Below, one piece after another: positions 1 to 64,000 of a stretch of DNA of 64,000 nt (within the stretch, counting starts at the first letter, position 1; every line of letters begins with the position of its first letter). The notes beneath the pieces were generated by a model that saw only the letters and a program-made list of their open reading frames with translations, made no database searches and was not told the origin of the DNA. Source of the stretch: Brevibacterium permense (GTDB lineage Bacteria > Actinomycetota > Actinomycetes > Actinomycetales > Brevibacteriaceae); NCBI RefSeq assembly GCF_013280495.1, contig NZ_JABSSX010000001.1, positions 1 to 64,000 on the forward strand. The letters are read 5' to 3'. The translations under genes were made by a program, and so were the position numbers.

Positions 1-42
1 GACGAAGAACGCGTCGAGGTGGTCGAAAGGCACTGGTCGCAT
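1..42 (-). CDS. N-terminus of an unidentified protein (runs off the left edge)
   Basis: A minus-strand ATG at 42 opens a frame reading MRPVPFDHLDAFFV to the window edge. It is preceded at a good distance by AAGGAG, which is why it is taken as a genuine start. Only 14 residues are visible, so no family can be assigned. The 112 bases between it and the next gene hold no other convincing frame. Confidence 0.5.
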   Translation of the reverse strand, partial: MRPVPFDHLDAFFV

Positions 43-154
43 GATGGGCTCCTTCTCAAGTGCTGTCCCGACCCGACCGTGCTGGTCAGGCCGGGTGTTG
101 CACTAGAAGATAGAAACCGCCGCGTCAGAAATGTCCGTTAGTGACCTATGTTTC

Positions 155-1153
155 TCACTGCAAACCGAGATGCTGGCGGATGTCTCGCTCGAGTTGGTGA
201 CGATTCGTCGATTTCGTCACTCGGATAACTGTCCAACCGACGGCTCTCAGCGCGTTGACTCGATCGATGTCGGCGGCCCATTGGTCTTCGGAGGTCCGGT
301 GATGGTCTCCCTCGTATTCCAAAGCGAGCTTTTCCTGCGGATAGCCGAGGTCAGGATGCAGCGTGCGATCGATCGACGGACAGTACACAGCAGGATGGAC
401 TGCAGGTTCGGGAAGGTTCCGCGAAACAGCCCAGAGCCGGAGATCAGTCTCCATCGGCGAGTCGACGCCTTCTCTGATCAGTTCGAGGGCGGAAAGCAGC
501 TTCGATCTGGCTCTGAGATGTTTCGTGCCGGAGATGTGCGTGGCCAGGTCTTCCAGTGAGAACTGGGGCGGGCTCTTCCAATCGCCGATCGCAGCATCTC
601 CCATCTTCACCAACGATTCAACCGAACTGACGGCCGCGAATTGGCTGAAGACCTGCAACGGACTCTGAACTGGCAGGCCCAGGAAACCAGTTCGTCTGAG
701 CGTTCTCATCCGATGCAGCGTCACACCCTTTCTGCGAATGCGTTTGTTGATGTCCGACGTTGCCAGACGGAGAATATGTCGGTTGCTGGAACCTTGCAGC
801 GGCCACCCGAACAGACGCGCAGCAGTTTCACTGCATGCGACGATTCCCGAGTGCCTGTGTGCGAGGGCAAGCAGCAGTTGAGCTTCCTTGATCCAATCAT
901 CATCGGCCCATGTCGGAACCGGGAACTCAGTGGGGACCGTGGCGTCGAAGCGGATTCCCCACGCGGCTGCTGGAAAGTTGCGGCCGGAGCGAATGTCGTA
1001 GTCCGACGCCCCTCGTGCACGTGCCTCGGAAACCGAGACGATGGCTGGGTAATCGGCATAGTTCAGAGGATGTCTCATGCACAGATCGTTCACTTGCACT
1101 CTCGGCGCAGGAAGAGCTGCTGAGGCAGCTGTGGGCAACCGTTCTGCATCCAC
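155..1153 (-). CDS. DUF559-like (Vsr-type endonuclease fold) protein
   Basis: Up to 332 residues. The last ~100 residues carry the pattern of DUF559 proteins, which have a very-short-patch-repair-like endonuclease fold: LHPDLGYPQEKLALEYEGDH, then a D-x-x-R-x-N-A-L stretch and GWTVIRVTK. The acidic residues of the first stretch sit where the nuclease family places its metal ligands. The N-terminal half has the look of actinomycete proteins annotated as AbiEi-antitoxin-like, but I see no partner toxin gene nearby. The start is uncertain: GTG at 1153 is the longest, while ATG at 1078 (MRHPLNYAD) fits the usual N-terminus of the family better. Cellular role unknown; nuclease activity is inferred from the fold only. 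Confidence 0.7.
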   Translation of the reverse strand: MDAERLPTAASAALPAPRVQVNDLCMRHPLNYADYPAIVSVSEARARGASDYDIRSGRNFPAAAWGIRFDATVPTEFPVPTWADDDWIKEAQLLLALAHRHSGIVACSETAARLFGWPLQGSSNRHILRLATSDINKRIRRKGVTLHRMRTLRRTGFLGLPVQSPLQVFSQFAAVSSVESLVKMGDAAIGDWKSPPQFSLEDLATHISGTKHLRARSKLLSALELIREGVDSPMETDLRLWAVSRNLPEPAVHPAVYCPSIDRTLHPDLGYPQEKLALEYEGDHHRTSEDQWAADIDRVNALRAVGWTVIRVTKSTNRHQLERDIRQHLGLQ

Positions 1154-1349
1154 AGCCCGTATGCGCCTGAGTCAGGTCATTCGTCCACAACCGGTTGAGG
1201 GCGGAGCCGGGGTGACCTGAGGCGATGTCAGCGCGCCCAGGAGAAGCTTCGCGTGTCCCGGCGACGACTTGAATGAAACTCTGCACAGGAGTGGGTGTGC
1301 GAGTGGACTCAGCGAGGTGCGCAATCAGGGCGGCATAGGCTGTGCGCGA

Positions 1350-1470
1350 AATAGTGGTCACCATCGGACACTCGGGCCAAAACATTAGGTCACCATCGGA
1401 CATTTCTGGTGCCAGAAAGTATCCGATGGTGACCTAAATTCGAGGGCAGTGTCCGTTTGTGACCACTATT
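1350..1470. repeat. Nested inverted-repeat element, copy 1
   Basis: Two inverted-repeat pairs lie one inside the other. The outer pair (1350-1372 and 1448-1470) has the core GTGGTCACCATCGGACACT and two mismatches. The inner pair (about 1385-1409 and 1411-1437) has the core TTAGGTCACCATCGGA. All four arms are versions of one motif, arranged > > < <. A related element lies at 10396-10481. It occupies most of the 348-base gap between the flanking genes; nothing else was recognised in that gap. Confidence 0.85.
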
Positions 1471-1501
1471 CGGGGAAGTGGCCGCGGCCACCCCGCGTGA
1501 G

Positions 1502-3055
1502 TTACAGCTTCGCTCTGTGGGTGCGGATCGCCTCGGCGACGGCGATGGCATCGCCTTCCGGGGCGTCGGACTTCCGATCGGGACGTGCCGTGAAGAGGTA
1601 GATGAACCCGACGGCGAGTACGACGACCAGGCCGATGAGCACGATCCAGTCGGCGAAGAACGACCCGGAGTCACCGGGCAGCGACAACAGGATCATCGCG
1701 AAGATGCCGTAGGCCAGAGCTGCGATGTTGACGACGATGCCCCAACCGCCCAGTGACCATGGTCCAGCCGGCTTCCAACCCTTGACCCGCTGTCGCAGGG
1801 CGCCGAGGACGACCATCTGGAAGGCCAGATAGATGCCGAGGATCGCAAACGAGGTCACGGCCACGAGGATGCCGTCGTTGAACCAGATGAGCACGCTGAT
1901 GAGTGCGGGTGCAGTGCAGGCGACGATGAGGGCATTGCGAGGAACTTTCGTGCCATCGGTGACCTTCGACAGCCACCGGTGGGCGGGCATCATGCCGTCG
2001 CGGGCGAAGCTGAAGATCAACCTCGAAGCGGCGGCCTGGAGGCTGAGCACGCAGGAGATGAACGCGAGGATCGCCACCAGCAGGAAGATCTTCGCCCCGA
2101 CCGCGCCTAGACTGCCCTCGAGAATCGTGGGAATCGGATCCTCGACCTCTCCGGCGACGATCTCCTCGAGGTTCGGGGCTGCGAGCACGTAACCGCCGAA
2201 GGAGAACAGGGCCGAGATCGCCCCGACGAGAATCGTCATGAGCATCGCCTTCGGGATGCCGCGAGCGGGGTTCGAAACCTCCTCGGCGACGTCTCCGCAG
2301 GCCTCGAAGCCGTAGAAGAGGAACAGGCCCGCGACGGCGGCACCCATGAATACGGGCAGGTAGCTGCCGTCCCCGGCGGTGCCCATGGTGTCGAAGAAGA
2401 CGGAGAAGCTGTGTTTGCGTTCGAAGATGAGCAGGAAGAGCCCGAGCCCGATGACGCCGATGAGCTCGGCGAAGAGTCCGATGCGTGCGATCCGGGCCAG
2501 CCATTTGGTGCCGGAGAAGTTGATGCCCAGCGCCAGCACCAGCAGTGCGAGTGTGAGCACGAGGGTGGAGTTCCGGGTCAGCTCGAGCCCGAACAGGCTC
2601 GTGACGAATCCGGAGCCGAATTCCGCCACCGAGGTGATCGTGACGATGAGTGCGCAGATGTAGACCCACGCAGCCATCCACGCGTACCGCTTGCTCCACA
2701 ACCGGCGCGCCCATGGGTAGATTCCGCCAGCGATGGGGAACTGGGAGACGACCTCGCCGAAGACGAGGGCGACGAGCAGCTGACCGCAGGCGACGATGAC
2801 GATCCACCAGATCGACGGGGGACCGCCGGTGGACAGGGCCACCGCCATGAGCGAGTAGACCCCGACGAGTGGGGAGAGATAGGTGAAGCCGAGGGCGAAG
2901 TTCGCCCACGGACTCATCGATCGCTCGAATGAGTCGTTGTAGCCGAGGACGGCCAGGTGGTCGGAGTCGGAGAGGTGGTCCCCGGGGGTGCCGCGGCGGC
3001 CGGGAGATTTATCGGCGCCCGAGGGGTAGTGGGCGCTCGTGGGGTGATCGGACAT
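1502..3055 (-). CDS. APC superfamily amino acid permease
   Basis: 517 residues with about 12 hydrophobic segments. After a polar N-terminus of about 45 residues, the first segment reads ALGFTYLSPLVGVYSLMA. It is followed by FGEVVSQFPIAGGIYPWARR, the conserved TM2/TM3 region of APC amino acid/polyamine/choline permeases. The length matches the AAT/GABA-permease-like subgroup. It probably imports an amino acid or amine by cation symport in the cytoplasmic membrane; the substrate cannot be read from the sequence. The start at 3055 is supported by its position divergent from the CPBP gene, with a shared 200-base promoter region. The partial gene at the left edge lies on the same strand but is separated by the DUF559-like gene. 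Confidence 0.9.
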   Translation of the reverse strand: MSDHPTSAHYPSGADKSPGRRGTPGDHLSDSDHLAVLGYNDSFERSMSPWANFALGFTYLSPLVGVYSLMAVALSTGGPPSIWWIVIVACGQLLVALVFGEVVSQFPIAGGIYPWARRLWSKRYAWMAAWVYICALIVTITSVAEFGSGFVTSLFGLELTRNSTLVLTLALLVLALGINFSGTKWLARIARIGLFAELIGVIGLGLFLLIFERKHSFSVFFDTMGTAGDGSYLPVFMGAAVAGLFLFYGFEACGDVAEEVSNPARGIPKAMLMTILVGAISALFSFGGYVLAAPNLEEIVAGEVEDPIPTILEGSLGAVGAKIFLLVAILAFISCVLSLQAAASRLIFSFARDGMMPAHRWLSKVTDGTKVPRNALIVACTAPALISVLIWFNDGILVAVTSFAILGIYLAFQMVVLGALRQRVKGWKPAGPWSLGGWGIVVNIAALAYGIFAMILLSLPGDSGSFFADWIVLIGLVVVLAVGFIYLFTARPDRKSDAPEGDAIAVAEAIRTHRAKL

Positions 3056-3264
3056 GGTGATGTTCCTTCATTCGAATCGTCGTTGATTCTGTGCTGTTCG
3101 CATCGTATCTCCGATTCTCACCTGCGGAAGCATTCTCGTCCGCGCGGCTGATCGCGATTTCATCCTCGCGGCGGAGGTGCCGAACGACGGCGAGTCATAG
3201 CGTGGAATCACAGGCACGGACCACTGCCGAACCGGTGGGCACAGTGCAGGAACGAGGAGGAATC

Positions 3265-4422
3265 GTGAACACGCAGACGCACAGTCAATCCGGATTCGCC
3301 GAAGCGACCGGACCGGCCGAGCCATCACCTCAGTCCGCCATCCAGCCCCACCCGCACGGAACGACGGATTCCATGCCCGGTCCGGCCGCCTCGGCGATGG
3401 ATGGATCACACACCCCCACCGAGGATGTCGACGCGAAAGGGAGACCGCTCGCCGTCGTACCCGCCCGGGTCCCGTGGCTTGAGATCGGCATCTTCGCCGT
3501 CACCGCATTCGGGCTCGCTTGGCTGGCCTGCCTGCCGCTGTGGTCCTCCGAAAAGGGGATCGGCGATCCCGTCCTGCTTCTGGCCTGCGGCAGCGCCATG
3601 ATGTTCACTCCGCTTATCGCGAGCATCATAGCCTCCATCGTCCAGGGCCGCCGTGCCCGTGCCAGGGGAGAGGGCCTGACCAGTGCACCCCGCTACTTCG
3701 GCTTCTGGCCGCTGCGCCCCTTCGGGCGGGTCATCTGGATGACGGTGGCCGCCTTCTTCGGAATCATGGTGCTCGTCGTCTGCGGATACCTCCTCAGCGC
3801 GGCCTTCGGCTGGCTGAGCCTCGACCTCACCGGGCTGTCCGGGTTCAAGGCGCAAGCGGCCACACTGCCTGGCATGGAATCGGTGCCGACGGCCGCCGCC
3901 CTCGCCGTCTATCTGGGCCTGATGCTCGTCAGTTCGTTGACCAAAATCTTCGTCACCATCGGTGAGGAGTTCGGCTGGCGCGGGTGGCTGCTCACCAGCC
4001 TGCGCCCCTTGGGAACCTGGCCGGCGCTGCTGATCATCGGCGTCGTCTGGGGTCTGTGGCACGCGCCGCTCATTCTGCTCGGCTACAACTTCGACCGCCC
4101 CGACATCACCGGCATGGGCTTCATGGTCGCCGGGTGCATCGCAGTCGGCATCCTCTTCGGCTGGCTGCGCCTGCGCACGGCTTCGGTCTGGCCAGCGGTC
4201 TTCGCGCACGCCGCACTCAACGGATGCGGGACTATGCTTCTCGGGTTGTTCGTCGACGCCGGGGCACAGACGCCGGACCCTGCCCTCGTCGCTTTCCTCG
4301 GGGTGGCCGGATGGATTGTCTCCGCCGTTGTCATCGTTGTCCTCGTCCTCACCGGCCAGTTCCGCAAGCAGCCGGAATTGGGCATCAAGAAGCCGAAGGT
4401 CGGCACCGAGGCCGGCCTCTGA
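3265..4422 (+). CDS. CPBP family intramembrane glutamic endopeptidase
   Basis: 385 residues from a GTG at 3265, chosen because GAGGAGG lies seven bases upstream; longer in-frame starts have no such site. After a polar, Pro-rich N-terminus of about 70 residues there are about 8 membrane segments. The CPBP (CAAX protease/bacteriocin-processing) signature is complete: EEFGWRGW (EExxxR), GLWHAPLI (second motif with the active His) and FAHAALNG (HxxxN). These proteases cleave within membranes; substrates in actinomycetes are mostly unknown, though some family members give bacteriocin immunity. It stands alone, divergent from the permease. Confidence 0.9.
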   Translation: MNTQTHSQSGFAEATGPAEPSPQSAIQPHPHGTTDSMPGPAASAMDGSHTPTEDVDAKGRPLAVVPARVPWLEIGIFAVTAFGLAWLACLPLWSSEKGIGDPVLLLACGSAMMFTPLIASIIASIVQGRRARARGEGLTSAPRYFGFWPLRPFGRVIWMTVAAFFGIMVLVVCGYLLSAAFGWLSLDLTGLSGFKAQAATLPGMESVPTAAALAVYLGLMLVSSLTKIFVTIGEEFGWRGWLLTSLRPLGTWPALLIIGVVWGLWHAPLILLGYNFDRPDITGMGFMVAGCIAVGILFGWLRLRTASVWPAVFAHAALNGCGTMLLGLFVDAGAQTPDPALVAFLGVAGWIVSAVVIVVLVLTGQFRKQPELGIKKPKVGTEAGL

Positions 4423-4481
4423 AATTGAGGCTCGACCCCGGTGTCCATTAGGCTCAAAATCCCCAACCTCTTAGGAGCACT

Positions 4482-4970
4482 ATGCTTTTCGGACCATCGC
4501 TGCTGCAGACTGCAGGACGCATGCTCACCGCACCGATCTTCATCACCGGCGGACTCTCTGCCGTGAAGGATCCGGCAGGAAAGGCGGCGATGGCCGAGTC
4601 GACGCTCGACACAATGCGCGAATACGTGCCGGGTCTGCCCGATGACAACGAACTGCTCGTGCGCATCAACGGCGGTGTGCAGATCCTCGCCGGCGCCACC
4701 CTGGTCTTCGGCATCAAGCCGCGGCTGTCCGCGCTGACACTCGCCGGATCCCTCATCCCGACCACTCTCGCCGGACACTCCTTCTGGGAGATGGAAGGCG
4801 GAGAGGCGAAGGCCCATCAGACGCAGTTCTCGAAGAACCTTGCCGCTCTCGGCGGTCTGATGCTCATCGCCGGATCCGGTGACAACAGCAAGGCGATCGA
4901 GGAGGCAGCGAACAAGGCCGCCAAGAAAGCTGCGAAGAAGGCCGAGAAGGCCGCGCTCAAGCAGGCCTGA
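4482..4970 (+). CDS. DoxX family membrane protein
   Basis: 162 residues with four predicted membrane segments and the typical DoxX opening LLQTAGRMLTAPIFITGGLS. The tail after residue 140 is a Lys/Ala-rich helix built on AAKKA repeats and is probably cytoplasmic. ATG at 4482 follows TTAGGAGCACT, a good ribosome binding site. DoxX proteins are small membrane redox-associated proteins; in mycobacteria one forms a complex with superoxide dismutase and a thiol oxidoreductase, but no such partner is adjacent here. Function is inferred at family level only. Confidence 0.88.
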   Translation: MLFGPSLLQTAGRMLTAPIFITGGLSAVKDPAGKAAMAESTLDTMREYVPGLPDDNELLVRINGGVQILAGATLVFGIKPRLSALTLAGSLIPTTLAGHSFWEMEGGEAKAHQTQFSKNLAALGGLMLIAGSGDNSKAIEEAANKAAKKAAKKAEKAALKQA

Positions 4971-5018
4971 GACCCTGCACCGTCTCGGGATGCCCCTGGA
5001 AATCGGCGCAGAAGCGCC

Positions 5019-5024
5019 TATGCT
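5019..5024 (+). promoter_or_regulatory. -10 box of a leaderless promoter for nicotinamidase
   Basis: TATGCT ends six bases before the ATG at 5031 and there is no Shine-Dalgarno sequence between them. A weak -35 (TGGAAA, 4997-5002) lies 16 bases upstream. Transcription would start at or next to the A of the start codon, as is common in actinomycetes. Confidence 0.5.
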
Positions 5025-5030
5025 CGAAGC

Positions 5031-5597
5031 ATGGTCAAGGCACTCCTCATCGTCGATGTCCAGAATGACTTCACCGAAGGCGGCGCGCTCGGTGTGACCG
5101 GCGGCGATCATGTCGCCGAAGGCATCACGCGCCACCTCGCCGCGCGCTCCGGCGACTACGACGCGATCATCGCCTCCCGCGACTGGCACGATGCCGACAG
5201 CGACAACGGCGGTCACTTCAGTGACACCCCGGACTTCGTCGACAGTTGGCCCGTCCACTGCGTCGCCGGCACGACCGGTGCCGAATTCGACCCGCTGCTC
5301 GACACCGCTCCCATCACTCACGAGGTCCGCAAAGGCCAGGGCCGACCCGACTATTCGGCCTTCCAGGGAATCACGGAAACGGGGAGCCGCCTCGGCGAGC
5401 TTCTGAACGATCTCACCATCACCGAGGTGGACGTCGTCGGCATCGCGACCGACCACTGCGTGCGCGCCTCCGCGCTTGACGCACTGACCGCGGGAGTGGC
5501 CGTCCGCGTGCTCACCGACCTCGTCGCAGGCGTCGGGGAGGACACGAGCGCGGCGGCCCTGACAGAGGTGGAACAAGCGGGCGCCACCCTGGCCTGA
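5031..5597 (+). CDS. pncA: Nicotinamidase / isochorismatase-like cysteine hydrolase
   Basis: 188 residues, the usual length for PncA. The catalytic triad of the family is visible: Asp in LLIVDVQNDF (about residue 9), Lys in VRKGQGRPDYSAF (about residue 97) and Cys in GIATDHCVRASALDA (about residue 142). The metal-binding segment SRDWHDADSDNGGHF is also present (Asp, two His). It would hydrolyse nicotinamide to nicotinate and ammonia for NAD salvage in the cytosol, and enzymes of this type also activate pyrazinamide. It is followed by a 170-base gap and is monocistronic. Confidence 0.92.
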   Translation: MVKALLIVDVQNDFTEGGALGVTGGDHVAEGITRHLAARSGDYDAIIASRDWHDADSDNGGHFSDTPDFVDSWPVHCVAGTTGAEFDPLLDTAPITHEVRKGQGRPDYSAFQGITETGSRLGELLNDLTITEVDVVGIATDHCVRASALDALTAGVAVRVLTDLVAGVGEDTSAAALTEVEQAGATLA

Positions 5598-5621
5598 GTC
5601 GCTGACCAACCGCCGCTGACG

Positions 5622-5659
5622 CCCCACTGACCCCTCCACCCCCACTGACCCCTCCACCC
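5622..5659 (+). repeat. Two-unit 18-bp tandem repeat
   Basis: The unit CCACTGACCCCTCCACCC occurs twice head to tail between the nicotinamidase stop and the MMPL gene. The following 100 bases are AT-rich for this genome (GAAAAATTTCTCC and CCCATAGATTGATGG) and probably hold the MMPL promoter. Confidence 0.6.
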
Positions 5660-5768
5660 TCAGAAGAAACATCGTCCCAGGTCAGAAAAATTTCTCCATC
5701 GAAAGTTGCAGATGGAGTCTGAACTCTTTTGCGATGTTTTCCAGCCCATAGATTGATGGACTGGAGTC

Positions 5769-8138
5769 ATGAACTCACCACTGGCGAAAACCGCACACAC
5801 GCTGACATCGAAGCGCGGTTCGTGGCTCGTCCTCGTCGGGATCGTCGTCCTCGTCGCTCTGCTCTTCGGACTCCTGTCCGGGGCAGGGGAGGACCGGCCC
5901 AACGAAACCGCTCCGGCCGACTCCGAATCGACTCAGGCACAGAAGATCCTCGACAAGTTCCCCGAGGCGGACAAGCAGTCCGTCATGGTCGTGGCCTCGC
6001 ACGAGGACGGATCCGAACTCTCCGCCGACGACCAGGCGCAGCTGAAGAAGCTCGGCACCTCGATCGGCGATTCAGTCGGCGACGAATCCTCCGAGACCGT
6101 GACAGGACCGATCCTCAGCGACGACAAACAGGCCGCGCTGCTCATGGTGCCGATCACGGTAGGCCTGACGAACTCCGACACAGCCGAAACCGTCGACGAC
6201 CTGCGCACCGCCATCGCCGATCACCGAACCGCGCAGTCGCTCACTGATGATGGCATGTCCGTGCTGGTCACCGGCGGTCCCGCGATCGGCGCCGACATCG
6301 CCTCGGCGTTCAACGGTGCGGACTTTACCCTGCTCATCGTCACCATCGTCATCGTCGCCCTGCTGCTCATCATCACCTACCGCTCGCCGATCCTGTGGCT
6401 GCTGCCGCTCATCGTCATCGGCACAGCCGACGGGCTCGCCTCGACCGTGACTGCGGCCGTCGGCGACTGGCTCGACCTGCAGTTCGATGCGGGCATCATC
6501 AGCGTCCTCGTCTTCGGCGCCGGCGCGAACTACGCCCTGCTCTTCATCTCCCGCTACCGCGAGGAGCTGCGCCGGATCGCCGACCACCGCACTGCGCTCG
6601 CCGAAGCCTGGACGCACACCGCGTCGACGATCCTCGCCTCGAACCTCACCGTCGTGCTGTCCCTGCTCAGCCTCGTCTTCGCGATCATCCCCGGCACCCG
6701 CGGCCTGGGCATCACCGCGGCCGTCGGCCTGCTCATCTCCGCAGCCGCCGTCCTCTTCGCGCTGCCGCCCGTACTTGCGATCTGCGGCAAGAAGATGTTC
6801 TGGCCGTTCATCCCGAAGGTCGAAGAGTTCACGGATGAAGAGATGACTCCCGCCGAGGCGGCCCCGCACTCAGCGCGGGAGCTCGGTGACCGCGCGGCCG
6901 GAATCAAGGACCGGGCCACCTCAGCCAAGCCCTCGATCTGGCGGACCATCGCCACTCGCGTGGTCCGGAAACCCGGCCTCCACCTCGGTGCCGGAATCGT
7001 CATCCTCGGTGTCATGGCCACCGGCTTCATCGGGTCCTCGATCGGTCTCGACCAGACCGAGAAGTTCCGGGTCCAGTCCGAATCGGCGAAGGGACTCGAC
7101 GTCCTCGCCGATCATTTCCCGCCCGGCGAATCCCAGCCGATCTGGATCGTCGCCGATACCGACCATGCGGATGACGTCGTCGATACGGTCAGCGACATGG
7201 ACGGCGTCGTGCGCGCCTCGGCGATCGAGGACACGACAATCGACGGCACCTCGGTCACGAAGATCATGGTCACAGGCGAGTACGAACCCGACAGCGCGAA
7301 GGGACTCGACCTCGTCGAGGACATCCGCAGCGATGTCCACGCCATTGAAGGAGCCGACGCTCAGGTGGGAGGGGCCGCGGCTACGGAGCTCGACGCTCGC
7401 GCCGGCAACCAGACGGACTTCTTCACGATCGTCCCGATGGTCCTGGCGATCAGCTTCATCATCCTGCTCGGCATCCTCCGGGCGCCGATCGCGGCGTTCA
7501 CTCTGCTGCTCGTCAACGTGGTGTCCTCGGCAGCGGCGATCGGTCTCGGAGCATTCCTGTCACGGACGATCTTCGGCCAGTCCGCCCTCGATGCGCAGGT
7601 GCCGATCCTGGCGTTCCTCTTCCTCGTGGCACTCGGCATCGACTACTCGATCTTCCTCGCTCACCGGGCGAAGAAGGAGTCCGTCTTCCACGGCGGACGT
7701 CAGGGCATGGTCGAAGCCGTCGCGCACACCGGTGGAGTCATCACGAGTGCCGGCATCGTCCTGGCCGGAGTGTTCGCTGCGCTGGGCATGCTGCCGCTCA
7801 TGGTGCTCGGCCAGCTCGGTCTCATCGTCGGAGTCGGCGTGCTCGTCGATACGATCATCGTCCGCACCGTCATCGTGCCCTCGATCTTCGGACTCGTGGG
7901 CGACAAGATGTGGTGGCCCAACAAGGCGATCACGCACTTCCACGAGCGTGCGGCATCCGGTGCGGCTGGTGGATCGGCAAACGCGGGCAACGGTACTGCC
8001 GTAGGGTCGGCCGAGGCCGCCGGATCGGATGCGGCCGCCGGATCGGATGCGGCCGGAGACGGCGAGCACTCCACTCACCTGCTCGCCGAAAGCAAGTTCG
8101 CGGACACAGGTTCCGGTGCTCACCACGGCAAGCACTGA
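5769..8138 (+). CDS. MMPL family RND transporter
   Basis: 789 residues. Topology is that of MMPL/actinorhodin-type RND exporters: TM1 at about residues 20-40, an extracytoplasmic domain, a block of five membrane segments starting about residue 185, then the pattern repeated after residue 400 (TM7, loop, five segments ending about 730). The conserved second-block stretch FLFLVALGIDYSIFLAHRA contains the GxDY of the proton relay. Likely exports lipids or hydrophobic drugs using the proton gradient. The C-terminal ~55 residues are Gly/Ala/Ser-rich with GSDAAAGSDA repeats. GGAG lies five bases before the ATG. A strong terminator follows, so it is not cotranscribed with the downstream kinase. Confidence 0.92.
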   Translation: MNSPLAKTAHTLTSKRGSWLVLVGIVVLVALLFGLLSGAGEDRPNETAPADSESTQAQKILDKFPEADKQSVMVVASHEDGSELSADDQAQLKKLGTSIGDSVGDESSETVTGPILSDDKQAALLMVPITVGLTNSDTAETVDDLRTAIADHRTAQSLTDDGMSVLVTGGPAIGADIASAFNGADFTLLIVTIVIVALLLIITYRSPILWLLPLIVIGTADGLASTVTAAVGDWLDLQFDAGIISVLVFGAGANYALLFISRYREELRRIADHRTALAEAWTHTASTILASNLTVVLSLLSLVFAIIPGTRGLGITAAVGLLISAAAVLFALPPVLAICGKKMFWPFIPKVEEFTDEEMTPAEAAPHSARELGDRAAGIKDRATSAKPSIWRTIATRVVRKPGLHLGAGIVILGVMATGFIGSSIGLDQTEKFRVQSESAKGLDVLADHFPPGESQPIWIVADTDHADDVVDTVSDMDGVVRASAIEDTTIDGTSVTKIMVTGEYEPDSAKGLDLVEDIRSDVHAIEGADAQVGGAAATELDARAGNQTDFFTIVPMVLAISFIILLGILRAPIAAFTLLLVNVVSSAAAIGLGAFLSRTIFGQSALDAQVPILAFLFLVALGIDYSIFLAHRAKKESVFHGGRQGMVEAVAHTGGVITSAGIVLAGVFAALGMLPLMVLGQLGLIVGVGVLVDTIIVRTVIVPSIFGLVGDKMWWPNKAITHFHERAASGAAGGSANAGNGTAVGSAEAAGSDAAAGSDAAGDGEHSTHLLAESKFADTGSGAHHGKH

Positions 8139-8202
8139 GCTGAACCGCCCGGCGCGAGCCGAGTAGGCACACGTCAGCAGACCGCCGGTCAGAGTGAGGC
8201 GG

Positions 8203-8242
8203 GCGGGCCCGGGCGACGACGCAGATCGTCGCCCGGGCCCGC
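8203..8242 (+). terminator. Rho-independent-type terminator of the MMPL gene
   Basis: A perfect 17-bp GC stem (GCGGGCCCGGGCGACGA, 8203-8219, and its complement at 8226-8242) encloses a six-base loop and is followed by a short T-containing tail (CGGTTTC). Confidence 0.8.
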
Positions 8243-8315
8243 TCGGTTTCCGCACCGGACGGTGCAGATGTCATACCACCGGGGTTCCGGATGTGATTGA
8301 GTTGGCAGGGAGATC

Positions 8316-9749
8316 ATGACAGCACTGGATCACCGCTTCGGCCACCTGGCCGCTGAGGCCGATCTGCAGGAGGGTGGCAGCGTGGGCGCACGCAAATGGA
8401 CGGAACGCACGATGGAGTTCGGTCAGCACGCCATCACTCTCGTCCTCGTGCTCATTTCCTGCATCCGCGCCGTCTCGGGTGGTGCCTCGATGATCGCCGC
8501 CGTCGCCGTGAGCGTGGTATTCCTCGCCTGGTACGCCCTCGGTGCCGTCCGCGCGGCGCGCTCCGGCGCACTGGTGCTGGCGAAATGGTGGCTCGTCGTC
8601 CTCGCAGCAGCATGGCTGTGCACCCTGCTCGTTTCCGCCGAGTTCATCTGGGTCGCCTTCCTCCTCTGGCTGCTCGCCGGCCATCTCTTCTCCCTGCGCA
8701 TCGCCATCGTCTTCACCGCGCTCACCTACATCGCGACGGTCGTCGCTCCGCTCGCGCACTACGGACAGGTGCCGACCCCGAGCATCATCGGCTCCCTCAT
8801 CGGTGCCGTCTTCGCCCTCGGGTTGTCCCGCGGCTATATCGAACTGCTGCGCGAAGGCCGCCGTCGTGAGGAGCTGCTGCGCTCCCTCGAACTTGCCCAC
8901 CAGAATCTGCTCGATCTGCAGGACGAGCTCGCTCTGACCCAGCGGCATGCCGGCGAGATCCAAGAACGCACCCGCGTCTCCCGCGATATCCATGACACGA
9001 TCGCTCAGTCGATCTCGTCGATCCGGCTCATCGCCCACGCCGAGGCGGAGCGCACCACCGATGGCCATGCCGGGCAGGTGCTCGCCCAGGTCGAGGATCT
9101 CGCCGCACAGAGTTCCCGGGACGTGCGTCGCATCATCGCTGCGCTCGCCCCGGCCGAACTCGAGGACGGGGCTCTGACCGCAGCGATCCGTCGTCTGCTC
9201 ACCCGCCTCGAGGAAGACAGTTCGATTGCCGGTCGCTTCGACGTCGACGAGACACTGCCGACACTGTCCGCCGAGGTGGAGGTGGCACTGCTGCGGACCG
9301 CGCAGTCGGCGCTCGCCAACGTTCGCCAGCATTCCCAGGCCACGCGCGTGATGGTCAGCCTCATGGACCTCGACGGGGCGATCAGGATGGACATCGTCGA
9401 TGACGGCGTCGGAATGGACGATCCTCACAATCGGCAGCGGAACCCCGATTCGGGCTTCGGTCTCGACTTCATCGGCTCCAGGATGCGCGAACTCGGCGGA
9501 GAGCTCGTCATCGAATCGAGTCCAGGATCCGGCTTTGCCATCTCCGCGACCCTGCCCAGCCAATCCCAGCTGCACACCCGGGGTGAGGGCCTCAGCATCT
9601 CAGCCGCGGAATCGGGCGCGGATTCGGACCGCCGCCTCGGCGAGGGTGAGGGCACTGGCGCGGACGGGTCGGGCACGGATGGATCGGGCCGCCTCGGCGA
9701 GGGTGAAAGCAACACAGGTGAGACACGCGATCCAGGAGAGAACGCATGA
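8316..9749 (+). CDS. Sensor histidine kinase, NarL/DesK-type
   Basis: 477 residues. About six membrane segments occupy residues 45-185, followed by a coiled coil and the HisKA_3 dimerisation helix with the phosphoacceptor in SRDIHDTIAQSISSIRL (about residue 225). The HATPase domain is intact: N box ALANVRQHSQA, G1 box VDDGVGMD and G2 box GFGLDFIGSRMRELGG. The last ~60 residues are a low-complexity acidic tail with a repeated RLGEGE. ATG follows AGGGAGATC. It overlaps the response regulator start by four bases (ATGA), so the pair is translationally coupled. The signal is unknown; a cell-envelope or membrane stress input would suit its position after an exporter, which is a guess. Confidence 0.92.
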   Translation: MTALDHRFGHLAAEADLQEGGSVGARKWTERTMEFGQHAITLVLVLISCIRAVSGGASMIAAVAVSVVFLAWYALGAVRAARSGALVLAKWWLVVLAAAWLCTLLVSAEFIWVAFLLWLLAGHLFSLRIAIVFTALTYIATVVAPLAHYGQVPTPSIIGSLIGAVFALGLSRGYIELLREGRRREELLRSLELAHQNLLDLQDELALTQRHAGEIQERTRVSRDIHDTIAQSISSIRLIAHAEAERTTDGHAGQVLAQVEDLAAQSSRDVRRIIAALAPAELEDGALTAAIRRLLTRLEEDSSIAGRFDVDETLPTLSAEVEVALLRTAQSALANVRQHSQATRVMVSLMDLDGAIRMDIVDDGVGMDDPHNRQRNPDSGFGLDFIGSRMRELGGELVIESSPGSGFAISATLPSQSQLHTRGEGLSISAAESGADSDRRLGEGEGTGADGSGTDGSGRLGEGESNTGETRDPGENA

Positions 9750-10366
9750 GCATTCGAGTCATCCTCGTCGACGATCACCCCGTGGTGCGGGCAGGTCTGA
9801 AGTCCGTCATCGACGCTCCGGACCACATCGCCGTGATCGGCGAGGCCAGCAGTGGAGAGGAGGCGCTGACGATCGTCGACGAGCTCGACCCCGACGTCGT
9901 CCTCTGCGACCTGCGGCTGGGGGAAGGGATCGACGGCATCGAGGTGACGAAGCGACTGCGGGCACGGCAGAACCCGCCGGCGGTGCTCATCCTCACCACC
10001 TTCGACCTCGATTCGGAGATCATCGCCGCGATCAACGCCGGGGCCTCGGGGTACCTGCTCAAGGACATCGACCCGGGGGACATCTCGACGGCGATCGAGA
10101 AGGCGGCGAAGGGGGAGACCTATATGCCTCCGGAGATCTCGTCGAAGGTTTTCGCCGCGATGCGCAATCCCAGCCCAAAGCTCACCCGGCGTGAGCGTGA
10201 CGTCGTCAGACTCTTGGCAACAGGGGCGTCGAACGCGCAGATCGCTCAGGAGCTCTTCGTCACCGAGGCGACGGTGAAGAGCCACCTCGTCAACGTGTTC
10301 ACGAAGCTCGGGGTGGACTCTCGGGCCCGCGCCATCCGCGTCGCGGAGGACCAGGGGCTGGTGTAG
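9746..10366 (+). CDS. Response regulator, NarL/LuxR family
   Basis: 206 residues. Receiver domain about 1-120 with DDHPVVRAGL (acidic pocket), phosphorylatable Asp in VVLCDLRLGEG (about residue 54), Thr in LILTTFD and Lys in GYLLKDID. The LuxR-type helix-turn-helix follows in LTRRERDVVRLLATGASNAQ and VTEATVKSHLVNVFTKLGV. Partner of the kinase whose gene it overlaps. Targets cannot be read directly; the MMPL gene just upstream is a reasonable candidate. Confidence 0.94.
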   Translation: MSIRVILVDDHPVVRAGLKSVIDAPDHIAVIGEASSGEEALTIVDELDPDVVLCDLRLGEGIDGIEVTKRLRARQNPPAVLILTTFDLDSEIIAAINAGASGYLLKDIDPGDISTAIEKAAKGETYMPPEISSKVFAAMRNPSPKLTRRERDVVRLLATGASNAQIAQELFVTEATVKSHLVNVFTKLGVDSRARAIRVAEDQGLV

Positions 10367-10395
10367 AGGCCTCGCTTCTCGCAGTCTTCGCCGAG

Positions 10396-10481
10396 TTTAG
10401 GTCACCATCGGATGTTTGAAGCCGAATATAGGTCACCATCGGATACTTCTGAGCGAATAAAGTATCCGATGGTGACCTATA
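10396..10481. repeat. Inverted-repeat element, copy 2
   Basis: Three copies of the same motif as at 1350-1470, arranged > > <: 10396-10417, 10427-10448 and, inverted, 10460-10481. The last two are perfect 22-bp complements around an 11-base spacer (core TAGGTCACCATCGGATAC). The element lies between convergent genes, so it could also act as a bidirectional terminator. Confidence 0.87.
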
Positions 10482-10512
10482 TTTGCGGGCTGGCTGGACC
10501 TGCTGATCTCAA

Positions 10513-10974
10513 TTACTCGTTCGTGAACCGAGTGAACTGCGCTTCATCGTTGACCGAGGTGCCTCGGTATTCCTGCTGTTGCCCACTTGGCACCAGGTCT
10601 TGGTAGTAGCCGAGCCGATTGCCCCAGGGATCAGCGAAGTCGACAAATGCGACGACTCCAGGCAACTGTGACGGTTCGGATCGCTCTATCCCAGAGGAGT
10701 CGAGAAACGACAATGCCTCGGCCAGATCGAGCACACGAAAGCGGACCCTGTTGAGCAAAGGCGGTGCTTGGTCTTTCCCTGACACCTGAAACCAACATTC
10801 CTGGCCAGCGATCGGCGACCACTCGAAGAAGTCGTCGTGTGGCTCGAACTCCGGCTCGCGACCGAACAGAGAACTGTAGAACGATCGCGCTTCGGCGGCG
10901 TCACCGGTCGGCACGTACACCTGCAACGTGAAACCTGTGGTCTTCGCGGCAGAATTTCCCGAATCAATTTCCAT
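10513..10974 (-). CDS. VOC superfamily (glyoxalase/bleomycin-resistance-like) protein
   Basis: 153 residues with two beta-alpha-beta-beta-beta modules: one starts at FTLQVYVPTGDAAEARSFYS, the second at RVRFRVLDLAEALSFLDSSG and ends with the typical VAFVDFADPWGNRLGYYQDL. VOC proteins are small metal-dependent enzymes or binding proteins (glyoxalases, dioxygenases, antibiotic sequestration). Substrate unknown. Same strand as, and 8 bases downstream of, the hypothetical gene at 10983-11375, so probably cotranscribed. Confidence 0.85.
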   Translation of the reverse strand: MEIDSGNSAAKTTGFTLQVYVPTGDAAEARSFYSSLFGREPEFEPHDDFFEWSPIAGQECWFQVSGKDQAPPLLNRVRFRVLDLAEALSFLDSSGIERSEPSQLPGVVAFVDFADPWGNRLGYYQDLVPSGQQQEYRGTSVNDEAQFTRFTNE

Positions 10975-10982
10975 GTCTAGAT

Positions 10983-11375
10983 CTATGCCCTTCGCTCATC
11001 TAGTGTTTCTCCGAACCAAGCGCGCGGAATTTTGTCCTCCAGCTTCGTCAGATCAAGGTAGCGGAGAACGGTTCGTCCTCGGTTCGACGCGGCATAGTTG
11101 CCGACCGGCACCTCCGTCGGCGAAATAGCCCACGAGGCGGCATCATCCAGACCGAGCCTTGTCACAGCGTCGACCAGCAGCACCGGACCGGGCCCAAGTG
11201 CACGTTCAGCCGGATCATCTTCGACCATCACGCAGGCGCGATCGTTGACTCCTAACAACGCAGTCCGCGGATCGGGACGCCAATAGACGTTGAGCCCACT
11301 CGCGACGTGGGCGGAGACAGCAACAGCGAGATCGTCCGTGGGGACCATGGTGCAAGCGTGCGCGAGAATCTTCAT
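10983..11375 (-). CDS. Hypothetical protein, possibly a single VOC-like module
   Basis: 130 residues, not recognised. ATG at 11375 follows GAGGACTGAACT, a good ribosome binding site, supporting a real gene. The alternation of strands and the end motif VPVGNYAASNRGRTVLRYLD resemble the second half of VOC domains. The downstream neighbour is a VOC protein, so the two may form a pair. No signal peptide or membrane segment. Function unknown. Confidence 0.65.
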   Translation of the reverse strand: MKILAHACTMVPTDDLAVAVSAHVASGLNVYWRPDPRTALLGVNDRACVMVEDDPAERALGPGPVLLVDAVTRLGLDDAASWAISPTEVPVGNYAASNRGRTVLRYLDLTKLEDKIPRAWFGETLDERRA

Positions 11376-11544
11376 AGTTCAGTCCTCATCATGTTGAACA
11401 GGGAATCGGCATTGACATCCCAGTTCTCGCCGCCATTGTACGCTGAGGCGACCGTCTCCAATCTCACCACACCCGAAGTGCCAATACGATTGCCGCGGCA
11501 TATGATCAAGCTATGAATCGGGGTATGAGCAGGAGAAACGCGTC

Positions 11545-13035
11545 ATGAAGCGGATGTGGGCGGCGGTCGTGGCAACAGGCTTGGTGGCACTGAGCGGGTG
11601 CAGCAATGACAACGGTGAGCCAGCGGGGACACCGTCGCCGACGATCACCCCGACCTTGTCCGAGCCGGTCGAACTCGACTACTACGCCTCGGTAATCACC
11701 GACAACGGCTCGGATCTGGCGCTCGTCGGTGACTGGATGAGCCAGAAGCTGCGAGTCGTCGATGCCAAAGGCGACGAGAAGTGGAGCATCGACTCCAATG
11801 GCAATGAAGACGACGGTGGCGGCCCTGAGGCGTATTCGGCAGGTGAGAACGTCATCGTCCACGATTACTCCGGTACGACGACGGCCTACTCGTGGGCCGA
11901 TGGGCAAGAAGCCTGGTCCTTCGACCTCCCAAGCACCGCTGGTTCCTGCCGCCCCGCACAATCCTTTGGGTCGCAGTCGACGAGCGGGAACAGCCGCCTC
12001 GGCGAGGGGGACCACATTCTGATCGAGAACATTTGGATGGACGCCGAGGAAAACTGCAAGCCCTCGGCCGACGGGAACACAGTCCTCTACGCCCTCGACC
12101 CGGACACAGGGAAGGAAGCGTGGCCGGCACTGTCGGTCGGCGAAGACGGCGAGACCTTCGGCGGTCGCCTTCTCGAACTGGCACCCGACCGCAAATCCGG
12201 GATCATGTCGTGGATGGACGGGGCCGAGTCGATGGTCACACGAGTGAATTTCAAGGACGGCTCGCACACGTCAATCCCCATCACCGAGGCGCGCGAGATC
12301 GATGACACCGGAGTCGATTACTTCACCGTGCTTCCGACCGCCGATCCCAGCAGTCTGACGTACGTGTACGGGTCGATGGACGGCGACGATCCGATGAGCT
12401 CGACAGTCACCCGGGCGGCCAAACTGAGTGTCCCCACGGACCTGAAGCCGTCCGATTCGGCGACATTGGCAGCCACCGGGCATTCTGTCGATGTGAGCAT
12501 GAAAGACAGCTTCGATGCCGTGTGCAGCGCCGAACTGCACTTCACCGCAGGCGGCAAGCCGGCGTGCCTGCAAACTCAGCTGTTCGCGTCAGCGGTGAAA
12601 TACCAAGGGTCCGACGGGGCCGTCGACGGTTGGTATGCCGACGCCCCGGAGGCCGCGGTCGCCAGGATCGGCGGTCTTGGCGGTCCACAGTGGGAGCCCG
12701 TCGACCACGGAGATCAAACGCTCGTCGTCGTTCCCGCAGCCGAAAGTGGGATCGCTGCATTGGATGCTGCGAACGGCAAACCAGTGTGGACGACCAGCGG
12801 GCCCAAACTGCGTGAGGAGGGCGAAACAGGAAGTTGGGGCGGCCAGGGTGTGTTGCCGGACCTCGGGTTGATCGTCGTCACTGACAACAAGAAGACGACG
12901 TTTTTCAATGCGAAGACCGGCAAGCCTGTCAGCGACCATCCGGCCGGGGACTACGCCGAACTGACTTCGAGCGGGAGATTCGCCATCGCGACGAACGAGG
13001 ACACGAGCACGATGTGGGCCGTCGTTGACAGATGA
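11545..13035 (+). CDS. Putative lipoprotein with PQQ-like beta-propeller repeats
   Basis: 496 residues. The N-terminus MKRMWAAVVATGLVALSGCS is a lipoprotein signal with lipobox LSGC (Cys about residue 19). The rest is beta-rich with recurring blade-like units, e.g. GDWMSQKLRVVDAKGDEKWS, GQEAWSFDL, LYALDPDTGKEAWP and IAALDAANGKPVWTT, typical of PQQ-like (BamB-type) propellers. Probably anchored on the outer face of the membrane as a binding or scaffolding protein. Its codon use is a little less GC-biased than its neighbours. Divergent from the 11375 gene. Confidence 0.8.
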   Translation: MKRMWAAVVATGLVALSGCSNDNGEPAGTPSPTITPTLSEPVELDYYASVITDNGSDLALVGDWMSQKLRVVDAKGDEKWSIDSNGNEDDGGGPEAYSAGENVIVHDYSGTTTAYSWADGQEAWSFDLPSTAGSCRPAQSFGSQSTSGNSRLGEGDHILIENIWMDAEENCKPSADGNTVLYALDPDTGKEAWPALSVGEDGETFGGRLLELAPDRKSGIMSWMDGAESMVTRVNFKDGSHTSIPITEAREIDDTGVDYFTVLPTADPSSLTYVYGSMDGDDPMSSTVTRAAKLSVPTDLKPSDSATLAATGHSVDVSMKDSFDAVCSAELHFTAGGKPACLQTQLFASAVKYQGSDGAVDGWYADAPEAAVARIGGLGGPQWEPVDHGDQTLVVVPAAESGIAALDAANGKPVWTTSGPKLREEGETGSWGGQGVLPDLGLIVVTDNKKTTFFNAKTGKPVSDHPAGDYAELTSSGRFAIATNEDTSTMWAVVDR

Positions 13036-13055
13036 AGAGTCGGGGCGACGGCTCG

Positions 13056-13133
13056 GTCGGGTAGCCAGCCGGTCGGACTGACCATGTCGGCTGGACCAGG
13101 ACCCGAACCGGCCCCACCGACGTCCTACCCGAC
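13056..13133 (+). terminator. Nested hairpin downstream of the lipoprotein gene
   Basis: GTCGGGTAG (13056-13064) pairs with CTACCCGAC (13125-13133). Immediately inside, CCAGCCG (13065-13071) pairs with CGGCTGG (13088-13094). No T-run follows, so termination is likely but not certain. The rest of the 301-base gap to the next gene shows no coding frame; AACTGATAGGTAATGG (about 13145) could belong to a promoter for the hydrolase gene. Confidence 0.5.
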
Positions 13134-13336
13134 TGTCAGATGAATAACTGATAGGTAATGGGCCGTATCGTCACTCCAGGTGAGAGGCGCAGGCGATCGG
13201 GACGGAGAACGCCGCATCGCCCGAATCGGCCCGCTTCGACTACGGAGTTTCACCTCCTACCGGTAGTCTGTTCCCTGCACATCGGGACGGCCGCGCGCAT
13301 GCGCAGCGCAGTCCAGGTCGAGACAGCGGAGGTGAC

Positions 13337-15304
13337 ATGGCAGGCGAAGACGAGACGTTTCCGCCCCGCCCGGTGACCCCGCCGAACCGCCGCATCGGTG
13401 CACTGTCCGGCAATACCAAGGGCATCAGCACATCCACAGACACCGCCACCGAGGCGGCTCCCGGGCAATCCGCGGACGCGGACTCCCAGCAGCCCCCGGC
13501 CTCCCAGGGTCCCGCAGTTGCGCAGTCCGGAGACGACGATGGGGACGCCTCGGCGTTGGACATCACCCTTCCCCACGTCGGGGAACTCACCTCGGCGAGT
13601 GAAGACGCCATCGTCGACCCCTCGGAAGCGGTGCTCGAGAGCATCGACCTCGACACCTGGAAATGGCCCGAGTTCTTCGCCTTTGCGCTCACCCGGATGC
13701 AGGAGATCTTCCCGACCGGCGGGATCCCGCGCGGCATCGGGCCGGTGCGCGAGTACGTCACCGAAGACAACGACTTTCGATCCTTGACCATCGACCGCGA
13801 GAAATGGCCGGCCGCCGACGAGGACTGGACCACCGTCGGCGACGTGCTGGCCAACACCCACACCGACGCCTGGCTCGTCACACGCAACGGAGTGGCGCTG
13901 GCCGAGGAATACGCCTGGCCGATGAAGCCCGCCCGCCAGCACATGCTCTTCTCCGTGAGCAAGTCCATCGTCGCCACCGTCATCGGTGCGCTCGCCGACG
14001 CCGGACTGCTGCGCCCCACCGACCTCGTCACCACGCATGTGCCCGCACTGGCTGAGAGCGGATACGCGGGAGCCACCATTCGCGATCTGCTCGACATGCG
14101 TTCGGGCATCAAGTTCTCCGAGGAGTACCTCGAGGAGGACTCCGAGATCCGAGCCCTGTTCGAAGCGGTCGATTTCGCGCCCCGATCGGCCGCCTCGGCG
14201 AAGGGGATCAAGAACTTCCTCACCGGGCTGACCAGCGACCGCGAACACGGCTCGGCCTTCGTCTACCGCAGCTGCGAAACCGACGTGCTCGCCTGGATCG
14301 CCGAGGCAGTCACCGGCCAGCCGTTCTCCATCGTCGCCAGCGAATACGTGTGGTCGCGGATCGGCGCCGCCCACGCCGCCCAGGTCTGCCAGGACCGGTG
14401 GGGCGGATCGATTGCTGACGGTGCCATCAGCGCCACCCTGCGCGACCTCGCCCGCTTCGGCGAGATCATCGCCCGAGGCGGCACCACCGACAACGGCGAA
14501 CGCGTGCTTTCGGCGGAATGGGTCGACGACATCTTCACCGGTGCCGAGGACTCCGCTGAGGTCTTCGCCGCGTCCCCGTCCGGACGTTCCTATCCTGGCG
14601 GAATGTACCGCAGCCAGTTCTGGATCCCCTCTGCCGACCGCAACGTCGTCATCGGCATCGGCATCCACGGCCAGATGCTCTACATCGACCGCGCCACCCA
14701 GACCGTCGGCATCAAGCTCTCGAGCGACCCGGAACCGGTGAGCCTCGCGGCCCAGCACGGCACCCTGGCCATGTTCGAAGCCATCGCCGAGGCGGTCCCG
14801 ACCGCTGGTCAGACGCCTGCAGGCCCGGCCCTCACCGAGGCGGCTCCCCGGGGCGATGCGTTGAGTGCCCCGTCCGCAGCGCCGAAAGCGGCTACTCCCG
14901 CAGCGCCGACCACCGCTGCTCATGCCGACCCGACTGCGGCTGCTCCCGCCGGCCCAAACATCGGCACTCCCGAAACAGAGGATGCGGAAGCCTTGGCGAC
15001 CGAGGCCGGTCCGGCTGCTGCAGCACCAGCCGAAGCGGTGCAGGCAGCCGCGACATCTGCCGAATCGGTCCCCGCAGACACCCTGCCCGCTCCGGCGGAG
15101 GCCGCGCCCGTGTCGCCGGCTCCTGCAGATCCGACTCCGGCAGCTCCAGCAGTTGCAGACCCTGCATCTGCAGCGCCCGTGCCTGCGCTGAGTGAAGCAG
15201 CGGTTGCACCTCCTGAGGCCGCGCCTGCCGCAGCCGCACCTCAGGAACCGCCTCTTCCGGGAGCGCAGGCTGCCCCTCTCATCGGCCAGAACACTCTCTA
15301 CTGA
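13337..15304 (+). CDS. NylB-like serine hydrolase (beta-lactamase fold) with long Ala/Pro-rich tail
   Basis: 655 residues. ATG follows GGAGGTGAC. Residues ~1-90 are low-complexity. The catalytic domain (~90-480) shows Ser and Lys in LFSVSKSIVATVIG (SxxK), a Tyr-containing FVYRSCETDVLAW corresponding to the YxSxxTDVL element of 6-aminohexanoate-dimer hydrolases, and GIGIHGQML in place of KTG. The last ~170 residues are almost entirely Ala, Pro, Glu and Thr with irregular AAPA-type repeats and end PLIGQNTLY. No signal peptide or membrane segment is seen, so the protein should be cytosolic. Family enzymes cleave amides or esters; the substrate is unknown. Confidence 0.85.
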   Translation: MAGEDETFPPRPVTPPNRRIGALSGNTKGISTSTDTATEAAPGQSADADSQQPPASQGPAVAQSGDDDGDASALDITLPHVGELTSASEDAIVDPSEAVLESIDLDTWKWPEFFAFALTRMQEIFPTGGIPRGIGPVREYVTEDNDFRSLTIDREKWPAADEDWTTVGDVLANTHTDAWLVTRNGVALAEEYAWPMKPARQHMLFSVSKSIVATVIGALADAGLLRPTDLVTTHVPALAESGYAGATIRDLLDMRSGIKFSEEYLEEDSEIRALFEAVDFAPRSAASAKGIKNFLTGLTSDREHGSAFVYRSCETDVLAWIAEAVTGQPFSIVASEYVWSRIGAAHAAQVCQDRWGGSIADGAISATLRDLARFGEIIARGGTTDNGERVLSAEWVDDIFTGAEDSAEVFAASPSGRSYPGGMYRSQFWIPSADRNVVIGIGIHGQMLYIDRATQTVGIKLSSDPEPVSLAAQHGTLAMFEAIAEAVPTAGQTPAGPALTEAAPRGDALSAPSAAPKAATPAAPTTAAHADPTAAAPAGPNIGTPETEDAEALATEAGPAAAAPAEAVQAAATSAESVPADTLPAPAEAAPVSPAPADPTPAAPAVADPASAAPVPALSEAAVAPPEAAPAAAAPQEPPLPGAQAAPLIGQNTLY

Positions 15305-15325
15305 GGTCGAGCGGTTCGCGTGCCA

Positions 15326-15383
15326 CCTGCGGGCGGATCCACCTCGAAACAGCGCGGATAGTCGAGCCGGATCCACCCGCAGG
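15326..15383. repeat. GGATCC-centred inverted repeat, copy A
   Basis: Left arm 15326-15347 (CCTGCGGGCGGATCCACCTC...) and right arm 15362-15383 form a 22-bp imperfect stem. The left arm is identical over 22 bases to that of the element at 43247-43304. It lies directly after the hydrolase stop codon and may act as a terminator. Confidence 0.8.
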
Positions 15384-15520
15384 AGACACGCCGGCCGCAG
15401 TCCCGTCCGGCGCAGCTGTGTACGTGTCGATCCGCCTCTTAGGTGACAATTCCGTAGCGATTGGTGCGGGGACTCGGTAGCGTGAGGATCGGAATGACAC
15501 CGATCACAGGAGATATGACC

Positions 15521-15862
15521 ATGACCGACTTCTTCGACCGCGAGAACGACCGCAAGTACGACAGGGCCTACAAGGAAACCACTCCCGACATCCTCAAGGC
15601 CTTCGGCGAGTTCAACAACGCCGTATTCGCTTCCGAAGGTCGTGAGATCCCGCTGAAGTACCGTGAACTCATCGCCTACGCCGTCGGCTTGACCACCCAG
15701 TGCGCCTACTGCATCGATGCGCATTCGAATGCCGCCGTCAAGGCCGGCGCCACGGAGACCGAACTGGCAGAGACTGCCTGGACCGCCTCGGCGCTCCGTG
15801 CCGGTGGGGCATACGCCCACGGCCGTCTGGGCTTCAAGCTCACCGGGGTCCACGAGCACTGA
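15521..15862 (+). CDS. Carboxymuconolactone decarboxylase / AhpD-like protein
   Basis: 113 residues from ATG 15521, chosen because AGGAG at 15508-15512 is correctly spaced (8 bases); the in-frame ATG at 15515 is too close and 15461 has no site. The AhpD-type redox motif CAYCIDAH (CxxC with a downstream His) is present in TTQCAYCIDAHSNAAVKAGA, followed by the usual helical ELAETAWTASALRAGGAYAH. It is probably a small alkylhydroperoxidase-like disulphide enzyme acting in peroxide defence in the cytosol. No AhpC is adjacent. Confidence 0.9.
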   Translation: MTDFFDRENDRKYDRAYKETTPDILKAFGEFNNAVFASEGREIPLKYRELIAYAVGLTTQCAYCIDAHSNAAVKAGATETELAETAWTASALRAGGAYAHGRLGFKLTGVHEH

Positions 15863-15907
15863 GTTCGCCCCGGGGCGAGTCCCGATTGCCTAGACTGAGA
15901 GGCGATC

Positions 15908-17005
15908 ATGAGTGACGAGCCCCGCACCCTTCCGCGCAGAACACCCCGTTCCCGCCCGCACCGCATCCTCGTGCTGGCACTGGACGGGGTGTCTGCCATG
16001 GATCTCGGCGTCCCCGTCCAGGTCTTCGGCCGGGAGTCGAACGCAGCCACAGACCGCACCCGCACCGAGGCGGCTCCACGCTCCCAGCCGAATCCGAGCG
16101 GTGAGGCGGCTTCCGCCGTGCCCGGCGGACGGGCGACGACCGTGCCCGTAGGCAGCTGGCCCTATGAAGTCGAGGTCTGTGGCATCACCGCAGGAAAGGT
16201 GACCGGATCGGACAGGCTCGACTATTCCGTGGACCAGGGACTTCACGCCCTGGAAACCGCGGACACGATCATCCTGCCGGGTGCCACCTCGGCGGTGGCA
16301 GAAGAACCACCGGCCTCGGTCGTCGGGGCGCTGCTCTCGGCATACGAACGCGGCGCGCGGATCGCTGCCATCTCCACCGGCACCTTCGTCCTCGCGCGCA
16401 CAGGACTGCTTGTCGGACGACGCGCCACCACGCACTGGTCGACGGCGAAGGAGCTCGCCCGACGGTTCCCCTCGATCAAGGTTGATGAGAACGTCCTCTT
16501 CATCGACGAAGGACAGCTGCTGACCTCCGCTGGAGCCGCCTCGGCGATCGATCTGTGCCTCCATCTCATCCGCAGCGATCACGGCGTCGGACTGTCCAAC
16601 CAGGTCGCCCGGCGGCTCGTCGCCGCCGCGTATCGCAGCGCTGGCCAGGCGCAGTACGTGCCGCGCAGCGTGCCTGACCCGCTCGGCGACGACTTCGCCG
16701 ACACCCGCGAATGGGCGCTTCAGCACATCGGCGAGAAGATCACCTTGCGGGATCTCGCCGCCAATGCCGGAGTCTCCGTACGCACCTTCTCCCGCCGCTT
16801 CGTCGAAGACACCGGTTACACCCCCATGCAGTGGGTTCTCAGAGCCCGAGTCGATGTCGCCCGGGAACTCTTGGAGAATTCCGACCTGGGCATCGAACAG
16901 ATCGCTGACCAGGTGGGACTCGGAACGGGTGCGAATCTGCGGATGCATTTTCAGCGCATCCTCTCAACCTCCCCGAACGACTACCGTCACTCTTTCCAGG
17001 GATGA
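15908..17005 (+). CDS. GlxA-type transcriptional regulator (DJ-1/PfpI + AraC)
   Basis: 365 residues. Residues ~15-220 form a DJ-1/PfpI-like domain (RILVLALDGVSAMDLGVPVQVF; ADTIILPG; GARIAAISTGTFVLARTGLL, where the usual nucleophile Cys is Ser/Thr, so it is likely non-enzymatic). The last ~100 residues are an AraC DNA-binding domain with two helix-turn-helices (ITLRDLAANAGVSVRTFSRR and IEQIADQVGLGTGANLRMHF). An Ala/Pro-rich insertion after residue 35 is longer than usual. Family members are activators sensing small metabolites. GAPDH lies downstream after 240 bases. Confidence 0.9.
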   Translation: MSDEPRTLPRRTPRSRPHRILVLALDGVSAMDLGVPVQVFGRESNAATDRTRTEAAPRSQPNPSGEAASAVPGGRATTVPVGSWPYEVEVCGITAGKVTGSDRLDYSVDQGLHALETADTIILPGATSAVAEEPPASVVGALLSAYERGARIAAISTGTFVLARTGLLVGRRATTHWSTAKELARRFPSIKVDENVLFIDEGQLLTSAGAASAIDLCLHLIRSDHGVGLSNQVARRLVAAAYRSAGQAQYVPRSVPDPLGDDFADTREWALQHIGEKITLRDLAANAGVSVRTFSRRFVEDTGYTPMQWVLRARVDVARELLENSDLGIEQIADQVGLGTGANLRMHFQRILSTSPNDYRHSFQG

Positions 17006-17250
17006 AGAGAGCCCTCTTCTCGACGACTTCTCGCGTCGTCCTGCGGCGGCAATTCCACACCTGCATCGCCGGCTTTCAGCGACCCGGATCACACGAACAC
17101 GAGGCTGGCCGGAAACTTTCGACCTTTGGCAATACGACTGGCGAGAAGCTTGCGTAGTTTGTCTGTCTGGCCACTGTTGTCGTGCGTGAAAGTTGCCCAT
17201 GATGGAGATATCAAGACGAATCCCGTGTTCAACATCTACAAGGAGTGACA

Positions 17251-18246
17251 TTGACTCGCATCGCCATCAATGGTTTCGGTCGCATCGGACGCAGCACCCT
17301 GCGCGCGCTGATCGAGCGCGGCAGCGAGCTCGAGGTCGTGGCCATCAACGATCTGGGCCCCGTGGCCGATCTCGCTCGGCTGCTGAAGTTCGACACCACC
17401 CTCGGGCGCTTCAACCATGACGTCGAGGCCACGGATGATGAGATCGTCATCGACGGCAAGGCCATCAAGGTCTTCGCCGAGAAGGATCCGGCCGAACTGC
17501 CCTGGGGTGAGCTCGGCATCGACATCGCGCTCGAATCGACCGGCCGCTTCACCAAGGCCGAAAAGGCCAGCGCCCACATCACCGCCGGCGCGAAGAAGGT
17601 CCTCGTCTCCGCTCCGTCGAAGGGTGCTGACGTCACCCTCGCCTACGGAGTGAACAATGAGGCGTACAAGCCCGAGCACACCGTCATCTCCAACGCCTCC
17701 TGCACGACGAACGCCTTGGCCCCGCTGGCCAAGGTCCTCGACGACCTCGCCGGAATCGAGCAGGGCTTCATGACCACCGTCCACGCCTACACCGGTGACC
17801 AGATGGTCCAGGACGGCCCGCACAAGGACCCCCGACGTGCCCGCGCCGCCGCCGAGAACATGATCCCCACGTCGACGGGTGCGGCCAAGGCCATCGGCCT
17901 CGTCCTACCGCAGCTCGACGGCAAGCTGTCCGGCGATGCCATCCGCGTGCCCGTCCCGGTCGGATCGATCGTCGAGATCAACACGACCGTGTCCCGCGAG
18001 GTCACCCGCGACGAGGTGCTCGACGCCTACAAGAAGGCCGCCGAGGGGGAGCTCAAGGGCGTCCTCGACTATGAGACCGAGCCCGTCGTCTCCTCCGATA
18101 TCGTCGGTCAGCCCGCATCGTCGATCTTCGACTCCGCACTCACCCGCGTCGTCGGCAACCACGTCAAGGTCGTTGCCTGGTATGACAACGAGTGGGGCTT
18201 CTCCAATCGTGTCGTCGACAACCTCGAGTTCATCGGCAAGAACTGA
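17251..18246 (+). CDS. gap: Glyceraldehyde-3-phosphate dehydrogenase, type I
   Basis: 331 residues from TTG 17251 (MTRIAINGFGRIGRSTLRAL). AAGGAG at 17240-17245 is five bases upstream of this TTG; the in-frame GTG at 17245 overlaps the ribosome site and is rejected. NAD-binding GFGRIGR, catalytic Cys in SNASCTTNALAPLAK and His in TTVHAYTGDQM are all present, and the C-terminal VAWYDNEWGFSNRVVDN is canonical. It catalyses the oxidative phosphorylation of glyceraldehyde 3-phosphate in glycolysis. The gene stands alone, not in a pgk/tpi operon, which suggests either the housekeeping copy in an unusual setting or a second paralogue. Confidence 0.95.
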   Translation: MTRIAINGFGRIGRSTLRALIERGSELEVVAINDLGPVADLARLLKFDTTLGRFNHDVEATDDEIVIDGKAIKVFAEKDPAELPWGELGIDIALESTGRFTKAEKASAHITAGAKKVLVSAPSKGADVTLAYGVNNEAYKPEHTVISNASCTTNALAPLAKVLDDLAGIEQGFMTTVHAYTGDQMVQDGPHKDPRRARAAAENMIPTSTGAAKAIGLVLPQLDGKLSGDAIRVPVPVGSIVEINTTVSREVTRDEVLDAYKKAAEGELKGVLDYETEPVVSSDIVGQPASSIFDSALTRVVGNHVKVVAWYDNEWGFSNRVVDNLEFIGKN

Positions 18247-18332
18247 CGTTCTCCGCTGATGTTTCCCGGCGCTCGTCGCCGGCGACACCTTCGGCGCCGA
18301 GGTGGTTCCTCGGAGTCAACGGATGCAACTGT

Positions 18333-18365
18333 GGCCTCGGATCTGCGTTGAGCAGATCCGAGGCC
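18333..18365 (+). terminator. Terminator of gap
   Basis: Perfect 14-bp stem GGCCTCGGATCTGC / GCAGATCCGAGGCC with loop GTTGA, followed by ATAGCCTTTCGG. Confidence 0.85.
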
Positions 18366-18453
18366 ATAGCCTTTCGGTGCCCGGGAGCCTGACTATCGCT
18401 AAGTGTGCCTGAGTCCAGATGACCTCGGTGGAGAACTGTCTTCGGCGAGGAAC

Positions 18454-18771
18454 TCAGACGTCGTCGGCGCCGGGGGTGCCGCCTTCGTCTTCCCAGCGTT
18501 CGATGGCGCGGACCTTCGCACGACTGAATTTCAGGCGGATGCCGTAGCCGCCTTCCTTGCCGTCGGGAATGAACCGTGCGCCGTACTCCTCGAGGGCGAG
18601 GATGAGTCGACGCTCCTGCTCGGCAGTCAGGTCAACGGTCCCCTTTTCGTAGTCCTTGAGTTCGGACTTGTCGATCTCAGCTTTGTCTGCGACGTGCTTG
18701 GCTGAGACCTGGCAGAGGATCCGCGTTGCGCGTGCCAGGGGGCCGTCGATGATGATCTCGTCTGTGCTCAT
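18454..18771 (-). CDS. XRE-like helix-turn-helix protein
   Basis: 105 residues. Residues ~10-50 (PLARATRILCQVSAKHVADK and IDKSELKDYEKG) fit an XRE-type helix-turn-helix. The following RRLILALEEYGARFIPDGKE and GGYGIRLKF match the short beta extension (AxxxFIPxxGGGxGVRL) found in many small proteobacterial and actinobacterial Xre repressors. ATG follows GGTGGAG. Orphan gene; target unknown. No toxin-like partner adjacent. Confidence 0.75.
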   Translation of the reverse strand: MSTDEIIIDGPLARATRILCQVSAKHVADKAEIDKSELKDYEKGTVDLTAEQERRLILALEEYGARFIPDGKEGGYGIRLKFSRAKVRAIERWEDEGGTPGADDV

Positions 18772-19030
18772 GGCTCCACCATGCCAGAGGTCACCAGGAG
18801 TGCCAAGGCAGGGGGACTCTTATGAGGGTGGCGGTTTCCCCTGGTGAGACGGTGCGTGGCACGACGCCGTCCAGAGAAATGCACCTCTCACGATTTCATA
18901 TGAATGATTCGTTCTATTCTTCTCCGATCAAGGTATGTCAGTGCCTCCGGATAGTGTTTCATCATGCCTCCGACAGCGGAGTCAGGGGCGCCGCATCGCA
19001 GGGTGCGATGCACGACGGAAGGTCAGAACA

Positions 19031-19891
19031 ATGGAGATCACGACCAGCAGCATCAGAGAATTGGCGTGGAGCTGTGAAGAGTTCCTCGACGACCGAGGGG
19101 AGCCGCGATCAATCAGCTATCCGGGCAGTCTCGCTCTGTGCATTCTCGACGCGCTCTATTCGACGGGTTCGCACCCGACGTCGGTCGACAACGTCACCGA
19201 TCGCTATATCGAACGGCACGGTGAATCCGATGGGGCGAAATCACTGCGGTACTCGATCGCAGAGGCCGGCGGGCCCGAGGTGTGGGCGCGGGAGGTGATC
19301 TGCAATGTCAAGCCTGCCAATGTGCAGCCGGGCGCCATGCTCAGGGCCGAGGTTGTCGACCGTGCCACACGAGTGATGGCCGATCATGGCATCGACACCG
19401 TTGAGCAGCTGCTCGCCGCCGTCGGAGAAGAACCGTGTATCGGGCCGCATGCCAATGTGGTGGCAAAGGCATGGAGAGCGCTCCCCAGTCAGAAATCGGG
19501 ATTCTCATGGCGCAATCTGCTCATGATCGCAGGCTCCCCTCATTTCGATATCGACTACCGCGTGAAAGGCTATTTCAATCAGATTGGCGGGTGGTACCCC
19601 ATAGCCACGGACGAGTATGTGCTTGAACTGATCGGCGCTGCCGCTGATTTCCTCGGTGTTGAGGAGCACGAGATCCGACGAATCGTCTGGCAGATCTCGC
19701 GCCGTCGGCTTCGGCCGAATCCTCGACGAGAGATGTGCCCTTGGCCGTACGGTCTCGAGCTCGAGGCAGGCGAGGACGTCGACTATGAGTCGTGGGGGTC
19801 GTCCTTCGGCTTCGAAGGTTCGGCGATCAGCTCGAGCGACTGGTCTGGTATGGAATACGTCGATTCGCGCGGGAGCGCCGCGCCTTTCTGA
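19031..19891 (+). CDS. Hypothetical protein, possibly HhH/endonuclease III-like fold
   Basis: 286 residues from ATG 19031, with GGAAGG eight bases upstream; longer in-frame starts lack a ribosome site. I do not recognise a named family. The helical middle section (ATRVMADHGIDTVEQLLAAV, then WRALPSQKSGFSWRNLLMIA and GSPHFDIDYRVKGYF) resembles the helix-hairpin-helix layout and the 'SWRYLLMLAG..KPDRMVxRF' stretch of hypothetical proteins related to HhH-GPD glycosylases. The catalytic Lys/Asp pair cannot be identified. Preceded by an AT-richer 260-base region. Confidence 0.65.
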   Translation: MEITTSSIRELAWSCEEFLDDRGEPRSISYPGSLALCILDALYSTGSHPTSVDNVTDRYIERHGESDGAKSLRYSIAEAGGPEVWAREVICNVKPANVQPGAMLRAEVVDRATRVMADHGIDTVEQLLAAVGEEPCIGPHANVVAKAWRALPSQKSGFSWRNLLMIAGSPHFDIDYRVKGYFNQIGGWYPIATDEYVLELIGAAADFLGVEEHEIRRIVWQISRRRLRPNPRREMCPWPYGLELEAGEDVDYESWGSSFGFEGSAISSSDWSGMEYVDSRGSAAPF

Positions 19892-19896
19892 CTGTT

Positions 19897-21837
19897 TCAG
19901 CTTTCCGTATTGCGCCGATGCTGGGCTGCCAACCGCACCGGTGCGTTCGGAGCGCCGAAGCCGCGATAGCCGGTACGGCGTTCGACCATCTCGAAGAAGA
20001 CCGAGCCGATCGTCGACGTGTAGAAATGGAGGAACTCGCCCTCGTCATCACGGTCGTAGAGGATGTTGTGCTCACGCAGCCGATCCAGCAGCTCTGGTGC
20101 GAGGTCGAAGCGTGCGGCAAGGTCCTCATAGTAGTTCTGCGGCACTGCCAGGAACTTCAAGCCTCGCGCGACCGCGGTTGTCGCCGCGGTGAAGATGTCA
20201 TCGCAGGCGATGGCCACATGCTCCGGGTAAGTCGCGGCAGGTGAGCCGGCGTCTCGGCTCAATGCGTTGGGGCTGTGATCGGGGGAGACGTTGAGCGGCA
20301 TCCTCACTGCCCCATCGGCGCTGGACATCACTTGGGAGCGCACAAGGCCGGAGGGGCTTGGGACATCCTGGGACGGCAGCGCGGTCAGAGCGAGCATGGA
20401 GGTGTAGAAGAGCACTGCCTCGTCGTAGTGATGGGCCGGCTGAGCGAGGTTGATGTGGTCGATAGCCGACTGCCGATCGTCCGGGACGGTGCCGAACTCG
20501 TCGGTCCACTGCGGATCCTCACCATTTCCATCACCGAAGAAGACCTCTGACCCGTCGGGCGCGAAGACCCCACGCAGCACCTTCTCGTCGTGAGCCTGCT
20601 CGCGAGGAACCTCGGTCGTCGAGAGCAGGAGGGCGCGTTCCATTGCGGCATCGGCATCTGCGACGGCGAATCCGATGCCGCGCAGGTAAGTCTTGGACGC
20701 AGTGGAATCTGCATCCGGAGTGGACACTGCAAACGCAACGGTGGATTTATCAGATGTCTCGATCAGAGCGTTCTCCGGTCCGGTGGGCTCAGTGACGACG
20801 ATTCGAGCTTGACCGCGTCGCCACAGCTGCACGTGTGGTTTCGTGCGGTGGAAGCCGACGAACCGGAACCCGAGCTGATGGATCTGCCGGGTGAGCGCGC
20901 CCAGGTTATCGGTGTTCAGTTCGACGTAGTCGATGCCTCGCGGCTGCGCGACCTGCGGCAGCGGCTGCAGATCGAGTCGCACACGATCGCGTCCCGTGTG
21001 AGCGGAGGAAGCATTGCCTTCACGAGCTGCCGACACATTGGCTTCGAGCCACCGCAGGGAACGCAGTCCGTCGACAGCGGTGCGCTGAGTGTCGGCCTGC
21101 CGGAAGGAGTCGTTGAAGACTTCGAGCGACACCGGTCCGGAATAACCGGTCCCGGCGACGCGAGCGAGGAAGTCGGTGAGGTCCCATGAGCCTTCGCCGG
21201 GGAAGACTCGGTGGTGACGGGACCAGCTGAGCACGTCCATCGACAGGGCGGGGGCGTCGGCGAGCTGGAGGAAGAAGATCTTCTCGCCCGGGATCTCGGC
21301 GATGCGTGACAGGTCCGTGCCGCGGGAGAGCATATGGAAGCTGTCGAGGCAGGTGCCGATGCGCGGATGGTCGACGGCCTTGACGAGGTCCCAGGCGCGA
21401 TCGTATTCGGAGACGAAACGGCCCCAGGCCAACGCCTCGTAGGCGACGTCGATGCCGTATCTCTCCGCCAGATCACCGAGGCGGCGAAGCTGATCGACGA
21501 CAACCTCATCATCGTCGATGGTCGCGGTGGCGACGTTCGAGCACAGCAGAATCGTGGTCATGCCCATTCGCTTCATCAGCTGGAACTTCGCCTCGGCCCG
21601 GGCCAGATTGGCGGCGAACTGCTCCTCCTCGACGCCTTCGAAATCGCGGAAGGGCTGATAGAGGTCAAGACTCAGCCCGAGCTCTGCGGCCAGTGCAGCG
21701 GTCGCTTCGGGGGAGTTGGGGGAGACGATGAGATCCTGTTCGAAGATCTCGACCCCGTCGAACCCTGCCGTCGCGGCAGCCTGCAGCTTCTCTTCGAGCG
21801 TGCCCGACAGGCACACCGTGGCAATCGAGGTTCTCAT
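19897..21837 (-). CDS. Bifunctional 3-dehydroshikimate dehydratase (TIM barrel + HPPD-like VOC domain)
   Basis: 646 residues, the length of QsuB/QuiC-type two-domain enzymes. Residues ~1-270 are a sugar-isomerase-like TIM barrel with metal-ligand positions in VAYEALAWGRF, IGTCLDSFHML and GPVSLEVFNDSF. Residues ~295-635 are two VOC modules related to 4-hydroxyphenylpyruvate dioxygenase, ending IGSVFFEMVERRTGYRGFG. The enzyme dehydrates 3-dehydroshikimate to protocatechuate, feeding quinate/shikimate into the beta-ketoadipate pathway. ATG follows GAGGAAAGGTCACG, and its start overlaps the stop of the upstream transporter gene by four bases. With aroE and the dehydroquinase remnant it forms a catabolic block. 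Confidence 0.9.
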   Translation of the reverse strand: MRTSIATVCLSGTLEEKLQAAATAGFDGVEIFEQDLIVSPNSPEATAALAAELGLSLDLYQPFRDFEGVEEEQFAANLARAEAKFQLMKRMGMTTILLCSNVATATIDDDEVVVDQLRRLGDLAERYGIDVAYEALAWGRFVSEYDRAWDLVKAVDHPRIGTCLDSFHMLSRGTDLSRIAEIPGEKIFFLQLADAPALSMDVLSWSRHHRVFPGEGSWDLTDFLARVAGTGYSGPVSLEVFNDSFRQADTQRTAVDGLRSLRWLEANVSAAREGNASSAHTGRDRVRLDLQPLPQVAQPRGIDYVELNTDNLGALTRQIHQLGFRFVGFHRTKPHVQLWRRGQARIVVTEPTGPENALIETSDKSTVAFAVSTPDADSTASKTYLRGIGFAVADADAAMERALLLSTTEVPREQAHDEKVLRGVFAPDGSEVFFGDGNGEDPQWTDEFGTVPDDRQSAIDHINLAQPAHHYDEAVLFYTSMLALTALPSQDVPSPSGLVRSQVMSSADGAVRMPLNVSPDHSPNALSRDAGSPAATYPEHVAIACDDIFTAATTAVARGLKFLAVPQNYYEDLAARFDLAPELLDRLREHNILYDRDDEGEFLHFYTSTIGSVFFEMVERRTGYRGFGAPNAPVRLAAQHRRNTES

Positions 21838-22851
21838 CGTGACCTTTCCTCATGGACGACATCGATCTCTTCCAGGCTCAGTCCCTTCGTCTCCTTCGCC
21901 GTCAGTGCAACAAGACCGACGACGATGCAGACACCCGCGGTGAAGGCGGCGACCGATACCCAATTCTCTCCTCCGGCACCGGCGACAGCGGAAGCGAGGA
22001 CCGGAGCCAGACCGCCGGAGACTGCGAATCCGACCTGAGTGCCCAGAGCCAGCCCCGTCACTCGTGCCGTCGTCGGGAACATCTCGGCGTAGAAGGAGGG
22101 CCAGATGGAGTTGGCCAGCGAGTACGCACAGCCGGACATGATGGCGCCGAAGACGAAGATGAGCGGCCAGTTCCCGGCCGAGACCGCACCCAGGTACGGG
22201 AACATCATCAGACCCGAGCCGACGGCACCGGTGATGAAGACCGGCTTCCGGCCGAACCGGTCGGAGAGCAGTGCGGCTGCCGGGATCGCGAAGAGGGCGA
22301 CACCGTTGGCGATGACCGAGACGAGCAGCATGGTCGAACGCTCGAGACCGACGATCGATGTGGCGAACGACAGCGACCAGACGGTGAAGACCATATTCAC
22401 GGTGTTGACCATGGCGCACACGGCCACGCGGACGACCGCGGCCTTGTGCCACCGGAAGACCTGCATGAGCGGTGGGTTCTCAACCCGCGACTCCTTGAAT
22501 GCTGGCGGCTCATCGAGCCCGCGACGGATGAGCCAGGCGGTGAGCACGACGAGTGCCGACAGCCAGAACGGTACGCGCCAGCCCCAGCTGAAGAGTGCTT
22601 CGTCAGGCAGGAAAGCAGTGAAGGGAACGAACACGGCGGTGGCCAGCAGGGTGCCGAATTGGGTGCCGTGCAACGTCCAGCTCGTCGTCCACGACCGTTT
22701 CTCCTCGGCCGAATGCTCGAGGGAGACGGAGATCGCGCTCGCCTGTTCACCCGAGGCCGACAGACCCTGGACGATGCGGCAGAGCACGAGCAGGATCGGA
22801 GCGAGCATTCCGATCTGGTCGTAGGTCGGCAGGCAGCCGACGACGAAAGTC
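21834..22851 (-). pseudogene. MHS-family (shikimate-type) MFS transporter, 5' end deleted and frameshifted
   Basis: The last ~325 codons are intact: IGMLAPILLVLCRIVQGLSA matches the TM4/TM5 region of ShiA-type metabolite:H+ symporters, and SWGWRVPFWLSAL follows. The first ~100 codons (TM1-3) are missing. Just upstream, STFVVGCLP, the expected preceding residues, is readable only in another frame. About four bases have been lost at a tetranucleotide-like tract (GGCTGCCTGCCTAC). Beyond about 22851 the DNA becomes dehydroquinase sequence on the other strand. The longest ATG frame starts at 22808, inside TM4, and cannot make a working transporter. It would have imported shikimate or quinate. Confidence 0.85.
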
Positions 22852-23250
22852 GAACCGGAGATCTACGGCCGCACCACGCTGTACGACATCGAAAAGATGT
22901 GTGCCGACACCGCCGCCGAGGCGGGGCTGGGCGTTCGCTGCATCCAGAGCAACCATGAGGGTGGGCTCATCGACGCCGTGCACGAGGCCCGGCACTCGAC
23001 GGTCGGTGCGATCATCAACGCCGGCGCGTACACGCACACTTCCCTGGCCCTGCACGATGCGCTGAAGTCCTACGATCACCCGATCATCGAGGTGCACCTG
23101 AGCAACCCGCATGCGCGCGAAGCCGTGCGCCACCACTCCTATCTCTCACCCGTGGCCGCCGCCGTCATCGCCGGAGCCGGCGGGAAAGGCTACGTCCACG
23201 CGGTGGAGATACTCATCGACCAGCTCCCGACCGCGAAAGCGAGACCATGA
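22852..23250 (+). pseudogene. Type II 3-dehydroquinate dehydratase, N-terminus deleted
   Basis: Homology begins abruptly at EPEIYGRTTLYDIEKM, equivalent to residue ~20 of AroQ/AroD enzymes. The first ~19 residues (the NGPNLNLLGxR nucleotide-loop segment with the catalytic Arg) are absent, and no start codon lies between the upstream stop (22822) and the junction. The catalytic Tyr (YG) and His (IEVHLSN), and NAGAYTHTSLALHDAL, remain. The first available ATG (22897) would start about residue 35. It converted 3-dehydroquinate to 3-dehydroshikimate. Its stop overlaps the start of aroE. Confidence 0.85.
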
Positions 23251-24107
23251 CCTCTTCCCTCCTCCTCGGACTCATCGGCGTCGGCATCTCCGCCTCCCGC
23301 ACCCCGCGGATGCACGAGAACGAAGGTGCCGCACATTCCATCCCCACGATCTACCGCACCATCGACATCGCCGAACCTCGCCTCGCCGAGGTGGGGCTTG
23401 AGGAGCTGCTCACCGCGGCGATCCGGCTCGGCTTCGATGGACTCAACATCACCCACCCGTTCAAGCAGCGGTTCATCGATCTCCTCGATGACGTCGACCC
23501 GGTGGCCGCGCGCATCGGTTCGGTCAACACCGTCGTCATCGACGCTGCGGGGAAGACGACCGGCCACAATACCGACGTCACCGGATTCGCCGCCGGGTTC
23601 CGTGCCGGACTGCACGGCGCCGCCACCGAGGTGGTTGTGCAGATCGGTGCGGGCGGAGCCGGCCGTGCGGTCGGGTTCGCCCTGGCCGAACTCGGCGTCG
23701 GTGAACTCATCATCGCCGATACCGATATCGACCGGGCCGCCGGTCTGGCGACGGATATCGGGACCGTCACGGGCTCTCGGGTCCGGGCGCGAGCGATCGG
23801 GCTCGATGAGCTGGAAGGGGCGGCCGCCTCGGCGCAGGGGATCGTCAACGCGACCCCGGTGGGGATGAAGGCGTACCCGGGAACTCCGGTCGACACTTCC
23901 GTGTTCGGGTCGGATACCTGGGTGGCCGACGTCGTGTACTTCCCGCTCGAGACGCAGCTGCTCGCCGAAGCCAGGGCCAAGGGGTGCCGCACACTCGACG
24001 GATCGGGGATGGCGGTCAATCAGGCAATCGACGCATTCGAACTCTTCAGCAGCCAGAAGGCCGACCCGCAGCGCATGCGTGAGACCTTCCTGTCCTTCGG
24101 TTCCTGA
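23247..24107 (+). CDS. aroE: Shikimate/quinate dehydrogenase
   Basis: 286 residues. Substrate-binding domain with GISASRTPRMHENEG (the usual SxSP is SRTP, as in catabolic homologues), catalytic Lys in NITHPFKQRFIDLLD and Asp in HNTDVTGF. NAD(P)-binding QIGAGGAGRAVGFALAELG at about residue 130, then the acidic IADTDIDRA, which suggests NAD preference. C-terminal GSGMAVNQAIDAF is conserved. It interconverts shikimate or quinate with the 3-dehydro acid. It overlaps the dehydroquinase remnant (ATGA) and so was translationally coupled to it; whether it is still expressed depends on a promoter surviving the deletion. Confidence 0.92.
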   Translation: MTSSLLLGLIGVGISASRTPRMHENEGAAHSIPTIYRTIDIAEPRLAEVGLEELLTAAIRLGFDGLNITHPFKQRFIDLLDDVDPVAARIGSVNTVVIDAAGKTTGHNTDVTGFAAGFRAGLHGAATEVVVQIGAGGAGRAVGFALAELGVGELIIADTDIDRAAGLATDIGTVTGSRVRARAIGLDELEGAAASAQGIVNATPVGMKAYPGTPVDTSVFGSDTWVADVVYFPLETQLLAEARAKGCRTLDGSGMAVNQAIDAFELFSSQKADPQRMRETFLSFGS

Positions 24108-24158
24108 TCCGAGACACCTGACCGGAATTCGACGCGGCTCCCGGTCAGGGGCGAATGG

Positions 24159-24944
24159 TCAGTTCTCGGAGGTGTCACCCGCAGCTTCGGTTTTCTTCTG
24201 CTTGCGGTATTCCTTGAAGAAGCTGATGGCGAAGATGCCGACGATCAGGGCCAGAGTCAGCCACAGGGCGTACTTGTCGATGACCTTGAGGATGTCGACC
24301 GCGGCCTCTCCGAGCTGATAGCCCAGGAAGGTCCAGATGAGCGTGAAGATGAGGCAGCCGAGAAGGTCGGCGACGAGGAACAGCGACAGCCGCATCCGCG
24401 TCCACCCGGCGACGAGGTAGACGAGGGTGCCCGGGATGCCCGGGCAGCGCGAGACCAGCGTCATGAGGAACAGGGCCCAATTCGGGATCTTCTTCAGTTG
24501 GTTGATGCGTTTGAGCTGACGTTCGTTCTGCGCGAAGAGCCGCAGCACACCGTCGCCCCACCGGCGACCGGCCAGCCAGAACGCCCAATCGAGTTTGGCC
24601 ATGCCGACGAAGCCGGCGACGATGACCAGCCACAGCGGGATCTCACCGACGCGAGCATAGGCGGCGGCCGCGACGATCGAGGTCTTCGCGCCGTTGATGA
24701 ATTCCTGGACGACCGGGGCATTGACGAGCATCCACGGCCGCAGCGGCATGAGGCCGAGGTAGATGAGCGGGACGCCGATGATGATGAACAGCAGCAGCTT
24801 GTCGAGACCTTGAGCCTTGCCCTGCCAGGGTTTGATCGCCGCCCAGGGGCTTTCCCCTGCCGTGCTCTCGCCTTCTGTGGTCTCCGCAGTATCCGCGTCT
24901 TCAGCGGTATCCGTGCGGTCAGGATCCACGCGATCGTCACTCAT
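24159..24944 (-). CDS. DedA/SNARE-associated family membrane protein
   Basis: 261 residues: an acidic N-terminus of ~45 residues, about five hydrophobic segments and a basic C-terminus (FKEYRKQKKTEAAG). DedA features include the re-entrant FINGAKTSIVAAAAYARVGE and PLWLVIVAGFVGMAKLDWAF, and SRCPGIPGTLVYLVAGWTRM. Family members act in undecaprenyl phosphate or phospholipid flipping and membrane homeostasis; the specific substrate here is unknown. Its ATG overlaps the stop of the upstream aldo/keto reductase gene, so the two are coupled. Confidence 0.85.
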   Translation of the reverse strand: MSDDRVDPDRTDTAEDADTAETTEGESTAGESPWAAIKPWQGKAQGLDKLLLFIIIGVPLIYLGLMPLRPWMLVNAPVVQEFINGAKTSIVAAAAYARVGEIPLWLVIVAGFVGMAKLDWAFWLAGRRWGDGVLRLFAQNERQLKRINQLKKIPNWALFLMTLVSRCPGIPGTLVYLVAGWTRMRLSLFLVADLLGCLIFTLIWTFLGYQLGEAAVDILKVIDKYALWLTLALIVGIFAISFFKEYRKQKKTEAAGDTSEN

Positions 24945-25993
24945 CGGGCATCGCCCTCTGAGGTGCTGCGGCGCGCGTCTCCCCAGATATCGACACCGGA
25001 ATCGACGGCGAATTCGTCGATTGCGCCGAGCTCTTCATCGCTCAACGGTGCCGCGTCGAGAGCCGCGACATTGTGCTCGAGCTGTTCGATACGGCTGGCC
25101 CCGATGACCAGCGAGGACACTCGCTCATCCCGCAGCGCCCAGGCCAGGGCGAGCTGTGCCAACGACTGACCGCGTGCGGCAGCGATGTCATTCAGCGACC
25201 GAATCCGGGCGAGGTTGTCGGCGCTGAGGAACCCGTCCTGGAACGACGGCTTCGCCTTGCCTGCGCGCGAATCTTCGGGGACTCCGCCGAGGTACTTGTC
25301 CGTGAGGAGGCCTTGGGCGAGCGGAGAGAAGCAGATGACGCCGAGCCCTTCGTCAGCGGTTGTGTCGAGGAGTCCATCGTCCTCGATCCACCGGTTGAAC
25401 ATCGAGTACGACGGCTGGTGGATGAGCAGGGGAGTGCCGAGATCGCGGGCGATCTGGCAGGCCCGGGCCGTATCGGTGGCGGAGTATGAGGAAATCCCGG
25501 CGTAGAGCGCGCGACCGGAACGCACGGCGGTGTCGAGCGCACCGATGGTCTCTTCGAGCGGCGTCGAAGCATCGGGACGATGGGAGTAGAAGATGTCGAC
25601 ATAGTCGAGGCCGAGTCGGCGCAGGGACGCATCGAGGCTGGCCAGAAGGTATTTGCGGCTCCCGCCGGGGCCCCCATAAGGGCCGGGGTGCATGTTCCAG
25701 CCGGCCTTCGTCGAGATGATGAGCTCATCGCGGTAGGGGTGGAGGTCTTCACGCAGCAGGCGCCCGAAGTTGATCTCCGCCGAGCCCGGGGGAGGGCCGT
25801 AGTTGTTCGCCAGGTCGAAGTGCGTGATGCCGAGGTCGAAGGCCCGGCGAACGATATCGCGCTGATTCTGGAAGGCGACGTCATCGCCGAAGTTGTGCCA
25901 CAGCCCCAGCGACAGGGCCGGCAGGACGAGCCCGGACCGTCCGACGGGACGGTAGGTCATCGAGTCATAGCGGTTCTCAGCGGCTTGAAACAC
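24941..25993 (-). CDS. Aldo/keto reductase (YghZ/Kv-beta-like)
   Basis: 350 residues of one TIM barrel. The AKR tetrad is visible: Asp and Tyr in FDLANNYGPPPGSAE, Lys in ELIISTKAGWNM and His in DIFYSHRPD. MTYRPVGRSGLVLPALSLGL is the usual N-terminus and GASRIEQLEHN the cofactor-phosphate site. The SAEINFGRLL stretch resembles YghZ (L-glyceraldehyde 3-phosphate reductase), a detoxification enzyme using NADPH in the cytosol. Starts without an obvious ribosome site at 25993; an internal ATG (MTYRPVG) at about 25957 is an alternative. Confidence 0.9.
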   Translation of the reverse strand: MFQAAENRYDSMTYRPVGRSGLVLPALSLGLWHNFGDDVAFQNQRDIVRRAFDLGITHFDLANNYGPPPGSAEINFGRLLREDLHPYRDELIISTKAGWNMHPGPYGGPGGSRKYLLASLDASLRRLGLDYVDIFYSHRPDASTPLEETIGALDTAVRSGRALYAGISSYSATDTARACQIARDLGTPLLIHQPSYSMFNRWIEDDGLLDTTADEGLGVICFSPLAQGLLTDKYLGGVPEDSRAGKAKPSFQDGFLSADNLARIRSLNDIAAARGQSLAQLALAWALRDERVSSLVIGASRIEQLEHNVAALDAAPLSDEELGAIDEFAVDSGVDIWGDARRSTSEGDAR

Positions 25994-26082
25994 ACGTTCT
26001 CCTGGCTTCGCGCGGATGGTCTGACCCCAGACTAGTACGGTCCGGGACCGCCGGGGTTTCCGTCCGCTGCTGCCCTGGCCGG

Positions 26083-26403
26083 TCAGTCGGCGTCGGGGTC
26101 TGCCTTGACCCCCGCCGAGGCGGCCAGTTCGCTGATCTGTCCCGCCATGTCGAGGTCGCGTTCGGTCACGGACCCGGCATCATGGCTGGTCAGCTGGATG
26201 TCGACGTGAGGGAAGGTCAGGGTGATGTCGGGGTGGTGGCCGGCCTCCTCGGCGGCGGCACCGATCTTGTTGACCAGTTCCAGACCGGTCGCGAAGTCAC
26301 CGGTGAGCAGCCGGGTGCCGATCGAGTCGTTGCGGTCCTGCCAGTCGGTCAGGCCGTTGTCCTTGAGTGCGTCGAGCAGCTTCTGTCCGGTATATGCAGT
26401 CAT
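26083..26403 (-). CDS. 4a-hydroxytetrahydrobiopterin dehydratase (pterin-4a-carbinolamine dehydratase)
   Basis: 106 residues, the normal size of PCD/DCoH. The active-site block AEEAGHHPDITLTFPHVDIQ (two His) followed by LTSHDAGSVTERDLDMA is diagnostic. It regenerates pterin cofactor after aromatic amino acid hydroxylation, or acts as a moonlighting partner. No pterin-dependent hydroxylase is in the window. Divergent from the GntP permease. Confidence 0.92.
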   Translation of the reverse strand: MTAYTGQKLLDALKDNGLTDWQDRNDSIGTRLLTGDFATGLELVNKIGAAAEEAGHHPDITLTFPHVDIQLTSHDAGSVTERDLDMAGQISELAASAGVKADPDAD

Positions 26404-26470
26404 GACTTCATGCTAGGGACTTCCCGGTGCCGCGTGAACCCCTCGTTCCCGGATCCAGCAGTTAGGGGCG

Positions 26471-26476
26471 TAACGT
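26471..26476 (+). promoter_or_regulatory. -10 box of a leaderless promoter for the GntP permease
   Basis: TAACGT ends seven bases before GTG 26484 with no Shine-Dalgarno sequence between. No convincing -35 box was found. Confidence 0.45.
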
Positions 26477-26483
26477 TGCCCCA

Positions 26484-27869
26484 GTGATTGGCTCAACCGC
26501 ATACCTCGTGACGCTTCTCTTCGCGTCGATCGCGCTGCTCATCCTCCTCATCAACTGGAAGACGAAGCTGCATCCGTTCCTCGCTCTCCTCATCACTTCC
26601 GCCGTGACGGCACTGGCCGCCGGTGAGGAGATCGGCAAGATTCCGGAGACGATCGCCGCCGGAGCCGGCGACACCCTCGGCGAGACCGGTGTCGTCGTCG
26701 CCCTCGGAGCGATGCTCGGACGGCTTTTGGCCGACAGCGGTGCCATCCAGCGGATCGCGAACCTCGTCATCGAGCACTCCTCGCCGAAGGCCGCACCGTG
26801 GATCATGACGGGAGTCGCCTTCATCATCGGCATCCCGATGTTCTTCGAGGTCGGCCTCGTCGTCCTCATCCCGGTCATCTACGCGGTCGCCTCGCAGCTG
26901 GAGAAGAAGACCGGGCAGAAGAAGCTGTGGTACCTGCGCATCCTCGTCCCCGCGATCGCCGCGCTCGCCTGCCTCCACGGCATGGTTCCGCCCCATCCGG
27001 GACCGCTCATCGCTGTATCCGGACTCGACGCGAACGTCGGAATGACCATCGGCCTCGGGCTCGTCTGTGCGATTCCCACCGTCATCCTCGCCGGCCCGGT
27101 CTACGCCCGCTGGATCGCCCCACGAGTCAAACTCGAACCGACTCCTGAGCTCATCGACCAGTACACCGGAGCCCGCGCCGAGGTGGACCAGAAGGAACTG
27201 CGAACGATTCCCGTCTGGCTCGCCTTCGTCACCGTCCTCGTCCCCGTCGTGCTCATGCTCGTGCACACCGTGGTGCAGCTCGTGGCACCGGAGTCAGTGT
27301 TCGAACCCGTCGCCGAGGTGATCGGCAACCCGATCATCGCCATGCTGGCCGGAGTCGTCTTCGCCGCCATCGCACTCGGTTGGACCTCGGGAATGGGCGG
27401 CGAGCGGATCCGCAGCTCCTTCGGAGACAGCCTCAAGTCGATCGCCGGAGTTATCCTCATCATCGGCGGCGGTGGTGCCTTCAACGAGGTGCTGGGGGAC
27501 TCGGGCATCGGCGACGCCGTCGTCGGCGCGACCTCTCACCTGGAGATGAACCTCATCCTGCTCGGCTGGTTCATCGGCATCCTGCTGTCGTTCGCCACCG
27601 GATCGGCGACCGTCGGAATCACCTCGGCCACCGGCATCGTCGCACCTCTCATCGGTGATCACTCCGGGGCCTACGTGTCTCTGCTCGTCATTGCGATCGG
27701 CTCGGGATCGATCGGTCTGAACTGGGTCAACCATGCGGGATTCTGGTTCGTCAAGGAAAGCTTCGGCATGACGATCGGTCAGGCGACGAAGACTCACATG
27801 ATGGTCCAGACCCTCGTCAGCGTCTTCGGCCTGATCTTCGCCTTCCTGCTCTCACTGCTCTTCGTCTGA
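26484..27869 (+). CDS. GntP family gluconate:H+ symporter
   Basis: 461 residues, about 12 membrane segments, GTG start. GntP landmarks: GVVVALGAMLGRLLADSGAI, PMFFEVGLVVLIPVIYAV, HGMVPPHPGPLIAV and GSGSIGLNWVNHAGFWFVKE. Imports gluconate or a related sugar acid with protons. No gluconate kinase is adjacent; the next genes form an amino-sugar operon, so a related substrate is possible. Followed by a GC-rich stretch (GGGCCGCCGCCGGCCCGGCC) that may terminate it. Confidence 0.92.
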   Translation: MIGSTAYLVTLLFASIALLILLINWKTKLHPFLALLITSAVTALAAGEEIGKIPETIAAGAGDTLGETGVVVALGAMLGRLLADSGAIQRIANLVIEHSSPKAAPWIMTGVAFIIGIPMFFEVGLVVLIPVIYAVASQLEKKTGQKKLWYLRILVPAIAALACLHGMVPPHPGPLIAVSGLDANVGMTIGLGLVCAIPTVILAGPVYARWIAPRVKLEPTPELIDQYTGARAEVDQKELRTIPVWLAFVTVLVPVVLMLVHTVVQLVAPESVFEPVAEVIGNPIIAMLAGVVFAAIALGWTSGMGGERIRSSFGDSLKSIAGVILIIGGGGAFNEVLGDSGIGDAVVGATSHLEMNLILLGWFIGILLSFATGSATVGITSATGIVAPLIGDHSGAYVSLLVIAIGSGSIGLNWVNHAGFWFVKESFGMTIGQATKTHMMVQTLVSVFGLIFAFLLSLLFV

Positions 27870-27997
27870 CGGGCCGCCGCCGGCCCGGCCGCCGCCCGTC
27901 AGCCCGGCCTCTGACCGCCCGCCCTCTGCTCGCCGATTTCTGCCGATCAAGCCGGAGCGCCGATATGTCATGGTCGACGACGCCATATTCGCGGCGC

Positions 27998-28050
27998 CGC
28001 TTGATCGAGGGAAGGGAGCGCTTGAAAGTGAGCGAGCGCTTGATCGAAGG
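27998..28050. repeat. Three direct repeats upstream of the GntR operon
   Basis: CGCTTGATCGAGG (27998-28010), GCGCTTGA (28018-28025) and GCGCTTGATCGAAGG (28036-28050) lie 20 and 18 bases apart, close to two helical turns. They could be an operator array or a degenerate tandem repeat. The rest of the 270-base gap holds the GntR operator. Confidence 0.55.
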
Positions 28051-28091
28051 CACGGGGATCACTCTGTTCGAGGGGCCAGCCATCACAAAAT

Positions 28092-28104
28092 AGACCAGTG
28101 GTCT
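28092..28104. promoter_or_regulatory. Palindromic operator of the GntR/UTRA regulator
   Basis: AGACCAGTGGTCT is a perfect 13-base palindrome around a central G, 36 bases before the regulator start. It is built from the GGTCT/AGACC half-sites that HutC-subfamily GntR proteins (DasR, NagR) recognise as ACTGGTCTAGACCACT. Autoregulation of the downstream operon is inferred. Confidence 0.65.
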
Positions 28105-28139
28105 TGATTTAGTGGTGTGTCCTGTGCCTCAATGGTGGT

Positions 28140-28916
28140 GTGACGAAATTCCATGCCATCCGCGACCAGCTCCTCGACCGTCTCGAGGACATGGCCGCCG
28201 GTGAGCAGTTCCCTCCGGAACGGCAGCTCGCCGAGACGCTCGGCATCTCGCGGATGACCCTGCGCCGCGCCATCGACGAACTCGTCGCCAAGGGCATGGT
28301 CCGCAGGCGGCACGGCACGGGTGTCTTCGCACTCGGTCCGAAACTCGACCAACCGCTGGCCGCGAGCTCCTTCACCGAGGATATGCTCGCCCGCGGGATG
28401 CGTCCCGGGTCCCATATCCTCAGCTTCGACGTCGCCGAGGCGGGCGCGCACATCGCTCGTCGACTCCACATCTCCGAAGACGACGACGTCATCGCGATCC
28501 TGCGTCTGCGCCTGGCCGACGACGAACCGATCGCTCTCGAAGAACTCCACGTCCCCTCGGCTCTCGTTCCGGGGCTGAGTCCAGGCGACCTCGAGGACCA
28601 GTCCTTCTACGATCTGCTGAGCCGAAACTTCGGCATCCGCCTCAATCACAGCGTGCAGACGATCGAACCGACCCTCCTCGATGCCAGCGAAGCGCACCAC
28701 CTCGGCGTTGAAGAGCTCTCACCTGCGCTGCTGTTCGAACGCATCTCCCGCGGTGCCGATGACCGCCCCTTCGAGTTCGTCCGCTCCGTCTACAGAGGCG
28801 ACCGTTACAAGGTCCGCACCGAACTCACCGTCCCCGCCCCCGCGGCCGCCGGAGCCGTCCCAGCCGTGCCCGCAACCGCCACCGTCCACGACCCCACTGG
28901 AGGGGTGCAGCCATGA
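28140..28916 (+). CDS. GntR family regulator (HutC/UTRA subfamily) of the amino-sugar operon
   Basis: 258 residues, GTG start. Winged helix-turn-helix at residues ~1-70 (RDQLLDRLEDMAAGEQFPPE; LAETLGISRMTLRRAIDEL; GMVRRRHGTGVFAL), UTRA effector domain ~85-235 (SFTEDMLARGMRPGSHILSF; VIAILRLRLADDEPIALEEL; PALLFERISRGADDRPFEF). This subfamily binds phosphorylated amino sugars or related metabolites. A palindromic operator lies just upstream and the stop overlaps the anmK start by four bases, so it almost certainly controls its own operon. Likely effector GlcNAc-6P or MurNAc-6P (inference). Confidence 0.93.
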   Translation: MTKFHAIRDQLLDRLEDMAAGEQFPPERQLAETLGISRMTLRRAIDELVAKGMVRRRHGTGVFALGPKLDQPLAASSFTEDMLARGMRPGSHILSFDVAEAGAHIARRLHISEDDDVIAILRLRLADDEPIALEELHVPSALVPGLSPGDLEDQSFYDLLSRNFGIRLNHSVQTIEPTLLDASEAHHLGVEELSPALLFERISRGADDRPFEFVRSVYRGDRYKVRTELTVPAPAAAGAVPAVPATATVHDPTGGVQP

Positions 28917-30136
28917 TCATCGCCGGCCTCATGACCGGAACCTCCGCCGACGGTCTCGACCTCGTCATCGCCGAGTTCCGACCCGACCCCATCAGCGACA
29001 CGGAACCCACCCCCAGTTTCGACCTCGTCGGCGCGGACCCCACCACCCTGACCGTGCGGATCCTCGCCGAACGCGAAACCCCGTTCGACGACCGACTCTC
29101 CGCCGACATTCTTCGCCTTCTCGAACCGGCAGATCTGCCGTTGTCAGTGGTCAGCAGCGTCGACGCGCGGCTCGGCCGGTTCTGCGCCGACGCCCTGTCC
29201 GAACTCTGTGCCGACCACGACCTGGCCCCTGACCTCGTCGTCAGTCACGGACAGACTGTCCGCCACGACATCACCGACGGGCAGGTCACTTCGAGCCTCC
29301 AGCTGGGACAGCCGGCCTTCATCGCAGAACGACTCGGTGTTCCCGTGCTCTCCGATGTCCGCTCCCGCGATGTCGCTGCAGGGGGACAGGGCGCACCACT
29401 CGTCGGGCTGCTCGACTCCCTCCTGCTCTTCGACGCCGAGGCGCCGACCGCGGTGCTCAATCTCGGCGGAATCGCGAACATCACTGTCATCGCACCAGGC
29501 CACGATCCCATCGCCTTCGACACCGGCCCGGCCAACGCCCTCATCGACATCCTCGCCCGCCGCATCACCGACGGCCGGCAGAGCTTTGACCGCGACGGCG
29601 CGCTCGCCGCCGCAGGCACCGTCGACAAGGACCTGCTCGCCGAGTTCCTCACCGAGCCCTTCTACGCACGACCCGCCCCGAAATCGACGGGCAAGGAACT
29701 CTTTCACGCCGCCTACCTCGACTCACACCTCGAATCCCACCCCCACCTCGGCGAGCATGATCAGATCGCCACGGTCACGGCGTTGACCGCGCACACGATC
29801 GCAGAGGCGGTCCGAGACCACGAGGTCACCACCGTCATCGCCTCGGGAGGTGGGACGCGGAATCCGGAGCTGATGCGCCGCCTCGGCGAGGAATTGGGTG
29901 ACGGTGTCACCCTCACGAGCACGGACGCTGCTTTCGGGCTGCCGGAAGGCAGCAAAGAAGCGCTGCTCATGGCACTCATCGGATGGCTGAGCTGGCACGG
30001 ACTCGACGGCACGCAGCCGAGTCTGACCGGGGCGATCGGACCGCGCATCGCGGGTCGGTTCACTCCCGGTGACGGACCGCTGCGGCTGCCCGAACCCCTC
30101 CACCGACGACCCGCTCGGTTGAGACTCACGGACTGA
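28913..30136 (+). CDS. anmK: Anhydro-N-acetylmuramic acid kinase
   Basis: 407 residues. AnmK signatures: LMTGTSADGLDLVIAEF at the N-terminus, LVVSHGQTVRHD, GAPLVGLLDSLLL, VLNLGGIANIT and FDTGPANALIDIL, and ASGGGTRNPELM near the end. It hydrolyses the anhydro bond of 1,6-anhydroMurNAc and phosphorylates it to MurNAc-6-phosphate in the cytosol. ATG follows GGAGGGG. Coupled to the regulator in front of it and followed by a transporter, MurQ and a kinase: a peptidoglycan-sugar recovery operon. Confidence 0.95.
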   Translation: MIIAGLMTGTSADGLDLVIAEFRPDPISDTEPTPSFDLVGADPTTLTVRILAERETPFDDRLSADILRLLEPADLPLSVVSSVDARLGRFCADALSELCADHDLAPDLVVSHGQTVRHDITDGQVTSSLQLGQPAFIAERLGVPVLSDVRSRDVAAGGQGAPLVGLLDSLLLFDAEAPTAVLNLGGIANITVIAPGHDPIAFDTGPANALIDILARRITDGRQSFDRDGALAAAGTVDKDLLAEFLTEPFYARPAPKSTGKELFHAAYLDSHLESHPHLGEHDQIATVTALTAHTIAEAVRDHEVTTVIASGGGTRNPELMRRLGEELGDGVTLTSTDAAFGLPEGSKEALLMALIGWLSWHGLDGTQPSLTGAIGPRIAGRFTPGDGPLRLPEPLHRRPARLRLTD

Positions 30137-30239
30137 ACCGCGGCCGCCACCGGCAACGCCCGCCCGGCCACACAAACGAACGCACCTCCTGACCACCGAC
30201 CACCCGACACACTCCACACCCCCCAACAAGGAGAGACCA

Positions 30240-31748
30240 ATGCAGATCATCGACCTCCTGGTGATCATCGCCTATCTCGTCGCAACGGCGTGGCTGGGAC
30301 TGGCACTGAGCGGCAAACAGAGCAGCCTCAAGGGCTACTTCCTGGGCGGGCGCGACCTGCCGTGGTGGGCCGTCTGCCTGTCCGTCGTCGCCACCGAGAC
30401 GAGCGCGCTGACCGTCATCGGCATCCCCGTCATGAGCTACCTCGGCGACCTCAACTACCTGCAGCTCGGACTCGGCTACATCGTCGGCCGTGTCATCGTC
30501 GCCTACTTCATGCTGCCGCGCTACTACGACGGTGAGATGATCACCGCGTACGCCTACCTGGGCAAACGTTTCGGCCAGTCGACGCAGACCACGGGCGGCG
30601 TGACCTTCCTCTTCACCCGACTGCTCGCCGACGGCATCCGTGTGCTCGCCGCGGCCATCCCGCTCAAGGTCATCCTCGACGGGCTCGGAATCCACACGAA
30701 CTACTTCGTCATCATCGTCGTCCTCTCCCTGGTCACGATCGTGTACACGTTCATCGGCGGCATCAAGGCTGTCGTCTGGGTCGATGTCGCGCAGATGATC
30801 CTCTACGTCCTCGGCGGGATCCTCGCGATCATCATCATCACGGGATCGATCGGCGGCGGATGGTTCGCCGAGGCGTTCGAGGCCGGAAAGACGAACATCT
30901 TCGTCTTCGAGGGCAACCCGATCTCCGCGGACACCTCGTTCATTCCGTCGGTTCTCGGCGGTGCCGTGTTCGCGATGGCCTCGCACGGTTCCGATCAGCT
31001 CATCGTGCAGCGGCTGCTCTCGTGCCGGTCGAAGCTCGAGGCGCAGAAGGCCCTCATCACCTCCGGATTCGTCGTGGTCGTCCAGTTCGCGATCTTCCTC
31101 GCCGTCGGTCTGGCTCTCTGGGCGTACTACGATCACGCGCTGCCCGCGGATCTCGGCCTGACCCGCGACGACGAAATCTTCCCGCTGTTCATCATCGAAG
31201 GGCTGCCCACGGGAATCTCCGGACTGCTGCTGGCAGGCATCCTCGCCGCCGCGATGTCGACGCTGTCCTCGTCGCTGTCGGCCCTGTCGTCCTCGACGGT
31301 CAACGACGTCTACGCGAAGCTCAAGCGCACCCCGATGACCGACGAGCAGGGATTCAAGGTCGGCCGTTGGGCGACGATCGGCTGGGGGATTGCCTTCATC
31401 CTGCCGGCCACGGTCTTCGAATCCGACTCCGGCAACATCGTCATCCTCGCCCTCGGAATCGCCGGCATCACCTACGGCGGTCTGCTCGGTGCGTTCGTCT
31501 TCGGCATCGTCAACAAACGGGCCCGAGCTGTCGACGCGAACATCGCCTTCGCCCTGGCAGTGGCCGTCAACGCGTTCTTCTTCGTCATGGAGAAGTACGT
31601 CACCGGTGAAGTGTGGGTGGCGTGGCAGTGGTACCCGCTGCTCGGCGTCATCGTCACCTTCATCGTCGGCGGCCTGCTCGGTCTGCGCCACACGACCAAA
31701 GTCGAAGAACCCACCATCGCCGAGGCGGAAGGAAGCCCCCGTCCATGA
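30240..31748 (+). CDS. Sodium:solute symporter (SSS family), candidate MurNAc/anhydroMurNAc importer
   Basis: 502 residues, about 13 membrane segments, start after AAGGAGAGACCA. SSS motifs: LKGYFLGGRDLPWWAVCLSV, VATETSALTVIGIP (Na2-site Ser/Thr region), GDLNYLQLGLGYIVGR, FIGGIKAVVWVD, and GLLLAGILAAAMSTLSSSLS. Its position between anmK and murQ, overlapping murQ by four bases, argues for uptake of MurNAc, anhydroMurNAc or a sialic-acid-like amino sugar. Well-studied importers for these sugars are MurP (PTS) and AmpG (MFS); an SSS carrier in this role is an inference from context. Confidence 0.92.
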   Translation: MQIIDLLVIIAYLVATAWLGLALSGKQSSLKGYFLGGRDLPWWAVCLSVVATETSALTVIGIPVMSYLGDLNYLQLGLGYIVGRVIVAYFMLPRYYDGEMITAYAYLGKRFGQSTQTTGGVTFLFTRLLADGIRVLAAAIPLKVILDGLGIHTNYFVIIVVLSLVTIVYTFIGGIKAVVWVDVAQMILYVLGGILAIIIITGSIGGGWFAEAFEAGKTNIFVFEGNPISADTSFIPSVLGGAVFAMASHGSDQLIVQRLLSCRSKLEAQKALITSGFVVVVQFAIFLAVGLALWAYYDHALPADLGLTRDDEIFPLFIIEGLPTGISGLLLAGILAAAMSTLSSSLSALSSSTVNDVYAKLKRTPMTDEQGFKVGRWATIGWGIAFILPATVFESDSGNIVILALGIAGITYGGLLGAFVFGIVNKRARAVDANIAFALAVAVNAFFFVMEKYVTGEVWVAWQWYPLLGVIVTFIVGGLLGLRHTTKVEEPTIAEAEGSPRP

Positions 31749-32791
31749 CCTCCTCCCAGCCGGGCTCAGCCCGCCCGACCCCGCCGACGTCGGAAACGGC
31801 AGCGCCGTCGGCCGGTCGGCCGCTGTCGCCGACCGAGCAGCGCAATCCGGCCAGCTCGGGCCTAGACGACCTCGACACCCTCGGGGTGCTCAAGGTTCTC
31901 AACGCCGAAGACCACGGTGTCATCGACGCGGTCGCCGCGGCCCTGCCGCAGCTGGCCGAACTCGTCGACATTGCCGCTGACCGCATGCGCCGAGGCGGCC
32001 GAGTCCACTACTTCGGTGCAGGTACCTCGGGGAGGTTGGGCGTCCTCGATGCGAGCGAACTCCTGCCGACGTTCAACCTCGAACCGGGCCGGGTCATCGG
32101 GCACATCGCCGGTGGTCAGGCTGCTTTGGTCAATGCGGTGGAGAACGCCGAGGACTCCGGGGCTGACGGATCCGCGGCCGGCGCCGAGCTCGGACCTGAT
32201 GATGTGGCCATCGGCATCGCCGCGAGCGGGTCGACCCCGTACGTCGGCGGGGCGCTCGACGCGGCGCGAGCCAACGGCGCCCACGCTGTGCTCATCTCGA
32301 ACAACCCGCACGCCGCTCCGGCCGACAAGGCCGATGACCACATCGTGCTCGACACCGGCCCCGAGGTGATCACCGGATCGACCAGGCTCAAGGCCGGCAC
32401 CGCCCAGAAGCTCACCCTCAACGGGTTCTCGACCGCGCTCATGGTCGCTCTCGGCCGGACCTGGGACAACCTCATGGTCTCCGTCGTTGCGACGAACGCG
32501 AAGCTGCGCGAACGCATCGTGCGCATCCTCCGCGAGGCCGCCGACCTGGGAGACGCCGACGCGCGAGCCCTGCTCGAGCGCTGCGAGGGTGATCTCAAGA
32601 CCGCCATCGTCGTCTCCTTCACCGAGGCGGCCCCTGCCCTGGCCGCGTCGACCTTGGAGTCCCATGACGGATCGGTCAGAGCCGCGATCGCCGAGCTTGT
32701 CCGCGCGGGCGCATCGTCCGATGTTGGAGCCGGCTCCGGACAGGAAGATTCCGGCCAGGACAACCCTGGGCCGGGTGCTGTGGGCGCATGA
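31745..32791 (+). CDS. murQ: N-acetylmuramic acid 6-phosphate etherase
   Basis: 348 residues from ATG 31745, behind GGAAGGAAG inside the end of the symporter gene. SIS domain with YFGAGTSGRLGVLDASELL, IAGGQAALVNAVENAEDSG, AIGIAASGSTPYVGGALD and GPEVITGSTRLKAGTAQK; the Glu of DASE and the Glu in VENAED occupy the known active-site region. It cleaves the lactyl ether of MurNAc-6P to GlcNAc-6P and D-lactate. The Ala/Gly-rich C-terminal ~25 residues lie beyond the usual family end. The stop overlaps the kinase start. Confidence 0.95.
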   Translation: MTSSQPGSARPTPPTSETAAPSAGRPLSPTEQRNPASSGLDDLDTLGVLKVLNAEDHGVIDAVAAALPQLAELVDIAADRMRRGGRVHYFGAGTSGRLGVLDASELLPTFNLEPGRVIGHIAGGQAALVNAVENAEDSGADGSAAGAELGPDDVAIGIAASGSTPYVGGALDAARANGAHAVLISNNPHAAPADKADDHIVLDTGPEVITGSTRLKAGTAQKLTLNGFSTALMVALGRTWDNLMVSVVATNAKLRERIVRILREAADLGDADARALLERCEGDLKTAIVVSFTEAAPALAASTLESHDGSVRAAIAELVRAGASSDVGAGSGQEDSGQDNPGPGAVGA

Positions 32792-33867
32792 GCCTGATCC
32801 TCGGCCTCGATATCGGCGGTACCGGCAGCCGTGCCGCGCTCGGTGAGTTCGGCGACGTATCTGACCAGCGGGGCAATGTCGCCGGCGGAACACACGCCGC
32901 CGCCGGTGCGGGCTCCGTCGCACCCGTCGTCGACCAGATCGACGGACCGCGCATCACGATCGGGCAGAGCGGCAGCACTGTTCTCGACGTCATCCGAGAA
33001 CTCGTGAAGTCGGCCGCCGATACCTGGTCGGAGCGATTCTCCGAGGTGGCCGGCATCGGCATCGGCGCGACCGGCATCGCCTCTTTCGCCGAGGATCCTG
33101 CCGAAGTCCTCGCGAAGATCTCGTCCGAGCACGGCGTGCCGGCCGTCGCGGCCATCGATGCTGTCACCGCCCACCTCGGTGCCCTGGGCGGTACCGGAGG
33201 AGCGATCACCGTGCTCGGCACCGGAGCGATCGCCATCGCCCATTCGGGCCCGGACGATGCCGGCCACTGGTCAGCCGAATGGTCACGAGCCGATGGCTGG
33301 GGACACCTCTTCGGCGATCGCGGGGGAGGAGCATGGCTGGGACATCATGCTCTCGAACTCGCTTTGCGCACACACGACGGAATCGACGAACGAGGTCGTG
33401 CGCTGCTTGAGACGGCAACCACACGATTCGGCCCGCCCGCCTCCTGGCCGGGACAGTTCTATACCCGCAGCGACCGGGCAGGACTGCTCGCCGAATTCGT
33501 CGTCGACATCGCCGAGACTGCTCGAGCCGGCGACACAGCATCGGCCGACCTGCTCCGCGAAGCTGGTCAGGAAGCGGCCCGCAGCGCGCTCGCCGCAGCT
33601 CGTTCCGTGCGAACTGACACTGACTCGTCAACGGTAGCCACCGAGGCCATTCCCACTTCCAACTCCGCGACCCGCATCGCTCTCACCGGGGGAGTCGCGG
33701 CCGCCGGCGATCACCTCGTCGAGGGATTCCGCGCCGAAGCCGCACGACTGGATCCGACCATCACCATCGTCGAGCCCGCAGGCGGACCGTTGGATGGGGC
33801 ACTCGCGCTCGGTCACCTCGGTGCCGGTGGGACACTGGACGCACAGGGCAAGGTCCTCTGGACCTGA
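32788..33867 (+). CDS. BadF/BadG-type amino-sugar kinase (GlcNAc/MurNAc kinase-like)
   Basis: 359 residues, ASKHA fold: LILGLDIGGTGSRAALGEFG (phosphate 1), VAGIGIGATGIASF, VTAHLGALGGTGGAITVLGT with GTGAIAIA (phosphate 2) and IALTGGVAAAGDHL (adenosine loop). WGHLFGDRGGGAWLGHHALE is typical of N-acetylglucosamine kinases of the BadF family, to which MurK of Clostridium belongs. It would phosphorylate free GlcNAc and/or MurNAc at the 6-OH, complementing AnmK. Last gene of the operon; the next gene is convergent. Confidence 0.88.
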   Translation: MSLILGLDIGGTGSRAALGEFGDVSDQRGNVAGGTHAAAGAGSVAPVVDQIDGPRITIGQSGSTVLDVIRELVKSAADTWSERFSEVAGIGIGATGIASFAEDPAEVLAKISSEHGVPAVAAIDAVTAHLGALGGTGGAITVLGTGAIAIAHSGPDDAGHWSAEWSRADGWGHLFGDRGGGAWLGHHALELALRTHDGIDERGRALLETATTRFGPPASWPGQFYTRSDRAGLLAEFVVDIAETARAGDTASADLLREAGQEAARSALAAARSVRTDTDSSTVATEAIPTSNSATRIALTGGVAAAGDHLVEGFRAEAARLDPTITIVEPAGGPLDGALALGHLGAGGTLDAQGKVLWT

Positions 33868-33874
33868 TTGGGCG

Positions 33875-34381
33875 TCAGTCGCCCCTGGCCTGCCGCACCA
33901 TCCGCACCTCGCGCACCCCGTCGTACTCGTCGGTCTTGACCGTGCCGTCGGCGACGAAGACATTCTTCACATAGAACGCCTGGGCACGGGGATTCGGATC
34001 CGCCACCCACAGCGCAGTCGTCACGGACGGGTCGATAACGGCGTCAAGGAGGTCCTGGCCGACGCCCGTGCCGTGCACGGATCGATAGGCGTAGAGAACG
34101 TAGAGATGCCGATCTTCGACGCTTCCGTCGGTTTCCGGCGGTCCGGACATGGCGATGCCGACGATCCGGCCATCGGATTCGGCGACGGCGCAGGTGAACT
34201 TCGATGGAGCCGCCTCGGCGAGGATCTGCGTCCACATCTGTCGGCGTCGATCGACGAGGTCGGGAGCGTCGAGGAGCTCGTCGGGCATGATCCCGCGGTA
34301 GGTCTCCTCCCAGGTGTCGACGTGGACGCGCGCCATGGCTTCGGCATCGGCGGGCTCGGGCGGGCGAACTGTGTGGGGCAT
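33875..34381 (-). CDS. GNAT family N-acetyltransferase
   Basis: 168 residues. GNAT motifs: VRPPEPADAEAMARVHVDTW at the start, AVAESDGRIVGIAMSG (motif D), LYVLYAYRSVHGTGVGQDLL (acetyl-CoA loop R/Q-x-x-G-x-G/A) and TALWVADPNPRAQAFYVKN (motif B). Resembles the PhnO/RimI-like phosphinothricin-type acetyltransferases that act on small amines. Ends 8 bases from the convergent kinase gene. Confidence 0.88.
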   Translation of the reverse strand: MPHTVRPPEPADAEAMARVHVDTWEETYRGIMPDELLDAPDLVDRRRQMWTQILAEAAPSKFTCAVAESDGRIVGIAMSGPPETDGSVEDRHLYVLYAYRSVHGTGVGQDLLDAVIDPSVTTALWVADPNPRAQAFYVKNVFVADGTVKTDEYDGVREVRMVRQARGD

Positions 34382-34496
34382 GTCTGGATGCTACCGGCCG
34401 ACGCAGCCAGGAAGATCGGTCGCCGGCACGAAATATTCACCTAACCTGCATCTGCCGACAAACAGCTGTCCAGCGGGGCCACCCAGGATCGAGAGA

Positions 34497-36269
34497 GTGA
34501 GAGCGAACCGCGAACCAGTCACCTCCGTCGAATCGCCAACCTCCGGCCACCCACTTCCTCAACCGCTCCGGCCGTCACCACCTGGTCCTCGGAGCTCCGG
34601 CGGGGGAGCCGTCGCATTCGAGCCGGCTGCAGCACCACCGCCCACCGACCTCGAGCTGCCGATGGGCCCGCGTACCCGGCTGTACCGGTTCTTCGAAGCC
34701 CTGCCGGCGGCGATCAGCTTCACCGCTGTCGGGCTCGTGTTCGTCCTCCCATTCGTCGATGCAATGCTCGGAGCGGTCTATGTGCTTTCGATCGTCGGGC
34801 TGATGTTCGTCCGCGCCATGCTCGGCGCGATCGACGTCGCCCGCGGGTTCCTTCGCTACCGACGCAGCGCTCGCGTCGGCTGGGCGGCACGCCTGACCGA
34901 CCTCGAGCGGGCCCTGGACGGTCGCCCTTCCCTGGCGCATCCTCGGGGTGGGTTCCGTGCTGCCGACCGCGCTGCCATCGTCGCCAAAGTCAGTGCCGAT
35001 CCGGACTCGATCATGCGACCATCGGCCCTGCTCCATGCGGTCGTCGTGGCCGCGTACAACGAGCCCTATCCGGTCATCGCTGACACCATCCGCACCCTGT
35101 TGCACACGTCGACGAAGCCCGAACAGCTCCTCGTCTTCTTCGCTCACGAGGAACGGGGAGGACCGGCGATGGCTGAGACGGCTCGGCGGCTCGAAGCCGA
35201 GTACGGCCACCGCTTCGGGGCCTTCGTCCTCGTCGAACATCCCACCGGATTGCCCGACGAGATCGCCGGCAAAGGAGCCAACATCACGTACGCCGGTCAC
35301 CATCTGGCCGAATGGGTCCGTGACGAGGCCATCGACCCGCGTCGGGTGATCGTCACGAGCCTCGACTGCGACAACATTCCGCACGAGTCCTACTTCGACT
35401 GTGTCGCCTACGAATATGCGACCGCGCCGGACCGGGAGCGTCTGTCGTTCCAGCCGATCAGCCTCTACATCACGAACATCTGGGATGTGCCCGCACCGTC
35501 GCGAGTGGTCGCCAGCGCGAACTGCTTCTGGAATCTCACGACCACGGTCCGGCGGCTCACACTGCGCAATTTCGCCTCCCACGCGCAGCCGCTGACTGCT
35601 CTGGTCGACATGGGCTTCTGGTCGAAGCGGACCATCGTTGAGGACGGTCACCAGTACTGGCGCAGCTGGTTCCACTTCGACGGGGACTACCGGGTCGTCC
35701 CCATCCACGTCCCGATCTTCCAGGACGCGGTGCAGGCCGGGACGTTCAGGACGACCATGATCGCTCAGTTCAAACAGCTCAGCCGCTGGTCGTACGGCGC
35801 CTCCGACGTTCCCTATGTCGGGGTGCGAGTGTTCGCTCCCACGGCCCGCGTGCCTTTCTGGCCCGGAGCCATCCGCTTCTTCTCCCTGCTCGAAGGGCAC
35901 GTCAGTCTCGCCTCGATCTCGATCATCATCGCCATCGGCGGGTGGATCCCCTTCGTCGTGGCCGCGCAGACGGGGCAGGCTTCCTCGTTGGTCGAGCGCA
36001 TGCCGATGACCGTAGGCATCATTCAGCAGATCGGCATGATGGGACTCATCGTCTCCATCATCGTGTTCAATGCGCTGCTGCCGCCTCGCCCGATCCACGT
36101 TCCGCGCGAACTCCGGGTGACGATGTGGCTGCAGTGGCTGCTCTATCCGTTCACTATGCTCGTGTTCAACTCCTTGACCGCGCTGTACTCGCAGTGGTGC
36201 CTGCTCACCGGCCGCTACCGCGAACGCTTCGACGTCACCGAGAAGATGGCCGGCGGAACGTCCCGCTGA
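34497..36269 (+). CDS. Membrane glycosyltransferase, GT2 family
   Basis: 590 residues if GTG 34497 is the start (weak AGGATCGAGAGA site); ATG 34662 would give 535 residues and removes a Pro-rich, probably disordered, leader. Two membrane segments (~85-130), then a GT-A domain: VVAAYNEPYPVIADTIRTLL, nucleotide-sugar DxD-like SLDCDNIPHESYF, acceptor-site HQYWRSWFHFDGDYRVVPIH and the QFKQLSRWSYGASD Q/RxxRW motif of processive enzymes. Four membrane segments follow. It probably assembles or transfers a cell-surface polysaccharide or lipid-linked sugar. No other glycan genes flank it. Confidence 0.82.
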   Translation: MRANREPVTSVESPTSGHPLPQPLRPSPPGPRSSGGGAVAFEPAAAPPPTDLELPMGPRTRLYRFFEALPAAISFTAVGLVFVLPFVDAMLGAVYVLSIVGLMFVRAMLGAIDVARGFLRYRRSARVGWAARLTDLERALDGRPSLAHPRGGFRAADRAAIVAKVSADPDSIMRPSALLHAVVVAAYNEPYPVIADTIRTLLHTSTKPEQLLVFFAHEERGGPAMAETARRLEAEYGHRFGAFVLVEHPTGLPDEIAGKGANITYAGHHLAEWVRDEAIDPRRVIVTSLDCDNIPHESYFDCVAYEYATAPDRERLSFQPISLYITNIWDVPAPSRVVASANCFWNLTTTVRRLTLRNFASHAQPLTALVDMGFWSKRTIVEDGHQYWRSWFHFDGDYRVVPIHVPIFQDAVQAGTFRTTMIAQFKQLSRWSYGASDVPYVGVRVFAPTARVPFWPGAIRFFSLLEGHVSLASISIIIAIGGWIPFVVAAQTGQASSLVERMPMTVGIIQQIGMMGLIVSIIVFNALLPPRPIHVPRELRVTMWLQWLLYPFTMLVFNSLTALYSQWCLLTGRYRERFDVTEKMAGGTSR

Positions 36270-36319
36270 TTACGTTGAACCCGCTATGACTTCCGTCGCC
36301 GAGGCGGTCGACCGACACG

Positions 36320-36526
36320 CTCGGCAGGCTCGGCATCCACCGGATGATCGAACCCGTCGTGCGCCACGGCGGCGACGTCCGCCCGCCGGCGCCGTTGGAA
36401 TGGCTGCTGAGGACCTTCCCCGCGCTCACCGTGGTGCCGGCGCGTATCTTCGGCATGGGAATCACCGCGGAACACACCCCCGATTTCGCGCGACGCGAGG
36501 AACCGGCATTCGAAGGAGCACCATGA
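36320..36526 (+). pseudogene. C-terminal remnant of a FAD-dependent oxidoreductase
   Basis: The frame reads LGRLGIHRMIEPVVRHGGDV, continues WLLRTFPALTVVPARIFGMG and ends ITAEHTPDF. The pattern 'P-A-L...P-A-R-x-x-G-x-G-x-x-x-E-H' is the end of FAD-dependent monooxygenase-like oxidoreductases. The ~330 residues that should precede it, including the GxGxxG dinucleotide site, are absent; a stop lies at 36287 and upstream DNA belongs to the glycosyltransferase. Its TGA overlaps the ATG of the next acetyltransferase, as if the intact gene was once coupled to it. Confidence 0.6.
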
Positions 36527-37092
36527 GCCAGATCCTCCAACTACGACCCTTGGCGCCCGCCGATGAAGCGGTGATGAGGGACCTTCATGAGCAGCTGCGC
36601 GCCGACGACTTCGCATTCCTCCAAGCCGAGGGCACATGGGACGACATCATCTCCACCCACGAGCGCGAGGCCCGCGGAATCGATCTCCCACCAGGTCGAG
36701 TACGCGCGGAATTCCTCGTCGCCGAGGTGGCCGGTCGACCCGTGGGTCGCACCTCCATCCGATACGAACTCAACGACTTCCTGTTCGATCTCGGCGGGCA
36801 CGTCGGATATGCGGTCGCCCCCGAATTCAGGCGCCGAGGATACGCCCAGCAGATCCTGTCACGTTCGGTCGAACGGCTGCGCTCAGCCGGAGTCGAGAGA
36901 GTGCTCGTCACGTGCGATGACACGACCACCGCTTCGGCAAGTGTGATCGAACGGTGCGGGGGAGTCCTCAAGGACGTGCACGACAACAGTGATGGACCGC
37001 CGAAACGGCGTTACTGGATCGGCGCGGATTCCGGTTTTCCTCAATCGGCCTCGACGGTCAGCACTAGTGCCGCGGTGACGGCGGATCCGTAG
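36523..37092 (+). CDS. GNAT family N-acetyltransferase
   Basis: 189 residues from ATG 36523 behind GAAGGAGCACC; the longer in-frame start at 36286 has no homology upstream. Acetyl-CoA binding region GYAVAPEFRRRGYAQQILSR (R-R-x-G-x-A) and VLVTCDDTTTASASVIERCG are clear GNAT features, and the end GPPKRRYWI is typical of this subgroup. Substrate unknown. Overlaps the stop of the oxidoreductase remnant. Confidence 0.9.
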   Translation: MSQILQLRPLAPADEAVMRDLHEQLRADDFAFLQAEGTWDDIISTHEREARGIDLPPGRVRAEFLVAEVAGRPVGRTSIRYELNDFLFDLGGHVGYAVAPEFRRRGYAQQILSRSVERLRSAGVERVLVTCDDTTTASASVIERCGGVLKDVHDNSDGPPKRRYWIGADSGFPQSASTVSTSAAVTADP

Positions 37093-37102
37093 AGTCGAAG
37101 AC

Positions 37103-37354
37103 ATGAACTCACTATTCGACTCCATCCGCAGAATCGGTTTCCGTCGCGGTCCCGACCGCATCCTCGGTGGTATTGCCGGGGGCCTTGCCGAGGTGACCGG
37201 CATCAACGTCTGGATCATGCGACTCATCGTCCTCGCCTCGTTCCTCCTCCCCGTACTCGGAATCGGCGCTTACCTCGTCGCGTGGATCCTCACCCCGTGG
37301 CAGGACGAATCGATCCCGCTGCAGCAGGTCTTCGGCGGTCGCTCGATTCAGTGA
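37103..37354 (+). CDS. PspC domain membrane protein
   Basis: 83 residues, a minimal PspC domain: GPDRILGGIAGGLAEVTGIN, then one long hydrophobic segment with a kink (VWIMRLIVLASFLLPVLGIG) and YLVAWILTPWQDE. PspC proteins are envelope-stress sensors or phage-shock components in the cytoplasmic membrane. No PspA is adjacent. Confidence 0.88.
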   Translation: MNSLFDSIRRIGFRRGPDRILGGIAGGLAEVTGINVWIMRLIVLASFLLPVLGIGAYLVAWILTPWQDESIPLQQVFGGRSIQ

Positions 37355-37378
37355 CGGCTGCGCTGCAGTCCGAACCGG

Positions 37379-37846
37379 TCAGGCAGTTCCTCGCTTCTTG
37401 TAGTGGATCGCACCGCGCCCCTCAGGCAGGTTGACATGAGTCTGCGCAGAGGGTTCGATATCGGTGTTCTGTGCTGCGACCGTGATCCAGCCCTCGGCGC
37501 GGCGTTCGAGCACGAAAGTGAGGATCCCAAACCGGTCGCCGGCCGGTTCACCGGTGGGCGTGACCTGGCCGGTGAGGTGCCACTTGGACTGGACAACAGC
37601 CGCGTCCGCGCCGATGAGTCGGGTTCGCGGTTCGTCCATGCTGATCCGGGAATGCGGGAAGATGTGGGTGAAACCGAAGGCGTGAGCTGTGTAGATATTC
37701 TTGCGGTCGTGCCACCAGAGTCCCACGACGTTGACGAACTCGGCATCCTCGGCGAAAAGCTCGGCCAGGGCGGCGGCGTCCGCAAGGTTCCACGCGTCCT
37801 GCCAGCCGGCGACGATATCTTCTGGAGTCTTCAGCAGGGTTACCAC
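37379..37846 (-). CDS. NTF2-like (SgcJ/EcaC/DUF4440 type) protein
   Basis: 155 residues, GTG start. One cone-shaped NTF2-like domain: EDIVAGWQDAWNLADAAALA, ELFAEDAEFVNVVGLWWHDR, KNIYTAHAFGFTHIF and WITVAAQNTDIEPSAQ. Members are small-molecule-binding proteins or isomerases, often of unknown role. It abuts the RDD gene without a gap, so the two are cotranscribed. Confidence 0.85.
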   Translation of the reverse strand: MVTLLKTPEDIVAGWQDAWNLADAAALAELFAEDAEFVNVVGLWWHDRKNIYTAHAFGFTHIFPHSRISMDEPRTRLIGADAAVVQSKWHLTGQVTPTGEPAGDRFGILTFVLERRAEGWITVAAQNTDIEPSAQTHVNLPEGRGAIHYKKRGTA

Positions 37847-38326
37847 CTACCTGACCTGTGGAGCCCTGCGGTAATAGACGTCGATCGGATCCAGGTCCAG
37901 CGTCGGTGTGTCGAAGATCGTCCAGATGAGGAGAATGATCGTGACCGGGAAGAACGCTACCGCCAGATAGCGCGTCGTACCCCTCCAGAAACCGACCCGT
38001 CGTCCGCTGTGCTTGAGTGTGACGACTCCGCACAGCGCCTGGCCGGGGGAGACGGTACAGCCGTAGAGGGCTCCGAACACCAATGCCATCAGCGGGTAGC
38101 CGATAAAAGCAACTTTGGTGGCATCGTCGATCGAGATGATATTCGCCGCGGCGAGGGCCAGCGCGATGCCGATGAGCATCCCGGTGCAGAAGAGGACGAA
38201 GACCGCATCGAGGATCCTCGCCCACCAACGCCGAACCGATGGCGCCGGGGTCAGCGGACTGCGGTTGCGCCAGGGCCCGTGGCCGTGGACGGCAAGCCCA
38301 GCTTGGGCACGGTAGTTCGAACTCAT
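37847..38326 (-). CDS. RDD family membrane protein
   Basis: 159 residues from ATG 38326; AGAAGG is nine bases upstream, whereas the ATG at 38335 overlaps that site. RDD hallmark VRRWWARILDAVFVLFCTGM (Arg, Asp in TM1), three hydrophobic segments and GCTVSPGQALCGVVTLKHSG. Family function is poorly defined; some members are Na+(Li+)/H+ antiporters. The first ~35 residues are polar. Confidence 0.85.
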   Translation of the reverse strand: MSSNYRAQAGLAVHGHGPWRNRSPLTPAPSVRRWWARILDAVFVLFCTGMLIGIALALAAANIISIDDATKVAFIGYPLMALVFGALYGCTVSPGQALCGVVTLKHSGRRVGFWRGTTRYLAVAFFPVTIILLIWTIFDTPTLDLDPIDVYYRRAPQVR

Positions 38327-38499
38327 TGTGCGCATCCTTCTCGCTGCTGACCGGTCGATGACTCCGACTCTATGCGGTTGTCGGCCCGTAGAGGGTGTTC
38401 GTCAGGCACCATCCTGTGCCAGTTCCGGTACAACCCTTCTCGACCGTCCGCCGTCAGTGGGAGAACTGAATCGTCTGCTAAAAATCTGCTGGAAATGAT

Positions 38500-38530
38500 G
38501 CACCCCCGAAGCTCGCAGCTTCGGGGGTGC
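38500..38530 (-). terminator. Terminator downstream of tRNA-Lys
   Basis: Perfect 14-bp stem GCACCCCCGAAGCT / AGCTTCGGGGGTGC with loop CGC. On the minus strand it lies 27 bases past the tRNA end and is followed by ATCATTTCC and, later, ATTTTT. Confidence 0.8.
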
Positions 38531-38556
38531 TATATATCATGCCTGGTCAGGCTGGG

Positions 38557-38629
38557 TGGGCCCCGTGGGGATCGAACCCACGACCCGCGGATTAAAAGTC
38601 CGCTGCTCTACCAACTGAGCTAGAGGCCC
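38557..38629 (-). tRNA. tRNA-Lys (anticodon TTT)
   Basis: 73 nucleotides including the discriminator A. Minus strand: acceptor GGGCCTC / GGGGCCC (one G-T pair), D stem GCTC/GAGC with AGTTGGTA loop, anticodon stem GCGGA/TCCGC with loop CTTTTAA, T stem GTGGG/CCCAC with TTCGATC loop. The loop sequence gives anticodon TTT, decoding lysine. CCA is not encoded (CCC follows). No other tRNA is in the window. Confidence 0.97.
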
Positions 38630-38771
38630 CGCCCCATCACAAGCGCAGTGCACAGGCCTGCTGACGCATGATGGAGACGAACTAATAGTAGAGGTTCGCG
38701 CCCGATTTACTCAAACCAGCGTCCGCCGTCGAGAGGAGTCCCTCGACGTCCTCCCGACGAAGCCCCACGGC

Positions 38772-39710
38772 TCACTTCTCCAGTCCGCGCCGATCCTCAG
38801 CGGTGTACGTACGAGGCAGACCGTCCGGGGCCTCGAGCTCCTCGGGATCCGTGGGCTCGATGACGTCGGACTCGATGGCCTTGTTCTTCTTGACCTTTCC
38901 GAGCAGAGCCGACACGTGCTTGAGGCTCGACAGCAGCTTCCGATCCTTCTTCGGCGCAACGTACTCGGGGTCGGTCTCGATGGGGAAGACCGTCGGCGCA
39001 GCGCCGAAGGCCTCGTTCGATTCCCCGGCGACCTTCCGCGCCATCTGCGAATTCACCACGGCCCCGATGACCGCGCCGACGCCGAAGGGCAGCAGGCGAC
39101 CGACCAGCGAACCGCCGGCACGGGCGGCGAACTTGCGGATGAAGGTCTTGCGCAGCTTCCGCACGAGCAAATCGACCAGCGGAGCCGGCAGCTGCTTGGT
39201 CACGGTGGCGCCCCAGCTGCCGAACATCGACTCCACGCCGCCGTTCTGCTTGCCGAACTTCTGGATGAGGTTCTTCCCGTCCTTGCCCAGCATGAGGCCG
39301 AGCACCAGGGCGTTCGCCCGCTTGGCATCGGCCACCGGCAGTCCGTGGATCTCAGCGATGGCCTGCGCAAACAATGCAGTGCCTTCCAGGAAGCCAGCGG
39401 TCTCGACGCTGGCGACACCCAGCGCCGCCGTCGTGCCCAATCCCGGAACGGCTGCGGTCGCACCGACCGCGGCTCCGCCCGAGGTCGTCAGGGTCAGATA
39501 GTGCCGGCGAATGATCGTGATGAGCTCTTCGGGGGTCGCGTCCGGATGCCGGCGGCGGAGACTGCGCACATAGGCCAGCGCGACGGGGCGCTGCACTGAC
39601 AGCAGGCGCGACAACATCGACTGGGCGCGGGGATTGAGGGTCCCGTCGTCATTGACTGCCAACTTCGCAGCCTTGTCGAGGCCCTTCTTCGCCACTGATG
39701 ATTTTGCCAC
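38772..39710 (-). CDS. EcsC family protein
   Basis: 312 residues, GTG start behind GGAGGAACTCTC. Features of EcsC-like proteins: an amphipathic helical N-terminus, then GGAAVGATAAVPGLGTTAAL and GVASVETAGFLEGTALFAQA as hairpin-like hydrophobic stretches, and LLPFGVGAVIGAVVNSQMAR later. The Gly/Ala-rich segments suggest peripheral or hairpin membrane association. The charged C-terminus after residue 240 is poorly conserved. Named after the third gene of the Bacillus ecs operon; no ABC partner here and molecular function is unknown. Confidence 0.85.
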   Translation of the reverse strand: MAKSSVAKKGLDKAAKLAVNDDGTLNPRAQSMLSRLLSVQRPVALAYVRSLRRRHPDATPEELITIIRRHYLTLTTSGGAAVGATAAVPGLGTTAALGVASVETAGFLEGTALFAQAIAEIHGLPVADAKRANALVLGLMLGKDGKNLIQKFGKQNGGVESMFGSWGATVTKQLPAPLVDLLVRKLRKTFIRKFAARAGGSLVGRLLPFGVGAVIGAVVNSQMARKVAGESNEAFGAAPTVFPIETDPEYVAPKKDRKLLSSLKHVSALLGKVKKNKAIESDVIEPTDPEELEAPDGLPRTYTAEDRRGLEK

Positions 39711-39885
39711 GAGAGTTCCTCCTCGTTTCGGTCACTCGCGACTGCCGGTCGCAGTCACGAATCAGGTCCAAGTGTAATAGCGTCCGTTGTGAGTCCCGGG
39801 AGCAGAACCTGACCGTGCGGCGGAAACCCGAATGTGCTCCACGTCCTAGTCCGCGCACCCTGACAGGGACTAAACTGCCCTGACC

Positions 39886-40473
39886 ATGTCACAGCGCGCA
39901 TTCCACCGTCCCGTTCCCCTGGCCGACCTCGACTCCGTCGGTGCCGTCGACGATCCCGTCGCCCGTTCGGAGACCTCGCACGCCACCGCGGCACTGCTGC
40001 TCGGCGATGCAGAGGGAAACCGCGACGAGGCTGCCACCAGGCGCTTCGTCGAACTCGCCGATGACATCGGCTTCGAGACCATCGCCGAGATGTGGTCAGC
40101 CGCTCCCGCGGTCTCCGCACCCGGCGCACTGTGGCGCCTCTACGCCCTGCGCCAATGGATCAAGTCCTCACCTCGCGAACTCGCCGAGATGTTCTCCGAC
40201 GGCCAACGCCGCGTCACCGAGGGCATCGGCTACGACGAGATCCTCGCCGGCGTCGAACTGCCCGCCGGACCCGATGAGGTGGCCCACGCCATCGACGAGA
40301 TCCTCGTCGGCGCCTTCCGCGGTGACGTCGTCATCGCGCTGCTGCGCGCCTCCGCCTTCGTCGGCATCTGCGCGGCAGGCACCGACGACCACGACACCGC
40401 CGTCCGCCTGCGCCAGCTCTCCCAAGACCTGTCCGACGCCGCGGTCGCCCATCGCCGAGGCGGCCTCGACTGA
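39886..40473 (+). CDS. Conserved actinobacterial hypothetical protein
   Basis: 195 residues, predicted all-helical, no signal peptide or membrane segment. Opens [20 protein letters not shown], with APGALWRLYALRQWIKSSPR and RRVTEGIGYDEILAGVELPA in the middle. I have the impression of a widespread actinomycete family of unknown function, sometimes misnamed as a polymerase subunit, and cannot name a domain. TAAACT ends nine bases before the ATG with no ribosome site, so a near-leaderless transcript is possible. Confidence 0.72.
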   Translation: MSQRAFHRPVPLADLDSVGAVDDPVARSETSHATAALLLGDAEGNRDEAATRRFVELADDIGFETIAEMWSAAPAVSAPGALWRLYALRQWIKSSPRELAEMFSDGQRRVTEGIGYDEILAGVELPAGPDEVAHAIDEILVGAFRGDVVIALLRASAFVGICAAGTDDHDTAVRLRQLSQDLSDAAVAHRRGGLD

Positions 40474-40645
40474 TCCTCAGCCCGCCGGCAATCCCCTCGC
40501 CGAGGCGGCCCCGCCCGACCGAATGAGCGCGGTCCCCGTCGGGACCGGATATTCCCGCCGGACCCCGATATCGACTGTGAGATTCTCAACGGACGAAGAG
40601 CCGCCTCGGCGGTGGATTCATGAGGATGAACGAGTATCGTAGGGA
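40474..40645. other. Intergenic stretch before the DUF47-PiT leader
   Basis: No coding frame is credible. It contains two copies of the recurrent word CGCCGAGGCGG (40498-40508 and, inverted, CCGCCTCGGCGG at 40601-40612). TATCGT near 40635 is a possible -10 box for the phosphate operon. Confidence 0.5.
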
Positions 40646-40749
40646 GTGGCCTTCGGGCCACCGGACGCTGGATCGCTGAAGCCCCGGGCTCCAAATTCAG
40701 CCGCTTCGAGCGGCCTTCCGCCGAGAGGCGCTCTCGGTTCAGCGTCCGG
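40646..40749 (+). ncRNA. Candidate structured leader RNA of the DUF47-PiT operon
   Basis: A UUCG-capped hairpin (GTGGCC TTCG GGCCAC, 40646-40661) is followed by a 10-bp closing stem CCGGACGCTG (40661-40670) / CAGCGTCCGG (40740-40749). The 69 enclosed bases hold three hairpins: GCTGAA/TTCAGC (40675-40680/40696-40701) over AGCCCCGGGCT, GCCGCT TCG AGCGGC (40700-40714) and CCGAGAG GCG CTCTCGG (40721-40737). The segments CGCTG and TTCAGCG each occur twice, so alternative pairings exist. Sixty-four bases later the DUF47 gene starts. No known riboswitch class was recognised. Confidence 0.55.
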
Positions 40750-40813
40750 CACATACCACCCAGGCATCATGCATATTCGTCCGGCTTGTCCGGGCCCCGG
40801 CCAGGAGGAGCGC

Positions 40814-41434
40814 ATGCGGCTCAAGCGGGTACCGCAGGACAAAGTGTTCTATGAGCGGTTGTCCGATCTCGTCTCACAGATGCGGCAGTGCAACCTGGTG
40901 CTCGCCGAACTCTCCGGAATCGAAATCAGCGAACGCCGCGATGTTGCCGACCGCCTCCGCGAGATCGGGGACAGGGCCGATGAGGACATGGGCGCGATGC
41001 TCCGCGCACTGCGCGAGAACTACATCACCCCGTTCGACCGCAACGATCTCTACCTGCTCAGCCACCATATGCGCGATATCTGCCACCGGCTGCACGGAGT
41101 CGGATACGTTCTCGCCTCCGGAGCTTTCGACCCGCTGCCCTCCGGCGTCCCCGAGACCCTGGCCGTGCTGTCGAATCAGACTGACCACACCTCGCGGATG
41201 ATCACCCGTCTGCCGGGCAAGCTCGACCAGTGGGACTACGTCGACGCGATCAACCGTCTGACCTACCAGGTCGAGAGCCTGCAGTGGCGGATGTCGGACG
41301 CGGTGCCGAACTCCAAACGGGGACTGACCTATATGGCAGCCGTGTCCCAACTCGGGCAGGCTTTCGTCCGGGCCGCCCACGGGTTCACCGAACTCGGCAA
41401 GGTCGTCGCAGCCATTGCGATCAAGGAGTCGTAG
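40814..41434 (+). CDS. DUF47 (PhoU-like) Pit accessory protein
   Basis: 206 residues from ATG 40814 behind CCAGGAGGAGCGC; longer in-frame starts run into the structured leader and are rejected. All-helical, PhoU-like: FYERLSDLVSQMRQCNLVLA, ADEDMGAMLRALRENYITPF and DRNDLYLLSHHMRDICHRLH (metal-binding-like Asp/His cluster). Such proteins are encoded with PiT transporters and are thought to control them. It ends three bases before the pit gene. Confidence 0.92.
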   Translation: MRLKRVPQDKVFYERLSDLVSQMRQCNLVLAELSGIEISERRDVADRLREIGDRADEDMGAMLRALRENYITPFDRNDLYLLSHHMRDICHRLHGVGYVLASGAFDPLPSGVPETLAVLSNQTDHTSRMITRLPGKLDQWDYVDAINRLTYQVESLQWRMSDAVPNSKRGLTYMAAVSQLGQAFVRAAHGFTELGKVVAAIAIKES

Positions 41435-41437
41435 TCC

Positions 41438-42451
41438 GTGGAGCTGCTCTTGGCGGCAGTCGTCATCGCCGCGGTGATCTTCGCCGGCTCGAACGGATTC
41501 CACGACGCCGCCCTGACCGTCGGCAACGCGGTCGTCGGACGAGCGATGCGACCCGGCTGGGCACTCAGCCTGGCCGTCATCTTCAACTTCATCGGTGCGC
41601 TCCTCGGTGAGGGAATCGCCATCGTCGTGGCCAATCAGATCGTGCTCTTCTCCGGTTCGACAGAACTCATCCTGACCACCCTGTTGATCGCCTTCGTCGC
41701 AGCGACGACGTGGAGCCTGTTCACCTACTATCTCGCGCTGCCGGTGTCGTCGACCCACTGTCTCATCGGCGGTCTGCTCGGCGCGGGAGTCGTGTTCGGG
41801 TTCTCCGTGAATACCGGTGAAGCGATGGACTCCGTGGTGTGGCCGCTGGTGCTCTCACCGATCCTCGGGTTCATCCTCGCGTGGGTGCTCACGCTCATCC
41901 TGTCGAAGTCGCTCGCGTCCACTCCGCCCAAGCCGCTGTTCCGGGGTGCGCGCATGGCGGACTCGGTGCTCACGGCGGCCCTGTCGCTCGTCCACGGCGT
42001 CCAGGACGCGCAGAAGATCGCGGCACTCGTCATGGTCGCCATTCTTGCCGTCGACACTCAGCAGCACGATGTCCTCTCCGTGGTCGACATCTCCTGGCCG
42101 GTGCGCCTCCTCATCGCCGCGGCTCTGGCTCTGGGCACCGGATTGAGCGGGTGGCGAGTGGTCCAGACGCTGTCCGTGCGCATGGTCCGCCTCGATCCCT
42201 TCAAATCCTCCATCGCCGATGGCGCGGCCACGATCCTCATGTACACCGCTGCCCTGATCATGCGGGTTCCGGTGTCGCTGACCTTCGTCCTGGGATCATC
42301 GATCCTCGGCACCCAATACGCCGGGCGCAAGGGCCACGCCAGAGCCCGGTACTTCGTGCCGATGTTCGCCGTCTGGCTTCTGACGATCCCTGCCGCCGCG
42401 CTGTTGGCCGTGGTGCTCGGGTGGATCGTCAAGGCCTCCGTCGGGCTCTGA
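41438..42451 (+). CDS. pit: PiT family inorganic phosphate transporter
   Basis: 337 residues, GTG start, about 10 membrane segments. The two inverted PiT signature repeats are seen: FAGSNGFHDAALTVGNAVVG near the N-terminus and ALSLVHGVQDAQKIAALVMV in the second half, with PVSSTHCLIGGLLGAGVVFG. It is a low-affinity, constitutive-type phosphate (metal-phosphate):H+ symporter. Cotranscribed with DUF47; the high-affinity Pst system lies 2 kb downstream on the other strand. Confidence 0.93.
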   Translation: MELLLAAVVIAAVIFAGSNGFHDAALTVGNAVVGRAMRPGWALSLAVIFNFIGALLGEGIAIVVANQIVLFSGSTELILTTLLIAFVAATTWSLFTYYLALPVSSTHCLIGGLLGAGVVFGFSVNTGEAMDSVVWPLVLSPILGFILAWVLTLILSKSLASTPPKPLFRGARMADSVLTAALSLVHGVQDAQKIAALVMVAILAVDTQQHDVLSVVDISWPVRLLIAAALALGTGLSGWRVVQTLSVRMVRLDPFKSSIADGAATILMYTAALIMRVPVSLTFVLGSSILGTQYAGRKGHARARYFVPMFAVWLLTIPAAALLAVVLGWIVKASVGL

Positions 42452-42485
42452 CCGGCCACCCGGTTCCTGCTGTTCGCTGACGCCG

Positions 42486-42524
42486 GAGCCGAGCCCGGGA
42501 GCGCGAGGCGCCCGGGCTCGGCTC
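42486..42524. terminator. Bidirectional terminator between pit and the DUF4383 gene
   Basis: Perfect 14-bp stem GAGCCGAGCCCGGG / CCCGGGCTCGGCTC around an 11-base loop, between convergent genes. Confidence 0.82.
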
Positions 42525-42555
42525 TGATGAAATCGCTGACATCGGTGCCGACGAA

Positions 42556-43014
42556 TCAGCCCCGAGGCTTCCGCCCGAAGACGAAGCCGGTGGTGATCAT
42601 GGCCGCGGCGAGGACGAAGTGCAGCCAGTTGTCGGCGGTGTTGAGCCCAACGAAGTTGCCCATCGACTCCATCGGAATCACCAATCCGTAGATCCACAGC
42701 ACCGCATAGATGATTCCGCCGACGACGAGGTAGTTCTTCGCCAGTGCACGTGAGCGGAGTCCGAGCATCCCGACGACTCCGAAGAGCAGGTGAACGATGT
42801 TGTGCAGCACCGTGACCTGGAAGAGGCCGAGCAGTGCCGCGTCGGTGTGGTGTCCGGCGAAGCTGATCGAGCCGAGATTCGCGGTGATGCCCGGGACGAA
42901 GCCGAGGATCCCCACGAGCAGGAACACTGCACCGAAGAGCCCGGAGACCATCTGCACCTGCGAACGCGCACCGCGTGCAGCGGCGGGCGACTGTGACGAC
43001 ATCGAAATATTCAT
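42556..43014 (-). CDS. DUF4383 membrane protein
   Basis: 152 residues, four membrane segments. The DUF4383 pattern is evident: VSGLFGAVFLLVGILGFVPG, then GLFQVTVLHNIVHLLFGVVG (conserved His-N-x-x-H) and GLNTADNWLHFVLAAAMITT. Members occur in actinomycetes and are of unknown function, often stress-related. The conserved His residues suggest a cofactor or metal. Monocistronic. Confidence 0.88.
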   Translation of the reverse strand: MNISMSSQSPAAARGARSQVQMVSGLFGAVFLLVGILGFVPGITANLGSISFAGHHTDAALLGLFQVTVLHNIVHLLFGVVGMLGLRSRALAKNYLVVGGIIYAVLWIYGLVIPMESMGNFVGLNTADNWLHFVLAAAMITTGFVFGRKPRG

Positions 43015-43128
43015 GACGATCCTTTCCCAAAGATAGCTGGTATCGGTGATTCGGAGCAGATGCCGATTCGGATGGCCGACGGGCGAAACTTTCCGGCCGC
43101 CGTCTCATGTCGGCCCGCCGAGCCGCGA

Positions 43129-43208
43129 GGCAGACGCTGAGAACCGCGGCAGACGCTGAGAACCGCGGAGCGCCGAGTCCACTGTGCACACAGGGGACTC
43201 GGCGCTCC
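43129..43208. repeat. 19-bp tandem duplication followed by a long hairpin
   Basis: GGCAGACGCTGAGAACCGC occurs at 43129-43147 and again at 43148-43166. Directly after it GGAGCGCCGAGTCC (43167-43180) pairs with GGACTCGGCGCTCC (43195-43208), with a further CTGTG/CACAG stem inside. It lies upstream of the DUF4383 gene and downstream of the DHFR-like gene on the same strand. Confidence 0.75.
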
Positions 43209-43246
43209 GCCGATGTCTGAGCGGTCTCTTCGAATCTTCGATGTCT

Positions 43247-43304
43247 CCTGCGGGCGGATCCACCTCGAATAAGCTGACGATATCGAGGTGGATCCACCCG
43301 CAGG
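43247..43304. repeat. GGATCC-centred inverted repeat, copy B
   Basis: Left arm 43247-43268 and right arm 43283-43304 form a 22-bp stem with one mismatch (core GCGGATCCACCTCGA). It adjoins the stop codon of the DHFR-like gene, as copy A (15326-15383) adjoins the hydrolase stop. Confidence 0.85.
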
Positions 43305-43305
43305 A

Positions 43306-43866
43306 TCAGCCGGGAAACGGCCCGTACGTGGCCAGCAGGTTGCCCTTGCTGGTCCACTGCACATCCTTGAGCTCCAACCGGGTCGTCGTTCCGCCCTCGA
43401 AGAGGGATCGTCCGCTGCCGGCGACGACCGGGTGGATGGCCACCGTCAGGTCGTCGACGAGGTTCGCTTCGACGAGCTGGCGAACGATCGACATCGATCC
43501 CTCGACGGCGATCTTGCCGCCGTCGCCGGACTTGAGTTCGCGGACGAAGTCGACGAGCTCGCCCTCGATGAGCGTCGAGTTCTCCCAGCTGAGGTCAGCT
43601 TGCGACAGCGTCGTCGAGGCGACATGTTTGGGTGTCGAATTGATGAAATCAGCGAACGGGGCGTCCTCACCTTCTGTGTGGTTCGGCCAGTAGCCCTCCC
43701 ACTCCTGATAGGTGACACGGCCGAGGATGCAGTCATCGACTCCTCCTATGGCAGCGGTCATCCACTCGCCCATCTTCTGGTCGAAGGAATCGAATTGGAA
43801 GTTGAACGGATCGGATGCGATCCCGTCGAGTGACTGGAACAGTGCGGCGACGATTGTGCGTGGCAT
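43306..43866 (-). CDS. Dihydrofolate reductase family protein (RibD C-terminal-like)
   Basis: 186 residues from ATG 43866 behind GAGGAGATCACC; a longer frame to 44070 has no homology upstream. RibD_C fold: MPRTIVAALFQSLDGIASDP, ILGRVTYQEWEGYW, DFVRELKSGDGGKIAVEGSM and LTVAIHPVVAGSGRSLFEGG are typical of the YyaP/YwjB-like subgroup. NADPH-dependent reductase activity is likely; the substrate is unknown and it is not the housekeeping DHFR. Confidence 0.9.
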   Translation of the reverse strand: MPRTIVAALFQSLDGIASDPFNFQFDSFDQKMGEWMTAAIGGVDDCILGRVTYQEWEGYWPNHTEGEDAPFADFINSTPKHVASTTLSQADLSWENSTLIEGELVDFVRELKSGDGGKIAVEGSMSIVRQLVEANLVDDLTVAIHPVVAGSGRSLFEGGTTTRLELKDVQWTSKGNLLATYGPFPG

Positions 43867-44163
43867 GGTGATCTCCTCAGTGAGTTGTCGTTCAGGCCGT
43901 TGCGTTTCCTGCGAGCTGTGGTTCCATAGTCCCACTAGGTTCAGAAACCGATCTATGTTTCCAATGAACATTCCGCGGGCTGACCGAGCAGCGAAAGGTC
44001 CCGGAAGTCGGATTCTTTGGTCGACCCGGAGTGATCCAGAAGCGGGAATCGAGTTGGACCGACCAGGCAATGACCTGCCGCGGACGAATCCCGCGACCTC
44101 CGAGGCGGCTCTGCGCCGGTGCCCCTGCCGCCCGAAGTCGCGTCCGGCGGACCTGCCAACGCA
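43867..44163. other. Non-coding stretch between the DHFR-like and pst genes
   Basis: No frame with a ribosome site or recognisable product on either strand. CCATAGTCC near 43926 could be part of the promoter of the DHFR-like gene. One CCGAGGCGGC word lies near 44102. Confidence 0.5.
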
Positions 44164-44218
44164 AAGTGGTCGTTCTGGTCACGTTCCGCTGAGCAGAGCG
44201 TGACTAGAACGACCACTT
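44164..44218. terminator. Long hairpin at the 3' end of the pst operon
   Basis: AAGTGGTCGTTCTGGTCACG (44164-44183) pairs with CGTGACTAGAACGACCACTT (44199-44218) with one mismatch. It is the first strong hairpin after the pstB stop on the minus strand. No T-run is obvious, so it could instead be a dispersed palindromic repeat. Confidence 0.65.
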
Positions 44219-44286
44219 ATAGAGGCATGCGCCGCCGAGACGGCACCCGCCCCGAGGGGCGCCCGCCGTTTGGGCGAGCTCTCAGA

Positions 44287-45066
<780 letters not shown>

Positions 45067-45121
45067 TGTGTTTCCTATCCGTGGAAATGGGTGAGTCTGA
45101 AGATCTGTGGGCAGTCGCCAG

Positions 45122-46270
45122 TCAGCGTCCGGCCTTCGGTGCGAGCACCTTCGCGATGATGCGGGCGAACAGGTTGAGCACCATGACGAGGGCGACGAGC
45201 ACGAGCGCTGCGGCCCAGGCGCGTTCTGAGCTGGCCAGGGCGGCGGCTCCCGGCGAGACCGGGCGCAGCTGCGAGTCGTAGATGAACGTCGGCAGCGTCG
45301 ACATCCAACCGGAGAAGAGGTTCCAGTTGAGTGTTTTGGCGAATCCGGCGGTGACCATGATGGGCGCGGTCTCACCGATGACGCGGGCGATGGCGATGGT
45401 GACACCGGAGAGGATTCCCGACACCGAGGTGGGCAGAACGATCTTCACGATCGTCTTCCACTTCGGCACGCCGAGTGCGTAGGAGGCCTCGCGCAGGTCC
45501 ATCGGCACCAAGCGGAGGATCTCCTCCGTATTGCGCACGACGATCGGGATCATCAGCACCGACAGCGCCACGGCCGCGGTGAAGCCGGTCTTCGCGATTC
45601 CGGCCGCGCCGGGCAGGAGCACGTTGGCGATCGTGGAGAACAGAGCGAAGGCGAAGAGACCGGCGACGATCGAGGGGATACCGGTCATCACGTCGACGAG
45701 GAAGGTGATCGCCTTGCCCAGGCGGTTCTTGTTCGAGTACTCGACGAGGTAGATGGCGGTGAGGACGCCGATCGGAATCGAGATGACGCAGGCGGCGAGT
45801 GTGATGAGCACGGTGCCGACGATGGCGTGGTAGAAGCCGCCGGCCAGAGTGGCCTCACCGGCGATGTACTGCTGATCGAGGACGCCCTTCATGCCGAGCA
45901 TGGTGCGGGTGAGCAGGTCACCGCTGATGGCGGCCCCGCCCTTGGACACGGTCAGCCACAGCAGCGAGATGAGGGGAACGCATGCGAGGACGAACGTCGA
46001 GGTGACGATGGTGGTCGCGATCCGGTCGACGGCCTTGCGGCGGCCTTCGTAGGACGCGGAGACCGCGAACACGGCGATCGCGTTGATGAGGCCGGCGAGG
46101 ACGGCCACGACGGGTATGTTGAAGCCGCCGAAGGCGATGAAGCTGATGACGATCGCCACGAGGATCGAGGCGACGGCAATGATCCACGGGGTGGCTTTCG
46201 GGAGCTGTTTGGAGGTCAGCTTCGCCGGTTTCGACACGGCCGCCTCGGTGGTGGTGTTCATGGTGGTCAT
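45122..46270 (-). CDS. pstA: Phosphate ABC transporter, permease PstA
   Basis: 382 residues from ATG 46270 (GGGAAG nine bases upstream; a TTG at 46279 would add three residues). Six or more membrane segments: about three at 30-135, then the permease core [40 protein letters not shown] and [20 protein letters not shown] (EAA loop contacting PstB). Longer at the N-terminus than E. coli PstA, as usual for actinomycetes. It lies just after the pstC stop codon, so the genes are tightly coupled. Confidence 0.94.
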
Positions 46271-46275
46271 TGGTC

Positions 46276-47295
46276 TCAACTTCCCTTCACCGAGGTGCGG
46301 GCGACGATGGCGCGGGCTCCCATGTTCACCAGCAGGGTGATGACGAAGAGCACGAGGCCGACGGTGATGAGCTCGGACAGGCGCAGTCCCGCGGCCTCGG
46401 GGAAGTTCTGCGCGATCTCGGAGGCGATGGTCTGGTTGCCGCTGACGACGAGCGAGGCGGTGAGGACGCCGGGCGAGAGGATCATGGCCACGGCCATGGT
46501 CTCACCGAGGGCGCGGCCGAGGCCGAGCATCGTGGCCGAGACGATTCCGGACTTGCCGAACGGCAGCACGGCCATGCGGATCATCTCCCAGCGGGTGGCG
46601 CCGAGCGCCAGCGCCGCCTCTTCCTGCAGGCGCGGGGTCTGGAGGAAGATCTCGCGGGTCAGCGAGGTGATGATCGGCAGGATCATGATCGAGAGCACGA
46701 GCGAGGCGGTGAGCAGCGTGCGGCCCGTCTGCGACACGGAACCGTCGGCGGCCGGAGCGAAGATCGGAATCCAGCCGAACCACTTCGACAGCCACAGGTA
46801 GAAGCCGGTGAGGTTGCCGGCCAACGCGATGCCCCACAGGCCGTAGACGACCGAGGGGATGGCGGCGAGCAGGTCGATGACGTACCCGAGCACCGGAGCG
46901 AGCTTGCGCGGGGCCATGTGGGTGGTGAACAGCGCGATGCCCAGCGAGAAGGGAGTCGCGACGATCAGCGCGATGGCCGCAGAGATGAGCGTGCCGATGA
47001 CCAGCGGCCAGACATAGGAGAAGAAGCCCTTGCCGCCGGTGATCTGGGAGGGATCGCTGATCTGCGCGGTGATGGTGTCCTTCGACTGTGCGAGAAGGAA
47101 CAGGGCGACTCCGGCGAGGATCACCAGGATCAGGATGCCGGCGATGAGCGTGGCGGCTGAGAAGATGCGGTCGCCGGGTCGGACGACGGCCTTCTGCTGC
47201 CCAGCTGCCGGACTCTGCGGCGGCTTCTGCCCGGGTTCGGGCGTGGAGCCTGGCCCTGTGGGGCCTGACTCAGTGGTCTGTGTGCTGATCGGCAC
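46276..47295 (-). CDS. pstC: Phosphate ABC transporter, permease PstC
   Basis: 339 residues. Pro-rich cytosolic N-terminus of ~45 residues, then six membrane segments. PstC core: WPLVIGTLISAAIALIVATP, DLLAAIPSVVYGLWGIALAG and EEAALALGATRWEMIRMAVL (EAA loop). Forms the channel with PstA. A hairpin at 47351-47375 separates it from pstS. Confidence 0.94.
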   Translation of the reverse strand: MPISTQTTESGPTGPGSTPEPGQKPPQSPAAGQQKAVVRPGDRIFSAATLIAGILILVILAGVALFLLAQSKDTITAQISDPSQITGGKGFFSYVWPLVIGTLISAAIALIVATPFSLGIALFTTHMAPRKLAPVLGYVIDLLAAIPSVVYGLWGIALAGNLTGFYLWLSKWFGWIPIFAPAADGSVSQTGRTLLTASLVLSIMILPIITSLTREIFLQTPRLQEEAALALGATRWEMIRMAVLPFGKSGIVSATMLGLGRALGETMAVAMILSPGVLTASLVVSGNQTIASEIAQNFPEAAGLRLSELITVGLVLFVITLLVNMGARAIVARTSVKGS

Positions 47296-47350
47296 AAGTA
47301 CTCCTCATGTGACTTGTGGTGAAACCGGGGTGGTTCCACAGGCGCGGAAA

Positions 47351-47375
47351 AGCGGCGCAGGGCTTCTGCGCCGCT
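47351..47375 (-). terminator. Intercistronic hairpin between pstS and pstC
   Basis: Perfect 10-bp stem AGCGGCGCAG / CTGCGCCGCT with loop GGCTT. Partial termination or 3'-end protection here would give more pstS than pstCAB message, the ratio expected for a binding protein (inference). Confidence 0.7.
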
Positions 47376-47410
47376 CCCGACTGGCTATATCTCCAGGTCA
47401 GAGACTGAAA

Positions 47411-48514
47411 TCAGCCTTCGACCTTGATCGAGTCGATGACTTCTTCGATCTGCTTGCGCAGGTCGTCCGACAGCGGTGCGGACCCGGCGGAATCGGCAGC
47501 GGACTTCTGTCCCTCTTCCGAGACTACGAACTTCTCCCAGGCCTTGACCATGTCCACGGTCTCCTGGTCCTTGTAGGACGAGCAGACGAGGTGGTAGGAG
47601 ACGAGCACGATCGGGTAGGCGCCGGACTCGGTGGTGTCGCGGGCCAGGTCGAAAGCGAGGTCGCCTTCGCTGCGGCCTTCGACCTTCTCAGAGGCGTCGA
47701 CGACCTTGGTCGCGGCTTCCGGGGAGAGCTCGACGAACTCGTCGCCGACCTTGACCTTGGCGGTGGAGAGCTCACCGACGGCCGAGGCATCCGCGTAGCC
47801 GATGGCTCCGTCGGTGTCGGACACGGTCTGAATGACACCGTCGGTGCCCTGCGCAGCCTCGCCGCCGTACTCCTTCGGGAAGTTGCCGTCGACCTCGGCG
47901 TCCCAGTCCTTCTCGGCGGTGGCCTTGAGGTACTCGGCGAAGTTCTCGGTGGTGCCCGAGTCATCGGCGCGGTGGACGGCGGTGATCTTGAGGTCCGGCA
48001 GCTCGGCGTCCGGGTTGTCGGCCTTGATGGCCTTGTCGTTCCAGTTGGTGATGTCGCCCTTGAAGATCTTCGCGATCGTTTCGGGGGAGAGGTTGAGATC
48101 GTCGACGCCCTTGACGTTGAAGGTCACGGCGATGGGGGAGATGTAGACGGGGAACTCGTAGGCTCCGTCGGCGCCGCAGGCTTCCTCTCCGGCCTTGACC
48201 TCGTCATCGTCGAGGTGGGCGTCGGATCCGGCGAACTGCGCGTTGCCGGCGAGGAACTGTTCACGGCCGGCACCTGATCCGTCGGGGGAGTAGTTGACGG
48301 TCACGCCGGAGTTCTGCGAGGTGAAGTCCGCTGTCCAGGCATCCATGGCCGCCTTCTGCGAGGAGGCGCCGATGCCGGTCAGGGTGCCCTGCAGGTCACT
48401 GCTGCCGCCGGATGCCTCTTCGCCGGTGGCGGACTGTCCGCCACCGCAGGCCGAGAGGGTGAGGGCGCCGACCGCGAGGATCGCAGCGGAGGGGGCGAGA
48501 TGCTTCATCTTCAC
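47411..48514 (-). CDS. pstS: Phosphate-binding lipoprotein PstS
   Basis: 367 residues from GTG 48514, chosen because AAAGG is seven bases upstream; ATGs at 48508 and 48529 are alternatives. Lipoprotein signal KHLAPSAAILAVGALTLSAC with lipobox LSAC, then a Gly/Ser/Glu linker. Phosphate-site segments GIGASSQKAAMDAW, SPDGSGAGREQFLAG (SGxGR) and HRADDSGTTENFAEYL (RxDxSGT) are canonical. It captures phosphate on the outer membrane face for PstCA. Preceded by a phased Pho-box-like array. Confidence 0.96.
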   Translation of the reverse strand: MKMKHLAPSAAILAVGALTLSACGGGQSATGEEASGGSSDLQGTLTGIGASSQKAAMDAWTADFTSQNSGVTVNYSPDGSGAGREQFLAGNAQFAGSDAHLDDDEVKAGEEACGADGAYEFPVYISPIAVTFNVKGVDDLNLSPETIAKIFKGDITNWNDKAIKADNPDAELPDLKITAVHRADDSGTTENFAEYLKATAEKDWDAEVDGNFPKEYGGEAAQGTDGVIQTVSDTDGAIGYADASAVGELSTAKVKVGDEFVELSPEAATKVVDASEKVEGRSEGDLAFDLARDTTESGAYPIVLVSYHLVCSSYKDQETVDMVKAWEKFVVSEEGQKSAADSAGSAPLSDDLRKQIEEVIDSIKVEG

Positions 48515-48571
48515 GAAGATGCCTTTCATGTTTGTGGACACAGCTCGAGAGTTCTCGATTGCTCGTCATCC

Positions 48572-48626
48572 ACGCTAAGGATCACGCGTGAAGTGCAAGG
48601 AGTTGAAACGTGAATGGAAGGTGAAC
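48572..48626 (-). promoter_or_regulatory. Pho-box-like array and -10 box of pstS
   Basis: On the pstS strand, GTTCACC (48626-48620) and ATTCACG (48615-48609) are direct repeats exactly 11 bases apart, and a third, CTTCACG (48593-48587), is 22 bases further on. An 11-base direct repeat with GTTCAC is the pattern bound by actinobacterial PhoP. TAGCGT (48577-48572) is the probable -10. Phosphate-starvation control is therefore likely. The rest of the 305-base gap holds two CGCCGAGGCGG words (48716-48726, 48750-48760) and no gene. Confidence 0.7.
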
Positions 48627-48819
48627 GAGGGGCGAAGGGTTGGAGCCGTTGTGAGTGCTCGATCACAGACTTCGTCGGTTTCATGAAAGGATCATTGTCG
48701 GGACCGGCATGCCCCCGCCGAGGCGGCCCGTTCGGAACGCGTCCAAATCCGCCGAGGCGGCCGCCCAATACCCGTGCCAGCCCCTGAAGATCGATTCCCC
48801 GATGGGTCGTGCGTCTCGG

Positions 48820-49794
48820 TCAGCTGTCGATGGGGCGGACGCGTTCGATCTCGACGATGCGCGGCACCGGTCCGGGTCGCACATAGGCGATGAGGACCTC
48901 ACCGGGCTTGAGGTACGGATCGTCCTTCGGCAGCTTCGCCTCCACACGTTTCGGGGCATGAGCGGCGTAGACGGAGAAGATCGTCGGCAGCACCGGCCGG
49001 TGCGTGCAGTAGATGACGGGTTTTCCCTTCGCCAGCAGCTTCTCGATATAGCGGGCGGTCTTCTCCGGGTTCGCAGCGGCTGCCTTCTCGCTGAGCGTCG
49101 GCACCTTCTTGATCGACTTGCCCGTCGCCGCCGACAGCGGAGTCAGCGTCGCCACGCAGCGCTTCCACGGACTCGAGACCAGCTTGCGGACGCCCCAGGC
49201 TCCCAGCAGACCGGTCAATGCCATGGCCTGTCGGGTGCCGAGCTTGAGTAGGGGCCGCACATGCTCGGTTTCGTACCACTTCGCGCGCGGGAACGCCTTC
49301 CCGTGGCGGACGAGGATGAGCGGCCACGCACGCAGCGCGTCCGTCTCGGCGAACTTCTCCAGCGCATCGAGCTGTTCCCGGTCCGCGAACGACGTCAGCT
49401 TCGAACGGGCCTTGTCGACAGGGAACCATCCGGCGGTGTCGACCTCACGCTTGTTCACCGGGGCGAATTCCGCTTCGTCCTTGACCTCGGCCGACCAGTA
49501 GAAGACCTTCTTCAGCGTGTTCTTGCCGACCGTGTACTCGGCCGACGGCAGAGGGATGCCGAGGTGGATGTCGAACCCCGTCTCCTCCTTGACCTCGCGG
49601 ATCGCGGCCTCCGGCAGGGTCTCACCCGGATCGACCTTGCCCTTGGGCCACGACCAGTCGTTGTACTTCGGGCGGTGGATGAGCACCACCTCGAGACCTT
49701 TCGGGCCGTGTCTCCAGCAGACAGCCCCGGCGGCCAGGACATCGGCGGTGACGCGCGATGACGCCTGTGCCGAGGCGACCTCGGACCGGCTCAC
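48820..49794 (-). CDS. NUDIX hydrolase fused to a histidine phosphatase (MutT1-like)
   Basis: 324 residues, two domains. NUDIX domain ~15-150 with the box [20 protein letters not shown] followed by TG. Histidine phosphatase (SixA/RHG-like) domain ~175-310 with [12 protein letters not shown], a second Arg in [15 protein letters not shown] and a His in [14 protein letters not shown]. The same fusion occurs in mycobacterial MutT1, which hydrolyses 8-oxo-dGTP and diadenosine polyphosphates. Its start overlaps the ppk stop by four bases, so it is made with polyphosphate kinase. Confidence 0.93.
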
Positions 49795-51935
49795 GCCTCA
49801 TCCCCGATTCGCCGACGCTTCCGGTGGCGACGGATGAGCTCCGACTGATAGTCGGCGAGGATGCTGCCCTCGTCGTCGTGGGTCCGCCGCGTCCATCTGC
49901 CGTCACCGGACAGATCGAACGCCGAGGTGGTCGGCGCGAAAGCGAGGTCGAAGAGTTCGATGATCTCCGCCCGGTGCCCGTCATCGACGATCTGCACGAG
50001 CGCTTCGACCCGACGGTCGAGGTTGCGGTGCATCATGTCTGCCGATCCGATGTAGACGATCGGGTCGCCGTTGTTGCCGAAGACGAAGGCGCGGGAGTGT
50101 TCGAGGAAGCGTCCGAGCACGGAACGCACGGTGATGTTCTCGCTCAGGCCCTCGATGCCAGGGCGCAGGGCGCAGATTCCGCGGACGAAGACTTCGACGC
50201 TGACCCCGGCCTGGGATGCCCGGTAGAGGGCGTCGATGATGGCTTCGTCGACGATCGAGTTGACCTTGATCCGCACCTGCCCCGCTCCGCCGGACTGTGC
50301 GATCGCGATCTCGGAGTCGATGAGGTCGATGAGTCCGGTGCGCACATTGCTGGGGGCGACGAGGAACCGTGAGTATTCGGACTTCGGCGCATAGCCGGAG
50401 AGCTGGTTGAACAGCTTCGTCAGATCATCGGCGACGGCCCGATCACGGGTGAGCAGCCCGAAGTCCTCATAGCCGCGGGCGGTCTTCGGGTGGTAGTTGC
50501 CGGTGCCGACATGGCAGTACCGGGCCAGACCGTCAGCCTCCTGACGGACGACGAGGGAGAGCTTCGCATGGGTCTTGAGCCCGACGATTCCGTAGACGAC
50601 GTGGACGCCGGCGCGCTCGAGCTTGCGAGCCCAGGTGATATTGGCCTCCTCGTCGAACCGGGCCTTGATCTCGACGACGGCGAGCACCTGGATGCCGGCC
50701 TGAGCTGCATCGACGAGGGCGTCGATGATCGGCGAATCCCCGGAGGTGCGGTAGAGCGTCTGCTTGATCGCCAGCACGTTCTTGTCCGACGCCGCCTGTT
50801 CGAGGAAGGCCTGCACGCTCGTGGAGAACGAATCGTAGGGGTGGTGCAGGAGGATGTCTCGGCTGGCCACCGCGTCGAAGACGTCGACCTGGTCGCTGGA
50901 TTCCCGCAGCGACAGGTCCTTGTTCATCTGCGGAACCATCTTCGGATAGTGCAGGTCATCGCGCGGGACATCGGCGATATCGGACATGCCGGACAGGTCC
51001 AGCGGACTGGGCAGGTGGTAGATCTCCGAGTCGTGGATGCCCAGTTCGTCCTTGAGCATCTCGAGGACACGGGGGTGGATGTTCTCCGTGATCTCCATCC
51101 GCACGGCCGGACCGAAACGCCTGCGCAGGAGCTCCTTCTCCAGAGCCTTGAGGAGGTTCTCCGCATCGTCCTCTTCGACCTCGAGGTCCTCGTTGCGGGT
51201 CACGCGGAACGTCGAATGGTGAACGATCTCCATACCGTCGAACAGGGTGCCGAGGTGTTCGGCGATGATGTCCTCGAGGGCGACGAAGCGGGCCGGGACG
51301 TCGCGTCCGGCAGGTCGGTCGGTCGCCTCGGCGACATTGAAGAACCGCGGCAGACGCGGGGGAACCTTGACGCGGGCGAAGAACTCCTTGCCCGTCTCCG
51401 GCGACCGCAGGAGCACGCCGAGGTTGAGCGAGAGACCCGAGATATAAGGGAACGGGTGGGCCGGATCGACTGCCAGCGGGGTGAGGACGGGATAGACGTG
51501 GCCGAAGAAGAATTCGTCGACGCGGTGCCGCTCATCCTCGGTGAGGTCCTCGACCTGGACCTTCGTGATCGATTCCGCGTCGAGGCGGGGGCCGATATCG
51601 TCCTTGAGCAGGGCGGCATGCCGGCTCATCAGCTCGAATGCGCGCACCCCGATATCGTGCATGACCTGCGCGGGCATGCGCCCGGTGACGCTGGGCACGG
51701 CGAGACCGGTGTTGATGCGGCGTTTGAGACCGGCGACGCGGACCATGAAGAACTCGTCGAGGTTGGTCGCGAAGATCGAGAGGAATCGGACGCGTTCGAG
51801 CAGCGGGATCTCCGGATCCGAGGCGAGATCGAGGACGCGTTCGTTGAAGGCCAGCCAGCTGAGTTCGCGATCGAGGAAGCGATCTGCCGGGTCGGGAAGG
51901 CCCAGCTCCTGACCCGAAGCTGCGATGTCGTACAA
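49791..51935 (-). CDS. ppk1: Polyphosphate kinase 1
   Basis: 714 residues from TTG 51935, chosen because AAGGAG lies seven bases upstream and homology begins at [20 protein letters not shown]. Catalytic His in [20 protein letters not shown], second conserved His in [15 protein letters not shown], and YASM-like [18 protein letters not shown] are present. It reversibly polymerises the gamma-phosphate of ATP into polyphosphate at the membrane. It begins five bases after the mshD stop and is coupled to the NUDIX/phosphatase gene, within a glnR-mshD-ppk operon and 1 kb from pstS. Confidence 0.95.
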
Positions 51936-51939
51936 CGCT

Positions 51940-52953
51940 CTACTCCTTCTCGTCCGTCGATGCCGTGCTCGCAGAATCGGTGCCGGTGACCTTTGCGGAG
52001 GCCGGCGCATAGGCCACGTGCGCGACCGCGACATGGAAACCCAGTCGCTCGTACAAGCCTAGCGCCGGGGCGTTGACCGATTCGACGTAGAGTTCGATCG
52101 TCTCGGCACCGTTGGCCACCATCCGCCGCATTCCCTCGACCGTCAGCGCCTTGCCCACGCCCTTGGCGTGGACGCGCGGATCGACCCCGACGACATAGAC
52201 CTCGCCGAGGCGGCCCTCATTATCCGTGTCCGTGATCTTCGTCTGGTGGAACCCGATGACCTCGCCGTCGCGGGCGGCGATGATGAAGGTGGTCGGGTCG
52301 AAGTCCGCAGCAGTGACGACGGCATCGATATCGGCGCGGGTCTGGCAGCCCTGTTCGGGATGCCAGTCGAAAGCGGCGTTGTTCACGGTCAGCCAGCCGT
52401 CCTCGTCGCCGGGAGCGAAGGAGCGGATCTCGACTCCGTCGGGGCTCTGCGTCTCGGGGAGGCCGTCGAGGCGCAGCCCGGTGTCGGTGCGCATCTGATA
52501 GAGCACTCGGTCGCGGCCGAGGCCGTGCTTCTGTGCGAGGTGAGCCGCGGCCGGATGGTCGCCGTGCGACCAGCACCAGGCTTCGGGCTCTTCGTCGAGG
52601 ATCGTCCTCAGCAGCTGTTCGCCGAGGCCCTGACCGCGATGGTCGGGGGCGATGAGGAATTCGGCGGCGTGACGATCCCCCTGCAGGGCGCGGATTCCGA
52701 ATCCGATGAGCTCGCCGGTCGCGTCTTTGCCGGCGGGGTCGGAACCGTCTGCATCGTCGGCAAAGACGCGCCAGACGCTCGAGGCGGTCTGCGCCTCGTG
52801 GGCGGTGTCCTCACCGGTGGCGACGGCCATGAGCCCGCCGGAGATCTCGGGGGCGCCATCGGCGGCCGCCACGTCGTCGAGGAACTTCAGCTCATCCTCG
52901 GTGAGGGTGTCGATCGGGGTGGAGGTGATTGCTCCGCTGGCCTGGATTCTCAT
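51940..52953 (-). CDS. mshD: Mycothiol synthase
   Basis: 337 residues, two tandem GNAT domains. The first has [20 protein letters not shown], the second [20 protein letters not shown] (acetyl-CoA loops) and [20 protein letters not shown]. It acetylates Cys-GlcN-Ins, the last step of mycothiol synthesis in the cytosol, and marks the organism as a mycothiol-producing actinomycete. The start overlaps the glnR stop by four bases; the glnR-mshD order matches mycobacteria. Confidence 0.94.
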
Positions 52954-53855
52954 GCCGTCACGTCCTCTGAATCTGTGTCTGTGACGCTGTCGGCGCTGAA
53001 CCGGTAGCCGACGTTGCGCACGGTGTGGATGGCGTTCTCAAGGTCTTTGCCGAGTTTCGCACGGAGGCGGCGAACATGCACGTCAACGGTGCGGGTGCCG
53101 CCGAAGTAGTCCTCGCCCCACACGGCGAGCAGGATGTCGTCGCGGGTGAAGACGCGTTCGGGGTGCATGGCGAAGAACTTCAGCAGGGCGAACTCGCGGT
53201 AGGTGAGGTCGAGGCTGCGACCGCCGAGCTCGGCGGTGAACGCGGTCTCGTCGATGCGCAGGTCTCCGGTGATGACGACCATCGGTTCGCCGTCGGCATT
53301 CCACATTTCCTCGCCCGTGTCGTCGAGGCGCCCGGGCGAACCGGGACCGCCTCCTCGGGAGGCGCCGACGGGGCCGCGTCCGGTGCGAACCGGGCCCCAG
53401 CCCCCGGCGTCGCCCTTCGCGCCGAGCCGGCCGGACCCGGCATGCAATCCGGCGGGGAATCCGCGGCCGGCATGAGCTGACGAGGATGCGGTGTGACGGT
53501 CACGGGCCACGCGCAGCCGCGCTTCCACCTCGGCGGGGCCGGCAGTGGTGAGGATGAGATCGGACACGTTCCATTTCGCCGAGGCGGTCGCCAGTCCGCC
53601 CTCCCCGAGGACGACGATGACGGGAGCGGTGATCCGCGCCTCGGCGAGGAGGTCGGAGATGCGCGGGGCCAGGGACAGATCGATGCAGGCGTCGGCGATG
53701 ACGACGTCGACCGCGGCGGATTCGGCCCGGCGGCTGGGCAGGTCCTCGGCCGCGCAGCGGTCGATCTGGTGACCGAGGTACTGCAGGGATTCGGGAGCGA
53801 GCGGGGCGTCGAGCCTGGCCGTGGGGCAGATGTGCAGAATCCGCATGTGCTGCAT
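52950..53855 (-). CDS. glnR: GlnR-type orphan response regulator
   Basis: 301 residues from ATG 53855 or 53846 (GAGGAGGTGG just upstream). Atypical receiver ~1-125 (MRILHICPTARLDAPLAPES; VDVVIADACIDLSLAPRIS; VIVVLGEGGLATAS) without the full acidic pocket, so phosphorylation-independent control is likely, as in other GlnR proteins. OmpR-type winged helix ~205-295: LTYREFALLKFFAMHPERVF, VWGEDYFGGTRTVDVHVRRL and IHTVRNVGYRF. A Gly/Pro/Ala-rich linker of ~55 residues between the domains is longer than usual. Master regulator of nitrogen assimilation in actinomycetes; first gene of its operon. Confidence 0.85.
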   Translation of the reverse strand: MQHMRILHICPTARLDAPLAPESLQYLGHQIDRCAAEDLPSRRAESAAVDVVIADACIDLSLAPRISDLLAEARITAPVIVVLGEGGLATASAKWNVSDLILTTAGPAEVEARLRVARDRHTASSSAHAGRGFPAGLHAGSGRLGAKGDAGGWGPVRTGRGPVGASRGGGPGSPGRLDDTGEEMWNADGEPMVVITGDLRIDETAFTAELGGRSLDLTYREFALLKFFAMHPERVFTRDDILLAVWGEDYFGGTRTVDVHVRRLRAKLGKDLENAIHTVRNVGYRFSADSVTDTDSEDVTA

Positions 53856-53985
53856 CCACCTCCTCGGCGCCCGTTGTCTCGCCCGTCGTCTGAGGAAGAG
53901 TATAGCGAGGCCCGGGCCGGGGCTGCTCCGACGCGCTGCCACCGGTGGTTACCGCGGGTGTCGCCGGATGAGGCACGATAGTGCT

Positions 53986-54789
53986 GTGATCAGATGGATT
54001 CGAGTAGCCGTCGCCCTGGTGCTGGTGTTGGCCCTCAGTGCCTCCGTGTACTGGGGCTATACGCTGTTCCTGCTGGCGACCGGGCTCATCGTCCTCGGCG
54101 TCGCCTATGGTTGGCCGCGTCTGACGGACTCACCGCAGCCGCGAGCGACGTCGATCATGCTCGCCCTCTTCGGCGTCGGCGGACTCTACGCCGCCTGGCA
54201 GGACTCGACGGCTCCTTACCTCGACTGGCAGCCCGTGCTCGCGGGGCTCGGTCTGCTGTGGACCTTCGTGCAGAACCTCACCCGCGGAATCGGTGCCTCC
54301 TATGCGGTGGCGAACGTGTCCGCGCAGGTCTCCGGTCTCGTCATCGTCCTGTCTGCGAGCACCTGGGTCGCGGCGATCACGGTTCCCGGTGACAAGGAGG
54401 CCATCGTCATCGGCCTTGCCTCGCTCATCGTGGCGCAGTGCATGACCGCGCTGCCGTGGCCGGCGATCTACACCTCGCCGTTGGCCATCGCCATGTCCAC
54501 GGCCGTGGCGGGGATCCTGTCTGTGCTCGTGTTCGCACCGGCGATCTCCTTGGCCATGGCGCTCGTCCTCGGTGTCATCATGGGCCTGCTCGTGGCAGCG
54601 GTCGATCGGATGCTCGGGCTCGTCGCCTATGCGAAGTTCCAGGCCGCCAACCTCGAGGCCTCACAGAACATCGAGGTGAAGAAGAACGTCGAGAAGGCCC
54701 GGAGCTTCGCCGTTCAGCTCGCCCTCGGTGCCGCCCCGATCGCTCTCGGCGGAGTCGTCGTCTACGCACTCGAACGCGTCGCCTCCTGA
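53986..54789 (+). CDS. Integral membrane protein, eight or more segments
   Basis: 267 residues from GTG 53986 (ATG 53968 would add six residues; neither has a clear ribosome site). Successive hydrophobic segments from residue 5 to 215, e.g. IRVAVALVLVLALSASVYWG and AIAMSTAVAGILSVLVFAPA, a cytosolic helix AKFQAANLEASQNIEVKKNV, and a final segment LALGAAPIALGGVVVYALER. No family name recognised; the position divergent from glnR is typical of actinomycete conserved membrane proteins. No transport motif visible. Confidence 0.78.
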   Translation: MIRWIRVAVALVLVLALSASVYWGYTLFLLATGLIVLGVAYGWPRLTDSPQPRATSIMLALFGVGGLYAAWQDSTAPYLDWQPVLAGLGLLWTFVQNLTRGIGASYAVANVSAQVSGLVIVLSASTWVAAITVPGDKEAIVIGLASLIVAQCMTALPWPAIYTSPLAIAMSTAVAGILSVLVFAPAISLAMALVLGVIMGLLVAAVDRMLGLVAYAKFQAANLEASQNIEVKKNVEKARSFAVQLALGAAPIALGGVVVYALERVAS

Positions 54790-54824
54790 TCCGGGCTGAA
54801 TGCACATCACTTTGTCAGGAACTG

Positions 54825-54830
54825 TAGACT
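54825..54830 (+). promoter_or_regulatory. -10 box of a leaderless promoter for the 38-residue protein
   Basis: TAGACT ends six bases before ATG 54837; no Shine-Dalgarno sequence intervenes. TGCACA 18 bases upstream is a weak -35. Confidence 0.45.
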
Positions 54831-54836
54831 GAGCGC

Positions 54837-54953
54837 ATGGAAAATCTTGTTGCTCTCGAAATCGTCTTCTCCAGCCTCGTCGGCGTTGCCGCTCTCGGTG
54901 CCCTGGGTGTCGGGATCAAGGTCGTCACGGCGCTGTTCAAAGACAACCGCTGA
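54837..54953 (+). CDS. 38-residue single-span membrane microprotein
   Basis: MENLVALEIVFSSLVGVAAL begins the frame, which continues through GALGVGIKVV to a charged end, LFKDNR. One hydrophobic helix of about 22 residues with Gly spacing suited to helix packing. The start directly follows a -10 box, and the stop is seven bases before the nitrobindin-like gene, so it may lead that operon. Not recognised as a named family; function unknown. Confidence 0.6.
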   Translation: MENLVALEIVFSSLVGVAALGALGVGIKVVTALFKDNR

Positions 54954-54959
54954 TCCCTG

Positions 54960-55562
54960 ATGGTGATCGAACTCGATGCCTCGGTCCACCCCGAGCTCGT
55001 CCCTCTGTCCTGGCTGATCGGGTCGTGGGAGGGCGTCGGTGTCGTCGGCTATGCGGACACTCCTGAGAAGCAGTTCGGCCAGCGCATCGACTTCGTCGCC
55101 CATGAGGGCACGCCCTTCCTCCAGTACACCGCGCATGCGTGGCTGCTCAGCGAATCCGGTGAACTCGAGTCGACCCTGACTCTCGAGACCGGAATCTGGC
55201 AGCTCGTGCGTCAGCGCGACGACGGCGACGTCGGCCCGGGGATGATGGTGCCGACCGAACCGCAGTCCTTCACCTCGGCGGCAGCGGTCGAAACCCTGCG
55301 CACGAACGACGACGCCTTCGAGATCGAAGCCGAGATCGTCCACCCGCACGGAGTCATGGAACTCTACGCCGGCACCGTCAAGGGCCCGCGCATCGATCTG
55401 GCCACCGACGTGGTGGCCCGAACCAAGACCGCGAAGGAGTACACCGCCTCGACGCGGATGTACGGCCTCGTCGGCGGCGAACTCATGTGGGCCTGGGACA
55501 TGGCAGCCATGGGCCACGAACTCGCCTCCCACTCCTCTGCCAGATTGAAGAAGCTGTCTTAA
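54960..55562 (+). CDS. FABP/nitrobindin-like heme-binding beta-barrel protein
   Basis: 200 residues. The nitrobindin pattern is clear: HPELVPLSWLIGSWEGVGVV (GxWxGxG), FLQYTAHAWLLSESGELEST, and ELMWAWDMAAMGHELASHSS at the end, where a His is positioned as the possible heme ligand. Such proteins bind heme and react with NO or peroxynitrite. No ribosome site; probably translated by coupling from the microprotein gene seven bases upstream. One base separates it from ygfZ. Confidence 0.88.
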   Translation: MVIELDASVHPELVPLSWLIGSWEGVGVVGYADTPEKQFGQRIDFVAHEGTPFLQYTAHAWLLSESGELESTLTLETGIWQLVRQRDDGDVGPGMMVPTEPQSFTSAAAVETLRTNDDAFEIEAEIVHPHGVMELYAGTVKGPRIDLATDVVARTKTAKEYTASTRMYGLVGGELMWAWDMAAMGHELASHSSARLKKLS

Positions 55563-55563
55563 G

Positions 55564-56775
55564 ATGACTGATCCCGTGTCGCGGAATTCTGACTTCAACG
55601 ATTCGCCGTCGCCGGAGAACACCGACACCCCCACCGAGGCGGTTCGGCGCTCGTCGCTGGCCCGCGGGCTGGGCTCGACCGCGGTGTTCGGGGCCGGCGA
55701 CCTCGCCGAGACTCCCATCCACTACGGAGCTCCTCTGCGAGAGCAGCGCGTGCTCGAGGAGAAGGACGGTCTCGTCGACCTCGCTCACCTCCGCGTGCTG
55801 CGTCTGAGCGGACCCGACCGTCTGACCTGGCTGAACTCGATCACCACGCAGAAGATCGACACCCTGGCCCCCGGAGTGTCCACCGAAACCCTCGTGCTCG
55901 ATCCGAACGGTCGCATCGAAGGCTGGCTGAAGCTCGTCGACGACGGTGAGGCGCTGTGGGCGATCAGCGACCTCAACACCGATGCGACACTGGACTTCCT
56001 GCGCAAGATGGTTTTCATGATGCGCGTCGAGATCGAGGACCTCAGCGACGACTATCAGTGCTTCGGCGCCATCACCGCTCTGCCGGAGACCCTGCCCGTC
56101 ACCCGGACCTGGTCCGATCCGTGGCCGCACATCGGAAGCGGTTCGGCCTCCTACGCGCAGATCGACATCGGGCACGACGTCGCCGGAACCGACCACCCGG
56201 GTCTCGAGACTCCGTTCGTCATCGGCATCGTCAAGCGCTCTGACCTGCAGGGGCTGTCGGCGAACGGCTTCGACATGGCCGGCTTCGACGCCTGGGAAGC
56301 CCTGCGGATCGCCGCCTGGCGACCGGGTCGAAATGAAATCGATCACAAGGCCCTCGTCGGCGAACTCGACCTGCTGCGCACGGCCGTGCACCTGGCCAAG
56401 GGGTGCTACCGCGGTCAGGAAGCGGTGGCACGCGTCCACAATCTCGGTCAGCCGCCCAGGCGCCTGACCTTCGTTCATCTCGACGGGTCCGGCCATATCG
56501 CCCCGGATCCCGGCACCGAGGTGCTTGCCGAGGTCCGCGGGTCCGAACGATCCGTGGGCACGCTGACCTCGGTGACCGTGCACTGGGAGCTCGGACCGAT
56601 CGGTCTGGCCGTGGTCAAACGGAACCTCGCCCCCGAGGCGCAGCTGAGCTTCGAAATCGGCGACGGCGAACGCGTCATCGGTGCTCAGGAGACGATCGTC
56701 GTGCCGATGCGCGACCACGAGCGCATTCTTCCGGAACGGAACAGGGACGTCGACGCCCGCAGCCAGAACCGCTGA
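55564..56775 (+). CDS. ygfZ: YgfZ/GcvT-like folate-binding protein
   Basis: 403 residues. Folate-binding aminomethyltransferase-like fold with RVLRLSGPDRLTWLNSITTQ in the N-terminal part and the YgfZ signature KGCYRGQEAVARVHNLGQPP (K-G-C-Y-x-G-Q-E, with the redox-reactive Cys) at about residue 280. YgfZ proteins use folate to support assembly or repair of certain iron-sulfur enzymes. The N-terminal ~60 residues are an actinobacterial extension. Cotranscribed with the nitrobindin-like gene. Confidence 0.92.
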   Translation: MTDPVSRNSDFNDSPSPENTDTPTEAVRRSSLARGLGSTAVFGAGDLAETPIHYGAPLREQRVLEEKDGLVDLAHLRVLRLSGPDRLTWLNSITTQKIDTLAPGVSTETLVLDPNGRIEGWLKLVDDGEALWAISDLNTDATLDFLRKMVFMMRVEIEDLSDDYQCFGAITALPETLPVTRTWSDPWPHIGSGSASYAQIDIGHDVAGTDHPGLETPFVIGIVKRSDLQGLSANGFDMAGFDAWEALRIAAWRPGRNEIDHKALVGELDLLRTAVHLAKGCYRGQEAVARVHNLGQPPRRLTFVHLDGSGHIAPDPGTEVLAEVRGSERSVGTLTSVTVHWELGPIGLAVVKRNLAPEAQLSFEIGDGERVIGAQETIVVPMRDHERILPERNRDVDARSQNR

Positions 56776-56944
56776 TCACAGGGAGTCTGGAGTGCGGCAA
56801 GGGGTGCTTCTGCCTTCGGTGTCGACGGTTTGACTCGGGGATTCGGCGGCCGGTGAACGGCTGCGGATTTCGTACCCGAACTGGACCGAATCCGCGCGTT
56901 CGTCTCTCCATTGCGGGCGGTTCTGCTCAGCCCTCGGACGGCAA

Positions 56945-56974
56945 GTGACAAAAAGCGTCGATAACCCCTATTCT
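56945..56974 (+). promoter_or_regulatory. Leaderless promoter of gabT
   Basis: -35 GTGACA (56945-56950), 18-base spacer, -10 TATTCT (56969-56974). ATG starts eight bases after the -10 with TTCCCCTT and no Shine-Dalgarno sequence, so the transcript should begin at or next to the A of ATG. The 170 bases upstream, back to ygfZ, show no gene. Confidence 0.7.
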
Positions 56975-56981
56975 TCCCCTT

Positions 56982-58346
56982 ATGACAGCTTTGGAAATTG
57001 GCGGCGAAGCTCTGCCGCAGGAACGTAAGATCGTCACCGAGATTCCGGGACCGAAGTCCCGTGAGATCGAGGAACGTCGCAAGTCAGCCGTGGCGACCGG
57101 TGTCGGTTCGAGCCTGCCCGCCTACGTGGTTGCGGCCGGCGGCGGCATCCTCAAGGACGCCGACGGCAACCAGCTCATCGACCTCGGCTCGGGCATCGCC
57201 GTGACCACAGCCGGCAACTCGAACCCCCGCGTGGTCGAGGCCGCGAAGGCCCAGCTCGAGGCCTTCACCCACACCTGCTTCATGGTCAACCCCTACGAGA
57301 GCTACGTCGAGGTCGCCGAAGCCCTCAACCGCCTCACTCCGGGTGACCACGAGAAGCGCACCGTACTGCTCAACTCCGGTGCCGAGGCCGTCGAGAACGC
57401 TGTGAAGATCGCTCGCGCCCACACCGGCCGCGACGCCGTCGTCGTCTTCGACCACGCTTACCACGGTCGGACTAACCTGACCATGGCGATGACAGCGAAG
57501 GCCGCCCCTTACAAGGCCGGCTTCGGCCCCTTCGCCGGTGAGGTCTACCGCGCACCCATGTCCTACCCGTACCGCGACAACGATGCGGCCGGCACGAAGA
57601 TCAGCGGTGAGGACGCAGCCAAGCGCGTCATCACGATGATCGAGAAGCAGATCGGCTCCGAATACGTCGCTGCGATCGTCATCGAACCCATCCAGGGTGA
57701 GGGCGGCTTCATCGTCCCGGCCGAGGGCTTCCTGCCCACGCTCGTCGACTACGCCCGCGAGAAGGGCATCGTCTTCGTCGCCGACGAGGTGCAGGCCGGA
57801 TTCGCCCGCACCGGCAAGATGTTCGCCTCCGAGTGGGAGGGCATCGTGCCCGACCTCATCACCACGGCCAAGGGCATCGCGGGCGGTCTGCCGCTGTCGG
57901 CCGTGACCGGTCGCGCGGACATCATGGACTCGGTCGGACCGGGCCGCCTCGGCGGAACCTACGGCGGCAACCCTGCCGCCTGTGCCGCAGCACTCGGCGC
58001 CATCGCCTCATATGAAGAGGACGGACTGCCCGAGCGCGCCCTGGCTATCGGTGAGATCATCGTCGACCGCCTGACGAAGCTGCAGTCGAAGTACCCCGAG
58101 GTCGGCGACATCCGCGGCCGCGGTGCCATGATCGCCGCCGAGTTCGTCGAGCACGATTCGATCGAGCCGAACGCGGATCTCGTGAAGAAGATCGCGGACT
58201 ACTGCGCGAAGAACGGCGTCCTCGTGCTCACCACGGGAACCTTCAGCAACATCCTGCGCTTCCTGCCGCCGCTGACGATCTCCGACGAGCTCCTGGGCGA
58301 CGCCTTCGACGTCATCGAGGCAGCCCTCGCCGAACTCCTCGGCTGA
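56982..58346 (+). CDS. gabT: 4-aminobutyrate transaminase
   Basis: 454 residues. Class III PLP aminotransferase: GGGILKDADGNQLIDLGSGI, NSGAEAVENAVKIARAHTGR (PLP phosphate loop), FDHAYHGRTNLTMAMTAK, EPIQGEGGFIVPAEGFL, the cofactor Asp in FVADEVQAGFARTGKMFA, Schiff-base Lys in ITTAKGIAGGLPLSAVTGR and GTYGGNPAACAAALGA. It transfers the amino group of GABA to 2-oxoglutarate. Monocistronic with a strong hairpin behind it; the PucR regulator 2.6 kb downstream is of a type that often controls GABA genes. Confidence 0.94.
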   Translation: MTALEIGGEALPQERKIVTEIPGPKSREIEERRKSAVATGVGSSLPAYVVAAGGGILKDADGNQLIDLGSGIAVTTAGNSNPRVVEAAKAQLEAFTHTCFMVNPYESYVEVAEALNRLTPGDHEKRTVLLNSGAEAVENAVKIARAHTGRDAVVVFDHAYHGRTNLTMAMTAKAAPYKAGFGPFAGEVYRAPMSYPYRDNDAAGTKISGEDAAKRVITMIEKQIGSEYVAAIVIEPIQGEGGFIVPAEGFLPTLVDYAREKGIVFVADEVQAGFARTGKMFASEWEGIVPDLITTAKGIAGGLPLSAVTGRADIMDSVGPGRLGGTYGGNPAACAAALGAIASYEEDGLPERALAIGEIIVDRLTKLQSKYPEVGDIRGRGAMIAAEFVEHDSIEPNADLVKKIADYCAKNGVLVLTTGTFSNILRFLPPLTISDELLGDAFDVIEAALAELLG

Positions 58347-58361
58347 CCCTCCTCCCACTTG

Positions 58362-58417
58362 CTACCTGACGGCGGCTCAGCAACCTGGCGCGTGGTTGCT
58401 GCGCCGCCGTCAGGTAG
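58362..58417 (+). terminator. Long hairpin downstream of gabT
   Basis: The 24-base arm beginning CTACCTGACGGCGGC (58362-58385) pairs with its complement ending 58417, with one mismatch and an eight-base loop. TTCGGGGGG follows rather than a T-run, so it may be a palindromic repeat doubling as a terminator. Confidence 0.7.
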
Positions 58418-58450
58418 TTCGGGGGGTGCAGTTGTAGCACAATAGAGGCC

Positions 58451-60001
58451 ATGACTGGAGAGATCGACAGCGCGACCGGCACGTCAGCGAGCGTCCCGGC
58501 CCGAGTGTGGCACTTCCTTCGGGGGCCGCGCTTCATCGATCTGCCGATCCGTCTGCTGGCCCTCATCATGGGTCTGACGATCCTGGTGCCCGGGTCGTTC
58601 GAGATCACCGAACCTCGCTACGCAGGCCTGCTCATCCTCGCCTACGGACTCATCGTCTTAGCCGGCTTCCTGCCGCTGAGCATCGTCATCGCGACGACCG
58701 GACTGGGCATCGCGTTCTCCATGCTCTACCCGGACCTGGAGAACATGTTCCCCGAGGCGCTCATCCTCGCCACCGCGGTCCTGATCAGCCGCCGCCGCTG
58801 GATCGGCTTCGCGCTGGGCACCGTCGGACTGGCCGTCTACCTCGGCGCATCGACCCGACTCGGATCCTATGACGCCGGCTTCGAAGGGTTCACCGACCTC
58901 GGCTACGGCTGGCTGACCTACTCGATCCTCGGCCTGTGCGCGTCCTTCGTCGAAGCTCGAATCCGCAGTGAGATCGACCGCCGCGAACGCGCCGCAGTCG
59001 ACCACCAGAAGTCACTCGATGCCATGCGCGCCCGGTTCACCAGTGACATGCACGACACCATCTCGCACTCGTTGACCACCGAATCCGCGATCATCCGCAC
59101 CCTCGCCAAGGAAAGCGATCCCGAGACTGCGGCCCGCCTCCTCGCCGAGTTGGCGCTGGTCAACGCCGAGGCCACGAAACGGCTCCGACAGCTGGTGACG
59201 AGCCTGAGCAGGTGGGAGGCCGAGGCCTGCACCGGGGACTCCGCCACCTCCCGGGTTCGGTTCCGCGCCGAGGCGGAGCAGCTGACGACGGCGATCGAGG
59301 ACGGGTGTGCGGCCGGTTCCGTTCCGCTGACCACCGAGCTCTCCCCCCTGCCGACCCACGCGACCGGCACCATGTCCCACCATTTCCGGGCCGTGATGCT
59401 CGAGCTCGCCACGAACGTCATCCGCCACTCCGTTCCGGGCACCCCCGCCACCCTCGCCGTCGAAATGCGAGGTGAGCGCGGTGACCGGGCCGAACTGCTT
59501 TGCTGCAGCACGAACGAATCCTCGACCGCCCTGACCCAGGCGCCGAGGTCCCTGTCCCGCCGGGCCAAGGCCGTGGGCGGCGTCTGCAGGGTGGACGAGG
59601 ATGATCGGAAGAGAACCGTCGTCGAGGTGGCCCTGCCGATCCGGTTCATCACCCCTTCAGCGCAGGCTTCCTCGAAATCGGATACCGCGCGGTCTTCCTC
59701 GGACGCGGACATGATCGACGTCGTCGATGATGACTTCGACACCAGCGCTGTGTCGTCAAGTGCAGAGAATCCTGGTGCCACCTCGGCTGAGGCACCGGGC
59801 GCCGATCACAGCGCCGATTCGGCCTCAGGCGCAGGCAGGGTGGGTGCGTTGGAGGCGACCGGTGCCGAGGCTCCCGATCGACTCACGGGCACGGACACCG
59901 CTGGATCCGGCATCTCGGGCGAGGCGACCTACCGCCTCAGCAACGGCAGCCACAGCAATGCCAGCCGTACGAAGGGCGGCCGGGGCAAGGTCGACGCCTG
60001 A
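58451..60001 (+). CDS. Sensor histidine kinase with degenerate ATP-binding domain
   Basis: 516 residues. Five or six membrane segments at ~30-160, coiled coil, then HisKA_3-like helix with the phosphoacceptor in FTSDMHDTISHSLTTESAII (about residue 200). N box MLELATNVIRHSVPG is present, but no DxGxG (G1) box is seen; the region reads ELLCCSTNESSTALTQAP, followed by LSRRAKAVGGVCRV instead of a normal G2 box. The last ~120 residues are low-complexity. The stop codon overlaps the regulator start (TGATGG). It may have weak kinase activity or act mainly as a phosphatase or scaffold. Confidence 0.85.
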   Translation: MTGEIDSATGTSASVPARVWHFLRGPRFIDLPIRLLALIMGLTILVPGSFEITEPRYAGLLILAYGLIVLAGFLPLSIVIATTGLGIAFSMLYPDLENMFPEALILATAVLISRRRWIGFALGTVGLAVYLGASTRLGSYDAGFEGFTDLGYGWLTYSILGLCASFVEARIRSEIDRRERAAVDHQKSLDAMRARFTSDMHDTISHSLTTESAIIRTLAKESDPETAARLLAELALVNAEATKRLRQLVTSLSRWEAEACTGDSATSRVRFRAEAEQLTTAIEDGCAAGSVPLTTELSPLPTHATGTMSHHFRAVMLELATNVIRHSVPGTPATLAVEMRGERGDRAELLCCSTNESSTALTQAPRSLSRRAKAVGGVCRVDEDDRKRTVVEVALPIRFITPSAQASSKSDTARSSSDADMIDVVDDDFDTSAVSSSAENPGATSAEAPGADHSADSASGAGRVGALEATGAEAPDRLTGTDTAGSGISGEATYRLSNGSHSNASRTKGGRGKVDA

Positions 60002-60780
60002 TGGCGTCGCACTCCCACGCGGCCCCGCACACCACCTCGGCCACTTACGCGACCTCGGAAGCGGCCCCTCACGTGAGACCGGAGACGACCATGCCGCAGG
60101 CCGACCACGACATGACCCCTGACTCCGCCGCACGCACCTCCGTGCTTGTCGTCGATGACGATTCGTGGACGACACGAGCGGTGGCGGCGGCGCTCGATGA
60201 TGCGGGTTCCTTCCGTGTACTCGACCCCGTGCACTCCGGCGAAGAGGCCATCGTCGCTTTCGACGCCGAGCGTCCCGACCTCGTCCTCATGGACGTCAAT
60301 ATGCCGCCGGGAATGAGCGGCGTCGATGCGACGGCGGCGATCATGGACCTCGACCCCGAGGCCCGCGTTGTGCTCCTGACGACCGTGTCGCCCGGTCCGG
60401 GAATCGCCCGCGGGCTCGAAGCCGGCGCACTCGCCGTGATCAACAAGACGGCCGGGGAGAGGGAACTCGTCTCGCTCGTGCGGGCCGCCTCGGTGGGGGA
60501 AAGCCCCGAACTGCTCAGAGGGTTGGCCGAGGACATCGTCATCAGCGGAGATCCCCTGCCCGACGCCCCCGACGCGGCACCGCAGCTGACCGCGCGCGAA
60601 CTGGAGCTGCTCACCCTGCTCTGCCAGGGCCACAGCTACGAGGAGATCGCCGCCGACCAGTCGGTGGCCATGTCCACCATGAAGTCGCATGCCCGCAACC
60701 TGCGCCTCAAACTGGGGGCGCGCAATCTCGCCCAGCTCGTCGTCCGCGCTCTCCAGTTCAAATTCTTCTCCCCGGAATGA
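60001..60780 (+). CDS. Response regulator, NarL/LuxR family
   Basis: 259 residues if ATG 60001 is used; ATG 60091 (behind GGAGACGACC) or 60112 would remove a low-complexity leader and give the usual length. Receiver: SVLVVDDDSWTTRAVAAALD, phosphorylatable Asp in LVLMDVNMPPGMSG, LLTTVSPG and Lys in AVINKTAG. DNA-binding: QLTARELELLTLLCQGHSYE and VAMSTMKSHARNLRLKLGA. Partner of the overlapping kinase gene. Confidence 0.9.
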   Translation: MASHSHAAPHTTSATYATSEAAPHVRPETTMPQADHDMTPDSAARTSVLVVDDDSWTTRAVAAALDDAGSFRVLDPVHSGEEAIVAFDAERPDLVLMDVNMPPGMSGVDATAAIMDLDPEARVVLLTTVSPGPGIARGLEAGALAVINKTAGERELVSLVRAASVGESPELLRGLAEDIVISGDPLPDAPDAAPQLTARELELLTLLCQGHSYEEIAADQSVAMSTMKSHARNLRLKLGARNLAQLVVRALQFKFFSPE

Positions 60781-60818
60781 TCTGCCCCCGCGGAGGCGGC
60801 TGGCTGATTCGACTCAAC

Positions 60819-60908
60819 CCCACCCCGCCGAGGCGGCTGACCCGTCCGCTAGATCCCACCCCGCCGAGGCGGCTGACCCGTCCGCTACATCCCACCCCGC
60901 CGAGGCGA
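60819..60908 (+). repeat. 36-bp tandem repeat, two full units and a partial third
   Basis: Units 60819-60854 and 60855-60890 differ at one base; a partial third runs to about 60908. Each contains CGCCGAGGCGGCTGACC. It lies between the response regulator and the PucR gene and shows no gene. Confidence 0.85.
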
Positions 60909-60966
60909 CCGGTTCCGTTGATGCAGACCCTCCCGACCGTGGGCGCTCGTTGACTACAGTGGGAGC

Positions 60967-62787
60967 ATGACCGACACCGCGAGTCCGCGACTGTCCCGAC
61001 TGATCCGGGACACAGAGGGGTTCCTCCTGCCGCTGACCGAGGTGGCCGACGACGTCGCGGTCGCGCGAGTCGAATTCGGCTTCGACCTGCCAGCCGCGCC
61101 CACCGAGGCCGCCGACCACGGCTCCTTGAACGGAACCGTCGTCCTCGTCACCGAACCGGTGCGCAGCCCTGCCGGACTCGATTTCGTACTGACCGACTAT
61201 ACGGGAGCCGCCGCCCTCGTCGTCCCGCCCGGAACGCGCAGCCACCTCGGTGACCGGGTCGACCTGCGGGGGAGTGCGGGCCGGGCTCCGATCCTCCTCG
61301 AACGATCGCCGCATGTGACGTGGTCGGAGATCCTCGTCCATCTGCGACAGCTCATCGAAGGGGCGACGAGCGCCCTTGCCTGGCCCGATGTCGACGACCT
61401 CAGCGCCCTGGCCGCCGCCATCGCCGAAACCACGGGCGCGTCGATCACGATCGAGGACCCGGCCTCGCGAGTGCTCGCGCATGCCAACCTCGGCGACGAA
61501 CTCGATGAGATCCGTCGCGAGACGATCCTGTCCGGGGCCATTCCCGACTGGCGGATCGCCGAACTCGAGGAATCCGGGTTCCTCGACACGATCCGCCGTT
61601 CCACCGACGTCGTCGAACGTCCCGCCGAAGGCGCATCACCGGCCCGATCGGTCATCGCCCTGCGCAGCGAGGGCGAACTCATCGGGACGATCTGGGCGGC
61701 CTACCCGGCCGAGGTCGATCCCGAACCGCTGCGCGAGGTGCTGCGCGATGCCGCCCGCGCGGCCCTGCCAGTGATGCTGCGGACCCTGCGCCGGTCACCG
61801 TTCGAGAAGCGCATCCGCCGGGAGGCTCTCGGCGGGATCCTCGCCGGCTCGGCCGATCTCGGGCCGGCGGCGACCCTGCTGTCGCTGCCGTTCTCGGGCA
61901 GCTTCTGCGTCCTTGCCTTCACCGAGGTGGCCCCCGACCGAGAGCCCGTCCTGCGGTTCCATCTGCGGGCCGCCTTCGCCGATGCCGTGCTCGCGCTCGT
62001 GAGCTCCGCCGGTGCCGCACACGCCGGACATGGTTCTGTTCCTGTCAGCCCGGCAGATGTCAGCATGGGTCGATCCGGAACCGGGGAGCGGGTCCGCCTC
62101 GCGGCATTGGTGCAGATGAGCGAGCCGATGAACGCCGATCAGGTGCGCGACCACGTCATCGCCGCTCTGCGCAGGTCCCTGCCGAAGTCGGAGACCCTGT
62201 GCTTCGGAGTCGGCGCCCCGGTCGACCGCCTCGATGCCGTGCACCGGTCGTGGACCGAAGCCGCATACGTCGTCGACGCCGTGCAGACCGTCACCGAGGC
62301 GGGTCCTGGCGCGGACGACGAGGACGTGGACCCGACCGCACAGACGAGTTCGGGCACACGCGCAAGTCCGAGTACTCACCGCCGAATCGTCGGGGCGACC
62401 ATCCGCGACGTGGCAGCGAGGGTCGTCGGTCTGCAGGTCGCCGATACGCTGCTGGCCGCAGATGAGCGCGTGATCGGCGGAGGGCCCGGACCGGCCGGCG
62501 GGCGAGCACCCGCCGGCCAGCGGGCTCTGCCGGGCGCCGGAGTGCTCGGTCCGGCGCAGGCACTGGCCGCTCACGACAATCAGCACAACGGCAGCCTGCT
62601 CGAGACCCTGCGCGTCTACTTCGCCACGGTCGGCAACTCGGCCGAGGCCTCCCGCCGACTGCATGTGCACACGAATTCGCTGCGACATCGCCTCGGCCGG
62701 ATCGAGGCGATCACCGGTCTCTCAACGGCGGAACCGGCCGAGCGGCTCTGGCTCGAACTCTCCGTGCTCGTTCACGACCGGTCGTGA
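60967..62787 (+). CDS. PucR family transcriptional regulator
   Basis: 606 residues. N-terminal ~110 residues form a beta-rich PucR-like domain, then a GAF-like/CdaR central region (TTGASITIEDPASRVLAHAN; SVIALRSEGELIGTIWAAYP), and the C-terminal HTH_30: SLLETLRVYFATVGNSAEAS and RRLHVHTNSLRHRLGRIEAI. An Ala/Gly/Pro-rich insertion lies at ~505-530. Relatives regulate purine, GABA or amino acid catabolism. TACAGT ends six bases before the ATG with GGGAG between, so leaderless or short-leader translation is possible. GabT upstream and the PLP decarboxylase downstream are plausible targets. Confidence 0.88.
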   Translation: MTDTASPRLSRLIRDTEGFLLPLTEVADDVAVARVEFGFDLPAAPTEAADHGSLNGTVVLVTEPVRSPAGLDFVLTDYTGAAALVVPPGTRSHLGDRVDLRGSAGRAPILLERSPHVTWSEILVHLRQLIEGATSALAWPDVDDLSALAAAIAETTGASITIEDPASRVLAHANLGDELDEIRRETILSGAIPDWRIAELEESGFLDTIRRSTDVVERPAEGASPARSVIALRSEGELIGTIWAAYPAEVDPEPLREVLRDAARAALPVMLRTLRRSPFEKRIRREALGGILAGSADLGPAATLLSLPFSGSFCVLAFTEVAPDREPVLRFHLRAAFADAVLALVSSAGAAHAGHGSVPVSPADVSMGRSGTGERVRLAALVQMSEPMNADQVRDHVIAALRRSLPKSETLCFGVGAPVDRLDAVHRSWTEAAYVVDAVQTVTEAGPGADDEDVDPTAQTSSGTRASPSTHRRIVGATIRDVAARVVGLQVADTLLAADERVIGGGPGPAGGRAPAGQRALPGAGVLGPAQALAAHDNQHNGSLLETLRVYFATVGNSAEASRRLHVHTNSLRHRLGRIEAITGLSTAEPAERLWLELSVLVHDRS

Positions 62788-62885
62788 GAAACCTACAATC
62801 AGCTTCTGCGAACATTGGCGAATTATCGTGCGTTCTTCGAGGTCAGCCGTCCTAAGGTGACAACAGATCTCGAACAAAGGACGTT

Positions 62886-64000
62886 ATGCCCAGTCATCAC
62901 CATGCGATTCCGAACCGTCGCGCCCGAGCAATCCGAACGATCGCAGAGAACAGCGCGTCGCCTCACCGCGCAGCTGCCCCGGCACAGTCGGCACATGCCT
63001 CCGCGCGACCGGATTCGGCTCCGGCACAGTCGGCACACGCCTCCGCGCAGTCGGACTCCCTCCCCGCGCTGACCGATGAGGCGGCCGTGCTCGGACTCAT
63101 GGATCTCGACTGGGTCGACACCGCCTTTGACCGGCTGACCTCGGCATTTGCATCGGACCGCGAGGTGCTCCACGCAGTGGCGTGCAAGGCGGTGCCGCTG
63201 CCGTCGCTGCTGCGCCGATTCGCCGAGGCGGGAGCGGGCTGCGAGGTCGCCAGCCCCGGCGAACTCGAACTCGCACTCTCGGCCGGGTTCGCCCCCGACC
63301 GCATCGTCTTCGACTCTCCGGCCAAGACCTGGGCCGAACTGTGCCGGGCCGTCGACCTTGGCGTCTCGATCAATGTCGACAACTTCGACGAACTCTCGCG
63401 CCTCGACACGATCCTGGCGGAGCGTAACAGCACGGACGCCACGGCCGCCTCGGCGAAGATCGGAATCCGCATCAATCCGCAGTCGGGCACGGGCGCGATC
63501 GGCGCGCTGAGCACCGCCACCGAAACCTCGAAATTCGGTATCGGACTCGCCGACCCGGGCGCCCGCGAGGCCCTCATCGAGGCCTACCTCGCTCGCCCCT
63601 GGCTGAGTCAGATCCACGTCCACTCCGGTTCGCAGGGCATCAGCCTCGACAAGGCCGCCGTCGGAATCCGCGCCGCCGTCGACCTCGCCGAGGAGATCAA
63701 CTCCCGTGCCTCGACCAGGCGGATCACGCGCATCGACATCGGCGGGGGACTGTCGGTGAACTTCGACGGCGAGGACATCAACCCGACCTTCGCCGACTAC
63801 CGCTCGGTGCTCGAAGAGGAGGTGGCGGGCCTGTTCGAATTCGACATCGTCACCGAATTCGGCCGCGCCCTCCTCGCCAAGGCCGGCACCATCCTCACCC
63901 GCGTCGAATACGCGAAGACCACCGGCGGGCGCCGCATCGTGATGACCCAGGCCGGTGTCCAGGTCGCCACCCGCACCGCCTATGCCCCGAACGACTGGCC
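62886..64000 (+). CDS. PLP-dependent decarboxylase, alanine-racemase-fold (LysA/ODC type), partial
   Basis: 371 residues visible, running off the right edge. ATG 62886 follows AAAGGACGTT. The first ~60 residues are low-complexity with a repeated APAQSAHAS. From about residue 70 the fold-type III barrel is clear: PLP Lys in VLHAVACKAVPLPSLLRRF, AGCEVASPGELELALSAGF, IHVHSGSQG, TRIDIGGGLSVNF and EFGRALLAKAG in place of the usual EPGR. Likely substrates are basic amino acids or diaminopimelate, but it is divergent from housekeeping LysA and its position after a PucR gene suggests a catabolic or peripheral role. Confidence 0.88.
   Translation, partial: MPSHHHAIPNRRARAIRTIAENSASPHRAAAPAQSAHASARPDSAPAQSAHASAQSDSLPALTDEAAVLGLMDLDWVDTAFDRLTSAFASDREVLHAVACKAVPLPSLLRRFAEAGAGCEVASPGELELALSAGFAPDRIVFDSPAKTWAELCRAVDLGVSINVDNFDELSRLDTILAERNSTDATAASAKIGIRINPQSGTGAIGALSTATETSKFGIGLADPGAREALIEAYLARPWLSQIHVHSGSQGISLDKAAVGIRAAVDLAEEINSRASTRRITRIDIGGGLSVNFDGEDINPTFADYRSVLEEEVAGLFEFDIVTEFGRALLAKAGTILTRVEYAKTTGGRRIVMTQAGVQVATRTAYAPNDW

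Follow-up and report, generated by a model that had tools for sequence, protein, structure and literature searches.

The RNA described here, a conserved element of ~90 nt at positions 40660-40749 of the plus strand, is located 5' of a DUF47-PiT phosphate-transport operon of Brevibacterium permense (GCF_013280495.1, NZ_JABSSX010000001.1, positions 1-64,000 of the forward strand; this whole stretch of 64,000 nucleotides is hereafter called the window). Judged from sequence comparisons, it is probably the product of an independently promoted gene for a structured small RNA of the Actinomycetes, usually present in one copy per genome, rather than a dedicated leader of the DUF47-PiT operon, because its downstream gene differs among loci or is convergent. 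The RNA was assigned to the plus strand because of G-U pairs in its closing stem and weak antisense scores. A preliminary description of this DNA had placed a structured leader in the untranslated region 5' of the DUF47-PiT genes, a location that is borne out, and 64 bases before the ribosome-binding site. The latter number is the distance to the ATG at 40814, and the Shine-Dalgarno sequence GGAGGAG, as read from the sequence, is found at 40804-40810 (plus strand). The DUF47 (PhoU_div-like) protein is encoded at 40814-41434 on the same strand; its Pfam match (PF01865, E=0.00068) is under the curated cutoff, and the protein is homologous to clear DUF47 proteins encoded 3' of the RNA in other genomes. 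It is followed by a PiT inorganic phosphate transporter (41438-42451, plus strand; PF01384, E=2.6e-54).

Folding energy alone is weak evidence of structure (z = -2.35 for a tight segment of 125 nt, z = -0.55 for 231 nt), and it is comparison among relatives that identifies a real structured RNA. The perfect 10-bp closing stem of the preliminary description, CCGGACGCTG/CAGCGTCCGG, is present (40661-40670 with 40740-40749, 69 bases between) and reaches 15 bp when two G-U pairs are included. This helix, P1, comprises 40661-40675 and 40735-40749 of the plus strand, and the conserved RNA ends with its 3' strand. In the genus alignment the stem is paired in 96% of the cells, and 8 of its 14 pairs have changed on both sides, in 57 cells versus 0-13 cells for slid controls. 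Its sequence is rewritten but stays paired, as in CCGGACGCTG/CAGCGTCCGG versus GGGTGCCGG/CCGGCACCC. The interior of the RNA varies too little within the genus for a covariation test. In a class-wide alignment of 93 diverse sequences, all 14 modelled pairs of P1 change on both sides. The P3 hairpin, GCCGCU-UCG-AGCGGC with a YNCGA loop (40700-40714, plus strand), is paired in 97% of the cells and exchanges C-G for U-A in 19 sequences. The P4 hairpin, CGCC-GAGA-GGCG with a GNNA-type loop (40719-40730, plus strand), is paired in every cell of the 93 sequences, and one of its pairs is changed on both sides. Besides recovering P1 and P3, a mutual-information scan of the same alignment revealed two additional pairs, G40681-C40731 and A40680-U40732, which occur as G-C, A-U, C-G, and U-A. 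The alignments were fitted to the structure of the models, which favours P1, P3, and P4, whereas these two pairs, termed P1b (40680-40681 with 40731-40732, plus strand), lie outside that structure.

Which of the proposed inner hairpins are conserved follows from the same data. The preliminary description had listed three of them inside the closing stem, and the 6-bp hairpin that corresponds to P3 is conserved. The 7-bp hairpin CCGAGAG/CUCUCGG has no covarying pairs and three pairs that are only broken; the conserved hairpin at this place is P4. The small hairpin AGCC-CCG-GGCU was dropped by RNAalifold in the 93-sequence alignment, and P1b takes its place; swapping this tiny hairpin for P1b raised the covariation score from 0.457 to 0.508. 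Compensatory changes, to which the earlier account had looked for support, are thus found in the closing stem and in P3, and not in the 7-bp hairpin. The final structure changes on both sides at 19 of 26 pairs and scores 0.508 versus at most 0.120 for slid controls, and this compensatory change in the class-wide alignment supports a conserved secondary structure. P1 is followed by an internal loop, the 2-bp P1b, and a junction that consists of a CCCCGGGnYYCA strand, P3, and P4. The joining strand, CCCCGGGCUCCA in the window (40682-40693, plus strand), remains single-stranded in the supported structure; by the consensus of the 93 sequences it is near-invariant, above all in its CCCCGGG core, and its variable letters are mostly pyrimidines (CUCC, UCCC, CCUC, CCCC). 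As had been noted, a UUCG-capped 6-bp hairpin, read from the sequence, occupies 40646-40661 (plus strand) of the window. It is shared by some relatives and is lineage-limited: several relatives lack it, and there the closing stem directly follows the -10 box. An ORF that begins with GTG (40646-41434) runs through the RNA in frame with DUF47, and the conservation might therefore concern the DNA or an encoded peptide instead of an RNA. This is hardly credible, however, because changes on the two sides of the stem are compensatory, relatives carry 2-nt insertions or deletions, 40 of 56 genus loci have in-frame stops between the stem and the start of DUF47, and the RNA is also present where the next gene is convergent.

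The RNA is widespread. In a nucleotide search, each of the 57 genus genomes contained it, the most distant ones only as a core of ~60-90 nt with 81-96% identity. With a covariance model built from the genus sequences, a kind of search that the preliminary description had proposed for leaders of DUF47-pit operons, the RNA was found throughout the order (391 of 396 genomes, 108 of 109 genera) and was not confined to such leaders. Exactly one match was counted manually in 368 of the 391 genomes, a number that depends on the strict filters of the large searches, and the window's own genome also has one match. Within the class, a broader model with strict filters detected the RNA in 150 of 247 genomes, and a third model with sensitive filters in 28 of 40 sampled genomes. 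In a sample of the phylum searched with strict filters, none of ~270 genomes of other classes had a match, so that every match is inside the Actinomycetes. Although the models give rough E-values, full-length matches score 60-110 bits, values that are not borderline. When named genomes were scanned with a DNA pattern, at least 120 stretches were retrieved. Among the matches listed, all belong to this class going by their titles, with hosts such as Streptomyces, Kitasatospora, Nocardia, Mycobacterium, Gordonia, Bifidobacterium, Rothia, Arthrobacter, Kocuria, Cellulomonas, Microbacterium, Nocardioides, Geodermatophilus, and others. Copies also occur on plasmids of Arthrobacter, Gordonia, and Rhodococcus.

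A promoter of its own is predicted for this RNA, with the start at the RNA 5' end. Across 132 loci, a TANNNT hexamer ends between -5 and +1 nt from the model start in 84, against a background of 0.13 per position, and a second, smaller cluster at -21 to -19 is seen where the 5' hairpin intervenes. In the window, the putative -10 box is TATCGT (40635-40640, plus strand), with a predicted start at ~40646; no strong common -35 element was found upstream of the RNA loci. The near-ubiquity of the RNA in the order, its spread in the class, the near-invariant core helices, and the predicted promoter together make strong selection very likely. Two further upstream elements are candidates for the binding of regulators. 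The first is the motif TGTGAGATTCTCAAC (40576-40590, plus strand; consensus TGTGAGATTyTCAAC), which is conserved in the window's Brevibacterium subclade ~60 nt 5' of the predicted start. The second, a candidate operator just 5' of the -10 box, is the dyad TTCATGAGGATGAA (40617-40630, plus strand), which in several relatives is kept with an exchange of TTCA-N6-TGAA for CTCA-N6-TGAG and in others is imperfect. The operator-like motif and the dyad suggest that transcription of the RNA is regulated. Also 5' of the RNA promoter, at ~40600-40612, lies a GCCGCCTCGGCGG hairpin, which in several genomes is found after another gene as well; such copies are present in the window's genome (L061:287-302 on contig C28) and in relatives (L058, L060). 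Upstream repeat matches in the same genomes (query positions 29-67) share only this short hairpin near another gene and are unrelated to the RNA.

The genes downstream bear on whether the RNA is a cis-acting leader, that is, a riboswitch or attenuator of DUF47-PiT that senses phosphate or metal, as the preliminary description had proposed. In the 129 loci with enough sequence, genes were assigned by a composition script, so that single assignments may be wrong. Of these loci, 41 have DUF47 as the next gene, 50 have another co-directional gene, and 38 have a convergent one. No other single neighbour is as frequent as DUF47, which recurs in at least 8 of the order's twenty numbered families; its frequency could reflect a functional tie in this part of the order. 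The RNA is followed by DUF47 after about 27-100 nt, without a terminator, in Brevibacterium and several other families. Because this also leaves too little room for a second promoter, the RNA must here be part of the DUF47 mRNA and form the 5' end of the DUF47-PiT transcript as well. However, the next gene is unrelated or convergent in 88 of the 129 loci, and whatever this gene is, the RNA persists, usually as a single copy in each genome. The other neighbours belong to aminotransferase, metallophosphoesterase, aldo/keto reductase, symporter, peroxidase, metallopeptidase, and malic enzyme families; no function shared by the proteins 3' of the stand-alone copies was found, nor did the 129 loci reveal the coherent, co-oriented target genes by which a riboswitch or attenuator would be recognised. 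The mutually exclusive pairings suggested for the switch fare no better. Both CGCTG segments and both TTCAGC segments are present in the window, but the alternative pairings tried are not conserved, and GCUGAA/UUCAGC shows no excess over shuffles, being paired in 75% of the cells compared with 75.3% in shuffles. Furthermore, a terminator-like hairpin with a T run intervenes between the RNA and DUF47 in Rothia (L138, L244) and in L136. With the predicted promoter of the RNA also considered, a leader that is in essence a DUF47-PiT switch is improbable, and one recurrent neighbour within the order is the whole evidence for a response to phosphate or metal. If the RNA is a cis switch of DUF47-PiT at all, this could only be an additional role in some part of the order.

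Under the favoured reading, a stand-alone small RNA gene, hairpins downstream of many copies are candidate terminators. A strong hairpin occurs within 110 nt in 28 of the 50 loci with another co-directional gene, 23 of the 38 convergent loci, and 11 of the 41 DUF47 loci, with a T run in few, and in many stand-alone loci long GC-rich terminator-like hairpins start 5-12 nt past the closing stem. Not every copy among the loci examined is followed by an evident intrinsic terminator, and in the window no terminator-like hairpin was seen between the RNA and DUF47. RNA polymerase would start near 40646, and the RNA would fold co-transcriptionally. Its 3' end would be formed just past the closing stem, in many species by termination. 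In Brevibacterium the end may instead arise by processing or partial read-through, and the same promoter would also feed the DUF47-PiT mRNA.

We infer that the RNA acts in trans. Recognition of this trans-acting RNA by a conserved protein would be the most likely mode, with a probability of about even, and is favoured because the letters of P3, P4, and the joining strand are kept throughout the class, and not pairing alone. The main rival among trans-acting modes is an antisense function, in which the C-rich strand CCCCGGGnYYCA would pair with the Shine-Dalgarno regions of target mRNAs. The strand is suited to this function by being unpaired and near-invariant, and its mostly pyrimidine variable letters are complementary to purine-rich ribosome-binding sites. 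However, the class-wide conservation of the P3 and P4 sequences is not needed for simple antisense pairing, and CCCGGG is self-complementary, so that this mode appears rather unlikely. Returning to recognition by a protein, we tentatively consider the RNA a near-universal, usually single-copy RNA of the housekeeping type, which is part of a ribonucleoprotein and has been missed by the catalogues of RNA families, although this is somewhat short of probable. If true, the class would possess a housekeeping-type RNA comparable in spread to 6S or 4.5S RNA within it.

Stand-alone structured small RNAs are a familiar kind of gene; as an RNA family, the one described here appears to be new. In agreement with the preliminary description, which had recognised no known riboswitch class, Rfam 15 gave no match at the RNA, neither with curated thresholds over the whole window, where only a tRNA was found elsewhere, nor in a permissive scan of the RNA region. 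Likewise, no family was assigned at the RNA in five class-level loci, in 18 named loci, or in permissive scans of further members. A literature search by motif sequence found nothing relevant in open papers, and an earlier description elsewhere is possible. The Streptomyces member (L170, 1509-1601) is situated between a HelD-type helicase gene (assigned by eye) and a malic enzyme gene (NCBIfam). These flanks match the interval between SCO2952 and SCO2951, the latter of which we take to be the malic enzyme, and it is from this interval that scr2952 takes its number. scr2952 is reportedly an intergenic sRNA of S. coelicolor, described by Vockenhuber and colleagues in 2011. SCO2952 is named in a paper on HelD. 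Going by this location between the orthologues, the Streptomyces member may be scr2952, and single transcripts such as this one may have been seen before without the family being recognised. Both are intergenic and share the SCO2952-SCO2951 interval, but scr2952 is catalogued as a small transcript of Streptomyces, whereas the window's RNA is class-wide. According to one report, scr2952 is experimentally confirmed, conserved in more than half of the Streptomyces tested, and included in Rfam (PMC8388888); on the last point the results differ, as cmscan finds no family at the Streptomyces loci. scr2952 is absent from the main text of a RIP-seq paper on RNA polymerase-bound RNAs and is not mentioned in a paper on S. 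clavuligerus sRNAs.

Known RNAs resemble this one in part. 6S RNA and Ms1 RNA are likewise stand-alone, structured, and widespread, but they are much longer and built around a long hairpin with a central bubble, whereas the window's RNA is a three-way junction of ~90 nt. Ms1 RNA (scr3559) is the actinobacterial RNA polymerase-binding RNA (PMC11077062, PMC9130861). 6C RNA, defined by two stem-loops with C-rich loops (PMC8388888), is also an actinobacterial small RNA with C-rich conserved segments. In the window's RNA, however, the C-rich strand joins helices, and Rfam gives no 6C match. Riboswitch leaders such as yybP-ykoY, NiCo, and M-box have in common with it a compact multi-helix junction, a near-invariant core, and a 5' untranslated position in some species. 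In contrast to them, the RNA is stand-alone in most loci and has neither a consistent downstream gene, nor a conserved alternative fold, nor an Rfam match. Among the Actinomycetes are antibiotic producers, gut bifidobacteria, and mycobacterial relatives, and the class gains a testable new RNA gene for which there are a covariance model, a consensus structure, and model hosts.

Some lineages carry two to four divergent copies per genome (family f14 with G069, G086, G101, and G129; L175/L176; L182/L183), and one locus has a tandem pair 180 bp apart (L187:1188-1459). The extra plasmid copies of Gordonia amicalis pCP113 (L318:3980-4070) and G. hongkongensis pGo-1 (L321:3958-4049) each lie within a stretch of ~700 bp without annotated genes. 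The plasmid copy of Arthrobacter adjoins annotated DUF47 and phosphate transporter genes. Viral occurrence comprises one IMG/VR contig and one phage record, MT835541.1 (L320, 'Bacteriophage sp.', human faeces). The latter looks like an actinobacterial chromosomal fragment instead of a phage, in which DUF47-like and PiT-like genes come after the RNA. In the window, a co-directional gene 5' of the RNA (39886-40473) encodes a protein of 195 aa without a Pfam or NCBIfam match, and a protein that resembles it by eye precedes the RNA, DUF47, and PiT in MT835541.1. An ORF for a PstB-like ATPase (by eye) lies at ~44287-45405 on the minus strand, so that a high-affinity phosphate uptake operon seems to be located 2 kb from DUF47-PiT.
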